A stretch of DNA of 64,000 nucleotides from a virus. The DNA lies in IMG/VR virus record IMGVR_UViG_3300033143_006101, positions 62,001-126,000 of that record. The stretch is one strand, 5' to 3'. This document shows, piece after piece, positions 1 through 64,000 of this stretch (its first letter is position 1; each line of letters begins with the position of its first letter). Both the position numbers and the translations under genes were made by a program. Under the pieces are notes generated by a model that was not told the origin of the DNA, searched no databases, and worked only from the letters and a program-made list of their open reading frames with translations.

Positions 1-3000
1 TTAACTTTAAATGACGCAGTAGAATTAGAATTCTATGGTTTTGTAGTCGGCAAATCAGATATGTATTATGGAATTACCGGTGTAGAGCTTGGCGTATTAA
101 AAACAAATAGATTAGATACCGCAGCTTTAAATACTCAATGGGAAGTTGGATATGAATATAAAATATCGGATCTTGTAATGGTAGGCCAAGGTATTTTTCG
201 TTGTGCAATAGAACATACTTCAAGTAGCAATTTTACAACAGATTTTGATGCAGCTTATTGGGAAGTTCCTTTTGAAGATGGAACTGTTACTACTGCTAAA
301 TTTGCAGAGGGTGCTATTCAAGAAATAATGGCATCAACAATTACTAACTTACGAAATAGGCTTGATGCATCAGAAAATCAACTCCTAGAAATCAGCTTAC
401 AAAATTTTTATCAATCACAACAAACAAATGTAAATGCTAATTTCTTTTTGGAAACCTTTTTAAATGAAGATAAAAATGATGCTACTTTAGAAAATTCAGC
501 TAATAATCTTGTACAAATCATGGATGATACTGACTGGAATAACAACTGGAAAGAACGAGAAGGTGTTCCTAATTTTAAAAATGGATTTATGCGTCCACCA
601 AAACAATCTTATATGTTAGAAATAATTGATGAATATAATCTTAAAGGGATTGGGCAAATTTCAAAGGGTGGAATAAGTCAATATGATACTACAAGTAATT
701 GTTATTGGTTAATGACTAATAATGGTTCTAATGGTATTGGAGAAATAGTTAAACTTTCTCATAATATGAAAGATGGGAGAGTGGAAGTATTAGATAGATG
801 GTATTTAAATGCAAAAGGAAGTAGTTATTACTGGTCAGGAATAGATTCGGATGAATCATATGTTTATGCTGTTGTACATGGAGATTCACTTTCTACATCA
901 GCTATATATTCATTTGCTATAAATTCTGATGGTACAATAGGGTATAGCCATGTTCCTAATGGAGGCACAATATATGTAGGATTAACAGGAAGTATAACTA
1001 CTGTTAATGGAAGTGATCAAATAACTGTATCTTCTACTAACCCGTATCGAGTTGGTTTAAGGATAGATGCTATTGGAATACCTGCAGGATCTTATATTAC
1101 AAAAATAATAAGTTCAACTGTATTTGAAATATCAGAAGATGCTACAGCAGATGGTTCACCTAGTGCAGAATTTAATGATTATTATAGGGCACATCCAATA
1201 GCTGCTAGTGGATCAGATGTTGGTTATTATACTGATTGTTGTATTTGGGATGAGAATGATATAATGGTGCTTGTTTGTAATGGTACAACAAATGTAAATT
1301 TAATTTCTTTAGCACAAGGTACTCTTACAACTGGGACAGCTAGTAATCAAACAGGTTTAGAAAAATATATAGGAGGATCACTATCTAAATGCAGGAGTAT
1401 AACAAAATACGGAAATGATTTATATACAAGAGTTAATGATAATACAGATACTTATAGATTTATATATAAATTTGATGTAACTACTGATATAGATACTAAT
1501 ATTTTTATAAAAGCAAGCGGAAGATGGCATACTTCAAGAAATTTTGAGCCTAGAACAGCATCCGGAGGAATAACAATAGGTTATCATGGAGATTTATTAG
1601 AAATAGAAAGTACAACTAATACTGGTGATTTTATATCTCATCGATCATTAAAGAACGCACTCTGGGCAGAGAATCAAGTAGTAGGAGAAATACAAACTAC
1701 TGCTGGGCCTACAACTGATGATAATAGAGCAATTTGTTTTGATGGCGATTATGTGTGGTATAGTGCTAATAATAATAATACAAATGCGGTAAGACTATAT
1801 AGAAGAAATGTATCTACTGGTGCAGAAACGTATACGACTGTTAATGCCGGGAATTGGGATCATATATCAGGCATGTGTTGGGATGATGTTGGAGGAACAG
1901 ATTATTTCTTCATACTCGGAGAGTCTTCGATCTCTACTGGTAGATCAATTACAAGAACAGTTTTAGAAAGTGCATTAGGAGGAACTTTAAATTTCACCTC
2001 TCCTAGTACAGAAGGTTCTCCTGTTGGGGATGGATATGATTTTGCAGCTTTCCAAACTGGAGAAACTCAATATGATATTTGTACTGACGGTACATACCTG
2101 TATATTATAAATGAAAGTATAAATACAATAGATAGATGGAATCTTTTAGTAACCCCTACTATAGAAACAGCTGGTTATATAACTATCCCTGCAGCAGGTG
2201 ATTTCTGGTCTGGGATAGCATGGAAAGATAATAAACTTTATCTTTATGAAGATCAATCAGCAAAACTAGGTAAAATCCATGTAATTGAAGATGAGCCGGA
2301 TGGTAGCGGTGACTGGTATAAAATACATTTATATCAAAGTCCAAATAGCGGAATAACAGATACATACTCAATGGATTTTGATTCTGATAATAATTTATGG
2401 CTAATGGATTATGCTAGTATGAAAATGTTTGGATTCAAAACTTTTGAAGATCCTGATGTAATGCAATTACATACTTTTATAGATTCTAATAATATACTTC
2501 TTACAGATAATGTAGCCTGCTCAACACCTATAGTAGAAAGACATTTTGATCCTGATGCATTTACTGAATGGTTGCCTGTTGATATTTATGGAAATTATGA
2601 TCCTAATAATCCTGATCATTATGGGAATATCCCTTCTCTACGAAATGTTCCTGATATGAATTATTGTGCAGTAGGATATGGAAATGAAGGATTTAGTATA
2701 CTTCATCTCGATGCATTTCTCTCTGATAAATCTACTACAGGTAAAGATAGATACGATGTTAGAAAAATTACAGTACAGCACTATGAGGAGGGTACTGCAA
2801 ATCTATTTGGGTATGATTCAGCAGGCCATGCTTATGTAAGTAGTTTATCTATTGAGCGAGATATAATTGTAGTAATAGCTAATAGTGATGATGGAATTAA
2901 TGGTGTGTATAATGTAGTGGTTGATTTAAAATCTGGAGTTGCTACATATCTTTATATATCCACTCATTCTGGTAAAATATATAATGGAACGCTTTCTGAA

Positions 3001-4059
3001 AGGAATGATGGTAAAGGTATTACTGGAGTTAGTAATTCCGAACTTAACACATCACATACCTACTATAATTATAAAAGTCATGCCCACACATTCACAAAAG
3101 AAGATGCTAGTGATTATCAGGGAGAAAATCCAATAACTTTTGTAGCTATAGGTAATGAGGGTGGTTGTGATCTTCTTAGAATAGATTGGGATGAAAATGG
3201 TAACAGAACTCCTGTTAAAGTGTGGAATAGTATATGCGAAAATGATGTATCTATGGGTCGGTATGCTTGTTGGATAGCCCCCTCGGGTTATATCTTTTTT
3301 GGGGATTACGAATCCACTGGTAATATTGCAACTCTGCAAACATCTGATACTTTAGGAGATAGCGGAGGAAGCCCATTACTTCCAGTATGGGAAGTAAATT
3401 CAAACACTCATAATAGAAAACTTATAGGTTCTAATATTCTCGGTGGTGATGCAGTAGATATAGCACCTAATAGTAGATGCTGGAAAGCTCCTTCTGGTGA
3501 ATGGAGGCATCAACTTATCTGCGGTACTTATGGTGCAGCTTCCTATAATTGGCAAACCTCTATTGTAGATGTTGAAAATGAGACTAGGGAATACATAGAA
3601 TTAAAAGGAAGTTCTGAATATTCCTCTTCAAATGTTGATATATTTGAAGACACTATTTATAGTATCGTTGAAGACAGGTATAGTACAAGTTATCCTTATT
3701 TTCTTGGAATAGCTAAAAAGTTACGATTTGATGATAACTATGCTTCTTATATGTTTAATAATTGGAGTGGAAGAAATCATTACGCCACTGGTAGTTATCC
3801 GGGAATTAGAGACGAGCATAGACCTCATTTTGTAGCATTTAGTAGTGGAGATACTGGGTATAATGCAAGAGTATGCAGATATAGTCCAGAAACTAATATA
3901 CTTACAATAGGAAGTAGCATTGCGGGACTACAACTATTTCACTTTCCTCAAATGAATAATTCGATTCAAAAAAGTATAGAAGTTACAATAGATAATCCGG
4001 AACAATTCCAATATATACAAAATTCAATATTAAATGGCAGTTTCAAGATTAATACATAG
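1..4059 (+). CDS. Large tail-fibre/adhesin-like structural protein (5' end outside window)
   Basis: The frame is open from base 1, twenty codons before the first in-window ATG (61), so the gene begins upstream; at least 1352 residues are encoded here. An N-terminal part with a short helical, Asn/Gln-rich stretch is followed by roughly 1100 residues of beta-type sequence rich in Gly, Ser, Thr, Asn and Tyr, where short blocks of the style GDYVWYS and GTDYFFI recur, as in propeller or beta-helical shafts of phage adhesins. No catalytic motif, signal peptide or membrane segment is visible. It heads a + strand structural/lysis operon. A host-recognition role is inferred from size, composition and position. 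Confidence 0.75.
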   Translation, partial: LTLNDAVELEFYGFVVGKSDMYYGITGVELGVLKTNRLDTAALNTQWEVGYEYKISDLVMVGQGIFRCAIEHTSSSNFTTDFDAAYWEVPFEDGTVTTAKFAEGAIQEIMASTITNLRNRLDASENQLLEISLQNFYQSQQTNVNANFFLETFLNEDKNDATLENSANNLVQIMDDTDWNNNWKEREGVPNFKNGFMRPPKQSYMLEIIDEYNLKGIGQISKGGISQYDTTSNCYWLMTNNGSNGIGEIVKLSHNMKDGRVEVLDRWYLNAKGSSYYWSGIDSDESYVYAVVHGDSLSTSAIYSFAINSDGTIGYSHVPNGGTIYVGLTGSITTVNGSDQITVSSTNPYRVGLRIDAIGIPAGSYITKIISSTVFEISEDATADGSPSAEFNDYYRAHPIAASGSDVGYYTDCCIWDENDIMVLVCNGTTNVNLISLAQGTLTTGTASNQTGLEKYIGGSLSKCRSITKYGNDLYTRVNDNTDTYRFIYKFDVTTDIDTNIFIKASGRWHTSRNFEPRTASGGITIGYHGDLLEIESTTNTGDFISHRSLKNALWAENQVVGEIQTTAGPTTDDNRAICFDGDYVWYSANNNNTNAVRLYRRNVSTGAETYTTVNAGNWDHISGMCWDDVGGTDYFFILGESSISTGRSITRTVLESALGGTLNFTSPSTEGSPVGDGYDFAAFQTGETQYDICTDGTYLYIINESINTIDRWNLLVTPTIETAGYITIPAAGDFWSGIAWKDNKLYLYEDQSAKLGKIHVIEDEPDGSGDWYKIHLYQSPNSGITDTYSMDFDSDNNLWLMDYASMKMFGFKTFEDPDVMQLHTFIDSNNILLTDNVACSTPIVERHFDPDAFTEWLPVDIYGNYDPNNPDHYGNIPSLRNVPDMNYCAVGYGNEGFSILHLDAFLSDKSTTGKDRYDVRKITVQHYEEGTANLFGYDSAGHAYVSSLSIERDIIVVIANSDDGINGVYNVVVDLKSGVATYLYISTHSGKIYNGTLSERNDGKGITGVSNSELNTSHTYYNYKSHAHTFTKEDASDYQGENPITFVAIGNEGGCDLLRIDWDENGNRTPVKVWNSICENDVSMGRYACWIAPSGYIFFGDYESTGNIATLQTSDTLGDSGGSPLLPVWEVNSNTHNRKLIGSNILGGDAVDIAPNSRCWKAPSGEWRHQLICGTYGAASYNWQTSIVDVENETREYIELKGSSEYSSSNVDIFEDTIYSIVEDRYSTSYPYFLGIAKKLRFDDNYASYMFNNWSGRNHYATGSYPGIRDEHRPHFVAFSSGDTGYNARVCRYSPETNILTIGSSIAGLQLFHFPQMNNSIQKSIEVTIDNPEQFQYIQNSILNGSFKINT

Positions 4060-4068
4060 GAATTAAAT

Positions 4069-4131
4069 ATGAGTAATCAAAAATACACAGATATTTTACA
4101 ATCTCAAGAGAAAATTAAGGAGATAATATAA
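4069..4131 (+). CDS. Possible 20-residue leader peptide
   Basis: ATG-to-TAA frame of 20 codons (MSNQKYTDILQ...) fills the gap between two structural genes. Its last codons contain the AAGGAG ribosome binding site of the next gene, so it may only couple translation. Too short to judge; may be chance. Confidence 0.25.
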   Translation: MSNQKYTDILQSQEKIKEII

Positions 4132-4132
4132 A

Positions 4133-7100
4133 ATGGGTAAAACAACAATTATACCAAAACAAGATGCTGCCATAAGCTATACAGGTAATTGGACAGGACT
4201 GGCAGGTGGTAATGAAATTCAGATGGAAGATGCTGGTAATGATTCCAATGCATCAGGAACTTTTGGTGTTACTGCAAGACAATTAGCAGACGGAGACGGT
4301 GCTGGAGCAGTAGGTCTTATAGAAGGTATGGATTACAATTATGATGCAAGATTAGATGATCCCGCAGGTAATGGTGTAGATATATATGATACTTCTACGG
4401 GAGGTGCTCTCGCAGAAAATAAATATTTAAGAATAGTAGAAAATGGAGCTAATATCGCTGAAACTGCTGGTGGCGGTACAAAGAGAAGCCAAATCCTTGA
4501 AGTTTATGCTAAAGATTTAACTCAATTAATTTCTCCTCCTTATGATCAAGTATATGTAGATCCTGCAAAAGGAAAATTTGTTTTACCTAGACCAAACTAT
4601 TATACTAAATGCACTGATTGGACTAATATCACTTCTCCAGAAATAGGTCAAGCTATTAAAACTTCAAATGCAGGAGAATTTCTAGATCCAACCATAAAAT
4701 TTGGAAATGGTATATGGGGTAGTTTTTCAGATGTTACTAAATATATTGATTTAGATCTATCAGATAACTTTTCAAGTTTTGATACTGGTACTTTATCGTT
4801 ATGGTATCAGCATTATCAATCCAATGCTTCTGTAGATATTATGTTTAGTGATACTTCAGTAAATAATTATGCCAAAATTTATAATTATGGTGGAAATAGA
4901 TATAAATTATTAAATCTTAGTGCGGTTGGTGGTACGAATTCAGGTGCTGCAATGGATAATACTAACATTCCAGCTGCTGCAATTACCACCCATCTTTATG
5001 TTGTATGGGATACAGGAAATGGATTAGATAGTAGTAAATCTGTAAGAGTATTTGTAGATGGAGTTGAAGTAATAAGTACAACTGATGCTAGTTTAACTTT
5101 TTCAAAAGTTAGAATTAGAATATACACAGTATCTGCAGCTTCTTCTGCAGCATATTCTAATATAAAAACATGGGAGGAGGTCGTTTCTGAAGATCCTTCT
5201 TGGGAATACAATGGAGGATCAGGAAGAGAAGATGCAATGCATTATATTTATGGTTCAGACAATGATTATAAACCAAAATTAGATAGTAGTACTAATCCTG
5301 ATAGTGGAGTAGGATATTATTATATACAAGAAGGAGTAGACACAACCGTTTCGCTTCCTCAACCTACTGGAACTGCTATAACAGAAGAAAGACAACTTGA
5401 AGATATTTCTGATTACTCTGCTGGTGTAGGATACTTTGGCCCCAATCATAGGTTATTTAAAAATGATTATTCTGCTTTGGTGGAAAACATTGACTACTAT
5501 ATAGATGAAGCATTAGATGGTACAGGTGTTCATGCAATTCTTATATGGGATGTTGGGGATAGTGGAGCTCTTGCCGGAGGTAGTGGTAGGTATATGAGAG
5601 TAGTTCATGATGGAACTAATGTTTCTACTGGAATAGGATTAAAACCTGTTGCAAAAGACACGTCTATTTCAGGAAATTTTCCTCCGGCAGATGCGTTAAC
5701 TGGAACAAAAGAATGTTGGATAGATATATCCAGGGGTAAAATAGTATTACCAAGACCTAACTATTGGAATAAATGTGAAGTAGAAAATGCTTTAAGATTG
5801 AACACCGCTGAAATATACGATGAAACTCCAGAAACATCTATTACAGATAATACTACTTATCCTGTAGTTACAGGTAAATTTTATAATGGAATTAGATTGT
5901 CTATAAATGCTGGTGATACTGATTTTTTCTATCCCTTTGGTTCTTCTTATGCAGGTTGTGAAAAAGGGACTATGTCATTTTGGATGTACTTTAATAATAA
6001 AGCAGCTAATAGAAAACCGGCAATTAGAATATATTTAAAAGAATCTACTACTGATACTTTTATAATATATCAATGGACTGGTACAGCATGGAATAATAAA
6101 ATAGTAATAAATGGTGTAAACCAGGATATTAATACTACTAATTGGGAAACAGACTATCATCATTTTTATATTGTTTGGGATATTGCTGGTGGTTTATCTG
6201 GTGGGAAAACAATTAGAGTCTTTTTTGACGGGGTAGAAGATTTAAGTACTACAAATAATTTTACAGTCGAAGATTTATTCATGACTTTTGCCAATACATT
6301 AGGAACAGATGGTGCTTGTGTTTATTTTGATAACCTTAAAATATGGAAAGATCAAATAGTGTCTGAAGATCCATCTTGGGAATACAATAGTGGTACAGGA
6401 AGAGAAAATGCTCTTCATGAAATATACGGATCTGGAAGTGACTATGAACCAAAGTTAACTTCCGGAGACAGTGGTGGCGTGGGATATTATTTCCAACAAG
6501 GTGGTGATGAGGAAATCCAACTTGAAGATGCTTCTGATATAGAAAATGGAATAGTATATACTGGAGGAACACATAATCTTGCTAAAGATGATTATAATCC
6601 TTTAGTAGAAGATACGGATTTTTATTATGATGAAGAACTTGATGGATCAGGTACACATTCTATAGATATTATAGATACTAATATTGCTGGTACTTTAGAT
6701 AGTGGTAAATATTTAAGAATAGTTCATAACGGACAAAATGTAATTACTCCTACTGGATTAAATCTACTTCCTAGAGCTACACAAATGATTTCAAATTATG
6801 TTACTCCTCCAGAAGGTGAAGTATGGGTTGATCCTTTAAGAGGAAAAATTATATTACCAAGACCTAAATATTGGAGTAAATGTGAGAGTTTGCTTAATGT
6901 TACAACAGATGCAGAAATATATGATGAAGCTAATATACCAATACTTTCAGCTGGTGGTGGAGAAGCGTGGACTATCAGTTCCCCGGGAAAATGGAATAAT
7001 ATGCTATATAGACCAAGTTCTATACAAGCTTATTATTTACATCCTTTTGGAACAGGTTCTTCTCTTAAGGAACAAGGAACACTATCTTTTTGGATAAAAC

Positions 7101-7585
7101 ACGGTGGCTCACAACCACTCACATATTTTTCACCAACCGGAAATACTACTGGATTTGGGTTTTTATGTCATTATATTGGAGGGTTTGATTGGTCATCGGC
7201 TTGGGTGCATGTATATTGTGTTTGGGATAAAAATAAATCTTTGGATAGTGGAACTAAATGGTTAAGATGTTGGAGAAATGGTGTGGAATGGACTCCTACA
7301 ACCTCACAAACTTGGGCTGAAGGTAGCCCACCAGTACCAGAATTCTATGTATTGGCGGGTGGATTATATGGAACAAATAGACTCGATAATATTAAAATAT
7401 GGGATCATATAGTAGCTGAAGATCCTGCATGGGAATACAATGGAGGATCAGGAAGAGAAGACGCACTCCATTATATGTATGGAACTTCAAATGGATATAA
7501 ACCAGCATTAACTTCTGGATTTAATGGCGGTGTAGGATACTTTAAACCCGATACTGCAGGAAGTTATATAAAATGGACAATATAG
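4133..7585 (+). CDS. Virion protein with three concanavalin/LamG-like repeats
   Basis: 1150 residues built from three diverged copies of one module. Each copy has an N-terminal block (E-IQ/L-EDA), a 'GKFVLPRPNYY-KC' strand, a jelly-roll core with '-HLYVVWD-' and 'R-F-DGVE-', and a closing 'EDPSWEYNGGSGRE' block starting near residues 354, 746 and 1097. This layout resembles laminin-G/concanavalin-A-like sugar-binding domains found in phage tail and decoration proteins. AAGGAG lies 8 nt before the ATG. Carbohydrate binding on the host surface is an inference; no enzyme motif is seen. Confidence 0.7.
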   Translation: MGKTTIIPKQDAAISYTGNWTGLAGGNEIQMEDAGNDSNASGTFGVTARQLADGDGAGAVGLIEGMDYNYDARLDDPAGNGVDIYDTSTGGALAENKYLRIVENGANIAETAGGGTKRSQILEVYAKDLTQLISPPYDQVYVDPAKGKFVLPRPNYYTKCTDWTNITSPEIGQAIKTSNAGEFLDPTIKFGNGIWGSFSDVTKYIDLDLSDNFSSFDTGTLSLWYQHYQSNASVDIMFSDTSVNNYAKIYNYGGNRYKLLNLSAVGGTNSGAAMDNTNIPAAAITTHLYVVWDTGNGLDSSKSVRVFVDGVEVISTTDASLTFSKVRIRIYTVSAASSAAYSNIKTWEEVVSEDPSWEYNGGSGREDAMHYIYGSDNDYKPKLDSSTNPDSGVGYYYIQEGVDTTVSLPQPTGTAITEERQLEDISDYSAGVGYFGPNHRLFKNDYSALVENIDYYIDEALDGTGVHAILIWDVGDSGALAGGSGRYMRVVHDGTNVSTGIGLKPVAKDTSISGNFPPADALTGTKECWIDISRGKIVLPRPNYWNKCEVENALRLNTAEIYDETPETSITDNTTYPVVTGKFYNGIRLSINAGDTDFFYPFGSSYAGCEKGTMSFWMYFNNKAANRKPAIRIYLKESTTDTFIIYQWTGTAWNNKIVINGVNQDINTTNWETDYHHFYIVWDIAGGLSGGKTIRVFFDGVEDLSTTNNFTVEDLFMTFANTLGTDGACVYFDNLKIWKDQIVSEDPSWEYNSGTGRENALHEIYGSGSDYEPKLTSGDSGGVGYYFQQGGDEEIQLEDASDIENGIVYTGGTHNLAKDDYNPLVEDTDFYYDEELDGSGTHSIDIIDTNIAGTLDSGKYLRIVHNGQNVITPTGLNLLPRATQMISNYVTPPEGEVWVDPLRGKIILPRPKYWSKCESLLNVTTDAEIYDEANIPILSAGGGEAWTISSPGKWNNMLYRPSSIQAYYLHPFGTGSSLKEQGTLSFWIKHGGSQPLTYFSPTGNTTGFGFLCHYIGGFDWSSAWVHVYCVWDKNKSLDSGTKWLRCWRNGVEWTPTTSQTWAEGSPPVPEFYVLAGGLYGTNRLDNIKIWDHIVAEDPAWEYNGGSGREDALHYMYGTSNGYKPALTSGFNGGVGYFKPDTAGSYIKWTI

Positions 7586-7595
7586 GAGATAAATT

Positions 7596-8372
7596 ATGGC
7601 AAGAGGAATAAAATTTTCCGGAATACAATTTAGAAAAGATGATGAATCCGGAATAGCACAAATAAGCATATTTAACTCAACAAGAGGAACTTATGTTGTT
7701 CAAGACGATTTAGTGGATTTATATACAGCAGATAAAGTTGCTGGTAATGGAGAATATGAAAAATTTACCTATTGGACATTATTAGATCCGAGTACAGATA
7801 CTTATATTGTAACCGCACAACATTCTGGAGCACATAATCCTAATTCAGGTGGATCATCCTGGCCAATACAAGTTATACAATACTTTATGACAGAAGAATT
7901 AAATGACGGAGAAATAGAAGTAATAGCTACTACATGGCATACTGATCATTTAGGAGATACATATACTTATACTTTTACTCCAAATACTAGACACGAAACA
8001 TATAACATTCAATATTTTAATGGGGATTCGAGTACAGGTAAATTCACACTTAACGATCCACATCATGCATCACAACCATATTTGTTTAGTAAAGACAGTG
8101 GAACTACCTGGTTCTATCCAACATCATATCTTGTATCTTGGGGAACTAATGTTCCTTTTTATAATGATAAACGTATAGATGCTAATGGACAATTTAGTAT
8201 TGTTTTTGACGATCCTCCAGATGTTGGAATTGGAAATGTATTAATTAAATATGCTCCAAAAGCAAATAAAATGATAATAGAAAGAACTATAAAACAACCA
8301 AATGATGGTGTAGATTTTTATGATTATAAACAGAATGTTAGATTACTTGATGATGGAGTAGAACACGTATAG
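7596..8372 (+). CDS. Structural protein of unknown function
   Basis: 258 residues, beta-rich, no signal peptide or membrane segment. Starts 10 nt after the previous stop with GGAGAT upstream, in the structural operon. Aromatic and Asp/Gly-rich loops (TWFYPTSYLVSWG) fit a tail or fibre-associated protein; the specific role is not recognised. Confidence 0.6.
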   Translation: MARGIKFSGIQFRKDDESGIAQISIFNSTRGTYVVQDDLVDLYTADKVAGNGEYEKFTYWTLLDPSTDTYIVTAQHSGAHNPNSGGSSWPIQVIQYFMTEELNDGEIEVIATTWHTDHLGDTYTYTFTPNTRHETYNIQYFNGDSSTGKFTLNDPHHASQPYLFSKDSGTTWFYPTSYLVSWGTNVPFYNDKRIDANGQFSIVFDDPPDVGIGNVLIKYAPKANKMIIERTIKQPNDGVDFYDYKQNVRLLDDGVEHV

Positions 8373-8383
8373 GAGATAATATT

Positions 8384-8575
8384 ATGTATGAAATAACATC
8401 TACCGGAACAATAGATGCCGAAGCTATTCTAGAAGCTACTAATGATCTTACAACACTAATTAAATTAGAATTTATTACTGATGAGGATACTATATTAAAA
8501 CAGGATAAAATAATAAAACTTCTTTATGAAAGAGTAACGGAATTAGAATCAAGAATAGCAAAAATAGGAGGATAA
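8384..8575 (+). CDS. Small acidic coiled-coil protein
   Basis: 63 residues, predicted almost wholly helical, with a C-terminal heptad-like run (IIKLLYERVTELESRI). GGAGATAATATT precedes the ATG. Between structural genes; may be a fibre chaperone or tail-associated peptide, but this is a guess. Confidence 0.55.
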   Translation: MYEITSTGTIDAEAILEATNDLTTLIKLEFITDEDTILKQDKIIKLLYERVTELESRIAKIGG

Positions 8576-8576
8576 T

Positions 8577-8891
8577 ATGAGTATTACATTAGAACAATTG
8601 GTAGAACATTCTAGAAAAAAAAGAATATTCGCCAAAAAATTTGGTGTTTCTATGAGAGTAGTACAAAAATGTATAGATGAGTTGGCTTCTTTTGGTTTAA
8701 CTACTAATGGAGAATTTGATGTAGAAGATGTAATAGAATATGCCAGTGATCCAGAAAATATATTATATAACTTAATTGATTGGACAGCTGACACAGACAC
8801 ACAAAAAGCACAGATAAATGTGATACTTCAAAATATTTCATTACTAATATCTTCTTCAGATAATAAAGCATTTAATATAAAACTAAAATAA
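8577..8891 (+). CDS. Small protein with helix-turn-helix-like N-terminus
   Basis: 104 residues. Start follows the previous stop by 1 nt with AGGAGG inside the upstream gene, so translation is probably coupled. Residues 10-45 (RKKRIFAKKFGVSMRVVQKC) have the spacing of a helix-turn-helix; the C-terminal half is helical. In an otherwise structural operon; function unknown. Confidence 0.55.
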   Translation: MSITLEQLVEHSRKKRIFAKKFGVSMRVVQKCIDELASFGLTTNGEFDVEDVIEYASDPENILYNLIDWTADTDTQKAQINVILQNISLLISSSDNKAFNIKLK

Positions 8892-8903
8892 AAGGATGAT
8901 ACT

Positions 8904-9293
8904 ATGGTAGCAGAGATAGATAAATTTTTTGATAAAATTAGTGATATAAATATCACAGACATGACAACATCAGAAATATTAAATATAGCAACGAGTAACG
9001 GATCTCCCTCACTTGTTGTTGCTATCGATGAAGAAGCAATGTTTATAACAGGAGAGATTTCTGAGAAAGATAAAGAATCATTAGAAAATCATTTAAAAAC
9101 TAATAAATATCATAAGATTGATTTAAACATACATAAAATGTCTTTATCAAGCAGTATCTACTTATTCAAAAAGTTTGGAAAAAAAGACATTACAATTTTA
9201 ATGGGAGTACTAGCTAAAAAAAATGATCGTAACAGAATAAAATTAATGGATATGCAATCACAATTTCTACTACAACGACAATCAGGCTGGTAA
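8904..9293 (+). CDS. Hypothetical protein in structural/lysis operon
   Basis: 129 residues, mixed alpha/beta, Lys/Ser-rich, no membrane segment. AAAGGATGATACT precedes the ATG. Ends 2 nt before the next start. No family recognised. Confidence 0.55.
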   Translation: MVAEIDKFFDKISDINITDMTTSEILNIATSNGSPSLVVAIDEEAMFITGEISEKDKESLENHLKTNKYHKIDLNIHKMSLSSSIYLFKKFGKKDITILMGVLAKKNDRNRIKLMDMQSQFLLQRQSGW

Positions 9294-9295
9294 AT

Positions 9296-9694
9296 ATGGA
9301 TAATATTGATGTAACTAAATTACTTGATCTAACAGAAAGAAGTGTAGATGCATGGGCTAAATTTCAAAACAGACTAGAAGATCTTTTAAAATCTACTGAA
9401 TGGCAAGCTTCAGAACTTAAAGAACTTAATAAACTATTAACAACTAAACCATGTATTACTGAAACAATACCTTATGCTACACTGGAAGCTAATATAAAAC
9501 AAGAATGGGAAAAACGTATTAAAGAACATGCAGATATTGTTACAGCTATTAAAGCATTAACAGAAAGTAATAGTAAAGTAACAGAAACAAATACTAAAAG
9601 AATAGAGCAAGCTAAAGATCTAACCTTCTGGCTTAAAATATTAATAGCTGTACTTACTATAGGAGGATTATTACTTGGGATATTTGTGGTTTAA
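9296..9694 (+). CDS. Coiled-coil protein with C-terminal membrane anchor
   Basis: 132 residues: about 105 of helical, charged, heptad-like sequence, then one hydrophobic segment (LTFWLKILIAVLTIGGLLLG) reaching the C-terminus. Adjacent to endolysin and holin genes, so a lysis accessory such as a holin-like or inner-membrane regulator is plausible. Tail-anchored topology is inferred. Confidence 0.6.
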   Translation: MDNIDVTKLLDLTERSVDAWAKFQNRLEDLLKSTEWQASELKELNKLLTTKPCITETIPYATLEANIKQEWEKRIKEHADIVTAIKALTESNSKVTETNTKRIEQAKDLTFWLKILIAVLTIGGLLLGIFVV

Positions 9695-9706
9695 AGGAGA
9701 ACTGAA

Positions 9707-10426
9707 ATGTTTGGGTCAATAAAAATAGCAAATAATTTTATTCAATCTATATTAGGTTATAAAAAAGAGGCATTTGCACCAATAGAAGCAATACCAGAAG
9801 CCCCTGCTATTAATATATTCAAATCAACTCTTTATTACTTCTTAGAAAATTACTATAAAAAAATGGGAGTACCCTGGGAAGAAATAAATATGTTTGGTAT
9901 TCAAAATGAAAATAAGATGAATGAAGATGTTATAAATGATTGGATCTGTATAGCAGATAATAAAACCAAAATCATTTACAAATTTAGAGGAAGTACGAAT
10001 CCCGGAATTTATTATACTAATCACTTGATTAATTCTAAACTTAAAGGTGTTGCTCATATAGCCAATGGCTACCATCCTAAAGTATATGTAGTAGGTTTTC
10101 ATAAAGGAAAATATGAAGCTATGGTACAACGCGGAGCTAAGATTAGAATATGGAGAGATGTAGATAAAGATTTCAAGAAATCTACGAAAGATATTGTTTG
10201 TAAGGGCTGGTTTGGGACAAATATACATAAGATGTCGGATTGGAAAGTACTTACCCGTATAGGAAGATACAGTGCTGGATGCCAAATAATTGCGGATCCA
10301 AAGGAATTCAGACAATTTATGAGTATAGTGAAAGCAAGTAATCATTATAAAAGATATAGGGGAGCAGCACGTTTCAGTTATATGATTGTCCCTGTTAATT
10401 CAATTCCGCAAGAATTTCTGATATAG
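9707..10426 (+). CDS. Putative endolysin, L,D-transpeptidase-like fold
   Basis: 239 residues. The C-terminal half carries GTNIHKM (His174) followed by IGRYSAGCQII (Ser189, Cys192), matching the H...S-x-GC active-site pattern of YkuD-type cysteine enzymes and related phage muralytic proteins. There is no signal peptide, so export would depend on the holin encoded next. Preceded by AAAGGAG and between two membrane-protein genes. Peptidoglycan cleavage is inferred from motif and neighbourhood; cleavage specificity cannot be told. Confidence 0.65.
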   Translation: MFGSIKIANNFIQSILGYKKEAFAPIEAIPEAPAINIFKSTLYYFLENYYKKMGVPWEEINMFGIQNENKMNEDVINDWICIADNKTKIIYKFRGSTNPGIYYTNHLINSKLKGVAHIANGYHPKVYVVGFHKGKYEAMVQRGAKIRIWRDVDKDFKKSTKDIVCKGWFGTNIHKMSDWKVLTRIGRYSAGCQIIADPKEFRQFMSIVKASNHYKRYRGAARFSYMIVPVNSIPQEFLI

Positions 10427-10436
10427 GAGAAATAAG

Positions 10437-10874
10437 ATGAATAATGTAGAAGGAATACTTTTAACTGATAAACAATTAAAGGGACTCGAAAAATTAGGGG
10501 AAGACACTAAAAGAAAACCATCGTGGATAGCCAGGCTATTTGACTGGATAGATTATAATATATTAAGTCGCACAACAAAAATATGGGTATACTGCTTAGA
10601 GATAGTAGGAATTATTGCCCTTTTTATGGTGTTAGATGAATTTAAAACAGGGTTAGAATTGATACGTACCGCTAAAGATGCATTAGAATTACAAAAAGCT
10701 AAAGTATATATGGATGCAGTAATTACCTCAGCCCCCTCTTTGGCTACTATGATAGCTGTTATTGGAGGAGCATTACCTGGTTTGATAGGAGCATTAAGGA
10801 CATTGAAAAAGAAATGGATCAATGGATATGCAAATGGCAATGGGCACGCAAATAAGGAAGAGGATACTGCATAA
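10437..10874 (+). CDS. Putative holin (two membrane segments)
   Basis: 145 residues with hydrophobic segments at about 41-60 (VYCLEIVGIIALFMVL) and 97-118 (TMIAVIGGALPGLIGAL), separated by a charged helix, and a charged Asn/Gly-rich tail. Size, two-segment topology and position right after the endolysin-like gene support a holin. Last gene before a strong terminator. Confidence 0.65.
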   Translation: MNNVEGILLTDKQLKGLEKLGEDTKRKPSWIARLFDWIDYNILSRTTKIWVYCLEIVGIIALFMVLDEFKTGLELIRTAKDALELQKAKVYMDAVITSAPSLATMIAVIGGALPGLIGALRTLKKKWINGYANGNGHANKEEDTA

Positions 10875-10921
10875 TTAAATTGTCCTTCCAAATTAATCTT
10901 CAATATAACTTCAAATTTATT

Positions 10922-10962
10922 GTATCTCCCAGTATGGGAATACTGGGAGATACATATTTTTT
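10922..10962 (+). terminator. Intrinsic terminator of structural/lysis operon
   Basis: A perfect 14-bp stem (10922-10935 with 10940-10953, loop GGGA) is followed by ATATTTTTTT. It separates the lysis genes from the next cluster. Confidence 0.9.
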
Positions 10963-10976
10963 TAAAGGAGGGAAGG

Positions 10977-11297
10977 ATGAAATTTGATTTAAATAAAGAC
11001 ATGCAACCCTGGATAGTCCTGATTAATAATAACTTAAAATGGTCTATCGCTCTCATAATTAGAATCGGTATGATGGTTATATTACTTTTCGCTATTTTAA
11101 TATTACTAAGGTGGACCGGATTAGTAACAAACTTTAATAATAAGATAAAAGTAGAAGCTGACAAACCTGTAGTAAAATCAAAACCCTCTACCCCCACACA
11201 CGAAAACGATATACAACATATAAATAATCTTAAAAAGTTAATAAAAGAAAGGTTAAATGAATCAAAGGTTAAGGGGAAAGAAAATGAAGATAAATAA
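10977..11297 (+). CDS. Membrane protein, possible inner-membrane spanin subunit
   Basis: 106 residues; start chosen at 10977 because GGAGGGAAGG lies just upstream and downstream of the terminator. One strong membrane segment at about 23-45 (WSIALIIRIGMMVILLFAIL), then a charged, partly helical tail. The next gene, which has a signal peptide, starts inside its 3' end in another frame. This arrangement recalls two-component spanins, but no family match is certain. Confidence 0.55.
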   Translation: MKFDLNKDMQPWIVLINNNLKWSIALIIRIGMMVILLFAILILLRWTGLVTNFNNKIKVEADKPVVKSKPSTPTHENDIQHINNLKKLIKERLNESKVKGKENEDK

Positions 11298-11865
11298 CGT
11301 CTTAATTCTTATCCTAATGCTATTTGTTGGAACCAGTATAGTAGGAGAGGTGATTCTTACTGAAAAAGAAGCAGAGGAGCTCTACGAGCGTCTGGATAAG
11401 GATGAGCACATCATTAAATGGCAAGCTAAACGTTGGAATGGTTTAGTGAATACAAACCCAAAAATTACCTATAAGATAGTAGATGGTAATGTCATCATTC
11501 AAACAGTGGAATTTCCCATAAAAAACGATAAACCCTTGATATACGAAGTAAAAATGAAAATAACACAAAAAGATGAACCGAGAATGCTCTTCCCATTCAC
11601 CTTGAGTTTATGTGGTATCTTAGAATCTGGGGTAATGAGCCGTGTAGATGCTAAATTAGGGGTCCAATTGTTCAATTTTCCCTCAGTTGGCCTAAGATAT
11701 TTTAAAAGCCTTGGGATACATTGCCTTATAGGAGCCCAATCCTCCGGTGTTTCTCTCTCCTGGAGGGTAACAGATTACCTTAAAAACACAAGAATTCACT
11801 TATATTCGGGAATGACGTATGAAATGAAGAAAAGCTTTGGAATAGGGGTTTCACTTAATTTTTAA
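11284..11865 (+). CDS. Secreted/outer-envelope protein with signal peptide
   Basis: 193 residues from the ATG at 11284 (AAGGGGAAAG upstream). A classic signal peptide (MKINNVLILILMLFVGTSIV) is followed by a helical part and then a C-terminal half of alternating beta strands ending in Phe (GVSLNF), as in outer-membrane barrels. It overlaps the membrane-protein gene by 14 nt. Envelope function during lysis or exclusion is possible; no family recognised. Confidence 0.6.
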   Translation: MKINNVLILILMLFVGTSIVGEVILTEKEAEELYERLDKDEHIIKWQAKRWNGLVNTNPKITYKIVDGNVIIQTVEFPIKNDKPLIYEVKMKITQKDEPRMLFPFTLSLCGILESGVMSRVDAKLGVQLFNFPSVGLRYFKSLGIHCLIGAQSSGVSLSWRVTDYLKNTRIHLYSGMTYEMKKSFGIGVSLNF

Positions 11866-11874
11866 GAGGTGATT

Positions 11875-12147
11875 ATGGAGAAAAAAATCAAAAAACTGGT
11901 CAAAAAGTACAACCCTTTTCACATAAAAAGGGGGGAAACTAAGATAAAATGGCTAATTACACCCAAAATAGGCAAAAATGGGCGAAAATCAAGGGATTTT
12001 GAGGTTTTAGGGCAAGATCTGGCAGAAAATTCGAAGTTACGCCTCGCAGTTAAAACTCCTATTTCAGAGGATGTTAATGTAAACTTCAACTTTAAAGGAG
12101 ACTCTAAAGATAACAATATAGAGGTAAAATTTACTAAAAACTTCTAA
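11875..12147 (+). CDS. Small basic protein of unknown function
   Basis: 90 residues, very Lys-rich in the first half. The ATG at 11875 is preferred (AAGAGG 5 nt upstream); a GTG two codons earlier is possible. The C-terminal half is beta-like. No family recognised. Confidence 0.5.
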   Translation: MEKKIKKLVKKYNPFHIKRGETKIKWLITPKIGKNGRKSRDFEVLGQDLAENSKLRLAVKTPISEDVNVNFNFKGDSKDNNIEVKFTKNF

Positions 12148-12152
12148 TTTTT

Positions 12153-12182
12153 TTGTAAAAAATCGGACAACTCGCATAATAT
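12153..12182 (+). promoter_or_regulatory. Possible sigma70-like promoter
   Basis: TTGTAA and TAATAT separated by 18 bp in the gap before the 12214 gene. Only a moderate match at -35, so tentative. Confidence 0.3.
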
Positions 12183-12213
12183 AGTATTTATGTCCCTTAG
12201 ATTATAGGAAGCT

Positions 12214-12528
12214 ATGGAAACACCTTTAATACATATTTTAACAGATAGCTGGTTATTCGTATTTGGTATTTTACCAAATGTATTTAATGTAATATACCCG
12301 GAAATCTATTTTATAGCCACTAAAAGACAGTTTGAGCTAAAAAATAGAGTCCTAAAGTGGGTTGTTTGTTATTTTAGCGTGATAGTACCTTTCAGCTGGG
12401 TATTACTATATGCTATGTTAGTAGTATTGAATAAAATAGTAAAAACAGGAGAAGATGTCGCAAAGTTAGCGACATCTATAAATATAGAATTAGATAAAGA
12501 GGACATACTTGATGGAAGTAGACTTTAA
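12214..12528 (+). CDS. Two-pass membrane protein
   Basis: 104 residues with hydrophobic segments near 10-35 and 47-70 (VVCYFSVIVPFSWVLLYAML) and a charged cytoplasmic-type tail. Upstream ribosome site is weak (TAGGAAGCT). The 3' end overlaps the next gene. Function unknown. Confidence 0.55.
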   Translation: METPLIHILTDSWLFVFGILPNVFNVIYPEIYFIATKRQFELKNRVLKWVVCYFSVIVPFSWVLLYAMLVVLNKIVKTGEDVAKLATSINIELDKEDILDGSRL

Positions 12529-12709
12529 ATGCAATGATTGTGGTAATGTGACTACTTATTGGAAATCATACAAAAAGAGGATGCCTAAAACTGTACAATG
12601 TGATCAGTGCAAAAGTCGAAACACCAGAAGGATCTATGGAATAGGCCATATTAGTGTTTCTGCAGGAAAATGTGGGAATGCCAGTAATGGTTACACATCC
12701 AAAAAGTAA
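12512..12709 (+). CDS. FmdB-like single zinc-ribbon protein
   Basis: 65 residues. Two Cys pairs, CNDCG near residue 8 and CDQC near 33, form a rubredoxin-like zinc ribbon as in FmdB-type regulatory proteins. Overlaps the upstream stop by 17 nt. Nucleic-acid or protein binding is inferred from fold only. Confidence 0.6.
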   Translation: MEVDFKCNDCGNVTTYWKSYKKRMPKTVQCDQCKSRNTRRIYGIGHISVSAGKCGNASNGYTSKK

Positions 12710-12719
12710 GGAGAAGATT

Positions 12720-13319
12720 ATGTTTAAACATATCAAGTCATTTGTAATGAACAAAAGAGAAGGGGTATCAAATTACTTTAGAAAAAAACAAGATGCAGAG
12801 CTGGCAAGAGCAGAAGGTTTTGCATCCGGGACAACGGTAGCCTCTACAGAGTTCACATCAAAAATAAAAAACCTAACACATAGTATAGCAGAGTTAACAG
12901 AAGAAAATATAGTAATGGAGAAAAAATTAAGAACAGTTTATGATGAAAGAGTAGATGTATTGGATACTCGATATACGAAGAAATGTGATGATTGCATGCG
13001 AGCAACGGATAGAGAAAGGAAACGGTTAAGAAAAAATCAAAATGCTATTTTGGATTTAATCCAAAATTTTAATATTGTATATATGAAGCTTTTTAAGCAT
13101 GCGAGTTTTATTATGGATGAGCATGATAATATAATAAAATCTTCAGGAAGAGTGAAGGCATCTCGAGATACTCTAACAGTTATCAGAAAAGAAGCCAATT
13201 CATTAATACAGACTGCCCTCCCCCTGTTAGGAATAGACGTGACGGAAAAGATGGAGAATAAATTACTTCAACATGATGAAATTATCAATGTGGAAAAACA
13301 AACAGACAAGGTACAATAA
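12720..13319 (+). CDS. Coiled-coil protein
   Basis: 199 residues from the ATG at 12720, which has AAGGAGAAG upstream (an earlier ATG at 12654 lies inside the previous gene). The middle (about 35-110) is a long charged coiled coil with a central CDDC pair. No membrane segment. Function unknown. Confidence 0.55.
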   Translation: MFKHIKSFVMNKREGVSNYFRKKQDAELARAEGFASGTTVASTEFTSKIKNLTHSIAELTEENIVMEKKLRTVYDERVDVLDTRYTKKCDDCMRATDRERKRLRKNQNAILDLIQNFNIVYMKLFKHASFIMDEHDNIIKSSGRVKASRDTLTVIRKEANSLIQTALPLLGIDVTEKMENKLLQHDEIINVEKQTDKVQ

Positions 13320-13337
13320 CTTAAAGTTTTTCTAGAA

Positions 13338-13367
13338 AATACTATCTTTTAGTCAGATGGTATTTTA
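13338..13367 (+). terminator. Hairpin before polymerase gene
   Basis: AAATACTATCT pairs with AGATGGTATTT (one G-T pair) around a 7-nt loop, followed by TTTT. Could be a weak terminator or hide the next start. Confidence 0.45.
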
Positions 13368-13370
13368 ACA

Positions 13371-14150
13371 ATGCTAGAAAAAATATATAGTTTAAAAAAG
13401 GCTGAGGCTCTGTTACGAAGGTATATACTGGCTAATTCTGATATCAATCAAGAAGTAGCCAGTATGCTTCGTCAACTTGCAAGGAATCAAACTCATACTT
13501 GGAAAGCCACAGCGTATAGTCGAGCAGCAGATAGTATATCAAAATGGGAAACTCCTCTTTCTGAAATGGAGAGTTTTAAAGAAATTCCTGGAGTAGGAGA
13601 GGATATAGATCAAGAGATCAGAGAGTATCTCGAGACAGGTAAAATTCAAAAGCTTGAGATATTAAAAAAGGAAGAAGTAAGCCGTAGACCATTCACTGCA
13701 ATGGAAGTCATAGACAAGACAAAAGCTCTGTTTGATATGGCTGATAAAGTTGGCTTGATCTATGAAATTACAGGTTCCATTAGACGAAAAGAAGAACGAG
13801 TCAGAGACTTAGATATTATTATCCTCATTAAGCAGATGAAGCAATGGAATACTATTGTAGATGCTATAGCAGAGGACATACATAGAAAAGGTGAACAAGA
13901 GATTGATTTTGAAATCAATGGGGTAGAAATAAACTTAAGAGCTGTCAATGAAGATGAGCTAAGTGCGGGAGTACTATATTTCACCGGTCCCAGCTCCTAT
14001 AGTATTTGGATGAGACAAATAGCCAAAGAAAAAGGATATAAATTAAATCGTAGAGGACTGTTCGACGCACAAGAAAATCAGATAGCTAAAACAGAAGAAG
14101 ACATCTTTAAGAAACTTGATATCCCTTGGACACCACCAGAGAAGAGGTAA
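13371..14150 (+). CDS. DNA polymerase family X (pol beta-like), altered active site
   Basis: 259 residues. An N-terminal 8-kDa-like region and helix-hairpin-helix (EIPGVGEDIDQEIREYL, about 65-82) precede the nucleotidyltransferase palm: TGSIRRKEE...RDLDII holds the first two catalytic aspartates (D146, D148) and GVLYFTG is the family YFTG motif. The third carboxylate, Asp256 in human pol beta (RIDIR), aligns with Asn188 (EINLR, codon AAC), at exactly 12 residues before the Gly of GVLYFTG. Shorter than bacterial PolX because the PHP domain is absent. Gap-filling repair synthesis would be expected; activity with Asn is doubtful. No clear ribosome site precedes the ATG. Confidence 0.85.
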   Translation: MLEKIYSLKKAEALLRRYILANSDINQEVASMLRQLARNQTHTWKATAYSRAADSISKWETPLSEMESFKEIPGVGEDIDQEIREYLETGKIQKLEILKKEEVSRRPFTAMEVIDKTKALFDMADKVGLIYEITGSIRRKEERVRDLDIIILIKQMKQWNTIVDAIAEDIHRKGEQEIDFEINGVEINLRAVNEDELSAGVLYFTGPSSYSIWMRQIAKEKGYKLNRRGLFDAQENQIAKTEEDIFKKLDIPWTPPEKR

Positions 14151-14153
14151 TAT

Positions 14154-14657
14154 ATGCGATATCTATTTCTTATAATAATGTTATTGGTCCCATTAATATC
14201 TGTAGCAAAAGTAGACAAAGGATTTAAATATTCACAAAAGAAATCCCCACTTATTATTAAAAAACCATCCCTCAGTAGTCAGCGACAGCATGGTGAAATA
14301 GACATTTATATTAAAGGAAACTTTTGGAGAAGCATGACTCTTGCTGAACTAGATACTTTTTTTATTAATCTAGAATTATTTGATAGAATAAAAGAATCGA
14401 TGAGAAAAGGCAAAGTGAGATTATCTGTTTTAGATTCTGTAGCAGGCAAAAAACCTGGATCTAAATGTAGAACTAGAGCAATACTAACATGCGTATCAAA
14501 GGCAAATACAATACTCTGGCAACAAACTTTTATGTTAATAATGCACGTACCAAAAGATAATAAATCTCAATTAAAATTTTATTATGAAAAAGCATCCAAA
14601 TGGGGATTCCCAATAACAGGTTTAGGATGTTTAATTTTTTTCTTTCTATGGTTATAA
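14154..14657 (+). CDS. Exported protein with C-terminal membrane segment
   Basis: 167 residues. A signal-like N-terminus (MRYLFLIIMLLVPLISVAKV) and a C-terminal hydrophobic segment (PITGLGCLIFFFLWL) bracket a soluble domain of about 130 residues with basic patches. Starts 3 nt after the polymerase stop. Membrane-anchored periplasmic protein inferred; family unknown. Confidence 0.55.
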   Translation: MRYLFLIIMLLVPLISVAKVDKGFKYSQKKSPLIIKKPSLSSQRQHGEIDIYIKGNFWRSMTLAELDTFFINLELFDRIKESMRKGKVRLSVLDSVAGKKPGSKCRTRAILTCVSKANTILWQQTFMLIMHVPKDNKSQLKFYYEKASKWGFPITGLGCLIFFFLWL

Positions 14658-14785
14658 TGATGGAAGCAAAATGTATTCAAGACATCGTCAAAGGATTATC
14701 TAAAGAAGAACAAATGATCCATAAACATCTCATTAAAGAATGCGTAGAGAGAGAGAAGGCATGCTTAATAAATGTGATAGTGTAA
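14657..14785 (+). CDS. Small helical protein, 42 residues
   Basis: ATG at 14657 overlaps the upstream stop (TAATG), giving a helical peptide with three cysteines. Longer starts would lie inside the upstream gene. No function recognised. Confidence 0.4.
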   Translation: MMEAKCIQDIVKGLSKEEQMIHKHLIKECVEREKACLINVIV

Positions 14786-14859
14786 ATGATTTTAAAAATT
14801 ACTTTTAGCATTTTATCTTAAAAAACTACCAAAAGATAGCTGTTTTAAGGTGTAATACA

Positions 14860-15387
14860 ATGAATTTAAAAGGAATAGCAACAATAAAAGAACTATTAAG
14901 GAAAGCTGATATGAATGGATATGTAATCTATTGTGATTTAGACGGAGTATTAAATGACTTTGACAAAGAGTTTAAAAAGCTAGGAAAAGGTACACCAGAA
15001 GAGTATGATGCAAAATATGGTACCAGTGCTATATGGAAACTCATAAATCAAAAAACTGACCATTTCTGGTTAGAGATGGAATGGATGCCAGATGGTAAAA
15101 AACTGTGGGATTTCATAAAAAACTTCGATCCTATTTTATTAACTACACCAGCACGCTCAGTAAAAAACTGTAAAGCTGACAAACAAGCCTGGGTAGAACG
15201 GGAAATATCAAAAGATATTATAGTGATTATGTCAGGTAAGAAATATGAATACGCAGACAAAAATACAATATTAATCGATGATATGCCAAAAAATATAATG
15301 CCATGGAGAGAAGCTGGTGGTATAGGTATCCTTCATGAATCTGCAGAAAAAACCATTGAAGAGTTACAAAAAATATTAAAAAAGTAA
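14860..15387 (+). CDS. HAD-superfamily 5'(3')-deoxyribonucleotidase-like protein
   Basis: 175 residues. YCDLDGVLNDF (about 24-34) is HAD motif I with nucleophile and acid/base aspartates; LLTTPAR is motif II, a Lys precedes the last motif, and ILIDDMPKN (about 138-146) is motif IV. Family members remove phosphate from deoxynucleoside monophosphates and are common in phage nucleotide-salvage sets. An N-terminal extension of about 18 residues precedes the domain; an internal ATG (14911) is an alternative start. Fits with the neighbouring polymerase and ligase. Confidence 0.75.
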   Translation: MNLKGIATIKELLRKADMNGYVIYCDLDGVLNDFDKEFKKLGKGTPEEYDAKYGTSAIWKLINQKTDHFWLEMEWMPDGKKLWDFIKNFDPILLTTPARSVKNCKADKQAWVEREISKDIIVIMSGKKYEYADKNTILIDDMPKNIMPWREAGGIGILHESAEKTIEELQKILKK

Positions 15388-15439
15388 CATTTTTACCACT
15401 TATAGTATACAAATTTATACAAAAAATTGTTAATTTTAC

Positions 15440-15468
15440 TTGACAACTTTTTAGTTATGCGATATATT
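15440..15468 (+). promoter_or_regulatory. Sigma70-like promoter
   Basis: TTGACA and TATATT with 17-bp spacing. The predicted start near 15475 lies only about 10 nt before a strong terminator, so the product would be a very short RNA unless read through. Confidence 0.65.
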
Positions 15469-15484
15469 GATTAATTATAAGCAT

Positions 15485-15518
15485 AAAAACCTTGGGTGAG
15501 TTATCACCCAAGGTTTTT
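15485..15518 (+). terminator. Terminator, 15-bp perfect stem
   Basis: AAAAACCTTGGGTGA pairs fully with its complement around GTTA and has A and T runs on both sides, so it could work in both directions. Confidence 0.85.
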
Positions 15519-15659
15519 ATGGTTTAGGGTATTGCTATTATGTAACATTAACTTTAATTTACTATTGGTTTTATGTTTTTTAGTTAGTTCCTACCGAATA
15601 TACTTACCTATATTCTACACAAGAACTAGCATCTCCAAAGTCTATAGCATAAAACATTT

Positions 15660-15690
15660 ACCCCTTGGCTCTCAGCCAAGGGGTTTTTGT
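15660..15690 (+). terminator. Terminator with GC-rich stem and T-run
   Basis: CCCCTTGGCT / AGCCAAGGGG with loop CTC, followed by TTTTTG. Second terminator in the same gap. Confidence 0.85.
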
Positions 15691-15953
15691 TTGTATATAG
15701 TACATTAAAGTTTTTTAATTTTTTAAGCAAACCCTCTATTAGTATATAGTATCATAAAAAGTTTATATTTATATGATAATTTATGAATGTAACATAGCCA
15801 TGGATTATTTTAAAGTCAAGTTATTTTTTCAAAAATTTCTCATATTTCAGAATTTTTTACTATTTCGTGGTCATATTGTGATATGTAGAAGGATAAATAT
15901 GCTACCTTAAACTTTCTTAATGACTGTCTATCTTTTAAGAGAAAGAATTTATT

Positions 15954-17060
15954 ATGGCACTAGAAGAAAGAATAAAAGAATTAGTTGATTATCTTCATAT
16001 TCAACGAAAGAAGTATTATGAGGGGGAGATAGAAATTTCTGATGAAGAATTTAATGCTTTAGAAGAAGAATTGAGATCTCTAGATTCTGAGAACGAATAT
16101 TTCAAAGAAGTTGGATCTGAACCGGATACGGATAAAATAAAACATTCCTTTCCTATGCGAAGTATCCAAAAAAAGAAATCCCCAGAGAAAGTAACCAGCT
16201 GGCTTAGAAGTAGAATGGGAGATGCTATAGATGTTATAATTCAACCTAAAATAGATGGTGTATCTTTAACAAACCGATATGAGGAAAGAGAGCTTATATA
16301 TAGTGCTACCCGAGGAGATGGGGAATATGGAAAAGAAATTACAGAAGTAATCCAGCTGATAGAAGAAGTTCCTAAAGCAACATATACTATGGATCCAATA
16401 GAAATAAGGGGTGAAGTATATTTAGAAAAAGATGCTGAATATTCAAAGCAAAAGGCTCAAGAAGGTAAAGAATCACTTAGAAATATAGCGGCTGGAATAC
16501 TAAATAGAAAGCAAAATATTGAGGATGCGGTGCATCTTAACTTTGTAGCATATGATATAATAGGAGTGCCCTTTCCCAGTGAATTAGATAAATTAGAATA
16601 TTTACAAGCAATAGTACCTAATCCAATAATATATCAGAGAGCCCAGAGTGTAGAAGAAGTTGCTGCATTATGGGAACAATATAATGAAGAACGAGAGATT
16701 CTCGCTTATGAAATAGACGGGATTGTTATAAAGATAAATGATGGTAAACTAAGAGAGCAATATCAAGGAACTAATCCTCATCATTGGGGATATGAAATAT
16801 CCTGGAAATTTGAAGCAAGAAAAGAGGTTACAACACTAACAGATATCATATGGACAATTGGGGCAAAAGGCAACGAATCTCCTGTAGCCATATTCGAACC
16901 AGTTAGTATTAGTGGCAGAAATATAGAAAAAGCCACGTTACATAACCAAAAAAGAATAAATGAATTACAGCTGGAAATTGGCGATATTATAGAAGTAGGC
17001 TTGGCCGGGGATGTTATACCTAAAGTATATTCTAATCTCAGCAAAAACATAACTATTTAA
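15954..17060 (+). CDS. ligA: NAD+-dependent DNA ligase, short form
   Basis: 368 residues. Domain order: Ia NAD-binding helices (YYEGEIEISDEEFNALE), adenylation domain with KIDG nucleophile motif (Lys99), RGDGEYG, IRGEVYL and DGIVIK motifs, then an OB-fold (about 295-360, with GNESPVAIFEPV and AGDVIPKV). The zinc finger, HhH and BRCT domains of the roughly 670-residue bacterial LigA are missing, comparable to split or short phage enzymes such as that of T5. Seals nicks using NAD+. A second, ATP-dependent ligase is encoded at 54099. Confidence 0.9.
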   Translation: MALEERIKELVDYLHIQRKKYYEGEIEISDEEFNALEEELRSLDSENEYFKEVGSEPDTDKIKHSFPMRSIQKKKSPEKVTSWLRSRMGDAIDVIIQPKIDGVSLTNRYEERELIYSATRGDGEYGKEITEVIQLIEEVPKATYTMDPIEIRGEVYLEKDAEYSKQKAQEGKESLRNIAAGILNRKQNIEDAVHLNFVAYDIIGVPFPSELDKLEYLQAIVPNPIIYQRAQSVEEVAALWEQYNEEREILAYEIDGIVIKINDGKLREQYQGTNPHHWGYEISWKFEARKEVTTLTDIIWTIGAKGNESPVAIFEPVSISGRNIEKATLHNQKRINELQLEIGDIIEVGLAGDVIPKVYSNLSKNITI

Positions 17061-17077
17061 TTTTTGAGGGTGTTAAA

Positions 17078-17278
17078 ATGTATCCAGAATGTAAATATAT
17101 AAATCAATGTTATTTGGGCAGAGAGCATAAAGAAGGAGGTAAGCATAGAGTAATTTACACTCTTTATTGTGCCGGAAGAAAACAAGATGTATGTGAGCGA
17201 TTAGTAGTATATCATCAAGGAGGAACTCCTCTTGCTACACTATTACCAAATGGTATTATTAAACGAGATATACAATGA
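17078..17278 (+). CDS. Cys-rich small protein downstream of ligase
   Basis: 66 residues; cysteines at positions 5, 11, 32 and 40 could bind a metal. Starts 17 nt after the ligase stop with a TTGAGGGTG site and overlaps the next gene by ATGA, so the three genes are probably one operon. Function unknown. Confidence 0.55.
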   Translation: MYPECKYINQCYLGREHKEGGKHRVIYTLYCAGRKQDVCERLVVYHQGGTPLATLLPNGIIKRDIQ

Positions 17279-17457
17279 ATGATTATCTGAGATGTCCTTT
17301 TTGTAATAGTAATAAGCATCAATTTATCCAATTGCATACAGAAAAAAATATTACAATAAAAACATATAAATGCGATAATTGTAGTAAGACATTCTATATG
17401 AAGCAAATAATATCTAAGAGTAAGATATCTAAGGAGGTAATGAGGTATGGAATGTGA
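17275..17457 (+). CDS. Zinc-ribbon protein
   Basis: 60 residues. CPFC near residue 8 and CDNC near residue 36 form a four-Cys zinc ribbon; the C-terminus is basic. ATGA overlap with the upstream stop implies coupled translation. Possibly nucleic-acid binding. Confidence 0.6.
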   Translation: MNDYLRCPFCNSNKHQFIQLHTEKNITIKTYKCDNCSKTFYMKQIISKSKISKEVMRYGM

Positions 17458-17611
17458 ACGTTGTAAAAGTATATTATATCTTCTTATAAAAAATCAATAC
17501 GGTCCCGGGGCAGGGGGAATAGATCTATATTTTTGTCCTTGCTGTGAGACTCGATATGAAGTAGCTAAAATAGAAGGAAAACATACAATTATAAAAAGAT
17601 TAGATGATTAG
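17447..17611 (+). CDS. Zinc-ribbon protein, 54 residues
   Basis: ATG at 17447 with AAGGAGGTAA upstream; overlaps the preceding gene by 11 nt. Two Cys pairs, CERC (3-6) and CPCC (31-34). The third Cys-rich product in a row after the ligase. Confidence 0.6.
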   Translation: MECERCKSILYLLIKNQYGPGAGGIDLYFCPCCETRYEVAKIEGKHTIIKRLDD

Positions 17612-17613
17612 TG

Positions 17614-17639
17614 GATAAGCCGACTTTAGTCGGCTTATC
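17614..17639. terminator. Inverted repeat between convergent operons
   Basis: GATAAGCCGAC / GTCGGCTTATC around TTTA sits exactly between + and - strand stop codons. No T-run, so a strong intrinsic terminator is not certain. Confidence 0.6.
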
Positions 17640-18230
17640 TCAATGCATTTTATCACATTTATCTTCAGGCTTCTTTTCAACTGCACTATCAATTATACTA
17701 CAATTCAGTTTCTTTTCACACTCCTCACATATTTTATTGTTATGACCCATTATAAAATCTTGAAGCAAAGTATTAAACATAGTAGCTACATGCTTAGAAA
17801 ATATTCCAAATAAAAGTTGAAATTTTCCTAAGTTAATAATTCTCATTTTTTTCTCTAATACTTTATCAATTGTAAAACTTATAATAAGTCCTTTTTTATT
17901 TTTAAAATGAAGAGTTCTCATTAAATATAGATTATGATATATAAATCTATATACAACAAAACATATAACAAGAATACTACAGACCATATTTAATGAAAAA
18001 CCAGTTTCAATCATTATCTGTATTATTAGAACAATTATAATTACCATCATTACAATAATTGGTATATCTGGTAATAATAGAACAAATTTACCTATTATAC
18101 CGATTTGTGGTTTATCTTTTGTTACTTCGTTCGCATTCTTTTTCTTTGGATAACTAAAAGGAAAGCGTAATGATTTTAACTTAGTAAGCAGATTAAGTTT
18201 TTCCTTTGTATCTTTTTTTTCTTCTTTCAT
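17640..18230 (-). CDS. Membrane protein with C-terminal Cys cluster
   Basis: 196 residues from the ATG at 18230 (GAGGAGACACC upstream). A basic N-terminus is followed by two or three membrane segments (about 50-100, with IIVMMVIIIVLIIQIMI) and a C-terminal region with CEECEKKLNC and a late Cys. Last gene of the long minus-strand block. Function unknown. Confidence 0.55.
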   Translation of the reverse strand: MKEEKKDTKEKLNLLTKLKSLRFPFSYPKKKNANEVTKDKPQIGIIGKFVLLLPDIPIIVMMVIIIVLIIQIMIETGFSLNMVCSILVICFVVYRFIYHNLYLMRTLHFKNKKGLIISFTIDKVLEKKMRIINLGKFQLLFGIFSKHVATMFNTLLQDFIMGHNNKICEECEKKLNCSIIDSAVEKKPEDKCDKMH

Positions 18231-18505
18231 GGTGTCTCCTCTTCTTCTGAAGTTTGTGCTTGCTGTGACAAATAAGATTCTGCACACTCTAGATAAATCT
18301 TACTTAAATAAGCAGAAAGTATGTTAAGTGTAAGTATAACTATACCTGGTTGTTCTTTAACTAATTCATCATAAGGCTCAGGAAATAGTACTCCTTGCTC
18401 TGCTCCCTCCTTACATTCCTCTAAGAATCCAAGAAGCTGATCAAAAGGAATTACTGCTTTTCCACCTTCAAAAATAAAATCTAATGTGTATGGTTCTCTT
18501 CTCAT
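18227..18505 (-). CDS. Small acidic protein, unknown
   Basis: 92 residues, GAAGAGG upstream; overlaps both neighbours by ATGA-type junctions. N-terminal strand part (YTLDFIFEGGKAVIPF) resembles the start of a protein encoded at 28044 (EVAIPMNELLLF), suggesting two members of one phage family. No further clue. Confidence 0.5.
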   Translation of the reverse strand: MRREPYTLDFIFEGGKAVIPFDQLLGFLEECKEGAEQGVLFPEPYDELVKEQPGIVILTLNILSAYLSKIYLECAESYLSQQAQTSEEEETP

Positions 18506-18651
18506 TGTAACCTCTTCTTTTGTTCTTCTAAAAGATCTAATATTTTATGACTACCAGTAAATTCAGTTGTAATCTTCCAAAGCTTTTCATTATCGCGTTT
18601 TCCTTCTAATTTAGCTTGTACAACTTTGCTTATTACATGATCATTTCTCAT
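18502..18651 (-). CDS. Small basic helical protein, 49 residues
   Basis: ATG at 18651 lies inside the 3' end of the 18641 gene and the stop overlaps the next start (ATGA), so translation is probably coupled on both sides. No own ribosome site. Unknown function. Confidence 0.4.
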   Translation of the reverse strand: MRNDHVISKVVQAKLEGKRDNEKLWKITTEFTGSHKILDLLEEQKKRLQ

Positions 18652-18724
18652 CAGTAACAGGAGTGCCAATTATATCTTTCTTTCTGATCGATTTAGGATA
18701 GCTAACATAAGAATTTATTTTCAT
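18641..18724 (-). CDS. Small basic peptide, 27 residues
   Basis: ATG preceded by TAGGAGAATAA and ended within the next gene. Short, Lys/Arg-rich; plausible because of spacing and signal, otherwise unsupported. Confidence 0.35.
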   Translation of the reverse strand: MKINSYVSYPKSIRKKDIIGTPVTDEK

Positions 18725-18734
18725 ATTTATTCTC

Positions 18735-18857
18735 CTATATATGGCAATCCACAATAGTAAGTAAGGTATTACTTGATATATCATCCATAAGCTTAGCTAT
18801 ATCAGTCCCAAATGCAGATAAATCTACACCTTCACCATTCCCTTTATCTTTATCCAT
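18735..18857 (-). CDS. Small acidic protein, 40 residues
   Basis: Strong AGGAGGTATAAGAAT leader before the ATG at 18857; ends 10 nt before the next start. Acidic N-terminus then an amphipathic helix. Unknown function. Confidence 0.45.
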   Translation of the reverse strand: MDKDKGNGEGVDLSAFGTDIAKLMDDISSNTLLTIVDCHI

Positions 18858-18924
18858 ATTCTTATACCTCCTAAAATTATAATTACCTCTATATACTATA
18901 AAGTATAAATACTCAATATTTTAC

Positions 18925-18955
18925 AAAAAAAAAGTTAAGGTATTGCTACCCTAAC
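18925..18955 (-). terminator. Minus-strand intrinsic terminator
   Basis: On the minus strand GTTAGGGTA pairs with TACCTTAAC (one wobble) and is followed by nine T. It ends the transcript carrying the 19040 gene. Confidence 0.8.
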
Positions 18956-19025
18956 TCAATTACTAGTGGATAAGTCTTATTAGGTAGGAATTGGTTAGGA
19001 TGGCAGTAATTCCACCAGTAATTAT

Positions 19026-19039
19026 CTATGGATCCATAG
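19026..19039. repeat. GGATCC-centred palindrome, copy 1
   Basis: CTATGGATCCATAG, a perfect palindrome touching the stop codon of the 19040 gene. Same element as at 33227, 34698, 35454, 35753, 35771 and 60101. Confidence 0.8.
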
Positions 19040-19756
19040 TTACCACGGTTCTTCAGGCATACAGGTCCAATGCGATATATCTCCTCTAAATATTTCATTA
19101 GTGTCAGACCAATACCATATTTTATCTGTATAATTATAATATACTTTAAAACACTCTTTCATAAAAGGATCATATACTAATACAGTTATAGAAACAACGT
19201 GTATAGCTACAAGATTTGGATTAGTATTTCTAGGAGGAAAAGACCACGCTTGATTAACTTCTAGTTTAACCCATTGACCAAATCTACCTCTTTTTGCGTC
19301 TCTTTCTGCTCTTCGTTTTGCATGAAATTTTTTACGAGCGTCGATAGGATTGTCTGCATCGAAAGGATTATCTGGTAATGGCTCTCTAAGTTTAAAAATA
19401 GGATTATCTCTTTCTTTTTCCACCGATGCTGATTTTGTAATCATTTCTTCTGTAATCGGTACTTTACCCATACCTATTAATCCTAGTTGCTTCTCTAACT
19501 CTAATTTACGTACTGTAGGGTGTTGATTTGCTGATTTAAATAAAAGAGGAGGAGGAATTTGTAAACTATGCCTAAGCACCGCCATAATACGGTCCATCTC
19601 TTTGACATAGCTATCTCCCTGCTTTTGTGTATTACAAAGTTCTAGTATCTCAATATCATTAGGGCAATTTTCTGGTGTATAGCACAAGATACTTCCTTGT
19701 ACAATAGATGACGAAGTACCCTTTATACGTCCACATGGGTTATCGCATATCCTCAT
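19040..19756 (-). CDS. Hypothetical protein, 238 residues
   Basis: GAAAGGAG precedes the ATG at 19756. Cys-containing N-terminus (CDNPCGR), a basic middle helix (ARKKFHAKRRAERDAKRGRF) and a Trp/Tyr-rich C-terminal beta region (DKIWYWSDTNEIFRGD). No family recognised. Confidence 0.55.
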   Translation of the reverse strand: MRICDNPCGRIKGTSSSIVQGSILCYTPENCPNDIEILELCNTQKQGDSYVKEMDRIMAVLRHSLQIPPPLLFKSANQHPTVRKLELEKQLGLIGMGKVPITEEMITKSASVEKERDNPIFKLREPLPDNPFDADNPIDARKKFHAKRRAERDAKRGRFGQWVKLEVNQAWSFPPRNTNPNLVAIHVVSITVLVYDPFMKECFKVYYNYTDKIWYWSDTNEIFRGDISHWTCMPEEPW

Positions 19757-19770
19757 TATTATTCTCCTTT

Positions 19771-19941
19771 CTAACTATTTAGTTTATTCATTTTTATTTC
19801 TATATCTTCTATTAACTCTTCTAATGATATCTTTGTATCCCTTGTAGATACTGTTGTATCATTATATACTTTATCAATAGCTTCTCTAGCATCATCTATT
19901 AATTGCAAATGCCTAACCATATTTTTTCCATTATTATCCAT
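19771..19941 (-). CDS. Small helical protein, 56 residues
   Basis: AAGGAGGATAA directly precedes the ATG at 19941. Charged and helical throughout, likely a coiled coil. Fills the gap between larger genes. Unknown function. Confidence 0.5.
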   Translation of the reverse strand: MDNNGKNMVRHLQLIDDAREAIDKVYNDTTVSTRDTKISLEELIEDIEIKMNKLNS

Positions 19942-19959
19942 TTATCCTCCTTATTATAT

Positions 19960-20496
19960 TTATACTATTGTAAGCATTTTTTCTATTTTCTTTTGAAAAT
20001 CTTTTGGTAATTCATATTTCTTTCCCGGGAAATTTCTATAACTATATTCGTATCCTAAAAATTCTACTGCAGCATCGTACATTTTAGCAGCATCTTCTTC
20101 AGTCCTTTTTGATCCTAAAGATACAAATCTACCATTAACATATATATAAGAATTATAACTCTGAATTCTTTTAGTCTTAACTTTGTATACTCCTTTATAT
20201 TTTTTACCTAATTTAGGAGGGGAGGTTCTTCTTAACTGAGAAAGCGTTACTTTTCTTAAATTTTTCTTTTGATGATTTAATCTAATATCATCAAGATGGA
20301 TAACATACTCACTTTTTTTACATTTCATTATAATTCTTTTCATAATAATAAGTTCCTTAGTACTAGGTTCTATTCGAAACACAGTTTTACGATTACACCC
20401 AGCTTGTAAGTAAGACCAATTAAATTGACTTAGAAAGTCATAATCCTCATTATCTACTAAAATATCATCTCCAGAATATGCTTTAATTTTTTTCAT
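19960..20496 (-). CDS. HNH/AP2-domain homing-endonuclease-like protein
   Basis: 178 residues from the ATG at 20496 (GGAGAAG upstream; an upstream in-frame ATG at 20544 overlaps the previous gene). The N-terminal half keeps the HNH-AP2 layout (VIHLDDIRLNHQKKNLRKVT) although the first His of the usual VDHID is changed, so nuclease activity is uncertain. The C-terminal half is an AP2 DNA-binding domain (YKGVYK ... RFVSLGSKRTEEDAAKMYD). Such genes are mobile and insert between phage genes. Confidence 0.75.
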   Translation of the reverse strand: MKKIKAYSGDDILVDNEDYDFLSQFNWSYLQAGCNRKTVFRIEPSTKELIIMKRIIMKCKKSEYVIHLDDIRLNHQKKNLRKVTLSQLRRTSPPKLGKKYKGVYKVKTKRIQSYNSYIYVNGRFVSLGSKRTEEDAAKMYDAAVEFLGYEYSYRNFPGKKYELPKDFQKKIEKMLTIV

Positions 20497-20522
20497 AATT
20501 ACTTCTCCATATTTTCCCAATG

Positions 20523-20771
20523 CTATATTATCATCATCGCCCAAAGAATATACTTGGGGGGTGTACTTGGATCCTTTTTAATCATTTTTAATTTTTTAAT
20601 AACATCTTCAGTAAATCCATGAAGGTTCTTAAAAGCATTTACATACTGTTCTTCAATTATTGTATTATGTTTAATTACTTTCCCTTTACTATTGATAACT
20701 TCAACCATCCTTCCGCGTTCATCTAAATTCCATTTTCTTCTTCCACTTTCTTCTCTTATTTCAACAGACAT
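20523..20771 (-). CDS. Hypothetical protein, 82 residues
   Basis: GGAGGGTTAATT upstream of the ATG. Basic, with a strand-rich N-terminus (RMVEVINSKGKVI) and helical C-terminus. Lies between the AP2/HNH gene and the 20774 gene. Unknown. Confidence 0.45.
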   Translation of the reverse strand: MSVEIREESGRRKWNLDERGRMVEVINSKGKVIKHNTIIEEQYVNAFKNLHGFTEDVIKKLKMIKKDPSTPPKYILWAMMII

Positions 20772-20773
20772 AA

Positions 20774-21301
20774 TTAACCCTCCTGTAATACTTTTCTTAA
20801 ATACTTCTCACCCCGGCACATAAGCTGTATCACTTCTTTTGTAGTTTTAATATTCTCTTTACCCTTTATCTTTCTAATAAGGCTCCTCTTTCTTCTTAAT
20901 CCCCAAATGGCCGGTATAGTACAATGAAATACAAAAGCTAGTTCCCAATCATGATATTTATATGTACCATCTTTATTTTTTATATCCATTTTAAAAAACT
21001 TTATTGTTTCTGCTTCTGTCCAACCTCCTCCAAACCTTTCCCTCCTATCACCATATACACTGGTATAATCATGTGCATCTACTCTAATTTCATGTCTTTC
21101 TCTAAAATTTGCGTTCTTCTGTTGCTTCCAATGAGGATGCCTATTTTTAGCATATAATATATCTGTCATAGAATAGTTTGTTTTAGCCATCCATTTTCTA
21201 GTTACTATTCCTTTCTGACCAATAGTTAAAATACTATTCAGACATCTATCAATATACTGCATAGGTGTTTTTGAATTTAATATTTGTCTTTCAGTATACA
21301 T
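20774..21301 (-). CDS. Basic protein, possible DNA-binding
   Basis: 175 residues, net basic. The C-terminal part (AETIKFFK...DWELAFVFHCTIPAIWGLRRKRSLIRK) has helix-turn-helix-like spacing as in phage Myb/SANT-like or homing proteins. GAGTATAATA precedes the ATG. Function inferred only weakly. Confidence 0.5.
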   Translation of the reverse strand: MYTERQILNSKTPMQYIDRCLNSILTIGQKGIVTRKWMAKTNYSMTDILYAKNRHPHWKQQKNANFRERHEIRVDAHDYTSVYGDRRERFGGGWTEAETIKFFKMDIKNKDGTYKYHDWELAFVFHCTIPAIWGLRRKRSLIRKIKGKENIKTTKEVIQLMCRGEKYLRKVLQEG

Positions 21302-21310
21302 ATTATACTC

Positions 21311-21379
21311 CTAATGATCACTAGCCCAACAGGGTATTACTATGCACCACATTAGTAATGTAAATAATAAATCTTCCAT
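21311..21379 (-). CDS. Possible 22-residue hydrophobic peptide
   Basis: ATG overlaps the end region of the upstream gene, whose GGGAAAGG serves as ribosome site. A single membrane-length hydrophobic stretch (LLFTLLMWCIVIPCWA). Could be a micro-membrane protein or chance. Confidence 0.3.
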   Translation of the reverse strand: MEDLLFTLLMWCIVIPCWASDH

Positions 21380-21380
21380 C

Positions 21381-21551
21381 TTAACCTTTCCCACATATAA
21401 TCCAATCCATCTTATATTCAATATTGTCCGGGCATTCTTTACATGCCTGGGATCCAACTCTTATACCATCACTTCTATATTTACAATCTTCTAAAGCTAC
21501 AAAATGAAAACCATCAGAAGTATCTACTTCATAATAAATTTTAATTGGCAT
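21381..21551 (-). CDS. Small Cys-rich protein, 56 residues
   Basis: TAAGAGGTAATT leads the ATG at 21551. Four cysteines, including CKECPD, suggest a small zinc site. Unknown function. Confidence 0.5.
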   Translation of the reverse strand: MPIKIYYEVDTSDGFHFVALEDCKYRSDGIRVGSQACKECPDNIEYKMDWIICGKG

Positions 21552-21586
21552 TAATTACCTCTTAGACTACATAAGATATATTTGTC

Positions 21587-22003
21587 TCATGACTTTACAA
21601 AATAATTAGGTTTTGAAAACCTATCAGAAAAAATTATTTTCTTTTCTAATGTAAATTCAATATCAAATGCATCATCCCAGTATTTTGATAATTTTTCATC
21701 TATTAGTAAATATGCTATAATTGTTGCATACTCGCCGATTTCATTCTCACCTTCACCGCTACACCACCAGGGGTATTTTGGATTAAATATTAAAGGTCTA
21801 CAATCCTTCACAGCATATGTTTTGAATCTATATCTTTTCCATTTCATTCTTTCGCCATCCCATAATCCACACCTTTTGCATTGATATACAGATTGACTAC
21901 AATTATCGTTTCCCTTCGGGCATGGTCGTCCTCCCATAAAAACCATTACATGATTAGACTTTTTACATATAAATTTTTTAAGTATTTTCACTAATTTCTG
22001 CAT
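21587..22003 (-). CDS. Cys-rich hypothetical protein
   Basis: 138 residues; basic N-terminus, then CPKGNDNC and CKRCGLW that could bind zinc, and an acidic C-terminal half with FDIEFTLEKKI. No family recognised. Confidence 0.5.
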   Translation of the reverse strand: MQKLVKILKKFICKKSNHVMVFMGGRPCPKGNDNCSQSVYQCKRCGLWDGERMKWKRYRFKTYAVKDCRPLIFNPKYPWWCSGEGENEIGEYATIIAYLLIDEKLSKYWDDAFDIEFTLEKKIIFSDRFSKPNYFVKS

Positions 22004-22020
22004 ACAAATACTTTGTCTTA

Positions 22021-22500
22021 TTATTTTTCTCCGTTTTCACTAGCAATAAGATGATTTAATTCTTGTTCTAATGTTGGTAATATCATTCTAATTTGTTTAC
22101 AACCTGTTTCACAAAATTCGAGTTTTTTAATCCAAATATCCCAATTATCCGAAAGAAGCTTAATAAAATCTTTATCACTCCCCCTTTCAGTATATAATTT
22201 TAAAAATCTCTCTTTTTGATCACGATCTGGATAAACCAAATAAAAGAAAATACAATTTTCTTTTAAAACATCCCTCACTTCCTTGTGTGTAGATACAAAA
22301 ATAAATTCATATTTTCCAATGTTTTCCTTAATGTGTTTTATATAATTATTAGGGAAATCAGGATCTCTGACTTTTTTCCCATCTGGTTTTCTTATCCAAC
22401 TAAACCAACTTGAATCAGAATCAAGTGTTGTTTTTGGATATTTTTTATGATAATAACTTTTTCCTATTCCAGGAAAACCTGATATAATTCTTGTTTTCAT
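22021..22500 (-). CDS. P-loop nucleotide kinase-like protein
   Basis: 159 residues. Walker A motif GFPGIGKS at residues 8-15 close to the N-terminus, Asp27/Asp29 region (TLDSDSSWFSW) as substrate-side acid, and a DRDQKERFLKLYTERG lid-like stretch, consistent with small phage (deoxy)nucleoside or polynucleotide kinases. Substrate cannot be named. About 1.2 kb downstream of the pyr cluster in the same transcription direction, which fits nucleotide metabolism. Confidence 0.65.
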   Translation of the reverse strand: MKTRIISGFPGIGKSYYHKKYPKTTLDSDSSWFSWIRKPDGKKVRDPDFPNNYIKHIKENIGKYEFIFVSTHKEVRDVLKENCIFFYLVYPDRDQKERFLKLYTERGSDKDFIKLLSDNWDIWIKKLEFCETGCKQIRMILPTLEQELNHLIASENGEK

Positions 22501-22512
22501 TCTTTTGCCATC

Positions 22513-22686
22513 CTATTTATTAAATTCTTTATCCCTTTTACTAGGTTTATATACCATTATATCTTGACAACATGGGCAAACGAACACGTCTTTTTCTATT
22601 ACTTCCATGTATTCCCATTCTTTATTCATTCGTTTTACTGAATACAAAACCGACTTACAACTTTTATGTACACATTCAAATCTCAT
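22513..22686 (-). CDS. Small zinc-binding-like protein
   Basis: 57 residues from the ATG at 22686, chosen for its GGAGAAGGAA leader; longer frames run into the upstream gene. CVHKSC and CPCC pairs suggest a zinc ribbon. Confidence 0.5.
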   Translation of the reverse strand: MRFECVHKSCKSVLYSVKRMNKEWEYMEVIEKDVFVCPCCQDIMVYKPSKRDKEFNK

Positions 22687-22720
22687 TTCCTTCTCCGTAA
22701 AGCATAATGAATACTTTGTA

Positions 22721-22957
22721 TCATGGTTTAAACAAGTCTGGATATTCTCTGTAATCATGTTCGTGTATTTCTGTTTTAAAATCACATCCATCAAAACATT
22801 CACATTTCCACGCCACATATTCTTGATTGAGATATTTACATGTAATTTCATATTCAATTTCAGCTGGTGTTTGCATTGGAGTATTAACCCAGCCACATTC
22901 ACCATCTTCAGCTAAATAAGCATAATCACCTACTTTTATTTTTTTATTACTGCTCAT
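22721..22957 (-). CDS. Small protein, unknown
   Basis: 78 residues, acidic, with ECGW and CECFDGC. The leader (AGGAATGGTAAAGA) is a modest ribosome site. Phage-type small beta protein; no family recognised. Confidence 0.5.
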   Translation of the reverse strand: MSSNKKIKVGDYAYLAEDGECGWVNTPMQTPAEIEYEITCKYLNQEYVAWKCECFDGCDFKTEIHEHDYREYPDLFKP

Positions 22958-22990
22958 TCTTTACCATTCCTATTTGTGGCTTATATGTTA

Positions 22991-23031
22991 GACACAAATA
23001 CATTTGTGTCTCATATTTTTTGGAATATGAG
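22991..23031 (-). other. Double hairpin between genes
   Basis: GACACAAAT/ATTTGTGTC (loop AC) followed by CTCATATT/AATATGAG. Lies in the 99-bp gap between the 23057 and 22721 genes; may stabilise or weakly terminate the transcript. Confidence 0.5.
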
Positions 23032-23056
23032 CCTCTAAATCCATTCTTGCATCATC

Positions 23057-23473
23057 CTATATTAACTCCCAAAAATGCTCATTGATAATATCAATATATT
23101 CTTGTGGTATATCTTTTTGATTTTCTACAAATTCATCAAATCTATTTTTAATATAATCAGTCAATACCTCATCGGCTGCAACCACTAGATCTTTACCATC
23201 CTGGAACTCATCTGTTACCTTTCCCGTCAGTTCATATTCTTCTGCTATGCCTACTATTTCTTTTGCCATATCTACTATCTTATCCGCAAATTTTGTAGCA
23301 TTTGCTATCACATCTACAAATCCAAGATGAGTAAGATAACAACCACAAAGCAATTCACCATCTTCTTTAATATATTTCATAAAATTATAAACTTGCTTTG
23401 GATCCTTTACTTTTAATTGTATGCTAAACTTATGCCCTTCTGGATACGCTTCTTCAAAATTAAACTCCCCCAT
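23057..23473 (-). CDS. Acidic hypothetical protein
   Basis: 138 residues from the ATG at 23473, just after the upstream stop; leader AAAGAGAATAGTA. Helical, acidic, with a central DVIANATKFADKIVDMAKEI amphipathic segment. Unknown. Confidence 0.5.
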   Translation of the reverse strand: MGEFNFEEAYPEGHKFSIQLKVKDPKQVYNFMKYIKEDGELLCGCYLTHLGFVDVIANATKFADKIVDMAKEIVGIAEEYELTGKVTDEFQDGKDLVVAADEVLTDYIKNRFDEFVENQKDIPQEYIDIINEHFWELI

Positions 23474-23486
23474 TACTATTCTCTTT

Positions 23487-23672
23487 TTAAAGTTCTTCAC
23501 TATCCTCTTTTTTAAGATCACCATCTGCATCACACCACTTTGGTGGATACCCATGCTTTCTAATATTCATGTGTCGCCAAAATCTATTCCAACATTTAAA
23601 AATAAAAGTTAATATTAAACTGAATATTAAAAAGACCAACAAATGACCAGAATCCATTAAAAGCTGTTTCAA
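23487..23672 (-). CDS. Single-pass membrane protein, 61 residues
   Basis: One N-terminal membrane segment (LLVFLIFSLILTFIFKCW) then a basic and acidic tail. Overlaps nothing; directly downstream of pyrF. Function unknown. Confidence 0.45.
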   Translation of the reverse strand: MKQLLMDSGHLLVFLIFSLILTFIFKCWNRFWRHMNIRKHGYPPKWCDADGDLKKEDSEEL

Positions 23673-23684
23673 AGATAAGTTTTA

Positions 23685-24392
23685 TCATAATTGTTTTCCT
23701 AATTCTTCTACTTTTTCTTTTATGTTATCAGCTTTATAAATAGCACTTCCCACTATAGCATGCCATCTATCACCAGCAGCTTTACCAGCTTCAGTTATAT
23801 CACCACCTTGAGTAATGAGACCTGGGGAATAATAAGTAACTGGTCCAATACTTTCACTATTAGGCTCTTCTACTTCTATTACATTTTCTCTGTAATGTTT
23901 TATCCTATCGGGTTTATTTCCAGGTAATACAAAATCTGTTACACCCATAAGCATTGCGGTTTTATACATCTCATCTGGAGCGGTTTCTTTAATGTAAGAA
24001 AAAAATCCATCATGTGTCATTTCTCCACCAACAATAACATGAAGTCCATTACTCACACAGGCCCTAATCCATGATGTTTGAGTTTGTATACCAGCAAAAG
24101 GAAATAGTATAACAGCATCTACACCAGCATCTTTACAAACTTTTGCAAACTTTTCTCCCATAGCTGGAATATCATTGCCCGCTTTCTGGTGGTCGTATAT
24201 AATAGGTTTATTTGTAACTTTTCTAATAAATTCAGTAATAATTGCTAATCCATAAAACAAAGCAAGATTTAAACCTATTTTATACCCCCCAATTACTTCT
24301 AAACCACAAGTTGCTTTTACTATGTTTTCTAATTCTCCTAAAGTTGGTACATCACAAGCTACAATAATACTTTTGTTTCTTTTAATTAACAT
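23685..24392 (-). CDS. pyrF: Orotidine 5'-phosphate decarboxylase
   Basis: 235 residues, a full-length TIM-barrel enzyme. Converts OMP to UMP, the last step of de novo pyrimidine synthesis. Seen: N-terminal strand with VACDVP (substrate Asp), GYKIGLN (Lys), catalytic DHQKAGNDIP (D67, K70, D74; the spacing variant found in an archaeal-like OMPDC branch), and a C-terminal phosphate-binding GDRWHAIVGSAIY (Arg and Gly). Starts 1 nt after pyrD; AAGGAG leader. Encoding this in a phage with pyrE and pyrD adjacent points to UMP production during infection. Confidence 0.88.
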   Translation of the reverse strand: MLIKRNKSIIVACDVPTLGELENIVKATCGLEVIGGYKIGLNLALFYGLAIITEFIRKVTNKPIIYDHQKAGNDIPAMGEKFAKVCKDAGVDAVILFPFAGIQTQTSWIRACVSNGLHVIVGGEMTHDGFFSYIKETAPDEMYKTAMLMGVTDFVLPGNKPDRIKHYRENVIEVEEPNSESIGPVTYYSPGLITQGGDITEAGKAAGDRWHAIVGSAIYKADNIKEKVEELGKQL

Positions 24393-24393
24393 T

Positions 24394-25158
24394 TTAATTC
24401 TCCTTTAATAATTTTTTTACAAATAATGGTCTGGTAAATAAAATGGAACCTAAAGCTATTTCTGTTACCCCCATTTCTTCTAATCTATGAACATCATCTA
24501 AACAAGTTATAGAAGAACCGGCTACACTAATCCCTTCTTTTTTTAATTCTTCTATATGACTAGCTATAAAATGCCAATTATATTTTTTAGCCCATTTACC
24601 TGATATAGCACCTATATTTATAAATCCTGTAGCTATTGAAGCTGGTACTGAATTAAGTGTTATTCTTTTTACTGATGTATTCCATTCTAATGTACTATTA
24701 GCTGCAAATAGATATGGATCCATCATCCAACTTAACTTTAAAGATAAAGGGAAAGGTGAATCTGGAATCCTTTTATTCTCGTGAGATATGATATTAGGAC
24801 AAGATAAATTAAGTTCTACCATAGGAAAATTAAAACCATATTTGTGCATAGTTGATATCATTGTTCTAAGTTCACTGTCATTTCCAGCTAAAGATGGAAT
24901 GAGTCTTTGTTTAATTTCTCTATCAAGTCCTAAATATTTCTGACACCACCAATGGAATCCATTATTGTGTAATCCTATTTTATTCCACATAGATTTTGCA
25001 AAAGGTATAGGAAAAAAATTATATGGTTTACCTCTTTTTGGTTTATAAGTAATTGTCTTAGCAACAAAAGGAAGTTCAGGAAAACCACTTATTAATTTAT
25101 GCCACCAGTAACCCTCTCCATAAAAACCCATTGTTGCTGAACTGTAAAAATATTTCAT
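24394..25158 (-). CDS. pyrD: Dihydroorotate dehydrogenase-like protein
   Basis: 254 residues, shorter than typical DHODH (about 300-340). Matches to the family: FVAKTITYKPKRGKP (FMN-binding strand with Lys34), NKIGLHNNG (substrate/FMN loop), ELNLSCPN (115-122, signature), LSLKLS with a second Lys (141), TLNSVP, GAISGKWA (the GGLSG-type motif) and SITCLDDVHRLEEMGV-EIALGSIL (FMN phosphate site). It would oxidise dihydroorotate to orotate. The reduced length comes from shortened loops, so reduced or altered activity is possible. Between pyrE and pyrF. Confidence 0.82.
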   Translation of the reverse strand: MKYFYSSATMGFYGEGYWWHKLISGFPELPFVAKTITYKPKRGKPYNFFPIPFAKSMWNKIGLHNNGFHWWCQKYLGLDREIKQRLIPSLAGNDSELRTMISTMHKYGFNFPMVELNLSCPNIISHENKRIPDSPFPLSLKLSWMMDPYLFAANSTLEWNTSVKRITLNSVPASIATGFINIGAISGKWAKKYNWHFIASHIEELKKEGISVAGSSITCLDDVHRLEEMGVTEIALGSILFTRPLFVKKLLKEN

Positions 25159-25172
25159 TTATTTCTCCTTAT

Positions 25173-25790
25173 TTAACAATTATATGTTGTAAAATAATCA
25201 GCAGTAAAGATACTTGTAACCATAGATGGATATTCACCATCTGGTTTTCCTTTAAGTAATGCATTTTCGATATTTAATTTACCATCGAATTCTTGTCTAT
25301 CAATAAGCACTATACAATGTATAGGTTCAAGACCGGCTTCTATCATTTTCTCTATCGCTGTAACTGTAGAACCACCTGTAGTGATAACATCTTCTACAAC
25401 TATAACCTTATCACCTTTTTCATAATTACCTTCTATCCATGCCTGTGTCCCATGACCTTTAGGTTTCTTACGAACTATAATGGGATTGAACCCTGTTTCT
25501 TTTACTACAGATAAAGCTAACGGATAAGCACCTGTTTCAATACCACCAATAGAATAATAATTTCCACCTACTACTATATTACCAGCTACTCTTTCTATAT
25601 ATTCTTTTTCAATAAACAAATCAAACAATACATTTCCTATACAACCATATCCTACAGGATCAAGCATAGTAGGTTTACAGTTAAAATATAATGGACTTTC
25701 TTTACCTGACTTTAATTTAAACGGTTCGTCAGGTCGATACAAAAAACTTTTCTCATAAAGTATTTTAAGTAACATGTCTTTACTATTCAT
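25173..25790 (-). CDS. pyrE: Orotate phosphoribosyltransferase
   Basis: 205 residues. Adds ribose-5-phosphate from PRPP to orotate, giving OMP. The PRPP motif VIVVEDVITTGGS (129-141) and the flexible catalytic loop RKKPKGHGT (about 107-115) are intact; FKLKSGKESPLYFN matches the N-terminal substrate region. First gene of a three-gene pyr cluster; 14-nt gap to pyrD, AAGGAG leader. Length is normal for the family, so likely active. Confidence 0.9.
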   Translation of the reverse strand: MNSKDMLLKILYEKSFLYRPDEPFKLKSGKESPLYFNCKPTMLDPVGYGCIGNVLFDLFIEKEYIERVAGNIVVGGNYYSIGGIETGAYPLALSVVKETGFNPIIVRKKPKGHGTQAWIEGNYEKGDKVIVVEDVITTGGSTVTAIEKMIEAGLEPIHCIVLIDRQEFDGKLNIENALLKGKPDGEYPSMVTSIFTADYFTTYNC

Positions 25791-25814
25791 TTTTAATCTC
25801 CTTAAATTTATTTA

Positions 25815-26048
25815 TTATTTCCCCACTTCCTCTATCTCAAGAATCTCTTCTTCTTCACTTTCTTCTATATTACAATCACGATGTTTTCTTTTCTTCGCCA
25901 TAAGCACAGCTCCTCTACACATCCCAGTTATGGCTGAAAATGTTGACGTGGCTACAAATACCATCTCTTGAAGATCTGTGCCCTTGCCCATTTCTTCAAT
26001 TGCTTGATGACATATTTTATTAATCTCTGCTAAAACATCTTTCTTCAT
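25815..26048 (-). CDS. Acidic protein upstream of pyr genes
   Basis: 77 residues from the ATG at 26048 with AAGGAGGTATAAA leader. Helical N-terminus, small-residue middle (TSTFSAITGMCRGAVLM) and an acidic tail of Glu. Probably cotranscribed with pyrE. Unknown. Confidence 0.5.
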   Translation of the reverse strand: MKKDVLAEINKICHQAIEEMGKGTDLQEMVFVATSTFSAITGMCRGAVLMAKKRKHRDCNIEESEEEEILEIEEVGK

Positions 26049-26049
26049 T

Positions 26050-26292
26050 TTATACCTCCTTTTTATTTTTATGTGCCTCATTCATTTGTTTTAAAAAATC
26101 CTGGACATCAACTAAACATCCAGCATTAAAAATAGTAACTGGTGCAGGAAAAAAACAATATTGTCTCCAAGCCGGATACCATTGTATAACACCTAACCTA
26201 TCATCACTTTTATTATTCCTACATTCCCAAGCTGTTGTCTTTGGTTTATTCTCGATTAATTCAAAATAAATATATTTATATTCTGTTTTCAT
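26050..26292 (-). CDS. Hypothetical protein, 80 residues
   Basis: ATG at 26292 (AGAAGGGTAT leader) overlaps the upstream stop. Tyr/Trp-rich beta-type sequence (LGVIQWYPAWRQYCFFPAPV). This style of short protein is common in phage accessory regions; no function known to me. Confidence 0.5.
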   Translation of the reverse strand: MKTEYKYIYFELIENKPKTTAWECRNNKSDDRLGVIQWYPAWRQYCFFPAPVTIFNAGCLVDVQDFLKQMNEAHKNKKEV

Positions 26293-26762
26293 ATACCCTT
26301 CTGTGTTGGAATAATATGTGCTGGACCCCATTGCTTGTCTTTTGGTTTTTTAACTACTTTCTTTTTAATTAAGACCAATGCCTCTTCATCGAATAACTGT
26401 GCCTTTTCAATCTTAGTTTCACCCTTTTTAACCTTCTGTTGTACTGCTACTCTATTACAACCATATAACCAAAGAGTCCTTCCCGTAGCTATTCCTTTAT
26501 ATCCTGTTACTCTATCTTGCACTTCATCTCCTAATTCAACTATTGAAGGAATCGGATCCTGCCCAACTACCACATTCTTTTTCATAACTGTAAGTCGTGT
26601 TTCATCAATCCATTCAATATCAGATATTTCCCCTTTTTCATTAACTTTAGTTTGCACACCTATAGAAGTTTCATTCCATATCCAATCCAATTTGCCTACT
26701 GCAATACCTTTTAAACCTGTAATGTTATCTTTTACTTGATCTCCTAAATTAATTTTTTCCAT
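26289..26762 (-). CDS. Protein with duplicated SH3-like domain
   Basis: 157 residues with two copies of one motif: LGDQVKDNITGLKGIAVGK (about 6-24) and LGDEVQDRVTGYKGIATGR (about 78-96). Each copy is followed by W/L-x(3-6)-VQQ/TKV strands, the pattern of a small beta barrel seen in phage proteins of unknown role. GGAGAGTATA leader. Confidence 0.55.
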   Translation of the reverse strand: MEKINLGDQVKDNITGLKGIAVGKLDWIWNETSIGVQTKVNEKGEISDIEWIDETRLTVMKKNVVVGQDPIPSIVELGDEVQDRVTGYKGIATGRTLWLYGCNRVAVQQKVKKGETKIEKAQLFDEEALVLIKKKVVKKPKDKQWGPAHIIPTQKGI

Positions 26763-26783
26763 TATACTCTCCTTTATTCTAAT

Positions 26784-27095
26784 TTATTTGTTTATTTCTT
26801 CCTCCTCATCGTCATCTAACAACATATCCGTATCGTCATCTATTATAATAATTTCATCATCTTCATTGACTCCATCATACATATCAGTTAGCTTTTCTAA
26901 TTTAGGAGCAGGTATATTTACAAACATCTTTTTTATCATAGCTTGGTAAAACTTATCATGACCATTCAACCCATCTTGTATTGAAACAGCCACACCACCT
27001 AAAGATCTCCACCCATCTGTCATTCGTTTATTAACTATAAGTACTAAACCTGATAAGCTATCAGCTGTTAATACATCATATTCTACACGTTTCAT
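26784..27095 (-). CDS. DUF1737-like protein with acidic tail
   Basis: 103 residues from the ATG at 27095 (AAGGAGGATAAT leader). The N-terminal 50 residues (YDVLTADSLSGLVLIVNKRM, then DGWRSLGGVAV) fit the DUF1737 pattern of small phage/bacterial proteins. The last 30 residues are mostly Asp and Glu. Confidence 0.6.
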   Translation of the reverse strand: MKRVEYDVLTADSLSGLVLIVNKRMTDGWRSLGGVAVSIQDGLNGHDKFYQAMIKKMFVNIPAPKLEKLTDMYDGVNEDDEIIIIDDDTDMLLDDDEEEEINK

Positions 27096-27131
27096 ATTAT
27101 CCTCCTTATCCATGTTCCTTTATATATCTTA

Positions 27132-27464
27132 CTATTCTCCAGGCATATATATATATATATACCAAGTTAACCAAAATTCTGTAAGAGACATTATATGCCA
27201 TAATCCATTACAACAATGAAGTGAATACTCTAAAGGACAACCATCACAATAAGCACTCATACCTTGTAATTCTGTCGAATATTTTAGTGAATATTTTTGA
27301 CAATATACACAATGATCACCACCCCAGTCTTCTTCTATTGCATTAACCATGGTAGATCTATTTACTTGTCCGAAAAACCATCGCTTTCTAACAAAAACCA
27401 TCATCCTCTTATAGTGTTTAATAGTCTCCGCTTTCACTTCTTCTTGGGTTATTCCTGTTCCCAC
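27132..27464 (-). CDS. Cys-rich hypothetical protein
   Basis: 110 residues with a probable GTG start at 27464 overlapping the upstream gene by 16 nt. CVYC, CDGC and HCC groups suggest a metal site. The C-terminus YIYIYM comes from a TA dinucleotide run in the DNA. Confidence 0.45.
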   Translation of the reverse strand: MGTGITQEEVKAETIKHYKRMMVFVRKRWFFGQVNRSTMVNAIEEDWGGDHCVYCQKYSLKYSTELQGMSAYCDGCPLEYSLHCCNGLWHIMSLTEFWLTWYIYIYMPGE

Positions 27465-27745
27465 TTCTTTACCTTAGTCTCAGTAATAAATGCACTCACA
27501 AATGTATTAATAGCTAACTCCCGGATATCCTCAGTCCAAGGTACATCCTCTAACTCTACCCAATTAGAAACAAATCGTCTAGCAGATAATCTATCATAAT
27601 ACTGGACCACGTTCCACTTATGCCTTTTAGTTTTCCTTTCCTCAATTACATATCTATCAAGCCACAATATATTCCTGCTATACCAAAAAATATATATTTC
27701 CCGGGAAAGATCTTTTTCATTATAATAAACTCGAATATGATCCAT
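27449..27745 (-). CDS. Hypothetical protein, 98 residues
   Basis: AAAGGAGTATTAA leader before the ATG. Trp/Arg-rich, mixed fold. Starts 1 nt after the upstream stop. Unknown. Confidence 0.5.
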   Translation of the reverse strand: MDHIRVYYNEKDLSREIYIFWYSRNILWLDRYVIEERKTKRHKWNVVQYYDRLSARRFVSNWVELEDVPWTEDIRELAINTFVSAFITETKVKKWEQE

Positions 27746-28051
27746 TTAATACTCCTTTATATCATCCCAAGCACTAAGAAGAAAAGTGAGTTCTACTGTA
27801 CCTTCTATCTGCATGAGTAACCATGGATCAGCTGTCTCTTGTTTATTAGCAATATCTGATACAAAATATTCCCGCTTAAGATTTTTTAAAGGAAATTTAC
27901 CATATGTTATTTTTTCCTCAAATTTCTGTAAATGTTTCAGTACTTTGGTGGGTATCTCCTTGGTCCAGTCTTTCAGTAGTAGTATTTTTTTTAATACAAA
28001 AGTTTTATTATTAAGGATAACTTCAGTATTAGTATAATCACAACTATACAT
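27746..28051 (-). CDS. Hypothetical protein, 101 residues
   Basis: Overlaps the upstream gene by 8 nt and lacks its own strong ribosome site, so likely translationally coupled. Beta start, Lys-rich helical middle. Unknown. Confidence 0.5.
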   Translation of the reverse strand: MYSCDYTNTEVILNNKTFVLKKILLLKDWTKEIPTKVLKHLQKFEEKITYGKFPLKNLKREYFVSDIANKQETADPWLLMQIEGTVELTFLLSAWDDIKEY

Positions 28052-28271
28052 AATTTTTTGCTTGAGCAGGACTTGCAGTCTTCAAAAATTGAATCAACTT
28101 CTCATCACAATAAGTCTTTACAAAAGCTTGGAGAATATCTGCCGTCCCTTCCTGTTGATTCGTGAACAACAATAACTCATTCATGGGTATAGCTACCTCA
28201 CCTCCGGATCCAACCTCAGCACCAGTCTCACTAACTGTTCGCATTGTATTATCATCATCTAGTATATGCAT
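28044..28271 (-). CDS. Hypothetical protein, 75 residues
   Basis: TAGGAGGTAAGAT leader. Short VAIPMNELLLF segment resembles that in the 18227 product. Unknown function. Confidence 0.5.
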   Translation of the reverse strand: MHILDDDNTMRTVSETGAEVGSGGEVAIPMNELLLFTNQQEGTADILQAFVKTYCDEKLIQFLKTASPAQAKNYV

Positions 28272-28274
28272 ATC

Positions 28275-28499
28275 TTACCTCCTAATTTTTGGGACTTTTC
28301 TTGGATTTTTTGGAATACAATTAATCGGCCTACCCCTATATTCCCTGAGAGTTAAAGTCAGTAAATCATCCTTTAACGTATAGTTATACATCCTGTAATT
28401 TACACAAGTAGTACCAGTTTCTTCCTTATTAATAGCCGATGAAGGATTGCAAGACACTATACAAATAAATAATATCCATAAAAATGTGGGTTTACGCAT
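28275..28499 (-). CDS. Small lipoprotein
   Basis: 74 residues: basic N-terminus, hydrophobic segment and lipobox IVSC with Cys17, followed by a basic Arg/Pro-rich mature part (NPRKVPKIRR). First gene after a clear promoter; leader TTGGAGATGCGAAC. Envelope localisation is predicted; an exclusion or spanin-like role is possible but unproven. Confidence 0.6.
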   Translation of the reverse strand: MRKPTFLWILFICIVSCNPSSAINKEETGTTCVNYRMYNYTLKDDLLTLTLREYRGRPINCIPKNPRKVPKIRR

Positions 28500-28535
28500 G
28501 TTCGCATCTCCAATATTTTGTATATTTATGTCCCC

Positions 28536-28564
28536 AATATAATCATACGCCTATTAGATGTCAA
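28536..28564 (-). promoter_or_regulatory. Strong sigma70-like promoter, minus strand
   Basis: TTGACA and TATATT with 17-bp spacing, reading leftward, 37 bp before the 28275 gene. Likely drives the lipoprotein-to-pyr operon. Confidence 0.75.
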
Positions 28565-28583
28565 TAGTTTTTTCACGAGACAT

Positions 28584-28610
28584 AAAAAAAGAGAGTTTTT
28601 CAACTCTCTT
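28584..28610 (-). terminator. Minus-strand terminator
   Basis: AAGAGAGTT / AACTCTCTT with loop TTTC (loop GAAA on the minus strand) followed by seven T on the minus strand. Separates the 28654 gene from the promoter at 28536. Confidence 0.8.
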
Positions 28611-28653
28611 CTATATATAAGTATGGATCCAAAGTTATTCATCTTCCATGATT

Positions 28654-28950
28654 TCACCTCCTCTTAGCCTCCAAGCAGTCTAATACCCACTGTAACCGAT
28701 TAACACTAATCTCCCCCTTAAACCACTCATCCCGGGGATACCGATTACACTTATCATAACCAAGCTTTAAGAGCTCAGCACGCACACTCTTCTCTACTTC
28801 CTTAGATACTACCTTAAATATACCAACCATAGAAACATAACTACTATGCGTCTTGTAATGCTTAATCCTGGCATGCGGGTCCTTGGAATAACCTACCTTA
28901 AACCTATCTCTATCTACTACTAAATATATATACATTTCTCGCTCAATCAT
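28654..28950 (-). CDS. GIY-YIG (T5orf172/MUG113-like) protein
   Basis: 98 residues from the ATG at 28950 (GGAAGGA leader; overlaps the upstream stop by 8 nt). YIYLVVDRDRFKVGYSKDPHARIK matches the GIY-YIG variant with GxSxDPxxR; the later EWFKG fits the family's end. Possible small nuclease; activity unproven. Confidence 0.7.
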   Translation of the reverse strand: MIEREMYIYLVVDRDRFKVGYSKDPHARIKHYKTHSSYVSMVGIFKVVSKEVEKSVRAELLKLGYDKCNRYPRDEWFKGEISVNRLQWVLDCLEAKRR

Positions 28951-29176
28951 TAAAAACAATCCTTCCCATTCGTAACCCACTCAATATATTAAATCGGTCA
29001 AACCTGGTTAAACTTTTAGTAACTTTTGCCGATAACACTCCTAACATCCGATTTAAATCAATAGTACCACTATCTAATTTCCAAAATATCTCATCTGAAG
29101 CTAACTCAATCTCACGACCTACTAAGTTATCTACAGTCACACCCTTCAAATTAGCAAACGGTATAATCTTAGGCAT
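28943..29176 (-). CDS. Hypothetical protein, 77 residues
   Basis: ATG abuts the upstream stop (shared base 29176). Mixed fold with a basic C-terminal helix. Unknown. Confidence 0.5.
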   Translation of the reverse strand: MPKIIPFANLKGVTVDNLVGREIELASDEIFWKLDSGTIDLNRMLGVLSAKVTKSLTRFDRFNILSGLRMGRIVFND

Positions 29177-29454
29177 TACTCCACCTTAATCTTTAAATTC
29201 CAGTTCTCCTTCATCACCGTATATAATGTACAGGATAATGTGGAAATCTGTGTCTCTGTAAATTTTAAACCACAATCAATATTAATCGCATGTATTACCT
29301 CATGCAATATAGTTTCTTCCTTGATCTCCCTGGTAGTATCCTTTTCTATCCGTATAATATTATACCTTGTAAGTAACTCCCCAATAGTATGATCATCATC
29401 ATATAAATCCTTAACAAACTTAACCTTATACTTCTTGCCAAGTATATCTATCAT
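29176..29454 (-). CDS. Small HExxH metalloprotease-like protein
   Basis: 92 residues. LHEVIHAI gives the zinc-protease motif (His51, Glu52, His55), preceded by an edge-strand motif IIRIEKD and followed by a helix that could supply a third ligand. Minimal single-domain phage members of this kind resemble ImmA/SprT-type zincins. Proteolysis is inferred; the substrate is unknown. Confidence 0.7.
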   Translation of the reverse strand: MIDILGKKYKVKFVKDLYDDDHTIGELLTRYNIIRIEKDTTREIKEETILHEVIHAINIDCGLKFTETQISTLSCTLYTVMKENWNLKIKVE

Positions 29455-29458
29455 ACTC

Positions 29459-29626
29459 CTACTCTATAAATCCATCTTCAGGATCAGGCTTCGCACCCTT
29501 AAATATAGGCTTCCACCACTCACATGAATGCATGGGCTTAACATAACCTATACCACTATTCTTATCTACACATCTACTCTTAGCACTATAATATGAAGCA
29601 CACGTCTTACATTCCTTATCCTTCAT
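29459..29626 (-). CDS. Small Cys-rich protein, 55 residues
   Basis: Start set at 29626 (ATG two codons after another ATG at 29632), with AAGGAGAGG just upstream. CKTCASYY, C and SCEWW form a four-Cys pattern typical of small phage zinc proteins. Confidence 0.5.
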   Translation of the reverse strand: MKDKECKTCASYYSAKSRCVDKNSGIGYVKPMHSCEWWKPIFKGAKPDPEDGFIE

Positions 29627-29642
29627 ATACATCCTCTCCTTA

Positions 29643-29855
29643 TTAAAATTCAGCACATTGTACTCTATGTACAAGACCACGTAAACATGGTACCCACTCA
29701 TCTAACCCCGTGTCTTCTGTCCTATACATTAACTTATTATCTATACACTTCAACCTCTCGCTAGATACCTCATCACACTTGTAATTCTCTTGTGTCAATG
29801 GACGCTTAGCAGGTCTCTCCACCATCAATATCTGCAATATAATAAAACATATCAA
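29643..29855 (-). CDS. Hypothetical protein, start uncertain
   Basis: 70 residues if read from TTG at 29855. The only good ribosome site (TTGGAGG) lies 7 nt before an in-frame ATT at 29870, so a rare ATT start would add RLKLL and complete a signal-like N-terminus. The mature part has four Cys. No family recognised. Confidence 0.4.
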   Translation of the reverse strand: MICFIILQILMVERPAKRPLTQENYKCDEVSSERLKCIDNKLMYRTEDTGLDEWVPCLRGLVHRVQCAEF

Positions 29856-29903
29856 TAGTTTCAGTCTAATATCATACCTCCAATGCTCGCCTATTCCATA
29901 TAC

Positions 29904-30236
29904 TTATATGTCTCCTACAAAAGTATCTTCCTTCATATAAGTCTTAGCTATCAATACTTGCAAATCAGTAACTGGTTTTCCATGATATATTAATGTACTA
30001 TCCTCTGTCTCTAATGTATCAACAACTTCATTATAATATTTATAAAAACGTGCGTTAGGATCTTCTTTATTTATTATCTCTATCGCTGCATCATAAGCTT
30101 CCCTTAGAGTAAGATAAGGCATCCTATCAAATTCCTTATCACCTTGAAGATTCGATATAATTACTTCATACCTTTCTCTTGACCCTCCAGCACTCCTAAT
30201 CAAACCATCTAAATTCTTAATTTTCTTAATATCCAT
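29904..30236 (-). CDS. Hypothetical protein at head of minus block
   Basis: 110 residues from the ATG at 30236 (GAAGAAG leader); a TTG at 30305 would add a partly hydrophobic 23-residue N-terminus. Helical, with LTLREAYDAAIEII. Rightmost gene of the minus-strand block. Unknown. Confidence 0.5.
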   Translation of the reverse strand: MDIKKIKNLDGLIRSAGGSRERYEVIISNLQGDKEFDRMPYLTLREAYDAAIEIINKEDPNARFYKYYNEVVDTLETEDSTLIYHGKPVTDLQVLIAKTYMKEDTFVGDI

Positions 30237-30396
30237 ACCACTTCTTCCAGTTATCAATAGATAAATAATATGAATTTTTTTCCATTCTTTAAGATTTTTT
30301 TCCAATAATAACCCAAAAAGCTACTAAATGTGCACTATAAAAGATAGAGACCAGGAGGCGAAATTCACCCCCTGAAATATACCAAGGAGAAGAACT

Positions 30397-30555
30397 ATGA
30401 CCTATATCAAACAAAATAACAAAGGTAACTGGGAAACATGGGTTAATAACTACACACAAGTGACGAGATACCTACCTATATCATACATGTCTCGTCACTC
30501 ATTACGACATAACAGTCCAGTAGTACTATCCGCTGCGGGTTATGTAATTTTATAA
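30397..30555 (+). CDS. Small protein with internal inverted repeat, 52 residues
   Basis: AAGGAGAAGAACT precedes the ATG. Polar, Asn/Tyr-rich. A 9-bp inverted repeat (GTGACGAGA, 30460-30468; complement 30490-30498) sits inside it, and the stop runs into the AT-only repeats. First + strand gene after the switch. Confidence 0.45.
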   Translation: MTYIKQNNKGNWETWVNNYTQVTRYLPISYMSRHSLRHNSPVVLSAAGYVIL

Positions 30556-30610
30556 AAAATTATTAATTTTTTATAAAATTATTAATTTTTTATAAAATTA
30601 ATAATTTTTT
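30551..30610. repeat. Three tandem 20-bp AT-only repeats
   Basis: Units 30551-30570, 30571-30590 and 30591-30610 share TATAAAA-TTATTAATTTTT with few changes and contain no G or C. They end 2 bp before a promoter -35 box. Candidate regulator-binding or DNA-unwinding region. Confidence 0.75.
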
Positions 30611-30612
30611 AC

Positions 30613-30641
30613 TTGACGATCAGAATAAATTTGTATATACT
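30613..30641 (+). promoter_or_regulatory. Sigma70-like promoter
   Basis: TTGACG and TATACT with 17-bp spacing, 31 bp before the 30673 gene and directly after the AT repeats. Confidence 0.7.
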
Positions 30642-30672
30642 TATACATACAGGATAAAAAGGAAAATTACAA

Positions 30673-30834
30673 ATGAAAAAAAGATTTTATTATAATGTAG
30701 CTTGCCCCACAAAAAAAGAACGAGATAATTTAAGACAATCAGTTAAAATTCTGGCAGCAAGATTAGGGGTCAATATATGGCAAGCAATAAAAATTGCTGT
30801 AGAAACTTTTAAATATAAAAAGGAAGATAAATGA
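30673..30834 (+). CDS. Small ribbon-helix-helix-like protein, 53 residues
   Basis: Basic; a short N-terminal strand (YYNVACPTKKE) is followed by two helices (NLRQSVKILAARLGVNIWQA), the order of a CopG/Arc-type ribbon-helix-helix repressor. It sits next to AT repeats and a promoter, so autoregulation is an attractive inference. Overlaps the next gene by ATGA. Confidence 0.5.
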   Translation: MKKRFYYNVACPTKKERDNLRQSVKILAARLGVNIWQAIKIAVETFKYKKEDK

Positions 30835-31475
30835 AAAATTCAAGGCAACTTAGAAAAGATTTTAAAAACGTAGGTATCCATATAAAACGATGGGAATTTA
30901 AAGAAGAAAGTACTTTTAAAAAGAGAGCAAAATCTAAAAAAATAAGTGAAAATAAATGTATTATTGAATTTTATAATTTACAAGCAGAAATACACTCAGA
31001 AACACCACGAGATATAGCTAAAGCTCTCATTAATAAATATGATAATGGTGATATTAATACTCTTCATAAATTATTAACTATGGATAAAAATAAAGGCCAT
31101 CTTACTAATTTAACAAGAGAAATATCACAAATAAATAGTGATATTGTAATGATTCCTGTATATCATATTAAATCTCCAGCAAAAGAAATAACATCTCTTA
31201 AAGTTAAACATTTAACCGTGAAACATAATACTACAAATATACAAACACATATTCCAGAGGAAATACCAAGAAATCAAAGTTTAGCAGATCTGATAATGCA
31301 ACCAGATATATTAGCATTACATTATATAAAATTTGCCAAAGGAATTATATCAAGATGTCAAAAAGGTTTAGAATTTAAAGCTATAGAATATGATGTAGAG
31401 AAAATTATTGATATATTACAAAAGATTATAAATACATATATGCCCCAAGTAGAAGAACTTAAAAATAAGCATTAA
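30831..31475 (+). CDS. Basic hypothetical protein, 214 residues
   Basis: Coupled by ATGA to the small DNA-binding-like gene. Lys-rich N-terminus, then helical and beta parts. Gene order (small regulator, then this) recalls phage regulatory or plasmid-type partition loci, but no motif confirms that. Confidence 0.5.
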   Translation: MKNSRQLRKDFKNVGIHIKRWEFKEESTFKKRAKSKKISENKCIIEFYNLQAEIHSETPRDIAKALINKYDNGDINTLHKLLTMDKNKGHLTNLTREISQINSDIVMIPVYHIKSPAKEITSLKVKHLTVKHNTTNIQTHIPEEIPRNQSLADLIMQPDILALHYIKFAKGIISRCQKGLEFKAIEYDVEKIIDILQKIINTYMPQVEELKNKH

Positions 31476-31512
31476 GTTTAATTTTAAAATATTAGATAAA
31501 AGAGAGGACACC

Positions 31513-31758
31513 ATGACAACAAAAAAAACCAAGAAAAAGAAAAAGAAAACAGTAGTAGAAGTAGGTAAAGAATTGATGGACCAAGGAGGTCCCATTCTAG
31601 AAAACCTTGAAGAAGTCCACATAGATCCATTGGAATCTTTTTCTCTTATAGAATTTGAGTTAGGAGCTATCGGTTCTAAAGAAGTATTACAAAATAAAAT
31701 GCACGATGTACTTCTTGAAAAAAGAAGAGAAGAGTTTGAAAAGGAGGAAGATGAATAA
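31513..31758 (+). CDS. N-terminal part of an interrupted conserved phage protein
   Basis: 81 residues: a Lys-run N-terminus, then ESFSLIEFELGAIGSKEVLQ and a Lys/Glu-rich helix, ended by TAA at 31756. The same frame stays open for 179 further codons (to 32295) with family-like sequence, so this appears to be the front part of one gene. GAGAGGACACC leader. Confidence 0.55.
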   Translation: MTTKKTKKKKKKTVVEVGKELMDQGGPILENLEEVHIDPLESFSLIEFELGAIGSKEVLQNKMHDVLLEKRREEFEKEEDE

Positions 31759-32295
31759 AAAAAGGGATATGATAAAAAAAATCCGGATGTAGATTGTTTT
31801 GTAACAGCTCATTGGATTGATCCTAAAAACAAAAAAGTAGGTTTTCCAGCAATAGCTTTTAAAAAATCTTTTGTAATAGCAGCCCGTAATATTTTCGGTC
31901 CTAAAAGTAAAATGAAAACAGCTTTAGATAATGCTATTTTTGTAGTACCAACAGCAAGCCGAGGTCTTATCCCTGTAGATTATAAAAAATACAGCAATAG
32001 TATAGAACTCGGTAATCTTGGTGGACAGAAAAATAAACTATGCCCTTTCTATAGAGCAAAGTTTTCTGATTGGAACTGTAAAGTATTAGTTGTATTCGAT
32101 GAAGATGTAATCTCGTCTCGTCAATTAGTAAAAGCCGTATTAAAAGCAGGAATCTTTGGTGGTATCGGTGCATGGAGAGCAGCAAAATCAGGAACTTACG
32201 GAACCTATACAATAACAAAAATAGGCAGTCAGAGAGTAAGAGAATTGGTTAAATATACCATATCAAAAATAGATTGGGCACAATATATAATTTAA
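31759..32295 (+). pseudogene. C-terminal part of the interrupted phage protein
   Basis: In frame with the upstream gene after a single TAA. Encodes VGFPAIAFKKSFVIAARNIFG, then YRAKFSDWNCKVLVVFDE and GIFGGIGAWRAAKSGTYG, an order I recognise from a widespread phage protein of unknown function (FPAxAFKKA ... AG...VGxGEWRP...G). If translated alone, the first ATG in frame is 31912 (127 residues), with no ribosome site. An alternative entry is ATG 31751 behind AAGGAGG plus a -1 shift on A_AAA_AAA at 31774-31780. Confidence 0.55.
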
Positions 32296-32304
32296 CATAT
32301 AAAT

Positions 32305-32570
32305 GGATTGAACCTTAAGCGGTTTTCTTGATTCACTATCAGGCAATCCGAATTAGATAAAAGATTAGATTAGCTTAGCCAAGAATAGACCAGAGCAGAA
32401 AAGACAAGACGAGTCGGGCAGAATCTACAGCGATTATTAAGGTTCATTACCTTACTGCCCAAATTAGATAAAAGACTAGAATAGATCAGACTAGAATAGC
32501 AAAGAGCAGACTAGATTAGAACAGGAGCAGAACCTATAAGAGGTTATTGAGATTCACTATCTCACTACTC
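32305..32570 (+). ncRNA. Three tandem three-way-junction RNA elements
   Basis: Three elements, 32305-32349, 32416-32460 and 32525-32570, at a period of 109-111 nt. Each folds the same way: a 6-bp closing stem (GGATTG/CAATCC; GGGCAG/CTGCCC; GAGCAG/CTACTC with one mismatch), hairpin A with stem AAYC/GRTT, then a 2-nt joint, then hairpin B of 5 bp with a fixed 7-nt loop TTCAYTA (stems CTTGA, TAAGG, TGAGA). All three stems change sequence while keeping pairing. Spacers are purine-rich and start AATTAGATAAAAGA. No coding frame spans it. Function unknown. Confidence 0.65.
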
Positions 32571-32648
32571 AAATTAAATTCCTCCTTCCCAACCCCAGCT
32601 TGCTCTTAGCTCACATGTGGACCCATAGCTACTTTTATAAGAATGTAC

Positions 32649-32675
32649 TTGACAATTAGTACATATATATATAAT
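32649..32675 (+). promoter_or_regulatory. Sigma70-like promoter
   Basis: TTGACA and TATAAT with 15-bp spacing (slightly short). The -10 box ends 8 bp before the ATG at 32684, so the transcript would be almost leaderless. Confidence 0.65.
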
Positions 32676-32683
32676 AGTCATTT

Positions 32684-32815
32684 ATGGATAAATTTGATTT
32701 CGATAGAAGAAACAATAACCTCAAGTTAGCAAACAAAATAATGGACTACCTGGAAGATTGCCACATATCTGAATGGGAAGAAGGATTCTTAGAAGATATA
32801 CAACAACAACTCTAG
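32684..32815 (+). CDS. Small phage protein interrupted by TAG, 43 residues
   Basis: Acidic helical protein (MDYLEDCHISEWEEGFLEDI) of a style common in phages, whose usual C-terminal part is 'LT-x-x-Q-x-x-x-L-x-x-I'. Here that part (FTLSDAQKDKLDTILDK) follows in the same frame after TAG (32813-32815) and ends at TAA 32878. No ribosome site is present because the promoter is so close. Confidence 0.5.
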   Translation: MDKFDFDRRNNNLKLANKIMDYLEDCHISEWEEGFLEDIQQQL

Positions 32816-32901
32816 TTCCCCTTCTTTACACTATCCGACGCTCAGAAAGATAAACTAGACACTATCCTGGATAAATAACCTTCACTCACCTCGTATGGTA
32901 T

Positions 32902-33054
32902 TTACATATCCTCAAATAAACGCTCCCACATCTCCCACTCCTCATCATCTATCTCCGGAATACCTTCAAAGAACATGTCTATTAGTAACTCCTCACAATC
33001 ATCCCAATCCAATACCTCACGCCTCCTGAAAAACTTCCTCAACCTCTCAAACAT
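32902..33054 (-). CDS. Small acidic protein, 50 residues
   Basis: ATG at 33054 with TAGGAGGTAGTGAT leader. Basic start (ERLRKFFRRR) then a very acidic helix (EIDDEEWEMWERLFEDM). Isolated minus-strand gene; convergent with the 32684 gene. Unknown. Confidence 0.5.
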   Translation of the reverse strand: MFERLRKFFRRREVLDWDDCEELLIDMFFEGIPEIDDEEWEMWERLFEDM

Positions 33055-33226
33055 ATCACTACCTCCTATCAGTCTTACTCTATATAAACGTAAAACTACC
33101 CCAAACCATGAACCAAAATAAACCCTCAACCTACCCCCAACTTGCCCCTGGCTCACTCCTAACTCGCGTATTACCCCCTCTCACTCCTAATTCACTCCTA
33201 ACTCGCGTGTGAACCGGTGTAATTAA

Positions 33227-33240
33227 CTATGGATCCATAG
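33227..33240. repeat. GGATCC-centred palindrome, copy 2
   Basis: CTATGGATCCATAG inside a perfect 20-bp palindrome TAACTATGGATCCATAGTTA (33224-33243). Confidence 0.85.
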
Positions 33241-33368
33241 TTACTTTATAAAATTATTAATTCTATTTCCAGCAAAAAATTAGTCTCACAGACAAGAGAG
33301 GCTGGGTACCCACCCGTCACCACCGGTGGTCAGATGTTGAAAGGGGTACATTATAGACCACCCTCAAT

Positions 33369-33473
33369 AATTGACCATCATCAAAAGTTGACCGGACTAC
33401 AATTGACCATCATCAAAAGTTGACTAGGCAATGACTGACCACACGGGATTATGTCCCCTGTCAAAAGTTGACC
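33369..33473. repeat. 24-bp direct repeats
   Basis: AATTGACCATCATCAAAAGT + TGAC occurs at 33369-33392 and 33401-33424; a shortened copy TCAAAAGTTGACC is at 33461-33473. Spacing 32 and 60 bp. Iteron-like. Confidence 0.75.
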
Positions 33474-33507
33474 TACTCAAATTTTTATGGAATAAAAGCC
33501 CAAAACT

Positions 33508-33751
33508 GTCAGTTTTTCGGAATTCCCAATACTCGGTGCAAGCTCGTCACAGGGATGGATGTCCTAGAGTTTGAGTCTGGTAAAGCAGTAATACCAGCAT
33601 AGACAGATATAGCTAATCATTAGACATATCTGTCTATGCTGGTGTTGGACTGAACAGATTTCCGGCTTTTGTCGGTTTTTCGGAATTTCCAATACTTGCA
33701 TCCAGTCAGTCTGGTTTGATAGATTGACTGCCTTATTGAGGATGGATGTCC
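33508..33751. repeat. Duplicated TTTTTCGGAATT module
   Basis: A 26-bp segment (GTCRGTTTTTCGGAATTYCC plus AATACT) at 33508-33533 recurs at 33671-33696; each is followed by an identical GGATGGATGTCC (33553-33564 and 33740-33751). The second copy has a longer insert with its own stem. Confidence 0.7.
33593..33643. other. 18-bp perfect hairpin
   Basis: 33593-33610 pairs without mismatch with 33626-33643 around a 15-nt loop that is itself partly palindromic (CTAATCATTAG). No T-run, so not a normal terminator. Confidence 0.8.
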
Positions 33752-34059
33752 AACAGGTAAGGTATAATAGCCCGATCTTGAAAGAGATCATAGCTGTTCT
33801 ATATGCGGGGTGAAAAGGTGCGAGAATTATGAACCGCACTATAGACTAATGATAGAGACATAGTTCTCTGTGGATTAAGACTTTCACTAACTATATATAG
33901 ACGAAGGTATGCGTCCACAAAGCCAACCTCCGGCTGAGGACTATAAACTATAGGGGGTGGGGTGATTAAGTTCACTTAAACGCCCCTCCTTTTCCCTGCC
34001 CATCCACCATGCATGTATTATGGTAGGGTGGTCAGAGATTGACCCCTTTGGAGGTTGTA

Positions 34060-34425
34060 ATGAGAAACAATTATTACAAGGAGTTTTTACAGGCTAACGG
34101 TTTGCTTTCTAAGTTTAATACTTGGAAGACAGAGCAGGTAGCAAAGAATCGGTATGACAAGATCAAGGATCAGGTTAAGTTTTATCATCTTGATTTTGAT
34201 CTGGAGAACGCATCTGTTGTGATCACTTTTGATCGTGCAGATCAGTATCCGACCGGAGATCATATTTGTTATAAAGATAACAATTGGTCTTTTGGTAGCA
34301 AGTCAACTGCTCAATCTATGAGTAAGGTTAAGACTGCTCATGGTGATTGCTATCCTATGCAAGATGCACTCCGCAAGTTGAAGTTCTTGCCTGTAGATAC
34401 AACTCACAAAGAATACCGTAGATAG
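34060..34425 (+). CDS. Hypothetical protein, 121 residues
   Basis: ATG at 34060 with GGAGGTTGTA leader; an upstream TTG is ignored. Tyr/Lys-rich, mixed fold with YHLDFDLENASVVITFDRAD. First of the long + strand small-gene block. Unknown. Confidence 0.55.
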   Translation: MRNNYYKEFLQANGLLSKFNTWKTEQVAKNRYDKIKDQVKFYHLDFDLENASVVITFDRADQYPTGDHICYKDNNWSFGSKSTAQSMSKVKTAHGDCYPMQDALRKLKFLPVDTTHKEYRR

Positions 34426-34437
34426 TTTAAGTGCATG

Positions 34438-34459
34438 GTGACCAAGTGAACTTGGTCAC
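34438..34459 (+). other. Intergenic hairpin
   Basis: GTGACCAAG / CTTGGTCAC with loop TGAA between the 34060 and 34489 genes. First of the one-per-gap hairpins described in the findings. Confidence 0.7.
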
Positions 34460-34488
34460 TGGCGTACCTAAATTTATGGAGGTTTAAC

Positions 34489-34650
34489 ATGAGAAACACA
34501 TTAGTTATAGGACACGATGAGAAGCATCATAAGGCTAACAAGTTTGGTCGTTGTAAGTCTAAGTGTATACCTAGTACATGCTTAGAATATAACAAGTGCC
34601 AGACAGAATTAAACAAGCCTATGGTTCGCAAGATACTTGGACTTGCGTAG
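34489..34650 (+). CDS. Small basic Cys-containing protein, 53 residues
   Basis: GGAGGTTTAAC leader. Lys/His-rich with CKSKC, C and C; possible metal-binding. Unknown. Confidence 0.5.
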   Translation: MRNTLVIGHDEKHHKANKFGRCKSKCIPSTCLEYNKCQTELNKPMVRKILGLA

Positions 34651-34697
34651 TTACAGGATAGACTAAGTTAACTTGGTCTATCCCGTAATTAAATTAA

Positions 34698-34711
34698 CTA
34701 TGGATCCATAG
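34698..34711. repeat. GGATCC-centred palindrome, copy 3
   Basis: Part of a perfect 22-bp palindrome (34694-34715) in the gap after the 34489 gene. Confidence 0.85.
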
Positions 34712-34835
34712 TTAAACTTATGGGTTCTGGAGGAAAGTATGAAGCTAACATAGATAAACTCTTGGCGATCATTACATGAGATAATGTATCATGGTGCAAG
34801 TCGTCAAGAGCTTATACATTATGTCAGGAGGTATT

Positions 34836-34925
34836 ATGAACGGTAGGATTAGTGATGAAAGACTCCATGCTTATGTTCTTAAAGCATGGAGTAAGATGAA
34901 GAGAGGTTATAAGAAGTCCCGTTAA
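34836..34925 (+). CDS. Small basic protein, 29 residues
   Basis: CAGGAGGTATT leader. Short, Lys/Arg-rich helix (YVLKAWSKMKRGYKKSR). Supported only by its leader and spacing. Confidence 0.4.
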   Translation: MNGRISDERLHAYVLKAWSKMKRGYKKSR

Positions 34926-34978
34926 TGGGATTTCTTATGAGCTTTTAGCTCATAATCTAATTTAGGAGGTGTTAACAC

Positions 34979-35146
34979 ATGTTAACATTAGAGATATTGC
35001 AAAAGAATCTTTTCTCAAAGGCAAAGACATTTAAGACTGGTTCAAAGGGTCACTATGTACACGGCAAGGTCGTGGACAAAGACGGCACTGTGTTTCAGAT
35101 GAATGCCAATGTCGTACAGATTGGTTCTAAACCGCAACCTAAATAA
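34979..35146 (+). CDS. Small basic protein, 55 residues
   Basis: AGGAGGTGTTAACAC leader. Helix then beta hairpin (GHYVHGKVVDKDGTVFQ). Unknown. Confidence 0.5.
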   Translation: MLTLEILQKNLFSKAKTFKTGSKGHYVHGKVVDKDGTVFQMNANVVQIGSKPQPK

Positions 35147-35217
35147 TTAACTGCTGTTGCTTAGGCAGCTTGACTTGTCCTAAGCAACCAGGAGTTAACT
35201 AACTCAGGAGGTTAGAG

Positions 35218-35427
35218 ATGAAAGACCAGATACTAAATGAAGTAGCATATGGTGTCGCTAAGTATGTTAAAGACAGACGAGCAGCAAGAGATCATCGTCA
35301 TCCTCTTGCCGGTTCTATTGTAGAACCTAGCCTCATTCCTCGTCGTACATATGCTCCACTCAATTCCATTGGCAACATCATCAAAGCCAAAGGACAGACC
35401 ATTGGAGTAAAGGTAGACACAGAGTAA
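35218..35427 (+). CDS. Small basic protein, 69 residues
   Basis: AGGAGGTTAGAG leader. Helical N-terminus with RRAARDHRH, Pro-rich middle. Unknown. Confidence 0.5.
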   Translation: MKDQILNEVAYGVAKYVKDRRAARDHRHPLAGSIVEPSLIPRRTYAPLNSIGNIIKAKGQTIGVKVDTE

Positions 35428-35453
35428 TTCCTTTAGCTTAGCTATGGGTTTAA

Positions 35454-35467
35454 CTATGGATCCATAG
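35454..35467. repeat. GGATCC-centred palindrome, copy 4
   Basis: CTATGGATCCATAG forming one arm region of a larger stem (CTTAGCTATGG / CCATAGCTAAG, 35437-35471). Confidence 0.8.
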
Positions 35468-35500
35468 CTAAGTCTAAGCACTTATTTAATAGGAGGTAAC

Positions 35501-35629
35501 ATGAAAACAAGAGTGTATTGTCACAAAACTCATGGATGGAAATCTGTTGACCAACTTGGGAATATCACTGATGCTCTCAATAAAAACAGGATGACTATCT
35601 CATGTAAACGGACAACTCATGTTAAGTAA
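35501..35629 (+). CDS. Small basic protein, 42 residues
   Basis: AGGAGGTAAC leader. Basic, two Cys. Overlaps the next gene by 11 nt in another frame. Unknown. Confidence 0.45.
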   Translation: MKTRVYCHKTHGWKSVDQLGNITDALNKNRMTISCKRTTHVK

Positions 35630-35747
35630 AGAAGAACGTAAGAGACTACAGAATGCCATGAGGTATATCGACATGGCCAACGAGATAACAGATAATCTCG
35701 TGAAATCTGCAAGTAAAACCTACAAAGATTATGTCACCCGCAAGTAA
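35619..35747 (+). CDS. Small helical protein, 42 residues
   Basis: ATG inside the 3' end of the previous gene, no strong own ribosome site, so probably coupled. Charged helix (KEERKRLQNAMRYIDMANEI). Unknown. Confidence 0.45.
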   Translation: MLSKEERKRLQNAMRYIDMANEITDNLVKSASKTYKDYVTRK

Positions 35748-35752
35748 TTTAA

Positions 35753-35784
35753 CTATGGATCCATAGATAACTATGGATCCATAG
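35753..35784. repeat. Tandem pair of GGATCC palindromes, copies 5 and 6
   Basis: CTATGGATCCATAG at 35753-35766 and 35771-35784, separated by ATAA. The only place where two copies are adjacent. Confidence 0.85.
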
Positions 35785-35804
35785 TAAAAATTAAAGGAGG
35801 TTAT

Positions 35805-35939
35805 ATGGACGGTAATTATGTCAGCATCAATCGTAGTGTAGTAACATGTAAGAAGCAGAAAGGTGAGAGAACAGCTATAGTACACAGGGGAGCATGTAAA
35901 CAGTGTCCCTTTCATCAAGACATAAGATGTCCAAACTAA
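35805..35939 (+). CDS. Small Cys-rich protein, 44 residues
   Basis: AAAGGAGGTTAT leader. CKQCPFH and CP with an earlier Cys suggest a small zinc or Fe-S site. Unknown. Confidence 0.5.
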   Translation: MDGNYVSINRSVVTCKKQKGERTAIVHRGACKQCPFHQDIRCPN

Positions 35940-36077
35940 ATGTTATTCGATAGGATTATGACAGAACAAAACAAAAACCACAAAACAGATTATGATAGGT
36001 TAGTACGACTGTTAGAATCTATGGGAATGAGTACAGAACAAGCAAAACTCACCTCAAAAGACAGACTCAAACAATAA
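35940..36077 (+). CDS. Small protein, 45 residues
   Basis: Starts directly at the base after the upstream stop (TAAATG), without own ribosome site. Helical with Gln/Lys. Unknown. Confidence 0.4.
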   Translation: MLFDRIMTEQNKNHKTDYDRLVRLLESMGMSTEQAKLTSKDRLKQ

Positions 36078-36146
36078 GGCATTATGTTATAGTTAACTGA
36101 TATCCTATAGTCAGGATATCAGCTTACTTTAAACCAGGAGGTACTT

Positions 36147-36659
36147 ATGAGTAATGCAACAGTAGTAAACGATTCAGTTAAGGAAGCTATGGGCAAGCTC
36201 CTCAAAGAGTTAGCATCAGTTGAGGAGAAACTTATAGGTAAAACCAGTAAGTATGATGCAAAGATCAATGTTCTGAAGGCTAAGAAGGTGAAGGAAACTA
36301 AGTCTCTGGTTGAAGAACTTGTTGGTATGCAGAAACATTTACTGGAACTTGCTGAATCATATGAGTTCGATGGTGATACTAAGACAGTAAGGTATGAGAT
36401 TGGTGATGTGTTTGCCAAGAAACTACCTGATACCTTGTTGATTCCTGATGTGGATGATACTATTGAGAAACTGGAAGAGCATGACTTCGATGATTGTATT
36501 AAGAAGGTTAAGACAATCGTTCGTAAGGCAGTAGAGAATCTGTCTGATGAAGATCAAGAAGAGTGTGGTATCTCAATTAACCCAGGTAAAGACAGGTATT
36601 ATTACAAAATCAACAGACTCAAAACCTCAACTGGACTCGTATTCCCTAAATCTGAGTAA
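36147..36659 (+). CDS. Coiled-coil protein, possibly Gam-like
   Basis: 170 residues, CAGGAGGTACTT leader. Long N-terminal coiled coil (about 10-75, LKELASVEEKLIGKTSKYDA) followed by TVRYEIGDVF and a mixed C-terminal region ending in a Tyr-rich strand. Length and coiled-coil-then-beta layout recall Mu Gam-type DNA-end-binding nuclease inhibitors, but no signature residue proves it. Confidence 0.45.
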   Translation: MSNATVVNDSVKEAMGKLLKELASVEEKLIGKTSKYDAKINVLKAKKVKETKSLVEELVGMQKHLLELAESYEFDGDTKTVRYEIGDVFAKKLPDTLLIPDVDDTIEKLEEHDFDDCIKKVKTIVRKAVENLSDEDQEECGISINPGKDRYYYKINRLKTSTGLVFPKSE

Positions 36660-37004
36660 CACTGGAAGACTCCTTAGCAATAAGCCTAGGGAGTCTGTCA
36701 GTACTACGCAGATAGCTAGTACTACTATAAACCTCCCGCTGCCATCCCACATGTCCTAAATGAGAATTAACTATGGATCCATACTTGGACCACAGGAATA
36801 GTTAATCATGTGGGATGCGGGTGAGATGTTTCTAGTTATACGCATAGATATTAGTAATTTCACACATCATTACCCAAGTGTCTACCCAGCGATAGCCAAC
36901 ACCTTGTCCTACGTCCCATTGACTATATATGGCAAGTTGGGGCGTGGCTTGGGTGTGATTGGTGAGGTTATTGTCTGCCTCAAATTCTATACAGGAGGTA
37001 TTGC
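36660..37004. other. 345-bp gap with a long imperfect hairpin
   Basis: Arms 36735-36774 and 36798-36821 pair in three blocks: CCCG/CGGG, CATCCCACATG/CATGTGGGATG and ATTAACTAT/ATAGTTAAT. The apex carries GGATCC (imperfect palindrome copy). A frame at 36808-37017 lacks a ribosome site and is not accepted as a gene. Confidence 0.6.
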
Positions 37005-37202
37005 ATGTCAGTTATAACAATTAAGTTTGAGGATCTCACTGAGAAGAAACAACAGGAGATACTAGAGGCTTATGAAATCGTGGATTACAAAGAAGTATTC
37101 CCATACGTACTGACTGAAATCTATGTCGAAGAGAATATAGACCTTATTACATCCTGTGAGGTTAAGCTACCGCCTTGTACACTATGTTCCTGTACAAAAT
37201 AA
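37005..37202 (+). CDS. Small acidic protein, 65 residues
   Basis: CAGGAGGTATTGC leader. Begins ITIKFEDLTEKKQQEILEAY, a pattern common in short phage proteins; three Cys at the C-terminus (CTLCSC). Unknown. Confidence 0.55.
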   Translation: MSVITIKFEDLTEKKQQEILEAYEIVDYKEVFPYVLTEIYVEENIDLITSCEVKLPPCTLCSCTK

Positions 37203-37207
37203 TTATG

Positions 37208-37243
37208 TGGGAGAAGGCTGAGCGTAGTTTCAGCCTTCTCCCA
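37208..37243 (+). terminator. 14-bp hairpin after 37005 gene
   Basis: TGGGAGAAGGCTGA / TCAGCCTTCTCCCA with loop GCGTAGTT. No T-run follows, so pausing or RNA stabilising is as likely as termination. Confidence 0.6.
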
Positions 37244-37303
37244 TAACACCGGACTACACTTGAGTAACACCGGACTACACTTGAGTAACACCGGACTACA
37301 CTG
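37244..37303. repeat. 21-bp tandem repeat, three copies
   Basis: TAACACCGGACTACACTTGAG at 37244 and 37265, and a third copy from 37286 diverging after CTACACT. Begins right after the hairpin; no gene covers it. Confidence 0.85.
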
Positions 37304-37416
37304 GAATGTGTATTTAAGGGCTAATTTGGGCATGATATGTGTTACGGTTTGTGTAATGTGGTGTAATACGTGTCACGAATTGGATAATCGTGTTAAAGAG
37401 AGGATGTGTAATACAA

Positions 37417-37510
37417 AAAGAACACAAAGGCATACAATTTATATAAAGGTGACATAATTTGTCCCTTACTACAGAAAGAACACAAAGGCATACAATTGTG
37501 TTCTTTTATT
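37417..37510. repeat. Direct repeat with hairpin at second copy
   Basis: AAAGAACACAAAGGCATACA + ATT at 37417-37439 and 37475-37497. Only the second copy is followed by GTGTTCTTT, which pairs with AAAGAACAC to form a terminator-like hairpin plus T-run. The 37203-37545 gap otherwise has no gene. Confidence 0.75.
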
Positions 37511-37545
37511 GTAGACATATGGGAGAGGTTATGATAGGAGGTAGT

Positions 37546-37785
37546 ATGAAGATACCATTTAGTAAGATACATATTACATTTATACATATTGAATTAGTTC
37601 CTGACAAGTATTACATCAAGCCTATCAAGAAGCAGTTGAAGAAGTTAATGGCTGCAGGTCACAAGATACAGGCTATTAAAGTGTTACGTGATTTCAGTAA
37701 AGAGAATGGTCATCAACTAACATTGAGGGAATGCAAAGATTTTGTTGAGGATACCTTTCCATATCCTGAGACTGTTTATGTGTAG
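37546..37785 (+). CDS. Ribosomal protein L7/L12 C-terminal-domain-like protein
   Basis: 79 residues from the ATG at 37546 (AGGAGGTAGT). The stretch LMAAGHKIQAIKVLRDFSKE, then LTLRECKDFVE, follows the bL12 C-terminal pattern (G-x-KI-x-AIK-x-x-R ... L-x-EAK-x-VE) that binds translation factors. The L10-binding N-terminal domain is absent. An interaction with host translation factors is inferred from similarity only. Confidence 0.55.
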   Translation: MKIPFSKIHITFIHIELVPDKYYIKPIKKQLKKLMAAGHKIQAIKVLRDFSKENGHQLTLRECKDFVEDTFPYPETVYV

Positions 37786-37849
37786 ATGAGTTTAAGTATT
37801 CTCGGGTAAGTTCCTTGTGGAACTTATCGGAGAGTAATTAAGGAGTCGC

Positions 37850-38074
37850 ATGAAGTATAGAGTATATTTATCGGAGACTACACATCAAAGTGTTATCGTT
37901 GAGGCAGACAGTGGTAAGGAAGCTGAGACTAAGGCACATGAGTGTATGTTTGAAGATGGTTTTAATTGGGATGGTAGAATGGAAACCAAGATACATGGTA
38001 ATGATGTTGTAGGTGAGCATGAGAATCTTGAACACTGTTTTGATTATATTAGTGAAGAGTTATGTGATGGCTGA
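37850..38074 (+). CDS. Small acidic protein, 74 residues
   Basis: AAGGAGTCGC leader. KYRVYLSETTHQSVIVEADS, then a helix with AETKAHE, matches a common short phage fold (beta-beta-alpha; similar in the 49366 product). Unknown. Confidence 0.55.
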   Translation: MKYRVYLSETTHQSVIVEADSGKEAETKAHECMFEDGFNWDGRMETKIHGNDVVGEHENLEHCFDYISEELCDG

Positions 38075-38228
38075 GATACTTATATTTGTGCTTGTTGTGA
38101 TAGCAATAGCCTGGACTATATTTGAGGTAAGGATAGAGCGTCATTGTACTGGGTGTATTCATTATTATAAATGGAGTAACCCTTGTATTACGTGCAGGCA
38201 TCATTATAATCCTAAGGATAGGTCTTAG
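38067..38228 (+). CDS. Single-pass membrane protein with Cys pairs, 53 residues
   Basis: Starts inside the previous 3' end (8-nt overlap). One N-terminal membrane segment (ILIFVLVVIAIAWTIF), then CTGC and CITC pairs that could bind zinc on the inner face. Confidence 0.5.
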   Translation: MAEILIFVLVVIAIAWTIFEVRIERHCTGCIHYYKWSNPCITCRHHYNPKDRS

Positions 38229-38259
38229 GGCTTATCCTTAGATTTATAAGGAGGTAAGT

Positions 38260-38502
38260 ATGACAAAAGCAGTAGCTGAAACATTTACAACTAAAGACCT
38301 AACAAAAGCAGTTAAGGCAGCTCTTGTTGAGTGCAAAAATCCTTATGCCCAGACATATCTCAGGGCTATTCCATTATCAGCATTGGAGTATGGGAAGGAA
38401 GGAATACAAGTACAACTTTTGTATTGCCTTTCCAACATGCAGACATGGAGAGGAGAAACTGCAAGACAGTGTAAGAAAGTAATGAAATACTTTAGTAAGT
38501 AA
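38260..38502 (+). CDS. Hypothetical protein, 80 residues
   Basis: AAGGAGGTAAGT leader. Helical, basic; C-terminus with QVQLLYCLSNMQTWRGETAR, a pattern seen in short phage proteins. Unknown. Confidence 0.55.
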   Translation: MTKAVAETFTTKDLTKAVKAALVECKNPYAQTYLRAIPLSALEYGKEGIQVQLLYCLSNMQTWRGETARQCKKVMKYFSK

Positions 38503-38562
38503 TAATGTTATACCTTGTCTTATGTAGAGACAGGGTATAAATTATTAAAATTGGAGGTAAGT

Positions 38563-38928
38563 ATGAGAGTAATTAAGTTTCATCCTGGTGCTAACAAGAA
38601 GTATCAAGAAGCAAAGGAGAAGATAGCTGAGGTGGAGAAAGAACATCCTGAAATAGCTGAGAAGATGCTACTATCTTTTTATCAGATATGGGACAGGATG
38701 CTTACCATGCTTTTTAACGGTAATATTCCAAAGGATAAGTATGGTGAAGAGGAGAAGGATTACGAGTTACATATTGCAAGTGATTTTGTAGTTGGATCCT
38801 TTTCATTTGTTTATATGTATGATGAGAAGAGGGATTTCAATGGAGGAATAATACTTCATGGATTTGGTGAGACCTTTTCTGTTGAGTTGACTGCTCCTAG
38901 TCATCCACACTGGAGTATTCATACGTAG
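38563..38928 (+). CDS. Hypothetical protein, 121 residues
   Basis: ATG at 38563 with GGAGGTAAGT leader (an in-frame ATG at 38515 is upstream of the ribosome site). Helical first half, C-terminal beta half with HGFGETFSVEL. Unknown. Confidence 0.55.
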   Translation: MRVIKFHPGANKKYQEAKEKIAEVEKEHPEIAEKMLLSFYQIWDRMLTMLFNGNIPKDKYGEEEKDYELHIASDFVVGSFSFVYMYDEKRDFNGGIILHGFGETFSVELTAPSHPHWSIHT

Positions 38929-38980
38929 GATTATTAGCTCCCTGATAAGGGAGCTAGTAACTTTATGTTAGGAGGTTTAG

Positions 38981-39154
38981 ATGGCTAAGAAAACAAGCAG
39001 GCGTAAGACTAGAGTAACACATAAGCATATTGGTATGTGTCCTAGATGTAAGAAGACTAAGGAGTTACATACTTTACGTGCGATGAAGGTCACTGGTTGT
39101 GCTGAATGTCTTTCTATATTTTTAGATGTGCTTGAGGAGGATCCATTACGATGA
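38981..39154 (+). CDS. Zinc-ribbon protein, 57 residues
   Basis: TAGGAGGTTTAG leader. Basic N-terminus, then CPRC and CAEC pairs 25 residues apart. Coupled by ATGA to the next frame. Confidence 0.55.
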   Translation: MAKKTSRRKTRVTHKHIGMCPRCKKTKELHTLRAMKVTGCAECLSIFLDVLEEDPLR

Positions 39155-39365
39155 AGAAATTGATTAAGAGTAAGAAGGATATAGATCGGTACATTCAATC
39201 TGAATACGTTGATGATCTAGAATGGTCTACAATGGGGATACTTTATGTGAGACTGAACCAACAGAGTATCCTTGTGTGCTGGTTGATGAGACGCAAGTAG
39301 ATTATGAAAATTATGAATTGAATGTTAAGTTTAATTTTGTATATCCATCAGATTTTGTAGATTGA
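39151..39365 (+). pseudogene. Apparent frameshifted small gene
   Basis: Frame 1 runs from ATG 39151 to TAG 39300 (49 residues). Its start (KKLIKSKKDIDRYIQSEY, VDDLEW) looks genuine, but its end is odd. A -1 frame from about 39222 to TGA 39365 gives acidic, codon-typical sequence (LCETEPTEYPCVLVDETQV) with no ribosome site of its own. The likely original product joins both near 39222. Confidence 0.45.
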
Positions 39366-39445
39366 AGCCTGCTAATTGGTAGGCTTGAGTTTATTGAGTA
39401 AGCTGAGAGGTGTCAAACCCTAAACAGTATTGGAGGTAGTTATGA
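39358..39445 (+). repeat. Duplicated intergenic module, copy A
   Basis: 88 bp from the preceding stop through hairpin and ribosome site to the next start; copy B at 53669-53757 differs at two bases and one indel. Confidence 0.9.
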
Positions 39446-39696
39446 CAGAGGTAATGGAGAAGATTGACTTCCCTTCTAACTTTAATGCAAATAACTATAA
39501 GCTTATTGCTACTGTGAAAACAGAGAAGGATGGCGGATATAGTAATGGGCAATTAAGATACAGTAAGGACAGGAATAAGTATGATGTAAAAGATGTTCCT
39601 TTATCTAGTGGACTTTATACTAATGGGTCATACTTATACAGAGTGATTGGTGAGTATAGTGAATTTTCCATTTATGTTTTTGAAAAGCAAGTATAA
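39442..39696 (+). CDS. Hypothetical protein, 84 residues
   Basis: ATG at 39442 with GGAGGTAGTT leader inside the duplicated module. Tyr/Ser-rich beta sequence with YKLIATVKTEKDGGYSNG. Unknown. Confidence 0.5.
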   Translation: MTEVMEKIDFPSNFNANNYKLIATVKTEKDGGYSNGQLRYSKDRNKYDVKDVPLSSGLYTNGSYLYRVIGEYSEFSIYVFEKQV

Positions 39697-39755
39697 TATA
39701 TCACCAGTAAGTTATATGTTTTCTGACATACTGGTGATATTATTAAGGAGGTACT

Positions 39756-39890
39756 ATGAAGATTGCGAGTATAATAAATAGTGTAAGTCAAGTAACATCT
39801 GATGCTGTTGATGTGTTATCACATCCAGCCAAGTGTGTAAAACATGAGGTTAAAAAGGCGTATGCTTTTTATAAGATAATAAGTTCATAG
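39756..39890 (+). CDS. Small helical protein, 44 residues
   Basis: AAGGAGGTACT leader. SIINSVSQVTSDAVDVLSHP, then a basic helix; amphipathic. Unknown. Confidence 0.45.
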   Translation: MKIASIINSVSQVTSDAVDVLSHPAKCVKHEVKKAYAFYKIISS

Positions 39891-39925
39891 TATTACACCT
39901 GAGGTGACTCACCTCAGGTGTAATA
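39891..39925 (+). other. 16-bp perfect intergenic hairpin
   Basis: TATTACACCTGAGGTG / CACCTCAGGTGTAATA with a 3-nt loop, followed by TTATTTAACTGGAGG. Begins at the base after the stop codon. Confidence 0.8.
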
Positions 39926-39945
39926 TTATTTAACTGGAGGTAACA

Positions 39946-40194
39946 ATGAGTACACAAATCAATGTTATAGTATTTGATAGAGATCAAGATACTATTATCG
40001 AAAACATTCTTGTGTTAGCACAAGGGGCTGATGACGCTGAACAAATCTTTTTAGATAAGTGTAGTGTTTACTTTACTAATTGGGATGAGTACACCGATGC
40101 AGACAAGGAGGCTATTTTAGATAATGGGTTTGAACAAAATTCCCACAAAATAGTATTCATTGGTTGGCCTGATGTTATAGACAAACGTAACTAA
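39946..40194 (+). CDS. Small acidic protein, 82 residues
   Basis: TGGAGGTAACA leader. INVIVFDRDQDTIIENILVLAQ, then an acidic helix, beta-beta-alpha style. Unknown phage family. Confidence 0.5.
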   Translation: MSTQINVIVFDRDQDTIIENILVLAQGADDAEQIFLDKCSVYFTNWDEYTDADKEAILDNGFEQNSHKIVFIGWPDVIDKRN

Positions 40195-40217
40195 AATTTA
40201 GTTACTTGGAGGTAACA

Positions 40218-40376
40218 ATGAGTGACTTTTTAACCTTTAGATCAAGAGCATTACAAGCACTTACTTTACTCAATTCAAAAGATCGTCCACGCTTTTCAAG
40301 CATGGAGGATAAAGAGAACTGGGTAAAAAAAGAATACACAAGACATTTCAAAAATGGAGTGTACAATTGCAAATAG
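40218..40376 (+). CDS. Small basic protein, 52 residues
   Basis: TGGAGGTAACA leader. Helical with a Trp-Val-Lys core (DKENWVKKEYTRHFKNG). Its 3' end contains the start of the next gene. Confidence 0.45.
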   Translation: MSDFLTFRSRALQALTLLNSKDRPRFSSMEDKENWVKKEYTRHFKNGVYNCK

Positions 40377-40573
40377 GAACATTACAGAGAGATGGAACAG
40401 TAACTAACACAAGGATTATAAACCAGAACAATTTGACAGCAGAGTGCTGGTCTATACAGTTTCACGGTATAGAATACTGTGACACTTGTGAGTTCAAAGA
40501 CACCAGCAATTGTGGTGGAAAGAATATCCGCAAGACCCTGGCAAATGAGAAGGGTAACAAGATACCTTTATAG
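40367..40573 (+). CDS. Cys-rich small protein, 68 residues, TTG start
   Basis: Begins at TTG inside the previous gene. EYCDTCEFKDTSNCGGKNIR is a C-x2-C-x8-C pattern of short phage metal-binding proteins. Coupled translation likely. Confidence 0.5.
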   Translation: MQIGTLQRDGTVTNTRIINQNNLTAECWSIQFHGIEYCDTCEFKDTSNCGGKNIRKTLANEKGNKIPL

Positions 40574-40584
40574 AAGGAGGTAGT

Positions 40585-40662
40585 ATGAAAGCTAAGAGTA
40601 AAGCTAAGAAACAGAGAAAGAAACTCAAGGTGCTTCGATACTTTGAGGATACTTTGTATTAG
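40585..40662 (+). CDS. Small very basic peptide, 25 residues
   Basis: AAGGAGGTAGT leader. Lys/Arg-rich start (KAKSKAKKQRKKLK). Followed at once by an intergenic hairpin with loop TTCG. Confidence 0.4.
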   Translation: MKAKSKAKKQRKKLKVLRYFEDTLY

Positions 40663-40709
40663 ATTGATGTCTGCCTTCGGGCAGTCATGAATTTATTCCA
40701 GGAGGTAAT

Positions 40710-40883
40710 ATGAATTGTTTACATTGTGCATCATCCAATGTTACTGAAGTATGTAAGGAGACTCTTTTAGTTTATCGAGATCCTGATACTGATGAGGATC
40801 TTGGTGGCAGTGAACTTCTTGAGAAAGAAACTTTACATTACTATTGTTATGATTGTGAAAAGAAATTTGATCCGGAAGATTAA
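40710..40883 (+). CDS. Zinc-ribbon protein, 57 residues
   Basis: AGGAGGTAAT leader. CLHC near the start and CYDC near residue 48 flank an acidic loop; four-Cys zinc ribbon. Confidence 0.55.
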   Translation: MNCLHCASSNVTEVCKETLLVYRDPDTDEDLGGSELLEKETLHYYCYDCEKKFDPED

Positions 40884-40898
40884 TATTCAGGAGGTTGT

Positions 40899-41180
40899 AT
40901 GAGTAATATGGATCCTAGCTTTTATGAGTTTGAGTATGATAGAAAAGTAACTGTGTATCTAGTTAGAGGTACTCGCATTATACAAACTAGAGTACACGAG
41001 AGACAAGCTATATTTGATGAGGATAAAAAAGGTAACACTTCGCTAAGAAGATATTACTTTGTCAAACTTCCTCATCGTAATGGTCAACTTTCACGACAAA
41101 AGATATCTGAGGATAGATTATATCCCACAGAGAAAGACGCGAGACTAAGTACTAGCATCACAGTAGAAGTAGTAAAGTAA
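40899..41180 (+). CDS. Hypothetical protein, 93 residues
   Basis: CAGGAGGTTGT leader. Beta-rich with basic patches (RKVTVYLVRGTRIIQTRVH). Unknown. Confidence 0.5.
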   Translation: MSNMDPSFYEFEYDRKVTVYLVRGTRIIQTRVHERQAIFDEDKKGNTSLRRYYFVKLPHRNGQLSRQKISEDRLYPTEKDARLSTSITVEVVK

Positions 41181-41233
41181 TATCAGATGAGTCCTAAGTT
41201 AGGACTCTTCCGAGTTTATTCCAGGAGGTAGTT

Positions 41234-41383
41234 ATGTATATATATAAACAGAGTGAGCCACAATTATATACTGTAGGATTTTATTCTCCGGATGATAATA
41301 AGTGGCATCCAGAGAGTGATCATTCATCAAGTGAGGAAGCTGCAAAGCGTGTTGCTTGGTTGAATGGATCCGGTAAGGCGTGA
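41234..41383 (+). CDS. Small protein, 49 residues
   Basis: AGGAGGTAGTT leader. QLYTVGFYSPDDNKWHPESD, then SSEEAAKRVAWLNG, a short phage fold of unknown role. Confidence 0.5.
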   Translation: MYIYKQSEPQLYTVGFYSPDDNKWHPESDHSSSEEAAKRVAWLNGSGKA

Positions 41384-41451
41384 TAAGTTTTCATTTGCAG
41401 TTGGCTACGATAATTGTAGTCAATCGCAAAGTAAACCTAAGGAGGTTAAGT

Positions 41452-41613
41452 ATGCCAAACAGATATCACATAGGTAAAGGTGGAGTTACAAAGAACCAAT
41501 ATGGGATAGAGTATGAGCATAGTCCTAAAGAAGTGAAGCGATTAAGAAAACATCGTAAGACTAAATACGATGCGAGAAAACCACAGATAGTATGTGTAGA
41601 CATTAAGAAGTAG
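41452..41613 (+). CDS. Small basic protein, 53 residues
   Basis: AAGGAGGTTAAGT leader. His/Arg/Lys-rich (PKEVKRLRKHRKTKYDARK), probably nucleic-acid binding. Confidence 0.45.
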   Translation: MPNRYHIGKGGVTKNQYGIEYEHSPKEVKRLRKHRKTKYDARKPQIVCVDIKK

Positions 41614-41625
41614 AAGGAGGTAAGT

Positions 41626-42081
41626 GTGAGTAAGTATACACAGTTACATGACTCAATTACCAAAAATATAGAAAAGCATGGTTGGAATATCATCTTTGTT
41701 TTCTCACCTGAAGGAGAAGAAGGTATTGCCTATGCTTATACTATAGGAATGAGACAGACTTGTGATCATCCTGATTTAATATTATCTGGGTTACCATATG
41801 AAACTGCAGGAATAATCTTAAATCATATTGGTAAAGATATTAAGGAAGGTTTACAACTAACACACGGTGAAGAGCTACCTGGATATCTTGGTGACAATTA
41901 CAAGATAAAGGTGGTTAAGGTAGATGTTTTAAAATATCAACAGGTTATCCTACAATGCATGAATTACTATGAGGACAGAGACGTTGATCCTAGAGACATA
42001 GAATTCTTTCAGATAGTATGGCCTGATAAAGATGGGGAGTATGATACAACCCATCCTAAATTGCAAGATTTATTTATGTAA
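41626..42081 (+). CDS. DUF4262 protein
   Basis: 151 residues with a GTG start after AAGGAGGTAAGT. KHGWNIIFVFS, AYTIGMRQTCDHPDLILSGL and EELPGYLG match DUF4262, a family of unknown biochemical function frequent in actinobacteria and phages. Confidence 0.75.
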   Translation: MSKYTQLHDSITKNIEKHGWNIIFVFSPEGEEGIAYAYTIGMRQTCDHPDLILSGLPYETAGIILNHIGKDIKEGLQLTHGEELPGYLGDNYKIKVVKVDVLKYQQVILQCMNYYEDRDVDPRDIEFFQIVWPDKDGEYDTTHPKLQDLFM

Positions 42082-42135
42082 TAAATTAAGCTTGTTCTCT
42101 GAAGAACAGGCTCAATTTATTATAGGAGGTAGTGG

Positions 42136-42522
42136 ATGTTATTAATAGTAATCTTTATCAGTTTAATTATAATAGGCATAGTTCTTCGTGTGAATAATAA
42201 ACAGCTTGAACCTTTACACACATTAGGAGAGGTTATTTGGATGTTGTTTATAATATTGTTAGCAATCTTGTTGATTGCACTACCATTTATACGGTATGGT
42301 TTTAAGACAGATGTGATAGCACATCAGGAGATGTTGAATACTGTTGACGACTATCGTAAGAGTGGAGATAATATTGAAAGAGTTGCGGTTGCTACAACTA
42401 TTATAGAACAGAATAGTAAGATAGCATGGATACAATTCTTAGAAAAGGATTGGCCTTTCCTTTTTGATATATTTATACCTGATGAGTACATGGTAATAAC
42501 ACCTATACGTATAAACGAGTAA
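42136..42522 (+). CDS. Two-pass membrane protein, 128 residues
   Basis: AGGAGGTAGTGG leader. Hydrophobic segments at 1-17 and about 35-55 (MLFIILLAILLIALPFI), then a soluble domain of about 75 residues. Unknown. Confidence 0.5.
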   Translation: MLLIVIFISLIIIGIVLRVNNKQLEPLHTLGEVIWMLFIILLAILLIALPFIRYGFKTDVIAHQEMLNTVDDYRKSGDNIERVAVATTIIEQNSKIAWIQFLEKDWPFLFDIFIPDEYMVITPIRINE

Positions 42523-42568
42523 ACTGATGCTTGCCTTCGGGTAAGCATGAATTTATTCAGGAGGTATC

Positions 42569-42769
42569 ATGGGAGATAAAAGTACGACGACTAGAAAATT
42601 TACAGGCAAAGTCAGAGAGACTAAAGATTCTTATGTAGTAGAAGAAAAGACTGGTCCGAACTCTATACATATGCATGAACCAGGATATTCAATAGATGAA
42701 GAATTATCACACTTTGATGGTAAGAATATAAAGGTAAAACTTATCATAGAAATAGAAGAGATTGAATAA
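42569..42769 (+). CDS. Small protein, 66 residues
   Basis: AGGAGGTATC leader. Small beta-barrel-like pattern ending in IKVKLIIEIEEIE. Unknown. Confidence 0.5.
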   Translation: MGDKSTTTRKFTGKVRETKDSYVVEEKTGPNSIHMHEPGYSIDEELSHFDGKNIKVKLIIEIEEIE

Positions 42770-42816
42770 GGTTTAAGCTTGGGCTAACCCAAGCTTAAGT
42801 TTTATAGGAGGTAGTT

Positions 42817-43359
42817 ATGTCTAACTATAACAAGTATTACAAAGAGATTAGTGAATGGAATTGGGACGATATTGTACATTCTGCAAGAGCTAATCCTCAT
42901 GAAGATGATGATGATAACATCAAAGGGTATGAGCTTCTAGGTACTGTTATGTGCCTAGCACCGAGTAGAAAATATTATACTCCTATTGCTTGTTCCAATG
43001 TAACAGAGGAAGAAGCCAACGAAGACGCGGAGTATATGAAAGCTCTTGAGAAAATTGCTGAAGAATATGGTGGCTGGATTGAAGAAGGCCAGGGAGATCC
43101 ATGTAATGTATTATTTGTCTTAATGATTGTAGATAGTAGCTGGAAGGATTTGGTATATGAACCAGATACTTTTACTGAGAGCTACAAAGTATGGTATAAA
43201 GATAGTGAATATTCTGTACTTATTACTAATGATCCTGAGAATAAACCAGAAACAATAACTGTTTTTAAAGACGGGAAACAGTTAGAGTGGCATGATCCTG
43301 AAGGGGATGAAGTCTACACAGCATTTATTAAGAACAGATATAACAAGGTGACAATATAA
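42817..43359 (+). CDS. Acidic hypothetical protein, 180 residues
   Basis: AGGAGGTAGTT leader. Acidic, Trp/Tyr-rich; ELLGTVMCLAPSRKYYTPIA and GGWIEEGQGDPCNVLFV recall a conserved phage protein of unknown function. Confidence 0.55.
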   Translation: MSNYNKYYKEISEWNWDDIVHSARANPHEDDDDNIKGYELLGTVMCLAPSRKYYTPIACSNVTEEEANEDAEYMKALEKIAEEYGGWIEEGQGDPCNVLFVLMIVDSSWKDLVYEPDTFTESYKVWYKDSEYSVLITNDPENKPETITVFKDGKQLEWHDPEGDEVYTAFIKNRYNKVTI

Positions 43360-43409
43360 CTTGATGCTTGTCCCGTTGGACAGGCATGAATTTATTTAAG
43401 GAGGCAACA

Positions 43410-43760
43410 ATGAAGAATTATGCGTCAGTAACTGTTGAAGGTTTTATTGTAAAGGACTTGGAACTTAATAAGACCAAGTCAGATAAGAGTGTGGTACACT
43501 TTACCATAGCAGTTAATCATTATTCTAGAGACAAGGATAATCCTAAGGTATCTTTTATAGATATCGATGCATGGAATAATCTTGCTAAGCAATGCCATGA
43601 ACATTGTGGCAAAGGTTCAAGAGTAATGGTGATTGGTGAGTTACGCCAGGATAGATGGGAAGGACAGGATGGCAAGATGAGATCAAAGGTTAAGGTTGTT
43701 GCATCTGATGTTCGTTTTCTGTCAGTCAAAGCACCTGCACACAAAGTTAAGTCTGCATGA
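43410..43760 (+). CDS. ssb: Single-stranded DNA-binding protein
   Basis: 116 residues from the ATG at 43410 (AAGGAGGCAACA). OB-fold of the bacterial SSB type: ASVTVEGFIVKDLELNKTKS, VVHFTIAVNHYS, ISFIDIDAWNN-like strand, and GSRVMVIGELRQDRWEG. The acidic C-terminal tail of host SSB is absent; the end is basic (APAHKVKSA), so it may not recruit the same partners. Confidence 0.85.
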   Translation: MKNYASVTVEGFIVKDLELNKTKSDKSVVHFTIAVNHYSRDKDNPKVSFIDIDAWNNLAKQCHEHCGKGSRVMVIGELRQDRWEGQDGKMRSKVKVVASDVRFLSVKAPAHKVKSA

Positions 43761-43813
43761 TGACTTACAGGAATCCTTAATAGGATTCCCGCATGTTATT
43801 ATAGGAGGTATTA

Positions 43814-44017
43814 ATGTCTAGAGATAACAATAGAACTGTCCGTTATGGCACAGCTGTATCATCTATGTGTTTAACAATGGACATATTAAACAAAGAGAAT
43901 AAGGTATCAGCTTTTACTGCATCTTTAATCATAGGCAACATTTTTAATTATCCTAAAGAGGAAGTGTTTAATGATATTATTGATTGTAGAAAAGCAATGA
44001 TAGAATTAAAAAGATAA
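43814..44017 (+). CDS. Small protein, 67 residues
   Basis: AGGAGGTATTA leader. Helical with a basic end. Unknown. Confidence 0.5.
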   Translation: MSRDNNRTVRYGTAVSSMCLTMDILNKENKVSAFTASLIIGNIFNYPKEEVFNDIIDCRKAMIELKR

Positions 44018-44068
44018 CTGTTTGCCTAGCACTTACAGAGTGTTGGGTTAATTATTATAGGAGGTACT

Positions 44069-44419
44069 ATGAAGTATTTTAAATGCTATGAAACATGTAT
44101 AGCGGATGACGATTTCTTACATTTCTATACACCGGATGAAGCATTACAATTCGTTAAAGATTTCTTCTTTCCGGAGGACACATCTTACCATAAAGACTAT
44201 GTTGATAAATACGATCAACAACCTCATGAAGCATATGAAGATAGTGTAATTGAATCTGAAAAGACAAAATCAGATTTACCTATCAATTGTTTTATAGATG
44301 CATGTCTACTTATTTATGGTTTTGATGTAACATTAGTAGACTTGGATAGAGAACCATACCACATGTATAGAAGAAATAAGAATACAGATATGTGGATGAT
44401 GGAGAATCCAGATGAGTAG
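44069..44419 (+). CDS. Acidic hypothetical protein, 116 residues
   Basis: AGGAGGTACT leader. Asp/Tyr/Phe-rich (HFYTPDEALQFVKDFFFP). Unknown. Confidence 0.5.
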   Translation: MKYFKCYETCIADDDFLHFYTPDEALQFVKDFFFPEDTSYHKDYVDKYDQQPHEAYEDSVIESEKTKSDLPINCFIDACLLIYGFDVTLVDLDREPYHMYRRNKNTDMWMMENPDE

Positions 44420-44422
44420 AAT

Positions 44423-44457
44423 ACTTAAGCCAGTTCTATTATAGAATTGGCTTAAGT
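44423..44457 (+). other. 16-bp intergenic hairpin
   Basis: ACTTAAGCCAGTTCTA pairs with TAGAATTGGCTTAAGT (one G-T) and runs into CTTTT; terminator-like shape. Confidence 0.7.
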
Positions 44458-44488
44458 CTTTTAGCATATTTTATTAAGGAGGTATTTT

Positions 44489-45583
44489 ATGCAAAGTACA
44501 TACGGTACTTTAGCTGAGTTCGCACAGGACATCGAGCAATTAGATGCTAAGAAAAATGATGTGATAGCTTGCAACAACAGCTACCGCATGGTTGGTGATG
44601 ATTCAATAGAAATCGATGGAGAACATGGTGGTGTGTTTCCATTATCTAACAATGCCGCGTCACAAGTAGCAACGTATTTGGACATACCATACAAATATTG
44701 GAAGAAGATTTTAGACATACCTGATCTTCTAACTACCAATATCAATGCCTTGTTACAGGCTAAACCGGAAGAGAAGCGTTTCCTGAGAACATGGAAAGAT
44801 CCAGAAGGGAACGAAGAGAATAGGATGAGAGCATTGCTCAGTGATTCCTATCGTCCTTATGACCATGCTCTTTATCTCTCTGCTGCATTTCCAGTATTGA
44901 GAGAGTTCCCTAACATTGAGGTTAAGAGTTATGCTCTTACCGAAGCCCGCTTCTATCTTCAAGCAGTATTCCCAACACTTACTGCTGAGATTCGACCTGG
45001 CGAAACAGTAGCTAAAGGAGTAACTTTTCGTAACTCTGAAATAGGGAGAGGTTACTATGATATCTTGGACATGGTCTGGGAATATATATGTAGTAACGGT
45101 ATGATTGGTGAATCTATTCTTCGTAAGAGACACGTTGGATCCAAACTTGATATTGATGGTGAGGATGTAAGTGTCTATGCAGATGAGACTATTGAAGCCG
45201 ACATCACTGCTCTGTCTCTTAAGATAAGAGATACATTGACAGCCGCATTAAGTGAAGCTGCATTCGACCAACAGTTGAGTGTGCTTAAAGAAGCTGCAGA
45301 AGATGATTTCTCTAAGAGGAAGTCTAAGCAGATTGTTACTAATGTAACCAAGAAGTATTCTTTCCTGAGTGAAGATGATGGGGAGATGATTCGAGATAAT
45401 CTGGTAGGCAAAGGTGATTTCTCTCGCTATGGTTTGATGAGTGCCATTACTGCTCTTGCTCATGAGATAGATGATCGTGACAAGCAGTATGATCTGGAAC
45501 GAACAGGTCATAAGATAATAACTCTCAATCCTTCCGAATGGAAAGTTATTAAGGAGACTAAAATTAAGACTAAGGCTGCATAA
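44489..45583 (+). CDS. DUF932 (phage/plasmid-like) protein
   Basis: 364 residues, AAGGAGGTATTTT leader. FPLSNNAASQVATYLDIPYKY near residue 52, RALLSDSYRPYDH, and EIGRGYYDILDMVWEYICSN follow DUF932/TIGR03299, a common phage and plasmid family of unknown biochemical role. The C-terminal 90 residues are helical. The largest gene of this part of the block. Confidence 0.85.
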   Translation: MQSTYGTLAEFAQDIEQLDAKKNDVIACNNSYRMVGDDSIEIDGEHGGVFPLSNNAASQVATYLDIPYKYWKKILDIPDLLTTNINALLQAKPEEKRFLRTWKDPEGNEENRMRALLSDSYRPYDHALYLSAAFPVLREFPNIEVKSYALTEARFYLQAVFPTLTAEIRPGETVAKGVTFRNSEIGRGYYDILDMVWEYICSNGMIGESILRKRHVGSKLDIDGEDVSVYADETIEADITALSLKIRDTLTAALSEAAFDQQLSVLKEAAEDDFSKRKSKQIVTNVTKKYSFLSEDDGEMIRDNLVGKGDFSRYGLMSAITALAHEIDDRDKQYDLERTGHKIITLNPSEWKVIKETKIKTKAA

Positions 45584-45643
45584 GACCTTGGATAGCTGGC
45601 TACTTTGGTAGCCAGTGTTCCAATGTTTTAATAGGAGGTAAGT

Positions 45644-45874
45644 ATGGGAACTAGAACTGCAAGAGTTGTCGTACTATTTAGATATCATTCTCATTTGAAA
45701 AAGCGAGTAGAAGTTCCAGCTGAATTAGATGATACAGCAGGCAAGAAGTACGCTGAGAAATCAGTACTCGATCTATTAAAGAAAGCTGATCCTAAACAGG
45801 TGGAACATATTGTTTCTATTGTAGCATATGATATAGATAAGAGAAAAGAAGAAGATGATACTGGTTTGCACTAA
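45644..45874 (+). CDS. Small basic protein, 76 residues
   Basis: AGGAGGTAAGT leader. Basic strand region (TARVVVLFRYHSHLKKRVEV), then helical. Unknown. Confidence 0.5.
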   Translation: MGTRTARVVVLFRYHSHLKKRVEVPAELDDTAGKKYAEKSVLDLLKKADPKQVEHIVSIVAYDIDKRKEEDDTGLH

Positions 45875-45920
45875 ATTTAGAGAGTAAAGCAGAGGGAATC
45901 GAACCTTTTAAGGAGGGAGA

Positions 45921-46100
45921 ATGGGATTAGATGAACCAAATGCAGATTACACTTTGTGTAAAGATGACAGGAAAGAGATTCATTGGAATGTATGCAAGCA
46001 CTTTGTTAAGGATACATTATACTATTGTAATCTTAAGAAAGGGATGCTATGTCCTGCTCATAAAGAGGCCAATGATTTTATACAGAAGTCTGAGAAGTAG
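45921..46100 (+). CDS. Small Cys-containing protein, 59 residues
   Basis: AAGGAGGGAGA leader fixes this frame over an overlapping one at 45931. Four Cys (one each in TLC, NVC, YYC and LCP contexts) could bind a metal. Confidence 0.5.
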   Translation: MGLDEPNADYTLCKDDRKEIHWNVCKHFVKDTLYYCNLKKGMLCPAHKEANDFIQKSEK

Positions 46101-46132
46101 GGCTTCTGTGTAAGTTTATTAAGGAGGGATCC

Positions 46133-46357
46133 ATGATAGAAAGACAAGCAGTTGTCATATTCAATGATGGAAAGGATTTCTATTGCAGAGTAGTACGAGA
46201 TATTAAATGGAGAGACAGTCCTGTTGAAACAACAGGGGCTGTTCGTATAAAAAATAAACAAGTACCTGTTCGCTATGATCCCAAGAATAATATATGGAGA
46301 GAAATACATAAAATGTTTTGGGAACCAATAAAAGGATTTGGAACTGAATATGAATAA
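46133..46357 (+). CDS. Small basic protein, 74 residues
   Basis: AAGGAGGGATCC leader. Beta-rich (RQAVVIFNDGKDFYCRVVRD). Unknown. Confidence 0.5.
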   Translation: MIERQAVVIFNDGKDFYCRVVRDIKWRDSPVETTGAVRIKNKQVPVRYDPKNNIWREIHKMFWEPIKGFGTEYE

Positions 46358-46403
46358 GTTTACTCCAGCTACATAGTTGGAGTAAGTTTATTAAGGAGGT
46401 AAC

Positions 46404-46844
46404 ATGAAGAATATATTAGTACAGTATAAAGGCGGGGGCTATGATGGATGCTTCTGGGAATGGAATTACTTTGCGATTGATAAGCAAGGTAAGTTTCATG
46501 ACGTAGCCTCAAGTGGGCATAATGGTATCACTGAAGAGGCAGATGCTTTAGCCTGTATAAAAGAACAAGCTAGAGGTACATATATCTATGACTTGAATAC
46601 AGATGCTGACATCAGAGAGTTCCAAGCTGCATGTAATGCCGGTCATGTGATTGGTGTTATAGATAAAGTGAATGAGCTTATTGGTGATGGCATAGACATC
46701 ACTCCATTGTATTGGTTCTGTGATCATTGTAATACAAAGATGGAAGGTGGTGGTCATGGCTGTGACCATTTAGGTTGTGGTGGAGTTGCAATACAAGATA
46801 ATACAAAAATATGTAACAACTGTTATCCTGATTATGATTGTTAA
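46404..46844 (+). CDS. Protein with C-terminal Cys/His cluster, 146 residues
   Basis: AAGGAGGTAAC leader. The N-terminal domain (QYKGGGYDGCFWEWNYFAID) matches a short-protein family common in phages. The C-terminal 40 residues carry seven Cys and two His (CDHCNTKMEGGGHGCDHLGC, CNNC), a two-site zinc finger. Function unknown. Confidence 0.6.
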   Translation: MKNILVQYKGGGYDGCFWEWNYFAIDKQGKFHDVASSGHNGITEEADALACIKEQARGTYIYDLNTDADIREFQAACNAGHVIGVIDKVNELIGDGIDITPLYWFCDHCNTKMEGGGHGCDHLGCGGVAIQDNTKICNNCYPDYDC

Positions 46845-46898
46845 TGATAGAAGCAAGTTCTAATAGGGCTTGCTTATGCTTTTAACAGGAGGTAACGT

Positions 46899-47135
46899 AT
46901 GGAAATTGAAAGAAAACAGACCATTACTTATCGTTGGTGGAATAGTGATGCAGTACAGCTTAACTCTGAACACCTTGAGTATTTAGACGAGGAAGCTTTA
47001 GATCACATTCACAAAATGTTACGTGATGGTTACACCAGCGGTGAGCTACACAAAGAGCTTGCAATCGATAGTAATTTGTATGACTTTCAAGGCTGGTGGG
47101 AAGTTGCTACGAAAACAACAAAGAATGAGGAGTAG
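46899..47135 (+). CDS. Small acidic protein, 78 residues
   Basis: AGGAGGTAACGT leader. TITYRWWNSDAVQLNSEHLE and DGYTSGELHKEL recall a short phage/plasmid protein family; unknown role. Confidence 0.55.
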   Translation: MEIERKQTITYRWWNSDAVQLNSEHLEYLDEEALDHIHKMLRDGYTSGELHKELAIDSNLYDFQGWWEVATKTTKNEE

Positions 47136-47138
47136 TTT

Positions 47139-47291
47139 ATGAACTTAATATTTAATGACAAAGATGTTCGTAAGAGAATATACAAGGACATTAAAGAACT
47201 GCATGAGTTTCTGGAAGATGATAAAACTTATCATCAATATCTGAAGAGCCTTGCAATGGCAGTAGAAATAATAAGGAGGTCTACACTTTAA
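47139..47291 (+). CDS. Small helical protein, 50 residues
   Basis: GAGGAGTAGTTT leader from the previous 3' end; shares its last base with the next start, and its 3' end carries AAGGAGG. Charged helix. Unknown. Confidence 0.45.
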   Translation: MNLIFNDKDVRKRIYKDIKELHEFLEDDKTYHQYLKSLAMAVEIIRRSTL

Positions 47292-47530
47292 TGAAATCAA
47301 CAACATTAGTAGAAGTAAAGGATCCAGGTAAAGATTATACAATCTTTTATATAAAACCTAAAGCATCCTTTCAAATTAGCAAACTTCAAGCAAAGAATTA
47401 TCTTAAAGATGCTCGTCGTACATTAGATGAGATGTCTAAAGATTTTAATCCAGTAGGTATTAATTCTTTGCTTGGTGCTCTTGTCTATGAACATATAGGC
47501 AAAGGATATAATGGTAAAGAAAACAAGTAG
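47291..47530 (+). CDS. Small protein, 79 residues
   Basis: AAGGAGGTCTACACTTTA leader. Strand start then basic helices (ISKLQAKNYLKDARRTLDEM). Unknown. Confidence 0.5.
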   Translation: MKSTTLVEVKDPGKDYTIFYIKPKASFQISKLQAKNYLKDARRTLDEMSKDFNPVGINSLLGALVYEHIGKGYNGKENK

Positions 47531-47570
47531 TTAAAATACCTTATCCTATTATTAGGATGAGGTATTTTAA
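47531..47570 (+). other. 18-bp intergenic hairpin
   Basis: TTAAAATACCTTATCCTA pairs with TAGGATGAGGTATTTTAA (one wobble), starting right after the stop codon. Confidence 0.75.
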
Positions 47571-47585
47571 TTGATTGGAGATACT

Positions 47586-47924
47586 ATGATAGTTAAAAAA
47601 ATTACTACTGGTTTTGTTATACAAACCTATGATACTGAAACAGGATACTGCATAGAACAAAACTTTAGTGCAGGAGATATCGTAGAATATGAAGATGAAC
47701 AAGGTGAGCCTGTTGATTGGCATGAAGGTAAAGATGCTTATCAACCATTTGATATGGTACAACCAAAACTCCAAGTATCTGAAGAACCAGAAGTAAAAAT
47801 TAATGATTGGAATGTAGTAAGGGATGAAGAAACAAGAGATCGAGTTAGTAGAAGCAATTACTCACGAGAAGTAGAGATAGAAGGAACATTTGAATATGAT
47901 AATAGAGAAGAAAAATTTAAGTAG
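47586..47924 (+). CDS. Acidic protein, frame continues past TAG
   Basis: 112 residues from the ATG at 47586 (GGAGATACT). Strand-rich start (VKKITTGFVIQTYDTETG). TAG at 47922-47924 is followed in frame by 44 codons (SYSVTCDNGGGGIDEVDGTY, then FTEEELDMIYDWFSN) to TAA 48059, with no start or ribosome site, so the product may originally have been 157 residues. Confidence 0.5.
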   Translation: MIVKKITTGFVIQTYDTETGYCIEQNFSAGDIVEYEDEQGEPVDWHEGKDAYQPFDMVQPKLQVSEEPEVKINDWNVVRDEETRDRVSRSNYSREVEIEGTFEYDNREEKFK

Positions 47925-48113
47925 TCTTACTCTGTCACATGTGATAATGGTGGTGGAGGAATAGATGAAGTAGATGGAACATATTTTACTGAAGAAGAGT
48001 TAGATATGATCTATGATTGGTTTAGTAATAATACTGACCAATGGTATTTTGAAATTTAACTTTAAGCTGTACTGTTATAATGGTACAACTTAAATTTAAA
48101 CAGGAGGTAACTA

Positions 48114-48398
48114 ATGAAAGCATATCTTGGAGACTATGTCGTAACTAAATCACACGAGCATAGAGGAAGAGTTACAGGAATTGATCATATATTTGGAGAA
48201 ACTGGTGAAAGCGAAGCATGGTTTCAAGGACAACAACCACCACGAGATGAATCTACCAAAGAAGAAAAATGGTATTCTATTCTATGTGCTAACGACAATG
48301 GTTCTGTTGTAGTTCCAGAGAGTGATCTTCTTAAACTGGAAGAACCGTATGCTTTAAATAATATTTGGGAAGTTGACTACTTTCGAGATGCGAAGTAA
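48114..48398 (+). CDS. Small acidic protein, 94 residues
   Basis: AGGAGGTAACTA leader. Begins AYLGDYVVTKSHEHRGRVTG, the small beta-barrel style also seen at 26289. Unknown. Confidence 0.55.
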   Translation: MKAYLGDYVVTKSHEHRGRVTGIDHIFGETGESEAWFQGQQPPRDESTKEEKWYSILCANDNGSVVVPESDLLKLEEPYALNNIWEVDYFRDAK

Positions 48399-48444
48399 TA
48401 TTATGCCTGTCTTCGGTCAGGCACAATATTATTTAGGAGGTAAT

Positions 48445-48879
48445 ATGAGTTATACAGTAAATCAAGCGAAGAATAAACTTAAACATATTCTTGATAATAC
48501 ACATGTTCATGATGATATGGCAGATGTTATGAATAGTCTTCAAGAAGTATATGACATGCTTGATGATCCTAACGAAGGATTTTTACAATGGAGTGCTGAC
48601 GATTTCATTGACTTAGCTAAACAACAGAGCAGATACATTTCTGAGGAGAAAGCCCAAGAAGCCCTCAGGCATATGATAAGAAAACATGATTGTACTCTAG
48701 GTATTACTTGGGATACATTAAGTTGTTATCTTGATGAGTATGCTGAAGGTGAACTCTGGGAATGTTATGATTGTAAAGAGTTTATACCTGAACCTGATTT
48801 AGATTTAGATAATGAAGATGAAACTTGTCCTCATTGTAAGTCAAGAAGAATCAGAAAGTATGAAGATGATGAAGATTGA
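48445..48879 (+). CDS. Helical protein with C-terminal zinc ribbon
   Basis: 144 residues from the ATG at 48445 (AGGAGGTAAT). Helical N-terminal 110 residues; CYDC and CPHC pairs flank an acidic loop near the C-terminus. Unknown. Confidence 0.55.
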   Translation: MSYTVNQAKNKLKHILDNTHVHDDMADVMNSLQEVYDMLDDPNEGFLQWSADDFIDLAKQQSRYISEEKAQEALRHMIRKHDCTLGITWDTLSCYLDEYAEGELWECYDCKEFIPEPDLDLDNEDETCPHCKSRRIRKYEDDED

Positions 48880-48921
48880 TGCTTGCCTCATGGCAGGCAT
48901 GAATTTTTATAGGAGGTAATT

Positions 48922-49143
48922 ATGTGGAAATGTAAAATAGGTTTACATGATTATAGAACCATACATAGACTTAGATGTAAAGCTTTAATGGGAACAGGGT
49001 TATGCTCTTCTCCAATTAAAGTACCATCAACTACTATTATTAAAAGATGTACTCTTTGTGGTAAAGAGATAGCTATACTAACTAATGGTTTAACATCTAA
49101 TAAAGTAGATAGAGAATATGTAAGAGTACATTCTGGTATATAA
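48922..49143 (+). CDS. Zinc-ribbon protein, 73 residues
   Basis: AGGAGGTAATT leader. Several basic residues, an early Cys, and CTLCGK; looks like an incomplete zinc ribbon. Unknown. Confidence 0.5.
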   Translation: MWKCKIGLHDYRTIHRLRCKALMGTGLCSSPIKVPSTTIIKRCTLCGKEIAILTNGLTSNKVDREYVRVHSGI

Positions 49144-49194
49144 ATCTTACATTAGACCATAAGGTTCGGTATAAGATTTAATAGGAGGTAACAC

Positions 49195-49362
49195 ATGGCA
49201 GAGAAATATATAATAATGGATAACAACGGAATTATCTATGACGGAAATGAAGATGAGATGACAGCTACTTTTGAAGCAATGGCAAGCGGTAAAAATGATG
49301 AACATCTTTGTGGATGGGAAGGTGATCTTGTTTTAGTTAAAGAAATAAAAAGATGGAGGTAG
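49195..49362 (+). CDS. Small acidic protein, 55 residues
   Basis: AGGAGGTAACAC leader. YIIMDNNGIIYDGNEDEM is a recurring short phage pattern (beta hairpin). Its 3' end holds the next gene's ribosome site. Confidence 0.5.
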   Translation: MAEKYIIMDNNGIIYDGNEDEMTATFEAMASGKNDEHLCGWEGDLVLVKEIKRWR

Positions 49363-49365
49363 TTA

Positions 49366-49548
49366 ATGAATACATATGAAATACAAGTTTGTAGAACATA
49401 TTACGCTTTGGCAATTATAGAAGTTGAGGCACACACTGAAGAAGAAGCTAAAACAATAGCATTAGATCATGTTGAGGATTTTGGTGATATACAATGTGAA
49501 GATCCTGATGTAGTAATAAGCTGTAGTGAAATTCCAGATGAAGATTGA
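49366..49548 (+). CDS. Small acidic protein, 60 residues
   Basis: TGGAGGTAGTTA leader. YEIQVCRTYYALAIIEVEAH, then EEEAKTIALDHVE, a beta-beta-alpha fold frequent in phages. Unknown. Confidence 0.55.
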   Translation: MNTYEIQVCRTYYALAIIEVEAHTEEEAKTIALDHVEDFGDIQCEDPDVVISCSEIPDED

Positions 49549-49579
49549 TGCTTGCCAATGGCAAGCATGAGTTTTTATC

Positions 49580-49608
49580 TTGACATATCTATGTATCAAT
49601 TTTATGAT
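49580..49608 (+). promoter_or_regulatory. Sigma70-like promoter before HNH gene
   Basis: TTGACA and TATGAT with 17-bp spacing, about 28 bp before the HNH start. One of very few promoters visible in the 34-64 kb block. Confidence 0.65.
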
Positions 49609-49635
49609 GTACAATAGATGTTCTTAGGAGGTTAT

Positions 49636-50097
49636 ATGAAACAAGGAAGCAAGGAAATTAAATATGAAGTAGATGAAAAAACTGGTTGTCATATATGCAC
49701 TTCTCATAAACCAAATAGTAATGGGTATCCTCTCATCCAAAGAAATGGAAAATCCCAACATCTACATAGATACATTTACGAACAAAAACACGGAAGTTTA
49801 TCAAAAAATCTAGTAGTTAGACACACTTGTGATACCTCAAAATGTATCAATATAAAACATTTAAAAGTTGGTACTCAATATGACAATATAAAAGACAGAT
49901 GCAAAAGAAAAAGAACAGCCAAAGGAGAAAAGAGTGGGAAATCAAAACTAACAAAACAACAAGTTATAGAAATAAAAAAAAGACTTCTCAACTATCAATG
50001 GGGAGATGATATTAGGATAGCAAAAGACTATAACGTTGACCGTAGTTGCATCAATAATATCAAGAATGGTCGCACATGGAAACATTTGAATTTGTAA
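49636..50097 (+). CDS. HNH homing endonuclease
   Basis: 153 residues from the ATG at 49636 (TAGGAGGTTAT). HNH_3-type core: LHRYIYEQKHG, VVRHTCDTSKCINIKHLKVG (His and paired Cys), DNIKDRC. A C-terminal helix-turn-helix (IAKDYNVDRSCINNIKNG) gives site recognition. Homologous in layout to the 52978 gene. Typical free-standing mobile gene with its own promoter. Confidence 0.82.
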   Translation: MKQGSKEIKYEVDEKTGCHICTSHKPNSNGYPLIQRNGKSQHLHRYIYEQKHGSLSKNLVVRHTCDTSKCINIKHLKVGTQYDNIKDRCKRKRTAKGEKSGKSKLTKQQVIEIKKRLLNYQWGDDIRIAKDYNVDRSCINNIKNGRTWKHLNL

Positions 50098-50146
50098 TAT
50101 TGTTAATAATTAACAGCCTTACAAGTTCAAAAATTTGGAGGTAACA

Positions 50147-50503
50147 ATGAACATTACATTTGAAACTGAAGTTTACTTTACTGTCAAAGTTAAAGTAACA
50201 CACTATACTCCCTATCGTCCAGCTCCATTTTGTTCTAACCACGACAGCCCTAACTTTGCTGATTCTGGAGATGACTTGGAGATTGAATATGATGCAACAG
50301 TTATTATGTATAAACAAGAGACTGATCCTAAAACTATGAAGACTACACAAGTTAAGGTAAAAGAATTCCCTTTACCTGATGAAATGTATGAAGTTTTAGA
50401 AGCACAGTTAAGTGAAGAAGCTATTCATGAAGCTGAATTATACAATGATATGCAACATGAAACTGCAATGGATGATAAATTTGAATCCATGAAAGATAGA
50501 TAG
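50147..50503 (+). CDS. Acidic hypothetical protein, 118 residues
   Basis: TGGAGGTAACA leader. Beta-rich N-terminus (ITFETEVYFTVKVKVTHYTP), acidic helical C-terminus. Unknown phage family. Confidence 0.5.
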   Translation: MNITFETEVYFTVKVKVTHYTPYRPAPFCSNHDSPNFADSGDDLEIEYDATVIMYKQETDPKTMKTTQVKVKEFPLPDEMYEVLEAQLSEEAIHEAELYNDMQHETAMDDKFESMKDR

Positions 50504-50591
50504 TTTAACTTTGGATCCATAGTTCTTGAATAGAACTATGGCTCAAGGGCTAAACCTAATGGTCTTATAAATCTTTAAAGGAGGAAAGGTT

Positions 50592-50834
50592 ATGCCTAAC
50601 CCAACAATGTCTGAGCTGAAGGCTCTTCACTCTACTCTTGGTGAAATGTCCATTAAAACTGTCGATTCTATGTCGCCAGGGCTTAGTGGTACCTTCATGA
50701 AGTTTTACTCTGAATTGAGTAAGACTGTTAATGGAAAGAAAAGAGGTAGAACAAGAAGAGCTCAAAAACCTACTAGTAGGCGAACTACTAGAAGGAAGAC
50801 AAGCACAAGAACTAAGGCTAAAACAAAAGCTTAA
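50592..50834 (+). CDS. Protein with histone-H1-like basic tail, 80 residues
   Basis: AAGGAGGAAAGGTT leader. A helical 45-residue head is followed by a tail made almost only of Arg, Lys, Thr, Ser and Ala (TSRRTTRRKTSTRTKAKTKA). DNA or RNA compaction or shielding is a reasonable inference. Confidence 0.5.
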   Translation: MPNPTMSELKALHSTLGEMSIKTVDSMSPGLSGTFMKFYSELSKTVNGKKRGRTRRAQKPTSRRTTRRKTSTRTKAKTKA

Positions 50835-50891
50835 GTAACCTCGCCCCTGTTCTTAACTGGACAGGGGCAAGTTTATTTTAGGAGGTAATTT

Positions 50892-51077
50892 ATGTACTAT
50901 GATATTAATGTTTCTAAGAATGGTAAGCATTATTTTGCAACAGATGAAAGATCAGCAACTACTCTTGATGAAACAACAGAGTTAGTAAATAAATTCAGAG
51001 AATGTTTTCCTAAAGAAGATGATTATGAAATAAGTGTAACCTTCTGGAAGAAAATAGGAGAGACAGTAGAGATATGA
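50892..51077 (+). CDS. Small acidic protein, 61 residues
   Basis: AGGAGGTAATTT leader. Beta hairpin and helix (FATDERSATTLDETTELVNK). Coupled by ATGA to the next frame. Unknown. Confidence 0.5.
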   Translation: MYYDINVSKNGKHYFATDERSATTLDETTELVNKFRECFPKEDDYEISVTFWKKIGETVEI

Positions 51078-51288
51078 AAATAATACATTTAATAATAAGA
51101 GCTAAGAATCATGCTATTAAAGTTCCGGTAAAGCTACTGGTCTCTGATTTTGAGACAGTAGAAAAAGTAGCACACGATTACATTCGAAGTCATCCTGTTT
51201 GGATAAAGAAGATGTTCTCGACTACTTAGTTAAAGTATCTATTCTTGAGAGAGTAGATACTGAAGAGAAAGAGTTAGTATTAGAATAG
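51074..51288 (+). pseudogene. Apparent frameshifted small gene
   Basis: Frame 1 (51074 to TAG 51229) gives a normal-looking start (IIHLIIRAKNHAIKVPVKLL ... VAHDYIRSHPV) then degenerates. A second frame from about 51202 continues as LDKEDVLDYLVKVSILERV, then DTEEKELVLE to TAG 51288. A one-base change near GTTTGG (51197-51202) would restore a single product of about 70 residues. Confidence 0.5.
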
Positions 51289-51339
51289 TTTTATGTCTGC
51301 TCTTAAGCAGACACAAGATTATTTTTTATGGGGGTAATG

Positions 51340-51681
51340 ATGAGTAGATTTATTGAACTACACAATCAAGAATTTGAATCGAGCTCAGTAGCTACTGAGC
51401 AATGGAATGAGTTTTATAAAGTAGCCGTAAAATACTTTAAAAGAATATTCAAATCTATTACTACACACGTCAAAATGAGTAAAAGTCACTTCTACTTTAG
51501 TGGATTCTTCACTACTAACTCAGGGAATGTATATTATTTTAGCATACCTGATGTTCGCTGGAGTGATGGGCAACTTCTTATTAGAAGGGCCGAAGACTAT
51601 CATGATTATACTGGTGGAGTGAATATGTATATTACTATAAATGACAATCTTCAAGAAAGTATAGCAAATAAAGTAATGTAA
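51340..51681 (+). CDS. Hypothetical protein, 113 residues
   Basis: Three nearby ATGs; 51340 has the best distance from GGGGGT. Beta-rich with Tyr/Phe (SHFYFSGFFTTNSGNVYYFS). Unknown. Confidence 0.5.
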   Translation: MSRFIELHNQEFESSSVATEQWNEFYKVAVKYFKRIFKSITTHVKMSKSHFYFSGFFTTNSGNVYYFSIPDVRWSDGQLLIRRAEDYHDYTGGVNMYITINDNLQESIANKVM

Positions 51682-51683
51682 AG

Positions 51684-51724
51684 ATTTAAGCCTGTGGGTT
51701 GTTGGATCCAACAGGCTTAAGTTT
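51684..51724 (+). other. Intergenic hairpin with GGATCC apex
   Basis: TTAAGCCTGT pairs with ACAGGCTTAA; the apex contains the palindrome GTTGGATCCAAC. Followed by GTTTTT. Confidence 0.7.
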
Positions 51725-51747
51725 TTAATTAAGGAGGTAATTATATA

Positions 51748-51954
51748 ATGGAGATATCTATTGAATATGGTAAGGGTAGTTATCCAACACTTACTGTTAA
51801 TATGCCAAACAGAAGTATATTAAATGATATGAATGCAATGTGTAGAGAATTAAAAAATACATATGGATTAATTAAATGGAAAATATTGTATGATGCTTTG
51901 CGTTTATATTATATTAAAACAAATAAAGAAAATGATATATTAGTAATAGATTAA
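51748..51954 (+). CDS. Small protein, 68 residues
   Basis: AAGGAGGTAATTATATA leader. Strand start then helical, Asn/Tyr-rich. Unknown. Confidence 0.5.
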   Translation: MEISIEYGKGSYPTLTVNMPNRSILNDMNAMCRELKNTYGLIKWKILYDALRLYYIKTNKENDILVID

Positions 51955-52009
51955 ATAGTTTTGTGTCTGCTTTTAAGCAGGCACAAGATTATTTTAAGGA
52001 GGTACAGAT

Positions 52010-52933
52010 TTGGGATGGACACAAACAAATTGGACTAAAGGAACCAAGATAATAGATTGGTTTAAAGAAAGCTATACTCATGAGAATGAGAACATCAAGC
52101 AGACCGTCCTTGATGCAGCTTTAGTACATAGAAAACATGCTTATGCCGCAATAGAACAAGTAATCAAAGAGACTGGAGAGCGTAACGTAACTTGTGCTAC
52201 AGTTCTTATGAGCTGGACACGAGGTTACCACTACAACTTCTGGTACAAAGACATGGACGAAACATGTGGACCGATTATGCATGATTGTCCTGAACGTATC
52301 ATGAAGCTCCTCACTCCTATAGCTAAACCAGAGAATAAAGATTCTGGTAAGCAATGGGCAAGGAATTGGAGAGCAAAGAACTGGAAAGAGATACGTAAGC
52401 GAAAGCGTAACAGACGCAAAGGTGGACAGTTTAAAGTTGGTGACACTGTAGTATTCAGAAGACCAATGCAGTTTTCTAATGGTACTGAACGCAAAGAGCT
52501 GAAGGTAAAATCTACTAGGCCATTACGATTTACAGATGGTACTTGTAATGACTTTGGTTTTGAAGCAAGCTATAAGATCAAGAGAGCAACTATTGATTGT
52601 ATGCTTGAGAAGATTATACCAGCCAGTAAACCACACGAACCTGAAGTAATTGAGTATGACACAAAAGATTGTCCTATCTATATTGATGATTTTGATCATG
52701 AACATAAAATATTAGGATGGGCTAGTGGTATGCCTAGATCAAACTGGGAATGGTATGCTACTAAATGTGTTGATAAAAAAGAACAAATCTATTATGGTTT
52801 TGTGATGGGATTCGAATATGAGTGGGGTACTTTTTCAGTAAAAGAACTTACGGAATTAGGTATCCGTTTCATAACTAATCCAGAAGAATTAAATCAGATT
52901 ATGCCTCCCCCTAAATGGCGGAAGGTATCATGA
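52010..52933 (+). CDS. Hypothetical phage protein, 307 residues, TTG start
   Basis: AAGGAGGTACAGAT precedes a TTG start (MGWTQTNWTKGTKIIDWFKE). N-terminal helical domain with TCATVLMSWTRGYHYNFWYK, a basic linker (KRKRNRRKGGQFKVGDTVVF) entering a small beta barrel, and a C-terminal mixed domain. The N-terminus resembles a conserved phage/plasmid family beginning MGWT; biochemical role unknown. Confidence 0.6.
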   Translation: MGWTQTNWTKGTKIIDWFKESYTHENENIKQTVLDAALVHRKHAYAAIEQVIKETGERNVTCATVLMSWTRGYHYNFWYKDMDETCGPIMHDCPERIMKLLTPIAKPENKDSGKQWARNWRAKNWKEIRKRKRNRRKGGQFKVGDTVVFRRPMQFSNGTERKELKVKSTRPLRFTDGTCNDFGFEASYKIKRATIDCMLEKIIPASKPHEPEVIEYDTKDCPIYIDDFDHEHKILGWASGMPRSNWEWYATKCVDKKEQIYYGFVMGFEYEWGTFSVKELTELGIRFITNPEELNQIMPPPKWRKVS

Positions 52934-52977
52934 GGTTAGCCCACAAAGTGGGCTTTCCTGATGGTAAGGAGAATTAG

Positions 52978-53463
52978 ATGAAAGAATATATTCTATTTGA
53001 AAGGGTGAATGGTGGGAAAGCTGTTAAATATAGAATCAATAAAAATGGTTGTTGGGTTTGTACTTCTCATTCTTGTGGGACATCTACATACCCTAATTTC
53101 AAAAGAGAAAAAAAGTATATGTTAATACATAGATATGTATATTTAAAATTAAAAGGAGAGATTCCTAAAGGGCTGTTTGTTTGCCATCGTTGTGATAATA
53201 CTAAATGTCTCAATCCAAACCATTTATTTCTCGGAACGCATAACGATAACATGAAAGATAGAAATAAAAAAGGTAGACAAAATAGACCTGTGGGTGACAA
53301 AAATCCTTCTGCTAAACTTACAACCAAACAAGTTGTAAGTATTAAGAAAGATTTAGCAAAAGGTATTAGTTATAAACAGTTAGCTTTGCAACATAATGTT
53401 ACAGCAACTTGTATTCAATACATTAAGAAAGGAAAAAGTTGGGAACATATTAAAATTTATTAA
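52978..53463 (+). CDS. HNH homing endonuclease
   Basis: 161 residues, AAGGAGAATTAG leader. HNH_3-type core: LIHRYVYLKLKGEIPKGLFV, CHRCDNTKCLNPNHLFLGTH, DNMKDRNKKGRQ. C-terminal helix-turn-helix (KQLALQHNVTATCIQYIKKG). Same domain order as the 49636 product but clearly diverged, so a separate acquisition. Sits in the gap between two small genes. Confidence 0.85.
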   Translation: MKEYILFERVNGGKAVKYRINKNGCWVCTSHSCGTSTYPNFKREKKYMLIHRYVYLKLKGEIPKGLFVCHRCDNTKCLNPNHLFLGTHNDNMKDRNKKGRQNRPVGDKNPSAKLTTKQVVSIKKDLAKGISYKQLALQHNVTATCIQYIKKGKSWEHIKIY

Positions 53464-53473
53464 GGAGGAGTAC

Positions 53474-53671
53474 ATGGCTAAAACAAAAAATAAAAGACCT
53501 AAGGCAGTAGAAGACGAGCATCTTAAATTTCTGAATGACCTTAGAGAATCCAATACAACCAACATGATGGCTGGACCGCAGTATTTACAAAGTGCGTTCG
53601 GCCTGAATAGGGCTGAAGCTAAGGAAGTATTCTTCTACTGGACAAGAACTTTTGGACAGAAAGACAGATAG
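53474..53671 (+). CDS. Small basic protein, 65 residues
   Basis: AAGGAGGAGTAC leader, overlapping the HNH stop region. FLNDLRESNTTNMMAGPQYL and FGLNRAEAKEVFFYWTRTFG recur in short phage proteins of unknown role. Confidence 0.55.
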   Translation: MAKTKNKRPKAVEDEHLKFLNDLRESNTTNMMAGPQYLQSAFGLNRAEAKEVFFYWTRTFGQKDR

Positions 53672-53757
53672 ATTGAAGCCTGCTAATTGGTAGGCTTGAG
53701 TTTATTGAGTAAGCTGAGAGGGTGTCGAACCCTAAACAGCATTGGAGGTAGTTATGA
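53669..53757 (+). repeat. Duplicated intergenic module, copy B
   Basis: 89 bp, nearly identical to 39358-39445, from stop codon through hairpin and ribosome site to the next ATG. Confidence 0.9.
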
Positions 53758-54017
53758 AACCATTTAAACACAAGGCTGACTACAAAAATGTCATAGATAA
53801 CTATGTTGAATCAATGGATGAAGTATGTCCTAACCCTCAATGCAAGAGTAATGACATTGATGGGGGCTATCCTAAGCTAAGCGAGTCTGCCAATGAATTA
53901 TATTTGGACAGACAATGCTGTGTATGTGGTACATCATGGAGAGAATACTACAAAATGTATGACGTAGAACTCCGGGATGAAAAAGGTAACCTTATTGACC
54001 TCAATGATCTAACTTGA
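53754..54017 (+). CDS. Zinc-ribbon protein, 87 residues
   Basis: ATG at 53754 in the duplicated module. CPNPQCKS and CCVCGTSW form a four-Cys ribbon; acidic C-terminus. Unknown. Confidence 0.55.
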   Translation: MKPFKHKADYKNVIDNYVESMDEVCPNPQCKSNDIDGGYPKLSESANELYLDRQCCVCGTSWREYYKMYDVELRDEKGNLIDLNDLT

Positions 54018-54098
54018 ACCAACAGGAAAACAGATAGATTGAAACTTTACCCCGAGTAGCATTATGCTATTCAGGGTAAATTTTTATAGGAGGAACAC

Positions 54099-55319
54099 AT
54101 GCAAGAAATTTACATGGAAAAAACTAGCGAGACTGGTGCAAAACTATTCTATGAGTATAAGATAGAAGAAAGCACTGTAAAATTTCGCTGGGGGCAGATT
54201 GGCAGTGACAACATTCAGTCTGATGAACGAACCTTTACAGAAGGTAAGAACATTGGTAAGAAGAATGAGAAGAGTCCGGAACAATGTTGTATAGAAGATA
54301 CGGCGAGAAGGGCTCGGAAGAAACATGAGCAGGGTTATGAAATTATCAAGGGTGAAGGATTTGTTATAGCTAACACAGGTAAAACTGTAAAGGCTACAGA
54401 TCTGAGTGTACCTAAACCCATGAAAGCTCAGACTCTTAAAGACCATTGGAAGAAAATGGATGGAGTTGACGAAGTATACTTCCAACCTAAGCTCGATGGT
54501 AATCGTGGTCTAATCAATATACGAACTGGAAAGATGTATTCCAGTGGTAGAAAAGAGATGACACATTTGCCTGAGATAGTTGAACAAGTAGTAAAAGCTT
54601 GTGAGCCTATCAAAGATGAAGTTGAATGGGTAGACGGTGAATTGTATTCACCCAAGCTTGTATTCAATGACCTTCAGTCTGTACTCAGTACATGGAAGAA
54701 CACTGAGAAAGAAGGACTTGCAGAATTACGGAAAGAAGTAAAGTTCTATTTGTTTGATGTCATATCAGACAAGCCTTTTAGTGAAAGGTTAGAGTTTATT
54801 AAAAAGCTCGAGTCAAATGATAAACTACAAATAGTAAAGACTATTGTAGGTCATCCACACGAAGCAATAGGTAGTCAGGATGACTTCATAGAACTACCTG
54901 AAGGAGTTGTTAGTCTTCATGATGTATTCATTGAAGAAGGTTATGAAGGTATTATGATTCGTACTGTCAAAACTTTAGTACGGAAGGACTGGGTAGATAA
55001 ACCATACGAATCCAAACGCTCTATGCAAATCTTCAAACACAAACTGTTTGATGATGAAGAGTTTGAAGTTATTGGTTTTGAGCCCGAAGAACATGACCCT
55101 ACAAAATTAGGGGCAGGAGTATTGAGGATGAAGAATGATGACACATTCCCTGCCAGACCTGCAATGACTGACGATTATAAAGCAGAGATATGGGCTAATC
55201 AAGATAAGTTTATTGGTCGATTAGCTACTATAAAATTTCAAGGTAAGTTTGCAGACACAGGCAAACCGAGGTTCCCCAGGTTAACCAAGTTCAGATTACC
55301 TGAGGATATTACTGAATAG
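54099..55319 (+). CDS. ATP-dependent DNA ligase with N-terminal WGR domain
   Basis: 406 residues, AGGAGGAACAC leader. Residues 1-90 are a WGR domain (KLFYEYKIEESTVKFRWGQI, GSDN). The nucleotidyltransferase domain follows: motif I KLDGNRG (Lys131), EWVDGELY, KFYLFDVIS, and EGIMIRT with IFKHKLFDDEEFEVIG as motifs IV/V, then a short OB-fold ending LTKFRLPEDI. The WGR module, known from PARPs, binds nucleic acid, so damaged or nicked ends may be targeted. The phage also encodes an NAD+-dependent ligase (15954). Confidence 0.88.
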   Translation: MQEIYMEKTSETGAKLFYEYKIEESTVKFRWGQIGSDNIQSDERTFTEGKNIGKKNEKSPEQCCIEDTARRARKKHEQGYEIIKGEGFVIANTGKTVKATDLSVPKPMKAQTLKDHWKKMDGVDEVYFQPKLDGNRGLINIRTGKMYSSGRKEMTHLPEIVEQVVKACEPIKDEVEWVDGELYSPKLVFNDLQSVLSTWKNTEKEGLAELRKEVKFYLFDVISDKPFSERLEFIKKLESNDKLQIVKTIVGHPHEAIGSQDDFIELPEGVVSLHDVFIEEGYEGIMIRTVKTLVRKDWVDKPYESKRSMQIFKHKLFDDEEFEVIGFEPEEHDPTKLGAGVLRMKNDDTFPARPAMTDDYKAEIWANQDKFIGRLATIKFQGKFADTGKPRFPRLTKFRLPEDITE

Positions 55320-55366
55320 ATTGAAGCTTGCCTCACGGCAGGCTTGAGTTTATTAAAGAGGAAATT

Positions 55367-55690
55367 ATGCTTAAAGTATTAAGCTTACAAATAGTATGTA
55401 CTGAAGACGAGATAGATCATATCATAAAGAAGTTCTACAATACTGATCTCGCTCAAGAAGGTGTGTACTGTTTTGGTGGAGAGCAAAGAGACATCACCAA
55501 CAATGAGTTTGCAGAGATCGAGGGTGAAGTTGACACCGAGATGTTTAGACTGTATGTAAATGCGGAAGACTTTTATCAGTGCGGTAGCTATGAGTCTGTG
55601 TACACCCATCCAGACAACAACGGAGACTGCCTTTACTGTCACAGTGGTAATTGGGTTAAAGGATACATAGATGATCCAGAACCTGAATAA
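55367..55690 (+). CDS. Acidic hypothetical protein, 107 residues
   Basis: ATG at 55367 with AGAGGAAATT leader. VLSLQIVCTEDEIDHIIKKF, then Cys-containing acidic C-terminus (GDCLYCHSGNWVKGYIDDPE). Unknown. Confidence 0.5.
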   Translation: MLKVLSLQIVCTEDEIDHIIKKFYNTDLAQEGVYCFGGEQRDITNNEFAEIEGEVDTEMFRLYVNAEDFYQCGSYESVYTHPDNNGDCLYCHSGNWVKGYIDDPEPE

Positions 55691-55740
55691 TTGATTTACC
55701 CAGCCTTAGGGCTGTGGCAAATTTATTATAGGAGGTAACA

Positions 55741-56277
55741 ATGCATAATTTACATTTAGCAGTAATTATTGCAACAACACCAGAAGATGCTTGTAATCTT
55801 GTAGAAGATGACATTGAAGATTGGGGTAATGAAAACAACTGGAGAACTATCTGCGGTTGTGTATCAGAAGATAATAAAGTATACATTCATGATGATGGTG
55901 GACGATTTCCACCAAAAGAAAATGCAACTATAGAAACAATTAACAAAATGACTAGAGCATGGATGGGAGTTGAACAGCCAGGTATATTTAATACAGAGGG
56001 CAGAACCGAAGCGGAAAAGCATATGCAACGCCATCTTAATGGTGAACAGTTAAAACATATAGAATGGTATGCAATTGAAAGGTATGCTGAACACATGGGT
56101 GCTGTAGTTACAACCAAATCCTTTTCTATGGAAAAAAATAAAGAGTTTAGCGTATTAAAACATACTTTTAAAGAGTGGAACTTGGATGAATGTAGTGTAA
56201 CTTCTTGCATTAGTACTGCAGAAGAAATAACTGAAGGTGAAAAACGATATGTAGTTTTTATCGATATGCATAGTTAA
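55741..56277 (+). CDS. Acidic hypothetical protein, 178 residues
   Basis: AGGAGGTAACA leader. N-terminal beta-alpha unit (LAVIIATTPEDACNLVEDDI), central acidic region, C-terminal mixed domain. Unknown. Confidence 0.5.
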   Translation: MHNLHLAVIIATTPEDACNLVEDDIEDWGNENNWRTICGCVSEDNKVYIHDDGGRFPPKENATIETINKMTRAWMGVEQPGIFNTEGRTEAEKHMQRHLNGEQLKHIEWYAIERYAEHMGAVVTTKSFSMEKNKEFSVLKHTFKEWNLDECSVTSCISTAEEITEGEKRYVVFIDMHS

Positions 56278-56330
56278 GATTTATGCCTGGACTAATCTAG
56301 GCACAAGTTTTAAACTAAGGAGGTAATACT

Positions 56331-57338
56331 ATGGGCCGTGCACTTCATTTTAGTGTAAAACCAGACAAACCGTTTACTGACACTCAGATAGATAAAATGT
56401 ATGAAATATCTATGAAATTTAATAGTGGAAAATTCAAGGATGTTTGGACTTGCGAGAACTTCTGGTGTGATCCTTGCAACTATTATCCTAATTGGGATGA
56501 CCCGAAAGGGATATACAAAGAAGTAAAGGACGGAGAGCATTGGGAGATAATCGACAAGAGGTACTCAGAATTATTCAATGTAAATCGTAGCCGTGCCAAA
56601 ACCAGCAGACAGTTGGAGAAGGAAGGTTACATACAATTTTATAATAGTAACCCAAGAAAAGAATCACATGGTTTCTGCAAAGTACAGGGTAATGAATACA
56701 ATAGTTTACTCGTACTTCTTGCACTTGTTGAAATATCTGAAGCGATACCTAAAGCTGACATCAGAGTTAATGATGAAGGTGAGTTTCTTCTTTGTGAAAT
56801 CAAACTAAGAAACGGTAAAGCTTGCCCAGACTTGAGAGAAATGAAGAGTGATGTACTTCGCTATGCTGGGTACACACTTCTCAGTAAGCCACACTTTCTA
56901 AAGAAATTGAAGGAAGTAAAAGGTCTGGACAAAACCATAGCAACTGATCTTGGCATTGGAAATAGTTATGGTGAAATGCAATTGGAATATATTGATGAGA
57001 CATTACGCAATCTTAAGCTAGTACTCTCAAGAATTGTTCCTGTATACGAAAAGAGAAAAGAAAACCAAGGTGGCCGATTCGGTTCTTCTCCTGCATGTAT
57101 TCATAACTTAATGAATCCACCAGGATATGATCCTTTCCTATTGACCCGAGCAGATCAACTTGACATTCAGAAGTTTGCTAATTACAAGATGACACCTGAT
57201 ACCATGATGGATGGTTTTCGTGGTGAAGGTTTTGGATTAGCTGACCCAGAGAATGCTGTTAAACTGGCTCAGAATATGACTGCTATGATTAAAAAAGCTG
57301 TAGGAGATGAAGGTAAACTTCAGGTCCTCGGTGAGTAA
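56331..57338 (+). CDS. Hypothetical protein, 335 residues
   Basis: AAGGAGGTAATACT leader. N-terminus (GRALHFSVKPDKPFTDTQID) with CENFWCDPC, then a helical body with basic segments and a C-terminal part including GGRFGSSPACIHNLMNPPGY. One of the longest unknowns in the block; no motif recognised. Confidence 0.55.
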   Translation: MGRALHFSVKPDKPFTDTQIDKMYEISMKFNSGKFKDVWTCENFWCDPCNYYPNWDDPKGIYKEVKDGEHWEIIDKRYSELFNVNRSRAKTSRQLEKEGYIQFYNSNPRKESHGFCKVQGNEYNSLLVLLALVEISEAIPKADIRVNDEGEFLLCEIKLRNGKACPDLREMKSDVLRYAGYTLLSKPHFLKKLKEVKGLDKTIATDLGIGNSYGEMQLEYIDETLRNLKLVLSRIVPVYEKRKENQGGRFGSSPACIHNLMNPPGYDPFLLTRADQLDIQKFANYKMTPDTMMDGFRGEGFGLADPENAVKLAQNMTAMIKKAVGDEGKLQVLGE

Positions 57339-57383
57339 AATTTCTGCCTGCCCTTCGGGGCAAGCACAAGTTTTAATAGGAGG
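57333..57383 (+). repeat. Identical 51-bp intergenic unit, copy A
   Basis: Covers GAG-TAA of the upstream gene, the hairpin with loop TTCG and AATAGGAGG. Identical to 57937-57987. Confidence 0.9.
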
Positions 57384-57390
57384 AAAATTT

Positions 57391-57942
57391 ATGGGATATT
57401 ATACTTATTACAAAATAGATTATCAATTGGATAAGAGCACAAACAGTAATGAAATAGACAGAGTCATCGGAGAAGATGACAATCTGGAATACGCATTTAA
57501 CGGTGATGAAAGTATTAAATGGTATGATCATGTTGATGATATGAGAATACTCTCTCTCCGATTTCCTAAAGTACTCTTCACCTTACAAGGAGAAGGGGAA
57601 GAATATGGAGATGTCTGGAAAAAATATTTCTTAAATGGTCAAACGCAAGAAGCTCAAGGCGTAATAACCTATCCGGTTTTTGATAAATCTAAACTAGACG
57701 ATTGCCCAAAGGCAATTCATGATAAATTTAAATCCATGCGAGAAGTAGAAAGACAGGCACCCACTGTACTAAGTAAAGACGTAGGAGACATTATTTATAA
57801 AGTACAAGTGAGGGGTAAAGAATACACAGTAAAAGTAAACGATTCTGAAACAACAATATTCGCAACCTCGGGAGAAAAAATAACAAATGAAGATCTAAAA
57901 ACAGAACTACTAGACATCATTAAAAATAACCCCGACGAGTAA
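57391..57942 (+). CDS. Hypothetical protein, 183 residues
   Basis: ATG at 57391 with TAGGAGGAAAATTT leader. GYYTYYKIDYQLDK start, acidic middle, C-terminal beta-hairpin-rich part (IIYKVQVRGKEYTVKVNDSE). Unknown. Confidence 0.5.
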   Translation: MGYYTYYKIDYQLDKSTNSNEIDRVIGEDDNLEYAFNGDESIKWYDHVDDMRILSLRFPKVLFTLQGEGEEYGDVWKKYFLNGQTQEAQGVITYPVFDKSKLDDCPKAIHDKFKSMREVERQAPTVLSKDVGDIIYKVQVRGKEYTVKVNDSETTIFATSGEKITNEDLKTELLDIIKNNPDE

Positions 57943-57987
57943 AATTTCTGCCTGCCCTTCGGGGCAAGCACAAGTTTTAATAGGAGG
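57937..57987 (+). repeat. Identical 51-bp intergenic unit, copy B
   Basis: Same sequence as 57333-57383, including the last codon GAG and the stop TAA. Copies 604 bp apart, flanking one gene. Confidence 0.9.
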
Positions 57988-57994
57988 TAACAAT

Positions 57995-58267
57995 ATGAAA
58001 ACAGCAATATTTGATAATGGAGACGTGTCTTTTGATCGCTATACTTTTATAAATGAAGATGGTGATATCTTTGGAAGCTCTGAAGATCCCCATCAGCCAC
58101 AAGGCTTCGGTCAATTTTGTGGTAACATTAAAGACCCCAGCTATGGTAAATGGAAAACTGTTGGGGAATTTATAAAAGAAGCAATTGAAGACAAGCGTCT
58201 TGGAGAGCTTATTGACTTCAAAGACATACCTGAAAGAGTACAACAATTTATTGAAGAAAGGAGATAA
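57995..58267 (+). CDS. Small acidic protein, 90 residues
   Basis: AGGAGGTAACAAT leader. TAIFDNGDVSFDRYTFINED style start, then GFGQFCGNI, helical end. Unknown. Confidence 0.5.
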   Translation: MKTAIFDNGDVSFDRYTFINEDGDIFGSSEDPHQPQGFGQFCGNIKDPSYGKWKTVGEFIKEAIEDKRLGELIDFKDIPERVQQFIEERR

Positions 58268-58338
58268 GCTTCACGTCTTAGGAAAGTAAGATTTTTACCT
58301 GCCCTTCGGGGCAAGCACAAATTTTAAACAGGAGGTAT

Positions 58339-58668
58339 ATGACGAATAAATTAAAAGGAAAGCATGTGACAATCATGGGACGTAGATGGTTTGATACAGC
58401 CAATGGTAACACGTATCATGTAGTCAGAGTATTTATTAATCAAGACCTACTTGTTACAAGTGACTTCACATATGGTTATGAAAACCACTACAAACAAACA
58501 GCTTTCGAATTATTACAACAACATGGATTTGTCAAAAAGACTGGGGAAAGATCTAATGGTATGGATGCTGACTACCTTAGGTATACTCAGTATATTCGTG
58601 ACAACCGAAAGAACTTTCTATTCACAGTAACTGATCATGATAGAAAGAAAGACTTACTAGATTGGTAG
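58339..58668 (+). CDS. Hypothetical protein, 109 residues
   Basis: CAGGAGGTAT leader. GKHVTIMGRRWFDTANGNTY, HVVRVFINQD: pattern of a conserved short phage/plasmid protein. Unknown role. Confidence 0.55.
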   Translation: MTNKLKGKHVTIMGRRWFDTANGNTYHVVRVFINQDLLVTSDFTYGYENHYKQTAFELLQQHGFVKKTGERSNGMDADYLRYTQYIRDNRKNFLFTVTDHDRKKDLLDW

Positions 58669-58724
58669 TAAGATTTATGCATGTCCTTCGGGACAAGCAC
58701 AAGTTTTATTAAGGAGATAACAAT

Positions 58725-58874
58725 ATGAAAAGATATGAATTTTCAATTACGCTTGGTGGATATGGTGACAATGCTGATGAAGCGTGGGTTGATGCTGTAG
58801 AAGGTTTCCAACAGGACCTGGGAGCTACACCAGATGAAGATGATTATACTGTAGAAGAAGAGGAGAAAGACTAA
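58725..58874 (+). CDS. Small acidic protein, 49 residues
   Basis: AAGGAGATAACAAT leader. KRYEFSITLGGYGDNADEAW followed by an acidic tail; shares its last base with the next start. Unknown. Confidence 0.55.
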   Translation: MKRYEFSITLGGYGDNADEAWVDAVEGFQQDLGATPDEDDYTVEEEEKD

Positions 58875-59065
58875 TGGGATACAAAAAAATGACACTTGAA
58901 CAGTCAGATGATGATAATGTTCAAGATGATAATGAGTATGTCCCGACACGAAGCGAGTCCTTTCTATTTGGATTACAAGATGGTTGGGGCACAGTACCTA
59001 AAACAATAATACAATTATTTTTAGGGATTATTATAACGATATTAGTTCTTGGTCTAGTATGCTGA
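58874..59065 (+). CDS. Small C-terminally anchored membrane protein, 63 residues
   Basis: TAATG overlap with the previous gene. Acidic N-terminal 30 residues and a C-terminal membrane segment (TIIQLFLGIIITILVLGLVC). Unknown. Confidence 0.5.
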   Translation: MGYKKMTLEQSDDDNVQDDNEYVPTRSESFLFGLQDGWGTVPKTIIQLFLGIIITILVLGLVC

Positions 59066-59095
59066 GAGGGTATCGAACCTTTAAGGAGGAACATT

Positions 59096-59398
59096 ATGAG
59101 TTTCTTAGAAGATTATGATAGGAATTGGAATAATCTTAAAGAGCAAGACAAACAAGCTAAAGAAAGTGGAGTGATAGTAGGTCGTTATATACAACACCAA
59201 TATGCAGATGGGCATGCTATCTATACCATCGTTAAAGAGAACAAGAATTCTGTACGAATAGAACATTGTGCTCTTGGTGGTGATGATTGGGTCCTGCCTG
59301 CATGGGGATATAAAGCTACTATTGATAAAAATTTAGCTCTAACCAACCTCAATCAAAGAGATAGGTTGGCCGAAATATTTAGCCGTAAGAGAGCATAA
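59096..59398 (+). CDS. Hypothetical protein, 100 residues
   Basis: AAGGAGGAACATT leader. Helical start then beta (GRYIQHQYADGHAIYTIVKE). Unknown but stylistically a conserved phage protein. Confidence 0.55.
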   Translation: MSFLEDYDRNWNNLKEQDKQAKESGVIVGRYIQHQYADGHAIYTIVKENKNSVRIEHCALGGDDWVLPAWGYKATIDKNLALTNLNQRDRLAEIFSRKRA

Positions 59399-59452
59399 GA
59401 ATTATGTTTGGGCTATTGCCCAGACACAAATCTTATTAGGAGGTAATGATTA

Positions 59453-60082
59453 TTGGATAATTTACAATTTGAAATATCTAATGGAAATACTTATCAATTT
59501 TCATTTCATCAAAATCGACATAAGATGAATGGAATGTATTCATTAAGTACAAGCACCAAAGCTAATAAGTTTTGTCAGGTTATGCATCAAGAAGCTGATT
59601 GCGTATGTTCTAGTTGTTATGCTTATACTTTAGAAAGTATGAGAGATAATGTACGTAAACGCTATATATTAAATGGGAAAACATTATCTGACAGACTACT
59701 CAAAGATAGTGAAATTGCTATCATTGATTTTGATTTTGTTAGATTCAATGCATTCGGTGAGTTATTAAACTTGACTCATTACTTTAATCTTATGGCGATG
59801 GTGGAAGCAAATCCTGATACAACTTTTGCTCTGTGGACCAAACGACCTGTGTTAATAAAAGATCATATGGTTAAATGGGATAACCTTTTCTATATCTATT
59901 CTTCTCTTATGAAGAATGAAGAGGCCGAATTACCTAAATCTTTTGACAAGGTTTTTACTGTGTTCAATAAGCCTTATGCTAGAGAACATAATATATCAAT
60001 CAATTGCACACAGAGTTGCCGTACATGTTTGTTGTGTTACACCAAAAATGATGTAACACATATTCGTGAACTAATAAGATAA
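59453..60082 (+). CDS. gp88-like phage protein, TTG start
   Basis: 209 residues; AGGAGGTAATGATTA then TTG. SLSTSTKANKFCQVMHQEAD, CSSCYA, FGELLNLTHYFNLMAMVEAN, ALWTKRP and CTQSCRTCLLCYT match the gene-product-88 family of phages and plasmids. The Cys clusters (C-x2-C near 60, C-x3-C-x2-C-x2-C near 195) suggest metal or Fe-S binding. Function unproven in the literature I know. Confidence 0.75.
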   Translation: MDNLQFEISNGNTYQFSFHQNRHKMNGMYSLSTSTKANKFCQVMHQEADCVCSSCYAYTLESMRDNVRKRYILNGKTLSDRLLKDSEIAIIDFDFVRFNAFGELLNLTHYFNLMAMVEANPDTTFALWTKRPVLIKDHMVKWDNLFYIYSSLMKNEEAELPKSFDKVFTVFNKPYAREHNISINCTQSCRTCLLCYTKNDVTHIRELIR

Positions 60083-60090
60083 TTGGTTTA

Positions 60091-60124
60091 CCCCACATTG
60101 CTATGGATCCATAGTAGTGTGGTG
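60091..60124 (+). other. Intergenic hairpin carrying GGATCC palindrome, copy 7
   Basis: CACATTG.../...AGTGTGG-type stem whose upper part is CTATGGATCCATAG (60101-60114). Shows the palindrome embedded at the tip of a per-gene hairpin. Confidence 0.75.
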
Positions 60125-60149
60125 CAAATTTTTTATAAGGAGGTATCAT

Positions 60150-60884
60150 ATGCCAAATCATGTACTTAACATAATGATTCTTAGTGGAGAAGAAAAAGAC
60201 ATTGCTAAACTGAGGGAGAGTATTAAAGGAGTTGATGATGACGGTGAAGAAATGCCCATCGACTTTGACAAAATAATGCCTATGCCCAAAGATTTACGTA
60301 TTGACAGTGTTCATAGTGGTATCATTTCAGCAGCTAAATGGGCTCTAAAAGAAATCAATTTGGAACCTAGATATCCTGGAGATATGAATGACATGTCTAC
60401 GGTTATTAACGCTATGGAAACACAAAATGCTTTTAAAGAAAAATCACCATTGGAATTTAGTGATGAAGATTGGGATGTGTTTATCCAAGTATTACAAAAC
60501 TACAAGAAGCATGGAGTAGGATATTGGTATGATTGGACTAGAGCTAACTGGGATACTAAATGGAATGCATATAGCCAGCGGGAAGAAGATGGAACAATAC
60601 GTTTTGACACTGCCTGGAGCACTCCATGTAAAGTTATTCAAAAGTTGAGCAAACAACATCCTGAAGTTAAGATAGAAATACATTATGCTGATGAAGACAC
60701 AGGATGTAATTGTGGAATGTATGTCTTTAAGAATGGTAAACAAACAATGCATTACGAACCAGATTATGATGATCGTAAAGCGTCTGTCAAGTACGCTCTT
60801 AGTGTACGTGGCATTACGGACCCTGATATAATCAGGGAACATGGATATGATCCAAAAACATTTGAATACATAGAAGAAGAATAA
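60150..60884 (+). CDS. Api92-like ferredoxin-fold protein (DUF1281)
   Basis: 244 residues from the ATG at 60150 (AAGGAGGTATCAT). NHVLNIMILSGEEKDIAKLR, then DFDKIMPMPKDLRI and WCTxWD-like YDWTRANWDTKWNA match Api92/YubB-like proteins of phages and plasmids. Fold predicted ferredoxin-like; function unknown. Confidence 0.78.
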   Translation: MPNHVLNIMILSGEEKDIAKLRESIKGVDDDGEEMPIDFDKIMPMPKDLRIDSVHSGIISAAKWALKEINLEPRYPGDMNDMSTVINAMETQNAFKEKSPLEFSDEDWDVFIQVLQNYKKHGVGYWYDWTRANWDTKWNAYSQREEDGTIRFDTAWSTPCKVIQKLSKQHPEVKIEIHYADEDTGCNCGMYVFKNGKQTMHYEPDYDDRKASVKYALSVRGITDPDIIREHGYDPKTFEYIEEE

Positions 60885-60935
60885 TTAAAGCTGTTCCCTT
60901 CGGGGAACAACTGTAATTCTTTTAAGGAGGAACAA

Positions 60936-61364
60936 ATGGGATATACAACAGAATTCCAAGGTGAATTCAAAATTGATAAACCAGTTGATGAGGATACGTA
61001 CAAACTTCTTGTAGGACTTAACACAACGAGAAGAATGAAGCGTGACCCTAAGAAGCTGGCTAAGAGACTTGGTAAAACTACTGAAGAAGTTATTGAACTT
61101 TACGGTAAAGAGTGTGACTTGTGGGTTGGTGATACAGACGACTTTGGCCAAGAGAAACCACAGGAAGATAATCCTTTCGGTGAAGAATCCAACGGAAAAT
61201 ATTATCCTGTAAAAGTTTTACAAAAGGTTCCGCTAAAAGAGGTAACCGATACCCAAATGCAGATAATATACTTGGAAGATCAAATCGAACAGTGCAAGAA
61301 AGATTGCCCTGACGATGTACCAGAGCTTGAAGAATCACTAAAAGAACTTAAAGCGAAAGAATAA
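60936..61364 (+). CDS. Hypothetical protein, 142 residues
   Basis: AAGGAGGAACAA leader. GYTTEFQGEFKIDKPVDEDT start, then GLNTTRRMKRDPKKLAKRLG helical region, and a C-terminal coiled coil (EDQIEQCKKDCPDDVPELEE). The start resembles conserved phage proteins; role unknown. Confidence 0.55.
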   Translation: MGYTTEFQGEFKIDKPVDEDTYKLLVGLNTTRRMKRDPKKLAKRLGKTTEEVIELYGKECDLWVGDTDDFGQEKPQEDNPFGEESNGKYYPVKVLQKVPLKEVTDTQMQIIYLEDQIEQCKKDCPDDVPELEESLKELKAKE

Positions 61365-61429
61365 AACCTTAACCCACACTTGATGAATTTAATACAAGTG
61401 TAGGTTAAATTTTTATAAGGAGGAACTTT

Positions 61430-61963
61430 ATGAAAATAGATACAGTGAATAAATTTCTTATGATTTTATTACTTATTGCAATAGGATCATTCTTCTTTTG
61501 TGAGAAGGGTGGTTCCAACGAATCCAGTACAGCACAAGCAGAAACCTGCCCCACATGTGACGTGTGTGAAGTATGCGAAGTGTGTGAGGTATGTGAAGTG
61601 TGTGAGGTATGTCCGGAAACGGATCCGCCAGGTATTATTGGATGGAAGTTCTGGAGTAATAACTTTCCTATTACTAGTGGAGACACAATTGATAGTAATA
61701 GAATATTCTACCTTGAAATAGATGAAAGTTTGGATTCTGTTAATTCCACTATTACAATATTTAAACTCGGGGTTAATAGTTATACAGAAGTTACCCCACC
61801 TGCTGGATATGGTTGGCAATCTGGTAATACAGTATTGCAGATCTTAGTATCCGGTGGTAATTGGTGGCCTGTAGGATCATATGTTATCGTAGGCACTCTA
61901 ATTGATAGTGCAGGTAATGCTTTTACTCTGCCACCTTTCTTATTTACTACAGTTGATCCGTAA
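61430..61963 (+). CDS. Secreted protein with tandem CEV repeats and Ig-like domain
   Basis: 177 residues, AAGGAGGAACTTT leader. Signal-like N-terminus (FLMILLLIAIGSFFFC), then eight Cys three residues apart (CPTCDVCEVCEVCEVCEVC...C), encoded by near-identical TGTGAAGTA/TGCGAAGTG units, then an Ig-like beta domain (about 70-175). The Cys array could bind metal or form disulfides in the envelope. No close family recognised. Confidence 0.6.
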   Translation: MKIDTVNKFLMILLLIAIGSFFFCEKGGSNESSTAQAETCPTCDVCEVCEVCEVCEVCEVCPETDPPGIIGWKFWSNNFPITSGDTIDSNRIFYLEIDESLDSVNSTITIFKLGVNSYTEVTPPAGYGWQSGNTVLQILVSGGNWWPVGSYVIVGTLIDSAGNAFTLPPFLFTTVDP

Positions 61964-62023
61964 GAATTATAGGACTTCAAGTGTATCTTGGAGTCTTATA
62001 TTTTTTATTAAGGAGGAAGTATT

Positions 62024-62365
62024 ATGACAGAGATATTAGACAATGGTCTTGAGATAGAAAAGACTTTAGTTGTTAGTACAATTCATATAATGGAAGCTGA
62101 CGATGCTTTTTTTACTCAACTTCAAATTGAGCCTTTTAAATTAACACCCCCACTCATTATAGATGATTTAACATATGGTTGGTATATTTATATACCTTCT
62201 GATGAGAATGATTTTAATGAGACTTGTAAATCTATTCAAGAAGATACTAGCTTGAGTGATATCTTTTTGGACTTGTTTAAATTAACACGAGAACTTGACT
62301 GTCGCTATCTCAAACTAGATAGGGATGGGCCTATCGCACCTGATCTTCCCCAGGGTGATTGGTAA
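62024..62365 (+). CDS. Hypothetical protein, 113 residues
   Basis: AAGGAGGAAGTATT leader. VVSTIHIMEADDAFFTQLQI, PLIIDDLTYGWYIYIP; small mixed fold seen in other phage accessory proteins. Unknown. Confidence 0.55.
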   Translation: MTEILDNGLEIEKTLVVSTIHIMEADDAFFTQLQIEPFKLTPPLIIDDLTYGWYIYIPSDENDFNETCKSIQEDTSLSDIFLDLFKLTRELDCRYLKLDRDGPIAPDLPQGDW

Positions 62366-62441
62366 ACAACATGAAAACTTAACCTACAACTGTGGATCCA
62401 TAGCAGATGTAGGGTAATTTTTTATGAGGAGGTATTATATA

Positions 62442-62633
62442 TTGACAGATGAGCAACAGAAAAAGTATCTAGAACAGGGTGGTATTCGTTGTCCTTATTG
62501 TAATAGTGTAGACATTACAACCACACAACCTGTACAAACTGATATAGGTATTGCTTGGCAGAATATTTGTTGTAACGATTGTACAGAAGAATGGACAGAT
62601 GAAAATACTCTTACTAATGTAAAACCAAGTTAG
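62442..62633 (+). CDS. Zinc-ribbon protein, TTG start, 63 residues
   Basis: TTG at 62442 preceded by GAGGAGGTATTATAT; an ATG at 62424 overlaps the ribosome site itself. CPYCNS and CCNDCTEEW make a four-Cys ribbon. Confidence 0.55.
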   Translation: MTDEQQKKYLEQGGIRCPYCNSVDITTTQPVQTDIGIAWQNICCNDCTEEWTDENTLTNVKPS

Positions 62634-62680
62634 ATTGATGCTTGCCCTGAGGCAAGCATGAGTTTAATATAGGAGGTAAT

Positions 62681-62968
62681 ATGAATCCATACGAAAAAGA
62701 AGGGTATCTTAAACCGGTAATTCCGTATGTTCAAAGAAGTCCCGAAACAGAAAAACTGCATAAAGCAGAAGAGAATATGATAGAAGCTATATTTAAAACA
62801 ACACAGGCATTTAGATCAATTTTTAAAACAAAAGGACTCTATCAACATATCTGGAAAGAAGCTTTACCAGAAGTATTAGTACAGGCTCTTGAAGGTTTTG
62901 ATAGACCAGCAGCAGAACTTGCAGCTATAGCTTTTCTGGAAAAACAGGGTTATACTATTACAAAATAG
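62681..62968 (+). CDS. Hypothetical protein, 95 residues
   Basis: AGGAGGTAAT leader. Helical with basic patches (AFRSIFKTKGLYQHIWKEAL). Its 3' end supplies AGGAGG for the next gene. Unknown. Confidence 0.5.
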   Translation: MNPYEKEGYLKPVIPYVQRSPETEKLHKAEENMIEAIFKTTQAFRSIFKTKGLYQHIWKEALPEVLVQALEGFDRPAAELAAIAFLEKQGYTITK

Positions 62969-62976
62969 GAGGTGCT

Positions 62977-63336
62977 ATGAAAGTACCCAATAAGAAAAAG
63001 TTAAAGAAGTTAGATGTTTTCAGAGCAACAGATCAACCAGAGGAGTGTAGTCAATGTAGTAGCCGTACTGACTTTGAGAATATAAATGAAATCCAAGAGT
63101 ACCACGAGTGTCTTAATTGCGGTTTTGAATTTATACTTGATCATACAGAGGACTACTATCATGAGTTCTCCGTCACCTTTGACATAGAAAGTACAATGGA
63201 TCCTGACGACATTCCTTATGCAGAATTGATAAGGCTCTGCGGGGATTGGCAGACTACCTGGAGAAAAATCCAGATAGAAATGCTTTCAAATATGAAGATG
63301 GAGACCCTGACAAATAGTATATTCAATATGCGGTAA
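62977..63336 (+). CDS. Zinc-ribbon protein, 119 residues
   Basis: AGGAGGTGCT leader. ECSQC and HECLNCGFEF pairs give a zinc ribbon at 24-50, followed by an acidic helical part. Unknown. Confidence 0.55.
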   Translation: MKVPNKKKLKKLDVFRATDQPEECSQCSSRTDFENINEIQEYHECLNCGFEFILDHTEDYYHEFSVTFDIESTMDPDDIPYAELIRLCGDWQTTWRKIQIEMLSNMKMETLTNSIFNMR

Positions 63337-63385
63337 TTCTATTAATACTTGAATTACTGCACATTTATTATATTAAGGAGGTAAC

Positions 63386-63865
63386 ATGAAATATACAGTA
63401 AAAGCAGTAAAATTTTCACCTGGACATGATAGTTGCTGTATGAATTGTAACCTATATCACGGCAAGAAAAAAATTGCAAGTGTATGGGATGATTCTTATG
63501 GTGGTGGCTATCAGTATACATGGGTATCTGACGAAGAAGAAAAAGAATTTTTAAATCATGTAAAAAGCCAGCCTCAATGGGAATCAGAATTTACTAAAGG
63601 TAAAAAGTTTAATATGACTAATGATATCTATATTCATAGATTAATTAAGCAAGTTGAAAAAGAAAAAGAGGAAAAGAAAAGAATTAAACTGTATGAAAAA
63701 GCAATAGTTGTAATGACTAAAGATGACGACAGCGATTATTCTTATTTTCGCATGCCGAAAGGTAAGACAGTTGCCATGATACCCAAAGAAGTATTACGTA
63801 ATTGGGTATCCGATATTGAGAGAGATTTAAAACCCGATGAATATATTGCTAACACAAACATTTAA
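63386..63865 (+). CDS. Hypothetical protein, 159 residues
   Basis: AAGGAGGTAAC leader. N-terminal domain (VKAVKFSPGHDSCCMNCNLY, then GYQYTWVSDEEEKEF) resembles conserved phage proteins; central basic coiled coil; C-terminal FRMPKGKTVAMIP. Role unknown. Confidence 0.6.
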   Translation: MKYTVKAVKFSPGHDSCCMNCNLYHGKKKIASVWDDSYGGGYQYTWVSDEEEKEFLNHVKSQPQWESEFTKGKKFNMTNDIYIHRLIKQVEKEKEEKKRIKLYEKAIVVMTKDDDSDYSYFRMPKGKTVAMIPKEVLRNWVSDIERDLKPDEYIANTNI

Positions 63866-63902
63866 CTAACACACCCAAGCTACATGCTTGGGTGTGTTAG
63901 TT
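63864..63902 (+). other. 17-bp intergenic hairpin
   Basis: AACTAACACACCCAAGC pairs perfectly with GCTTGGGTGTGTTAGTT around TACAT; overlaps the stop codon and ends 4 nt before the next AGGAGG. Confidence 0.8.
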
Positions 63903-63915
63903 AACAGGAGGTACT

Positions 63916-64000
63916 ATGGTAAAAGGAACTAAAACACTTCTCGCCAGAAGAGAAGGTAAAGATTATTTCTTTACATATCTTGTAGAAGATCAAGATGAAA
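63916..64000 (+). CDS. Start of a gene cut by the window end
   Basis: ATG with AGGAGGTACT leader; 28 codons visible (VKGTKTLLARREGKDYFFTY...). Continues beyond the window. Unknown. Confidence 0.55.
   Translation, partial: MVKGTKTLLARREGKDYFFTYLVEDQDE

Follow-up and report, generated by a model that had tools for sequence, protein, structure and literature searches.

A contiguous pyrE-pyrD-pyrF trio, probably a late UMP pathway module of mixed ancestry, in a jumbo myophage

Single pyr genes are already known in phages, as are pyrimidine genes in huge phages generally: many of the latter have genes for purine and pyrimidine synthesis that are similar to those of very small bacteria (Al-Shayeb et al. 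2020, PMC7162821), in a paper whose main text does not mention orotate. PyrE has been reported as viral-enriched (PMC4022391) and is often found in cyanophages (PMC9983427); one scan in the present work gave at least 539 viral loci. Viral pyrD and pyrF have also been reported (PMC13288924). A literature search, to which subscription journals contributed little, found no published description of a contiguous phage set of all three genes.

The DNA analyzed here (the window) is a stretch of 64,000 nucleotides taken from a virus record of 252,876 bp (bases 62001-126000), and all gene coordinates are window positions. An earlier note, made from the letters of the window alone, had described three minus-strand genes as a pyrE-pyrD-pyrF cluster, and the ORFs do lie head-to-tail in that order at the positions given there, with gaps of 14 nt (25159-25172) and 1 nt (24393); each gene has its own AAGGAG ribosome-binding site (Table 1). 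The pyrF site is located within pyrD, at its 3' end, which suggests one transcript and coupled translation. The motifs quoted for the three genes (the PRPP motif, ELNLSCPN plus FMN motifs, and DHQKAGNDIP) were found in the three ORFs, and profiles, conserved residues, and predicted folds all back the assignments to PyrE, PyrD, and PyrF. PyrF matched Pfam PF00215 at 2.1e-14 and 54.4 bits (cut-off 27), PyrD matched PF01180 at 7.2e-8 and 32.4 bits (cut-off 27), and PyrE matched PF00156 at 5.4e-10 and 39.3 bits (cut-off 26.3). The NCBIfam equivalog cut-offs were missed by all three, at 99.2 of 106.8 bits for PyrE, 77 of 208 for PyrF, and 42 of 269 for PyrD. Because the Pfam cut-offs were passed but the equivalog scores were too low, the trio consists of divergent members of the right families; on its score, PyrD is classed as a divergent DHODH-family protein and not as an equivalog. 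Each family match is nevertheless far past chance, and three successive pathway enzymes encoded side by side is not a chance arrangement.

Table 1. Positions of the three genes and their ribosome-binding sites in the window.
Feature	Position	Strand	Length and basis
pyrE, orotate phosphoribosyltransferase, phage-type	25173..25790	-	205 aa; PF00156, TIGR00336, phrog_32468
pyrD, compact class-1-like dihydroorotate dehydrogenase	24394..25158	-	254 aa; PF01180, predicted fold
pyrF, OMP decarboxylase, DHQKAG[NT]D family	23685..24392	-	235 aa; PF00215, predicted fold
AAGGAG ribosome-binding site of pyrE	25798..25803	-	direct reading of sequence
AAGGAG ribosome-binding site of pyrD, within 14-nt gap	25165..25170	-	direct reading of sequence
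AAGGAG ribosome-binding site of pyrF, within pyrD 3' end	24400..24405	-	direct reading of sequence

The record is that of a jumbo myophage. It encodes a tail sheath, baseplate wedge, TerL, DNA polymerase, DnaB helicase, and ribonucleotide reductase, together with RecA and ~25 tRNAs, and the codon use of the trio is as near the window average as is that of other genes; these hallmarks, the reductase, and the phage-like codon use confirm the phage context claimed in the earlier note. In principle the same genes could be host DNA, either a piece of chromosome misjoined to the contig of a phage or a chance capture, and this phage is represented by only one full assembly. However, the trio sits mid-record, within an extended run of small genes on the minus strand, its codon use is as phage-like as that of its neighbors, and its PyrE is of the phage type. 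We thus find such an origin hardly credible, and host contamination as such was ruled out by the phage hallmarks, the codon use, and the position of the trio. Searches with TerL and DNA polymerase revealed no close relatives of the phage except one 4.8-kb fragment, viral contig L217 (4,848 bp, dataset 3300033153), whose TerL is identical over 1015 aa and which is probably the same phage.

Several other features of the record were observed. The standard code fits the window, and recoded stop codons were ruled out; no RNA families were found within its 64 kb. The sign of the GC skew switches twice, near 18 kb and at 30-34 kb. Positions 32000-40000 contain few ORFs, and the repeats there include a TAACTATGGATCCATAGTTA-like palindrome in five copies. 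Genes at 13371-14150, 15954-17060, and 54099-55319 together account for DNA polymerase X-type HhH and thumb domains close to an NAD-dependent DNA ligase and for a second ligase, which is ATP-dependent. Outside the window, the record encodes a tubulin/FtsZ-like protein, PTH2, an outer-membrane-type phospholipase A1, an Apyc1-like anti-Pycsar protein, an RF-1 domain, and cytosine methylases. The phage also has nicotinate phosphoribosyltransferase and NAD synthase, i.e., an NAD salvage pair beside the UMP module.

PyrE matches TIGR00336 at 2.2e-28 and phrog_32468 at 5.3e-24. It retains the R107/K108/K111 loop and the VVVEDVITTGGS PRPP motif, and the residues that are invariant across the PyrE alignment (R107, K108, K111, G114, E133, and D134) are all present. 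For PyrF, the AlphaFold model (pLDDT 93.8) superimposes on the OMP decarboxylase (OMPDC) of M. thermautotrophicus over nearly the whole length, with a TM-score of 0.82-0.88 and an rmsd of ~2.3. Instead of the canonical DxKxxD, its loop reads D-H-Q-K-A-G-N-D (DxxKxxxD), and this spacing is found throughout a subfamily with the loop DHQKAG[NT]D, mainly from DPANN archaea and Patescibacteria, whose members are 42-54% identical to phage PyrF. The catalytic Lys-Asp-Lys-Asp tetrad (K38, D67, K70, and D74) is conserved across this family. At the position of the phosphate-binding R203 the phage protein has Ser (VGSAIY), as do several Patescibacteria homologues. A single PF00215 match was found in 15 of the 20 genomes carrying a PyrF of this type, so that the protein is the likely OMPDC of those cells, and in four DPANN genomes it is fused C-terminally to PyrE. 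From these sequence comparisons, the family is very probably that of a working OMPDC. More distant members are encoded on a small number of other viral contigs, where DNA polymerase, RecA-like, and tail genes are close by; the largest of these contigs gave no PyrE match.

Of the three steps, that of the short PyrD is the least certain. The protein is without several loops and the pair of N-terminal strands that is usual, and it has 254 aa against open frames of ~295-340 aa in its Patescibacteria relatives. Its AlphaFold model has a pLDDT of 82 and a pTM of 0.85, with low confidence for residues 1-20, 121-130, and 151-160, and the top 27 PDB matches of the model are all DHODHs, the best being L. 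lactis PyrDB (1ep3, E 4e-10). K35, N59, N117, C120, N122, K141, and N169 are present; the Cys in SCPN marks the protein as class 1. The FMN-phosphate motif is AGSSI, the canonical GG(V/I) being absent; in the Patescibacteria relatives it is GPSV. Phage and Patescibacteria PyrD share WWC, NSVP, and a shortened motif, G[PS]S[VI], in place of the GGG[VI] of others. The earlier note had suspected that a step was altered in so short a protein. PyrD is indeed shortened and changed, but because the change at the FMN site is also found in full-length Patescibacteria PyrDs, it is not a private loss in the phage. Among the Pfam matches listed for phage-record ORFs of at least 150 aa, none was to a PyrK family, PyrK being the partner of class 1B DHODHs; the scan took in few of the smaller ORFs.

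It might be argued that only PyrE and PyrF act, converting host-made or scavenged orotate to UMP, and that PyrD is degraded or otherwise employed: PyrD is the weakest of the equivalog matches, it has a branch of 2.55 in the PyrD tree in addition to its shortened N-terminus and altered motif, and many phages carry PyrE without PyrD or PyrF. We nevertheless consider a two-enzyme pathway unlikely, because N59, C120, K141, and N169, which are invariant in the DHODH alignment, are all kept, the PyrD frame is open, and a DHODH fold is predicted for it; moreover, the altered motif also occurs in the full-length cellular relatives, and compact PyrDs are widespread among phages.

One check proposed in the earlier note, whether the three genes had been gained together, was run, and a joint gain is disfavored. 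Phage PyrE groups with viral PyrE, cyanophage P-SSM7 and huge-phage proteins included (support 100/91), and did so again when the longest branches were removed and two huge phages added (96/99); its best identity, ~45%, is also to a phage PyrE. PyrD and PyrF resemble Patescibacteria/DPANN proteins. The long PyrD branch joins the Patescibacteria PyrDs (99/97) and also a PyrD of full length from a 390-kb viral record (98/96), apart from the compact PyrDs of marine phages, which form a large clade (100/99); the relationship is backed by the shared WWC, NSVP, and G[PS]S[VI] marks. This kinship with full-length Patescibacteria-type PyrD, apart from the marine clade, makes it seem that compactness arose separately. 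The marine clade as the source of PyrD is disfavored by the tree, though placement of PyrD with that group was not rejected by the AU test (p 0.12), and a single-sequence search revealed no close viral relatives. The PyrF tree gave no firm placement of the phage protein inside the DHQKAG[NT]D family. Patescibacteria were rejected as a general home of the phage-type PyrF, since only 2 of 380 sampled genomes carry it at E <= 1e-20.

The simplest reading of these sequence relationships, and a probable one, is piecewise assembly, with PyrE drawn from the pool of phage pyrE genes and PyrF and PyrD from Patescibacteria/DPANN-type genes; it is no more than probable because, besides the result for PyrD, placement of PyrE in the DPANN/Patescibacteria group also passed the AU test (p 0.09). 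A transfer of all three genes in one piece from a pyr cluster of the Patescibacteria/DPANN type, with PyrE appearing phage-like merely through divergence, would account for the resemblance of both PyrF and PyrD to proteins of those cells, in which pyrF, pyrE, and pyrD can be neighbors (L165, L168, L171, and L175), and for the AU result with PyrE. We think it improbable, however, in view of both PyrE groupings and the identity of PyrE to phage proteins, and because neither pyrE nor pyrF was detected near the three closest PyrD relatives outside L165 (13-18 kb examined). In L165, which is a small-genome bacterial MAG, pyrF (1812-2564) has an in-frame TAG ahead of its last fifth and is adjoined by pyrE and pyrD.

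The trio is real and phage-borne and, on sequence and structural models, probably functional. Our overall reading, to which we assign a probability of about 0.77, is that of an operon-like module for the last three steps to UMP in a jumbo myophage, pieced together and keeping pyrimidines flowing. From the genes and their order, residues, predicted folds, kinship, and context we infer co-transcription, catalysis, flux, and a benefit to the phage, as follows. PyrD, with FMN, would oxidize host-made dihydroorotate to orotate, PyrE would join orotate and PRPP to give OMP, and PyrF would decarboxylate OMP to UMP, which would feed host kinases and the phage ribonucleotide reductase to give DNA precursors. 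The module could thereby sustain pyrimidine flow where the late enzymes of the host are limiting, repressed, or absent. The suggestion that the phage raises the UMP supply has the backing of the profile matches, the conserved residues, the predicted folds, and the phage reductase gene.

ATCase, dihydroorotase, carbamoyl-phosphate synthase, thymidylate synthase, and CTP synthase were not among the Pfam matches listed for the phage record. The scans covered most ORFs of at least 150 aa, except for several very large structural ones, and a minority of those below 150 aa; one listing gives the best 25 of 37 families, the remaining ones being weaker and of one protein each. With pyrB, pyrC, and carAB not seen within that scope, the phage would rely on host dihydroorotate or orotate. 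The usual points of feedback control, carbamoyl-phosphate synthase and ATCase, come before the steps of PyrD, PyrE, and PyrF. The trio would therefore relieve a shortage or repression of late enzymes but not escape allosteric control, and the earlier proposal that it bypasses host UMP feedback is weakly supported. Lactococcus strongly represses its pyr operons within minutes of phage infection (PMC10986495), one example of conditions under which a module of this kind would be of benefit. Pyrimidine starvation of phages by their hosts, an idea raised by that study, becomes directly testable with three small genes, which also offer for study a DHODH of compact size and an OMP decarboxylase with a variant loop.

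The earlier note had called a complete PyrD-E-F set rare in phages; rare it is, but not unique. The following counts come from seventeen records, many of them fragments, that were picked for carrying one of the genes, and are therefore not frequencies. The full set was present in two of the records, this phage and the unrelated marine phage G408; PyrD and PyrE were found in records of 390, 532, and 595 kb, and PyrD and PyrF in a 59-kb record. In the latter (L206), PyrF adjoins a PurC-like ORF and PyrD lies elsewhere on the contig. G408 and its kin (L048-L051 and L053) resemble this phage in having a complete and nearly adjacent dihydroorotate-to-UMP set, in G408 in the order PyrD, a 127-aa ORF, and a PyrF-PyrE fusion ~0.4 kb from PyrD; neighboring genes include PurZ-like, amidase, and GroEL-like ones. 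In L050 (2255-8175), a PurZ-like 2-aminoadenylosuccinate synthetase is near PyrD and the fusion, possibly a modified-base phage that also makes UMP. The G408 set differs from the present one in that its PyrD belongs to the compact marine phage clade, its PyrF is of the canonical DGKLGD type, and its UMP synthase is fused; it was thus assembled independently. Together with the partial sets in other huge phages, this speaks for selection having favored this part of the pathway repeatedly, and a contiguous complete late pathway of mixed ancestry likewise suggests selection on the whole dihydroorotate-to-UMP stretch. More tentatively, phages may have repeatedly and independently built the complete module, here from phage PyrE and from PyrD and PyrF of the Patescibacteria/DPANN type, the decarboxylase having a variant active-site loop and the DHODH being minimal; this would permit growth where the host makes or imports dihydroorotate or orotate yet cannot complete UMP during infection.

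Other known systems share parts of the arrangement. The 595-kb huge phage LR756511 also has PyrD and PyrE, but ~36 kb apart, and no PyrF was found in it. The pyrE genes of cyanophages P-SSM2, P-SSM5, and P-SSM7, and phrog_32468, belong to the same PyrE family (31-42% identity) and retain the PRPP and orotate loops, whereas the cyanophages inspected have pyrE without pyrD or a PyrF match. Class 1 DHODHs, i.e., L. lactis PyrDB and the fumarate-type trypanosomatid enzyme, have the fold, catalytic Cys, FMN Lys, and Asn residues in common with phage PyrD, which is ~50-60 residues shorter, 16-20% identical, and altered in its FMN-phosphate motif. Finally, the DPANN/Patescibacteria OMPDCs with a DHQKAG[NT]DIP loop have the same loop as phage PyrF, and in several Patescibacteria the same VGS variant, but they are cellular and frequently adjoin or are fused to PyrE.
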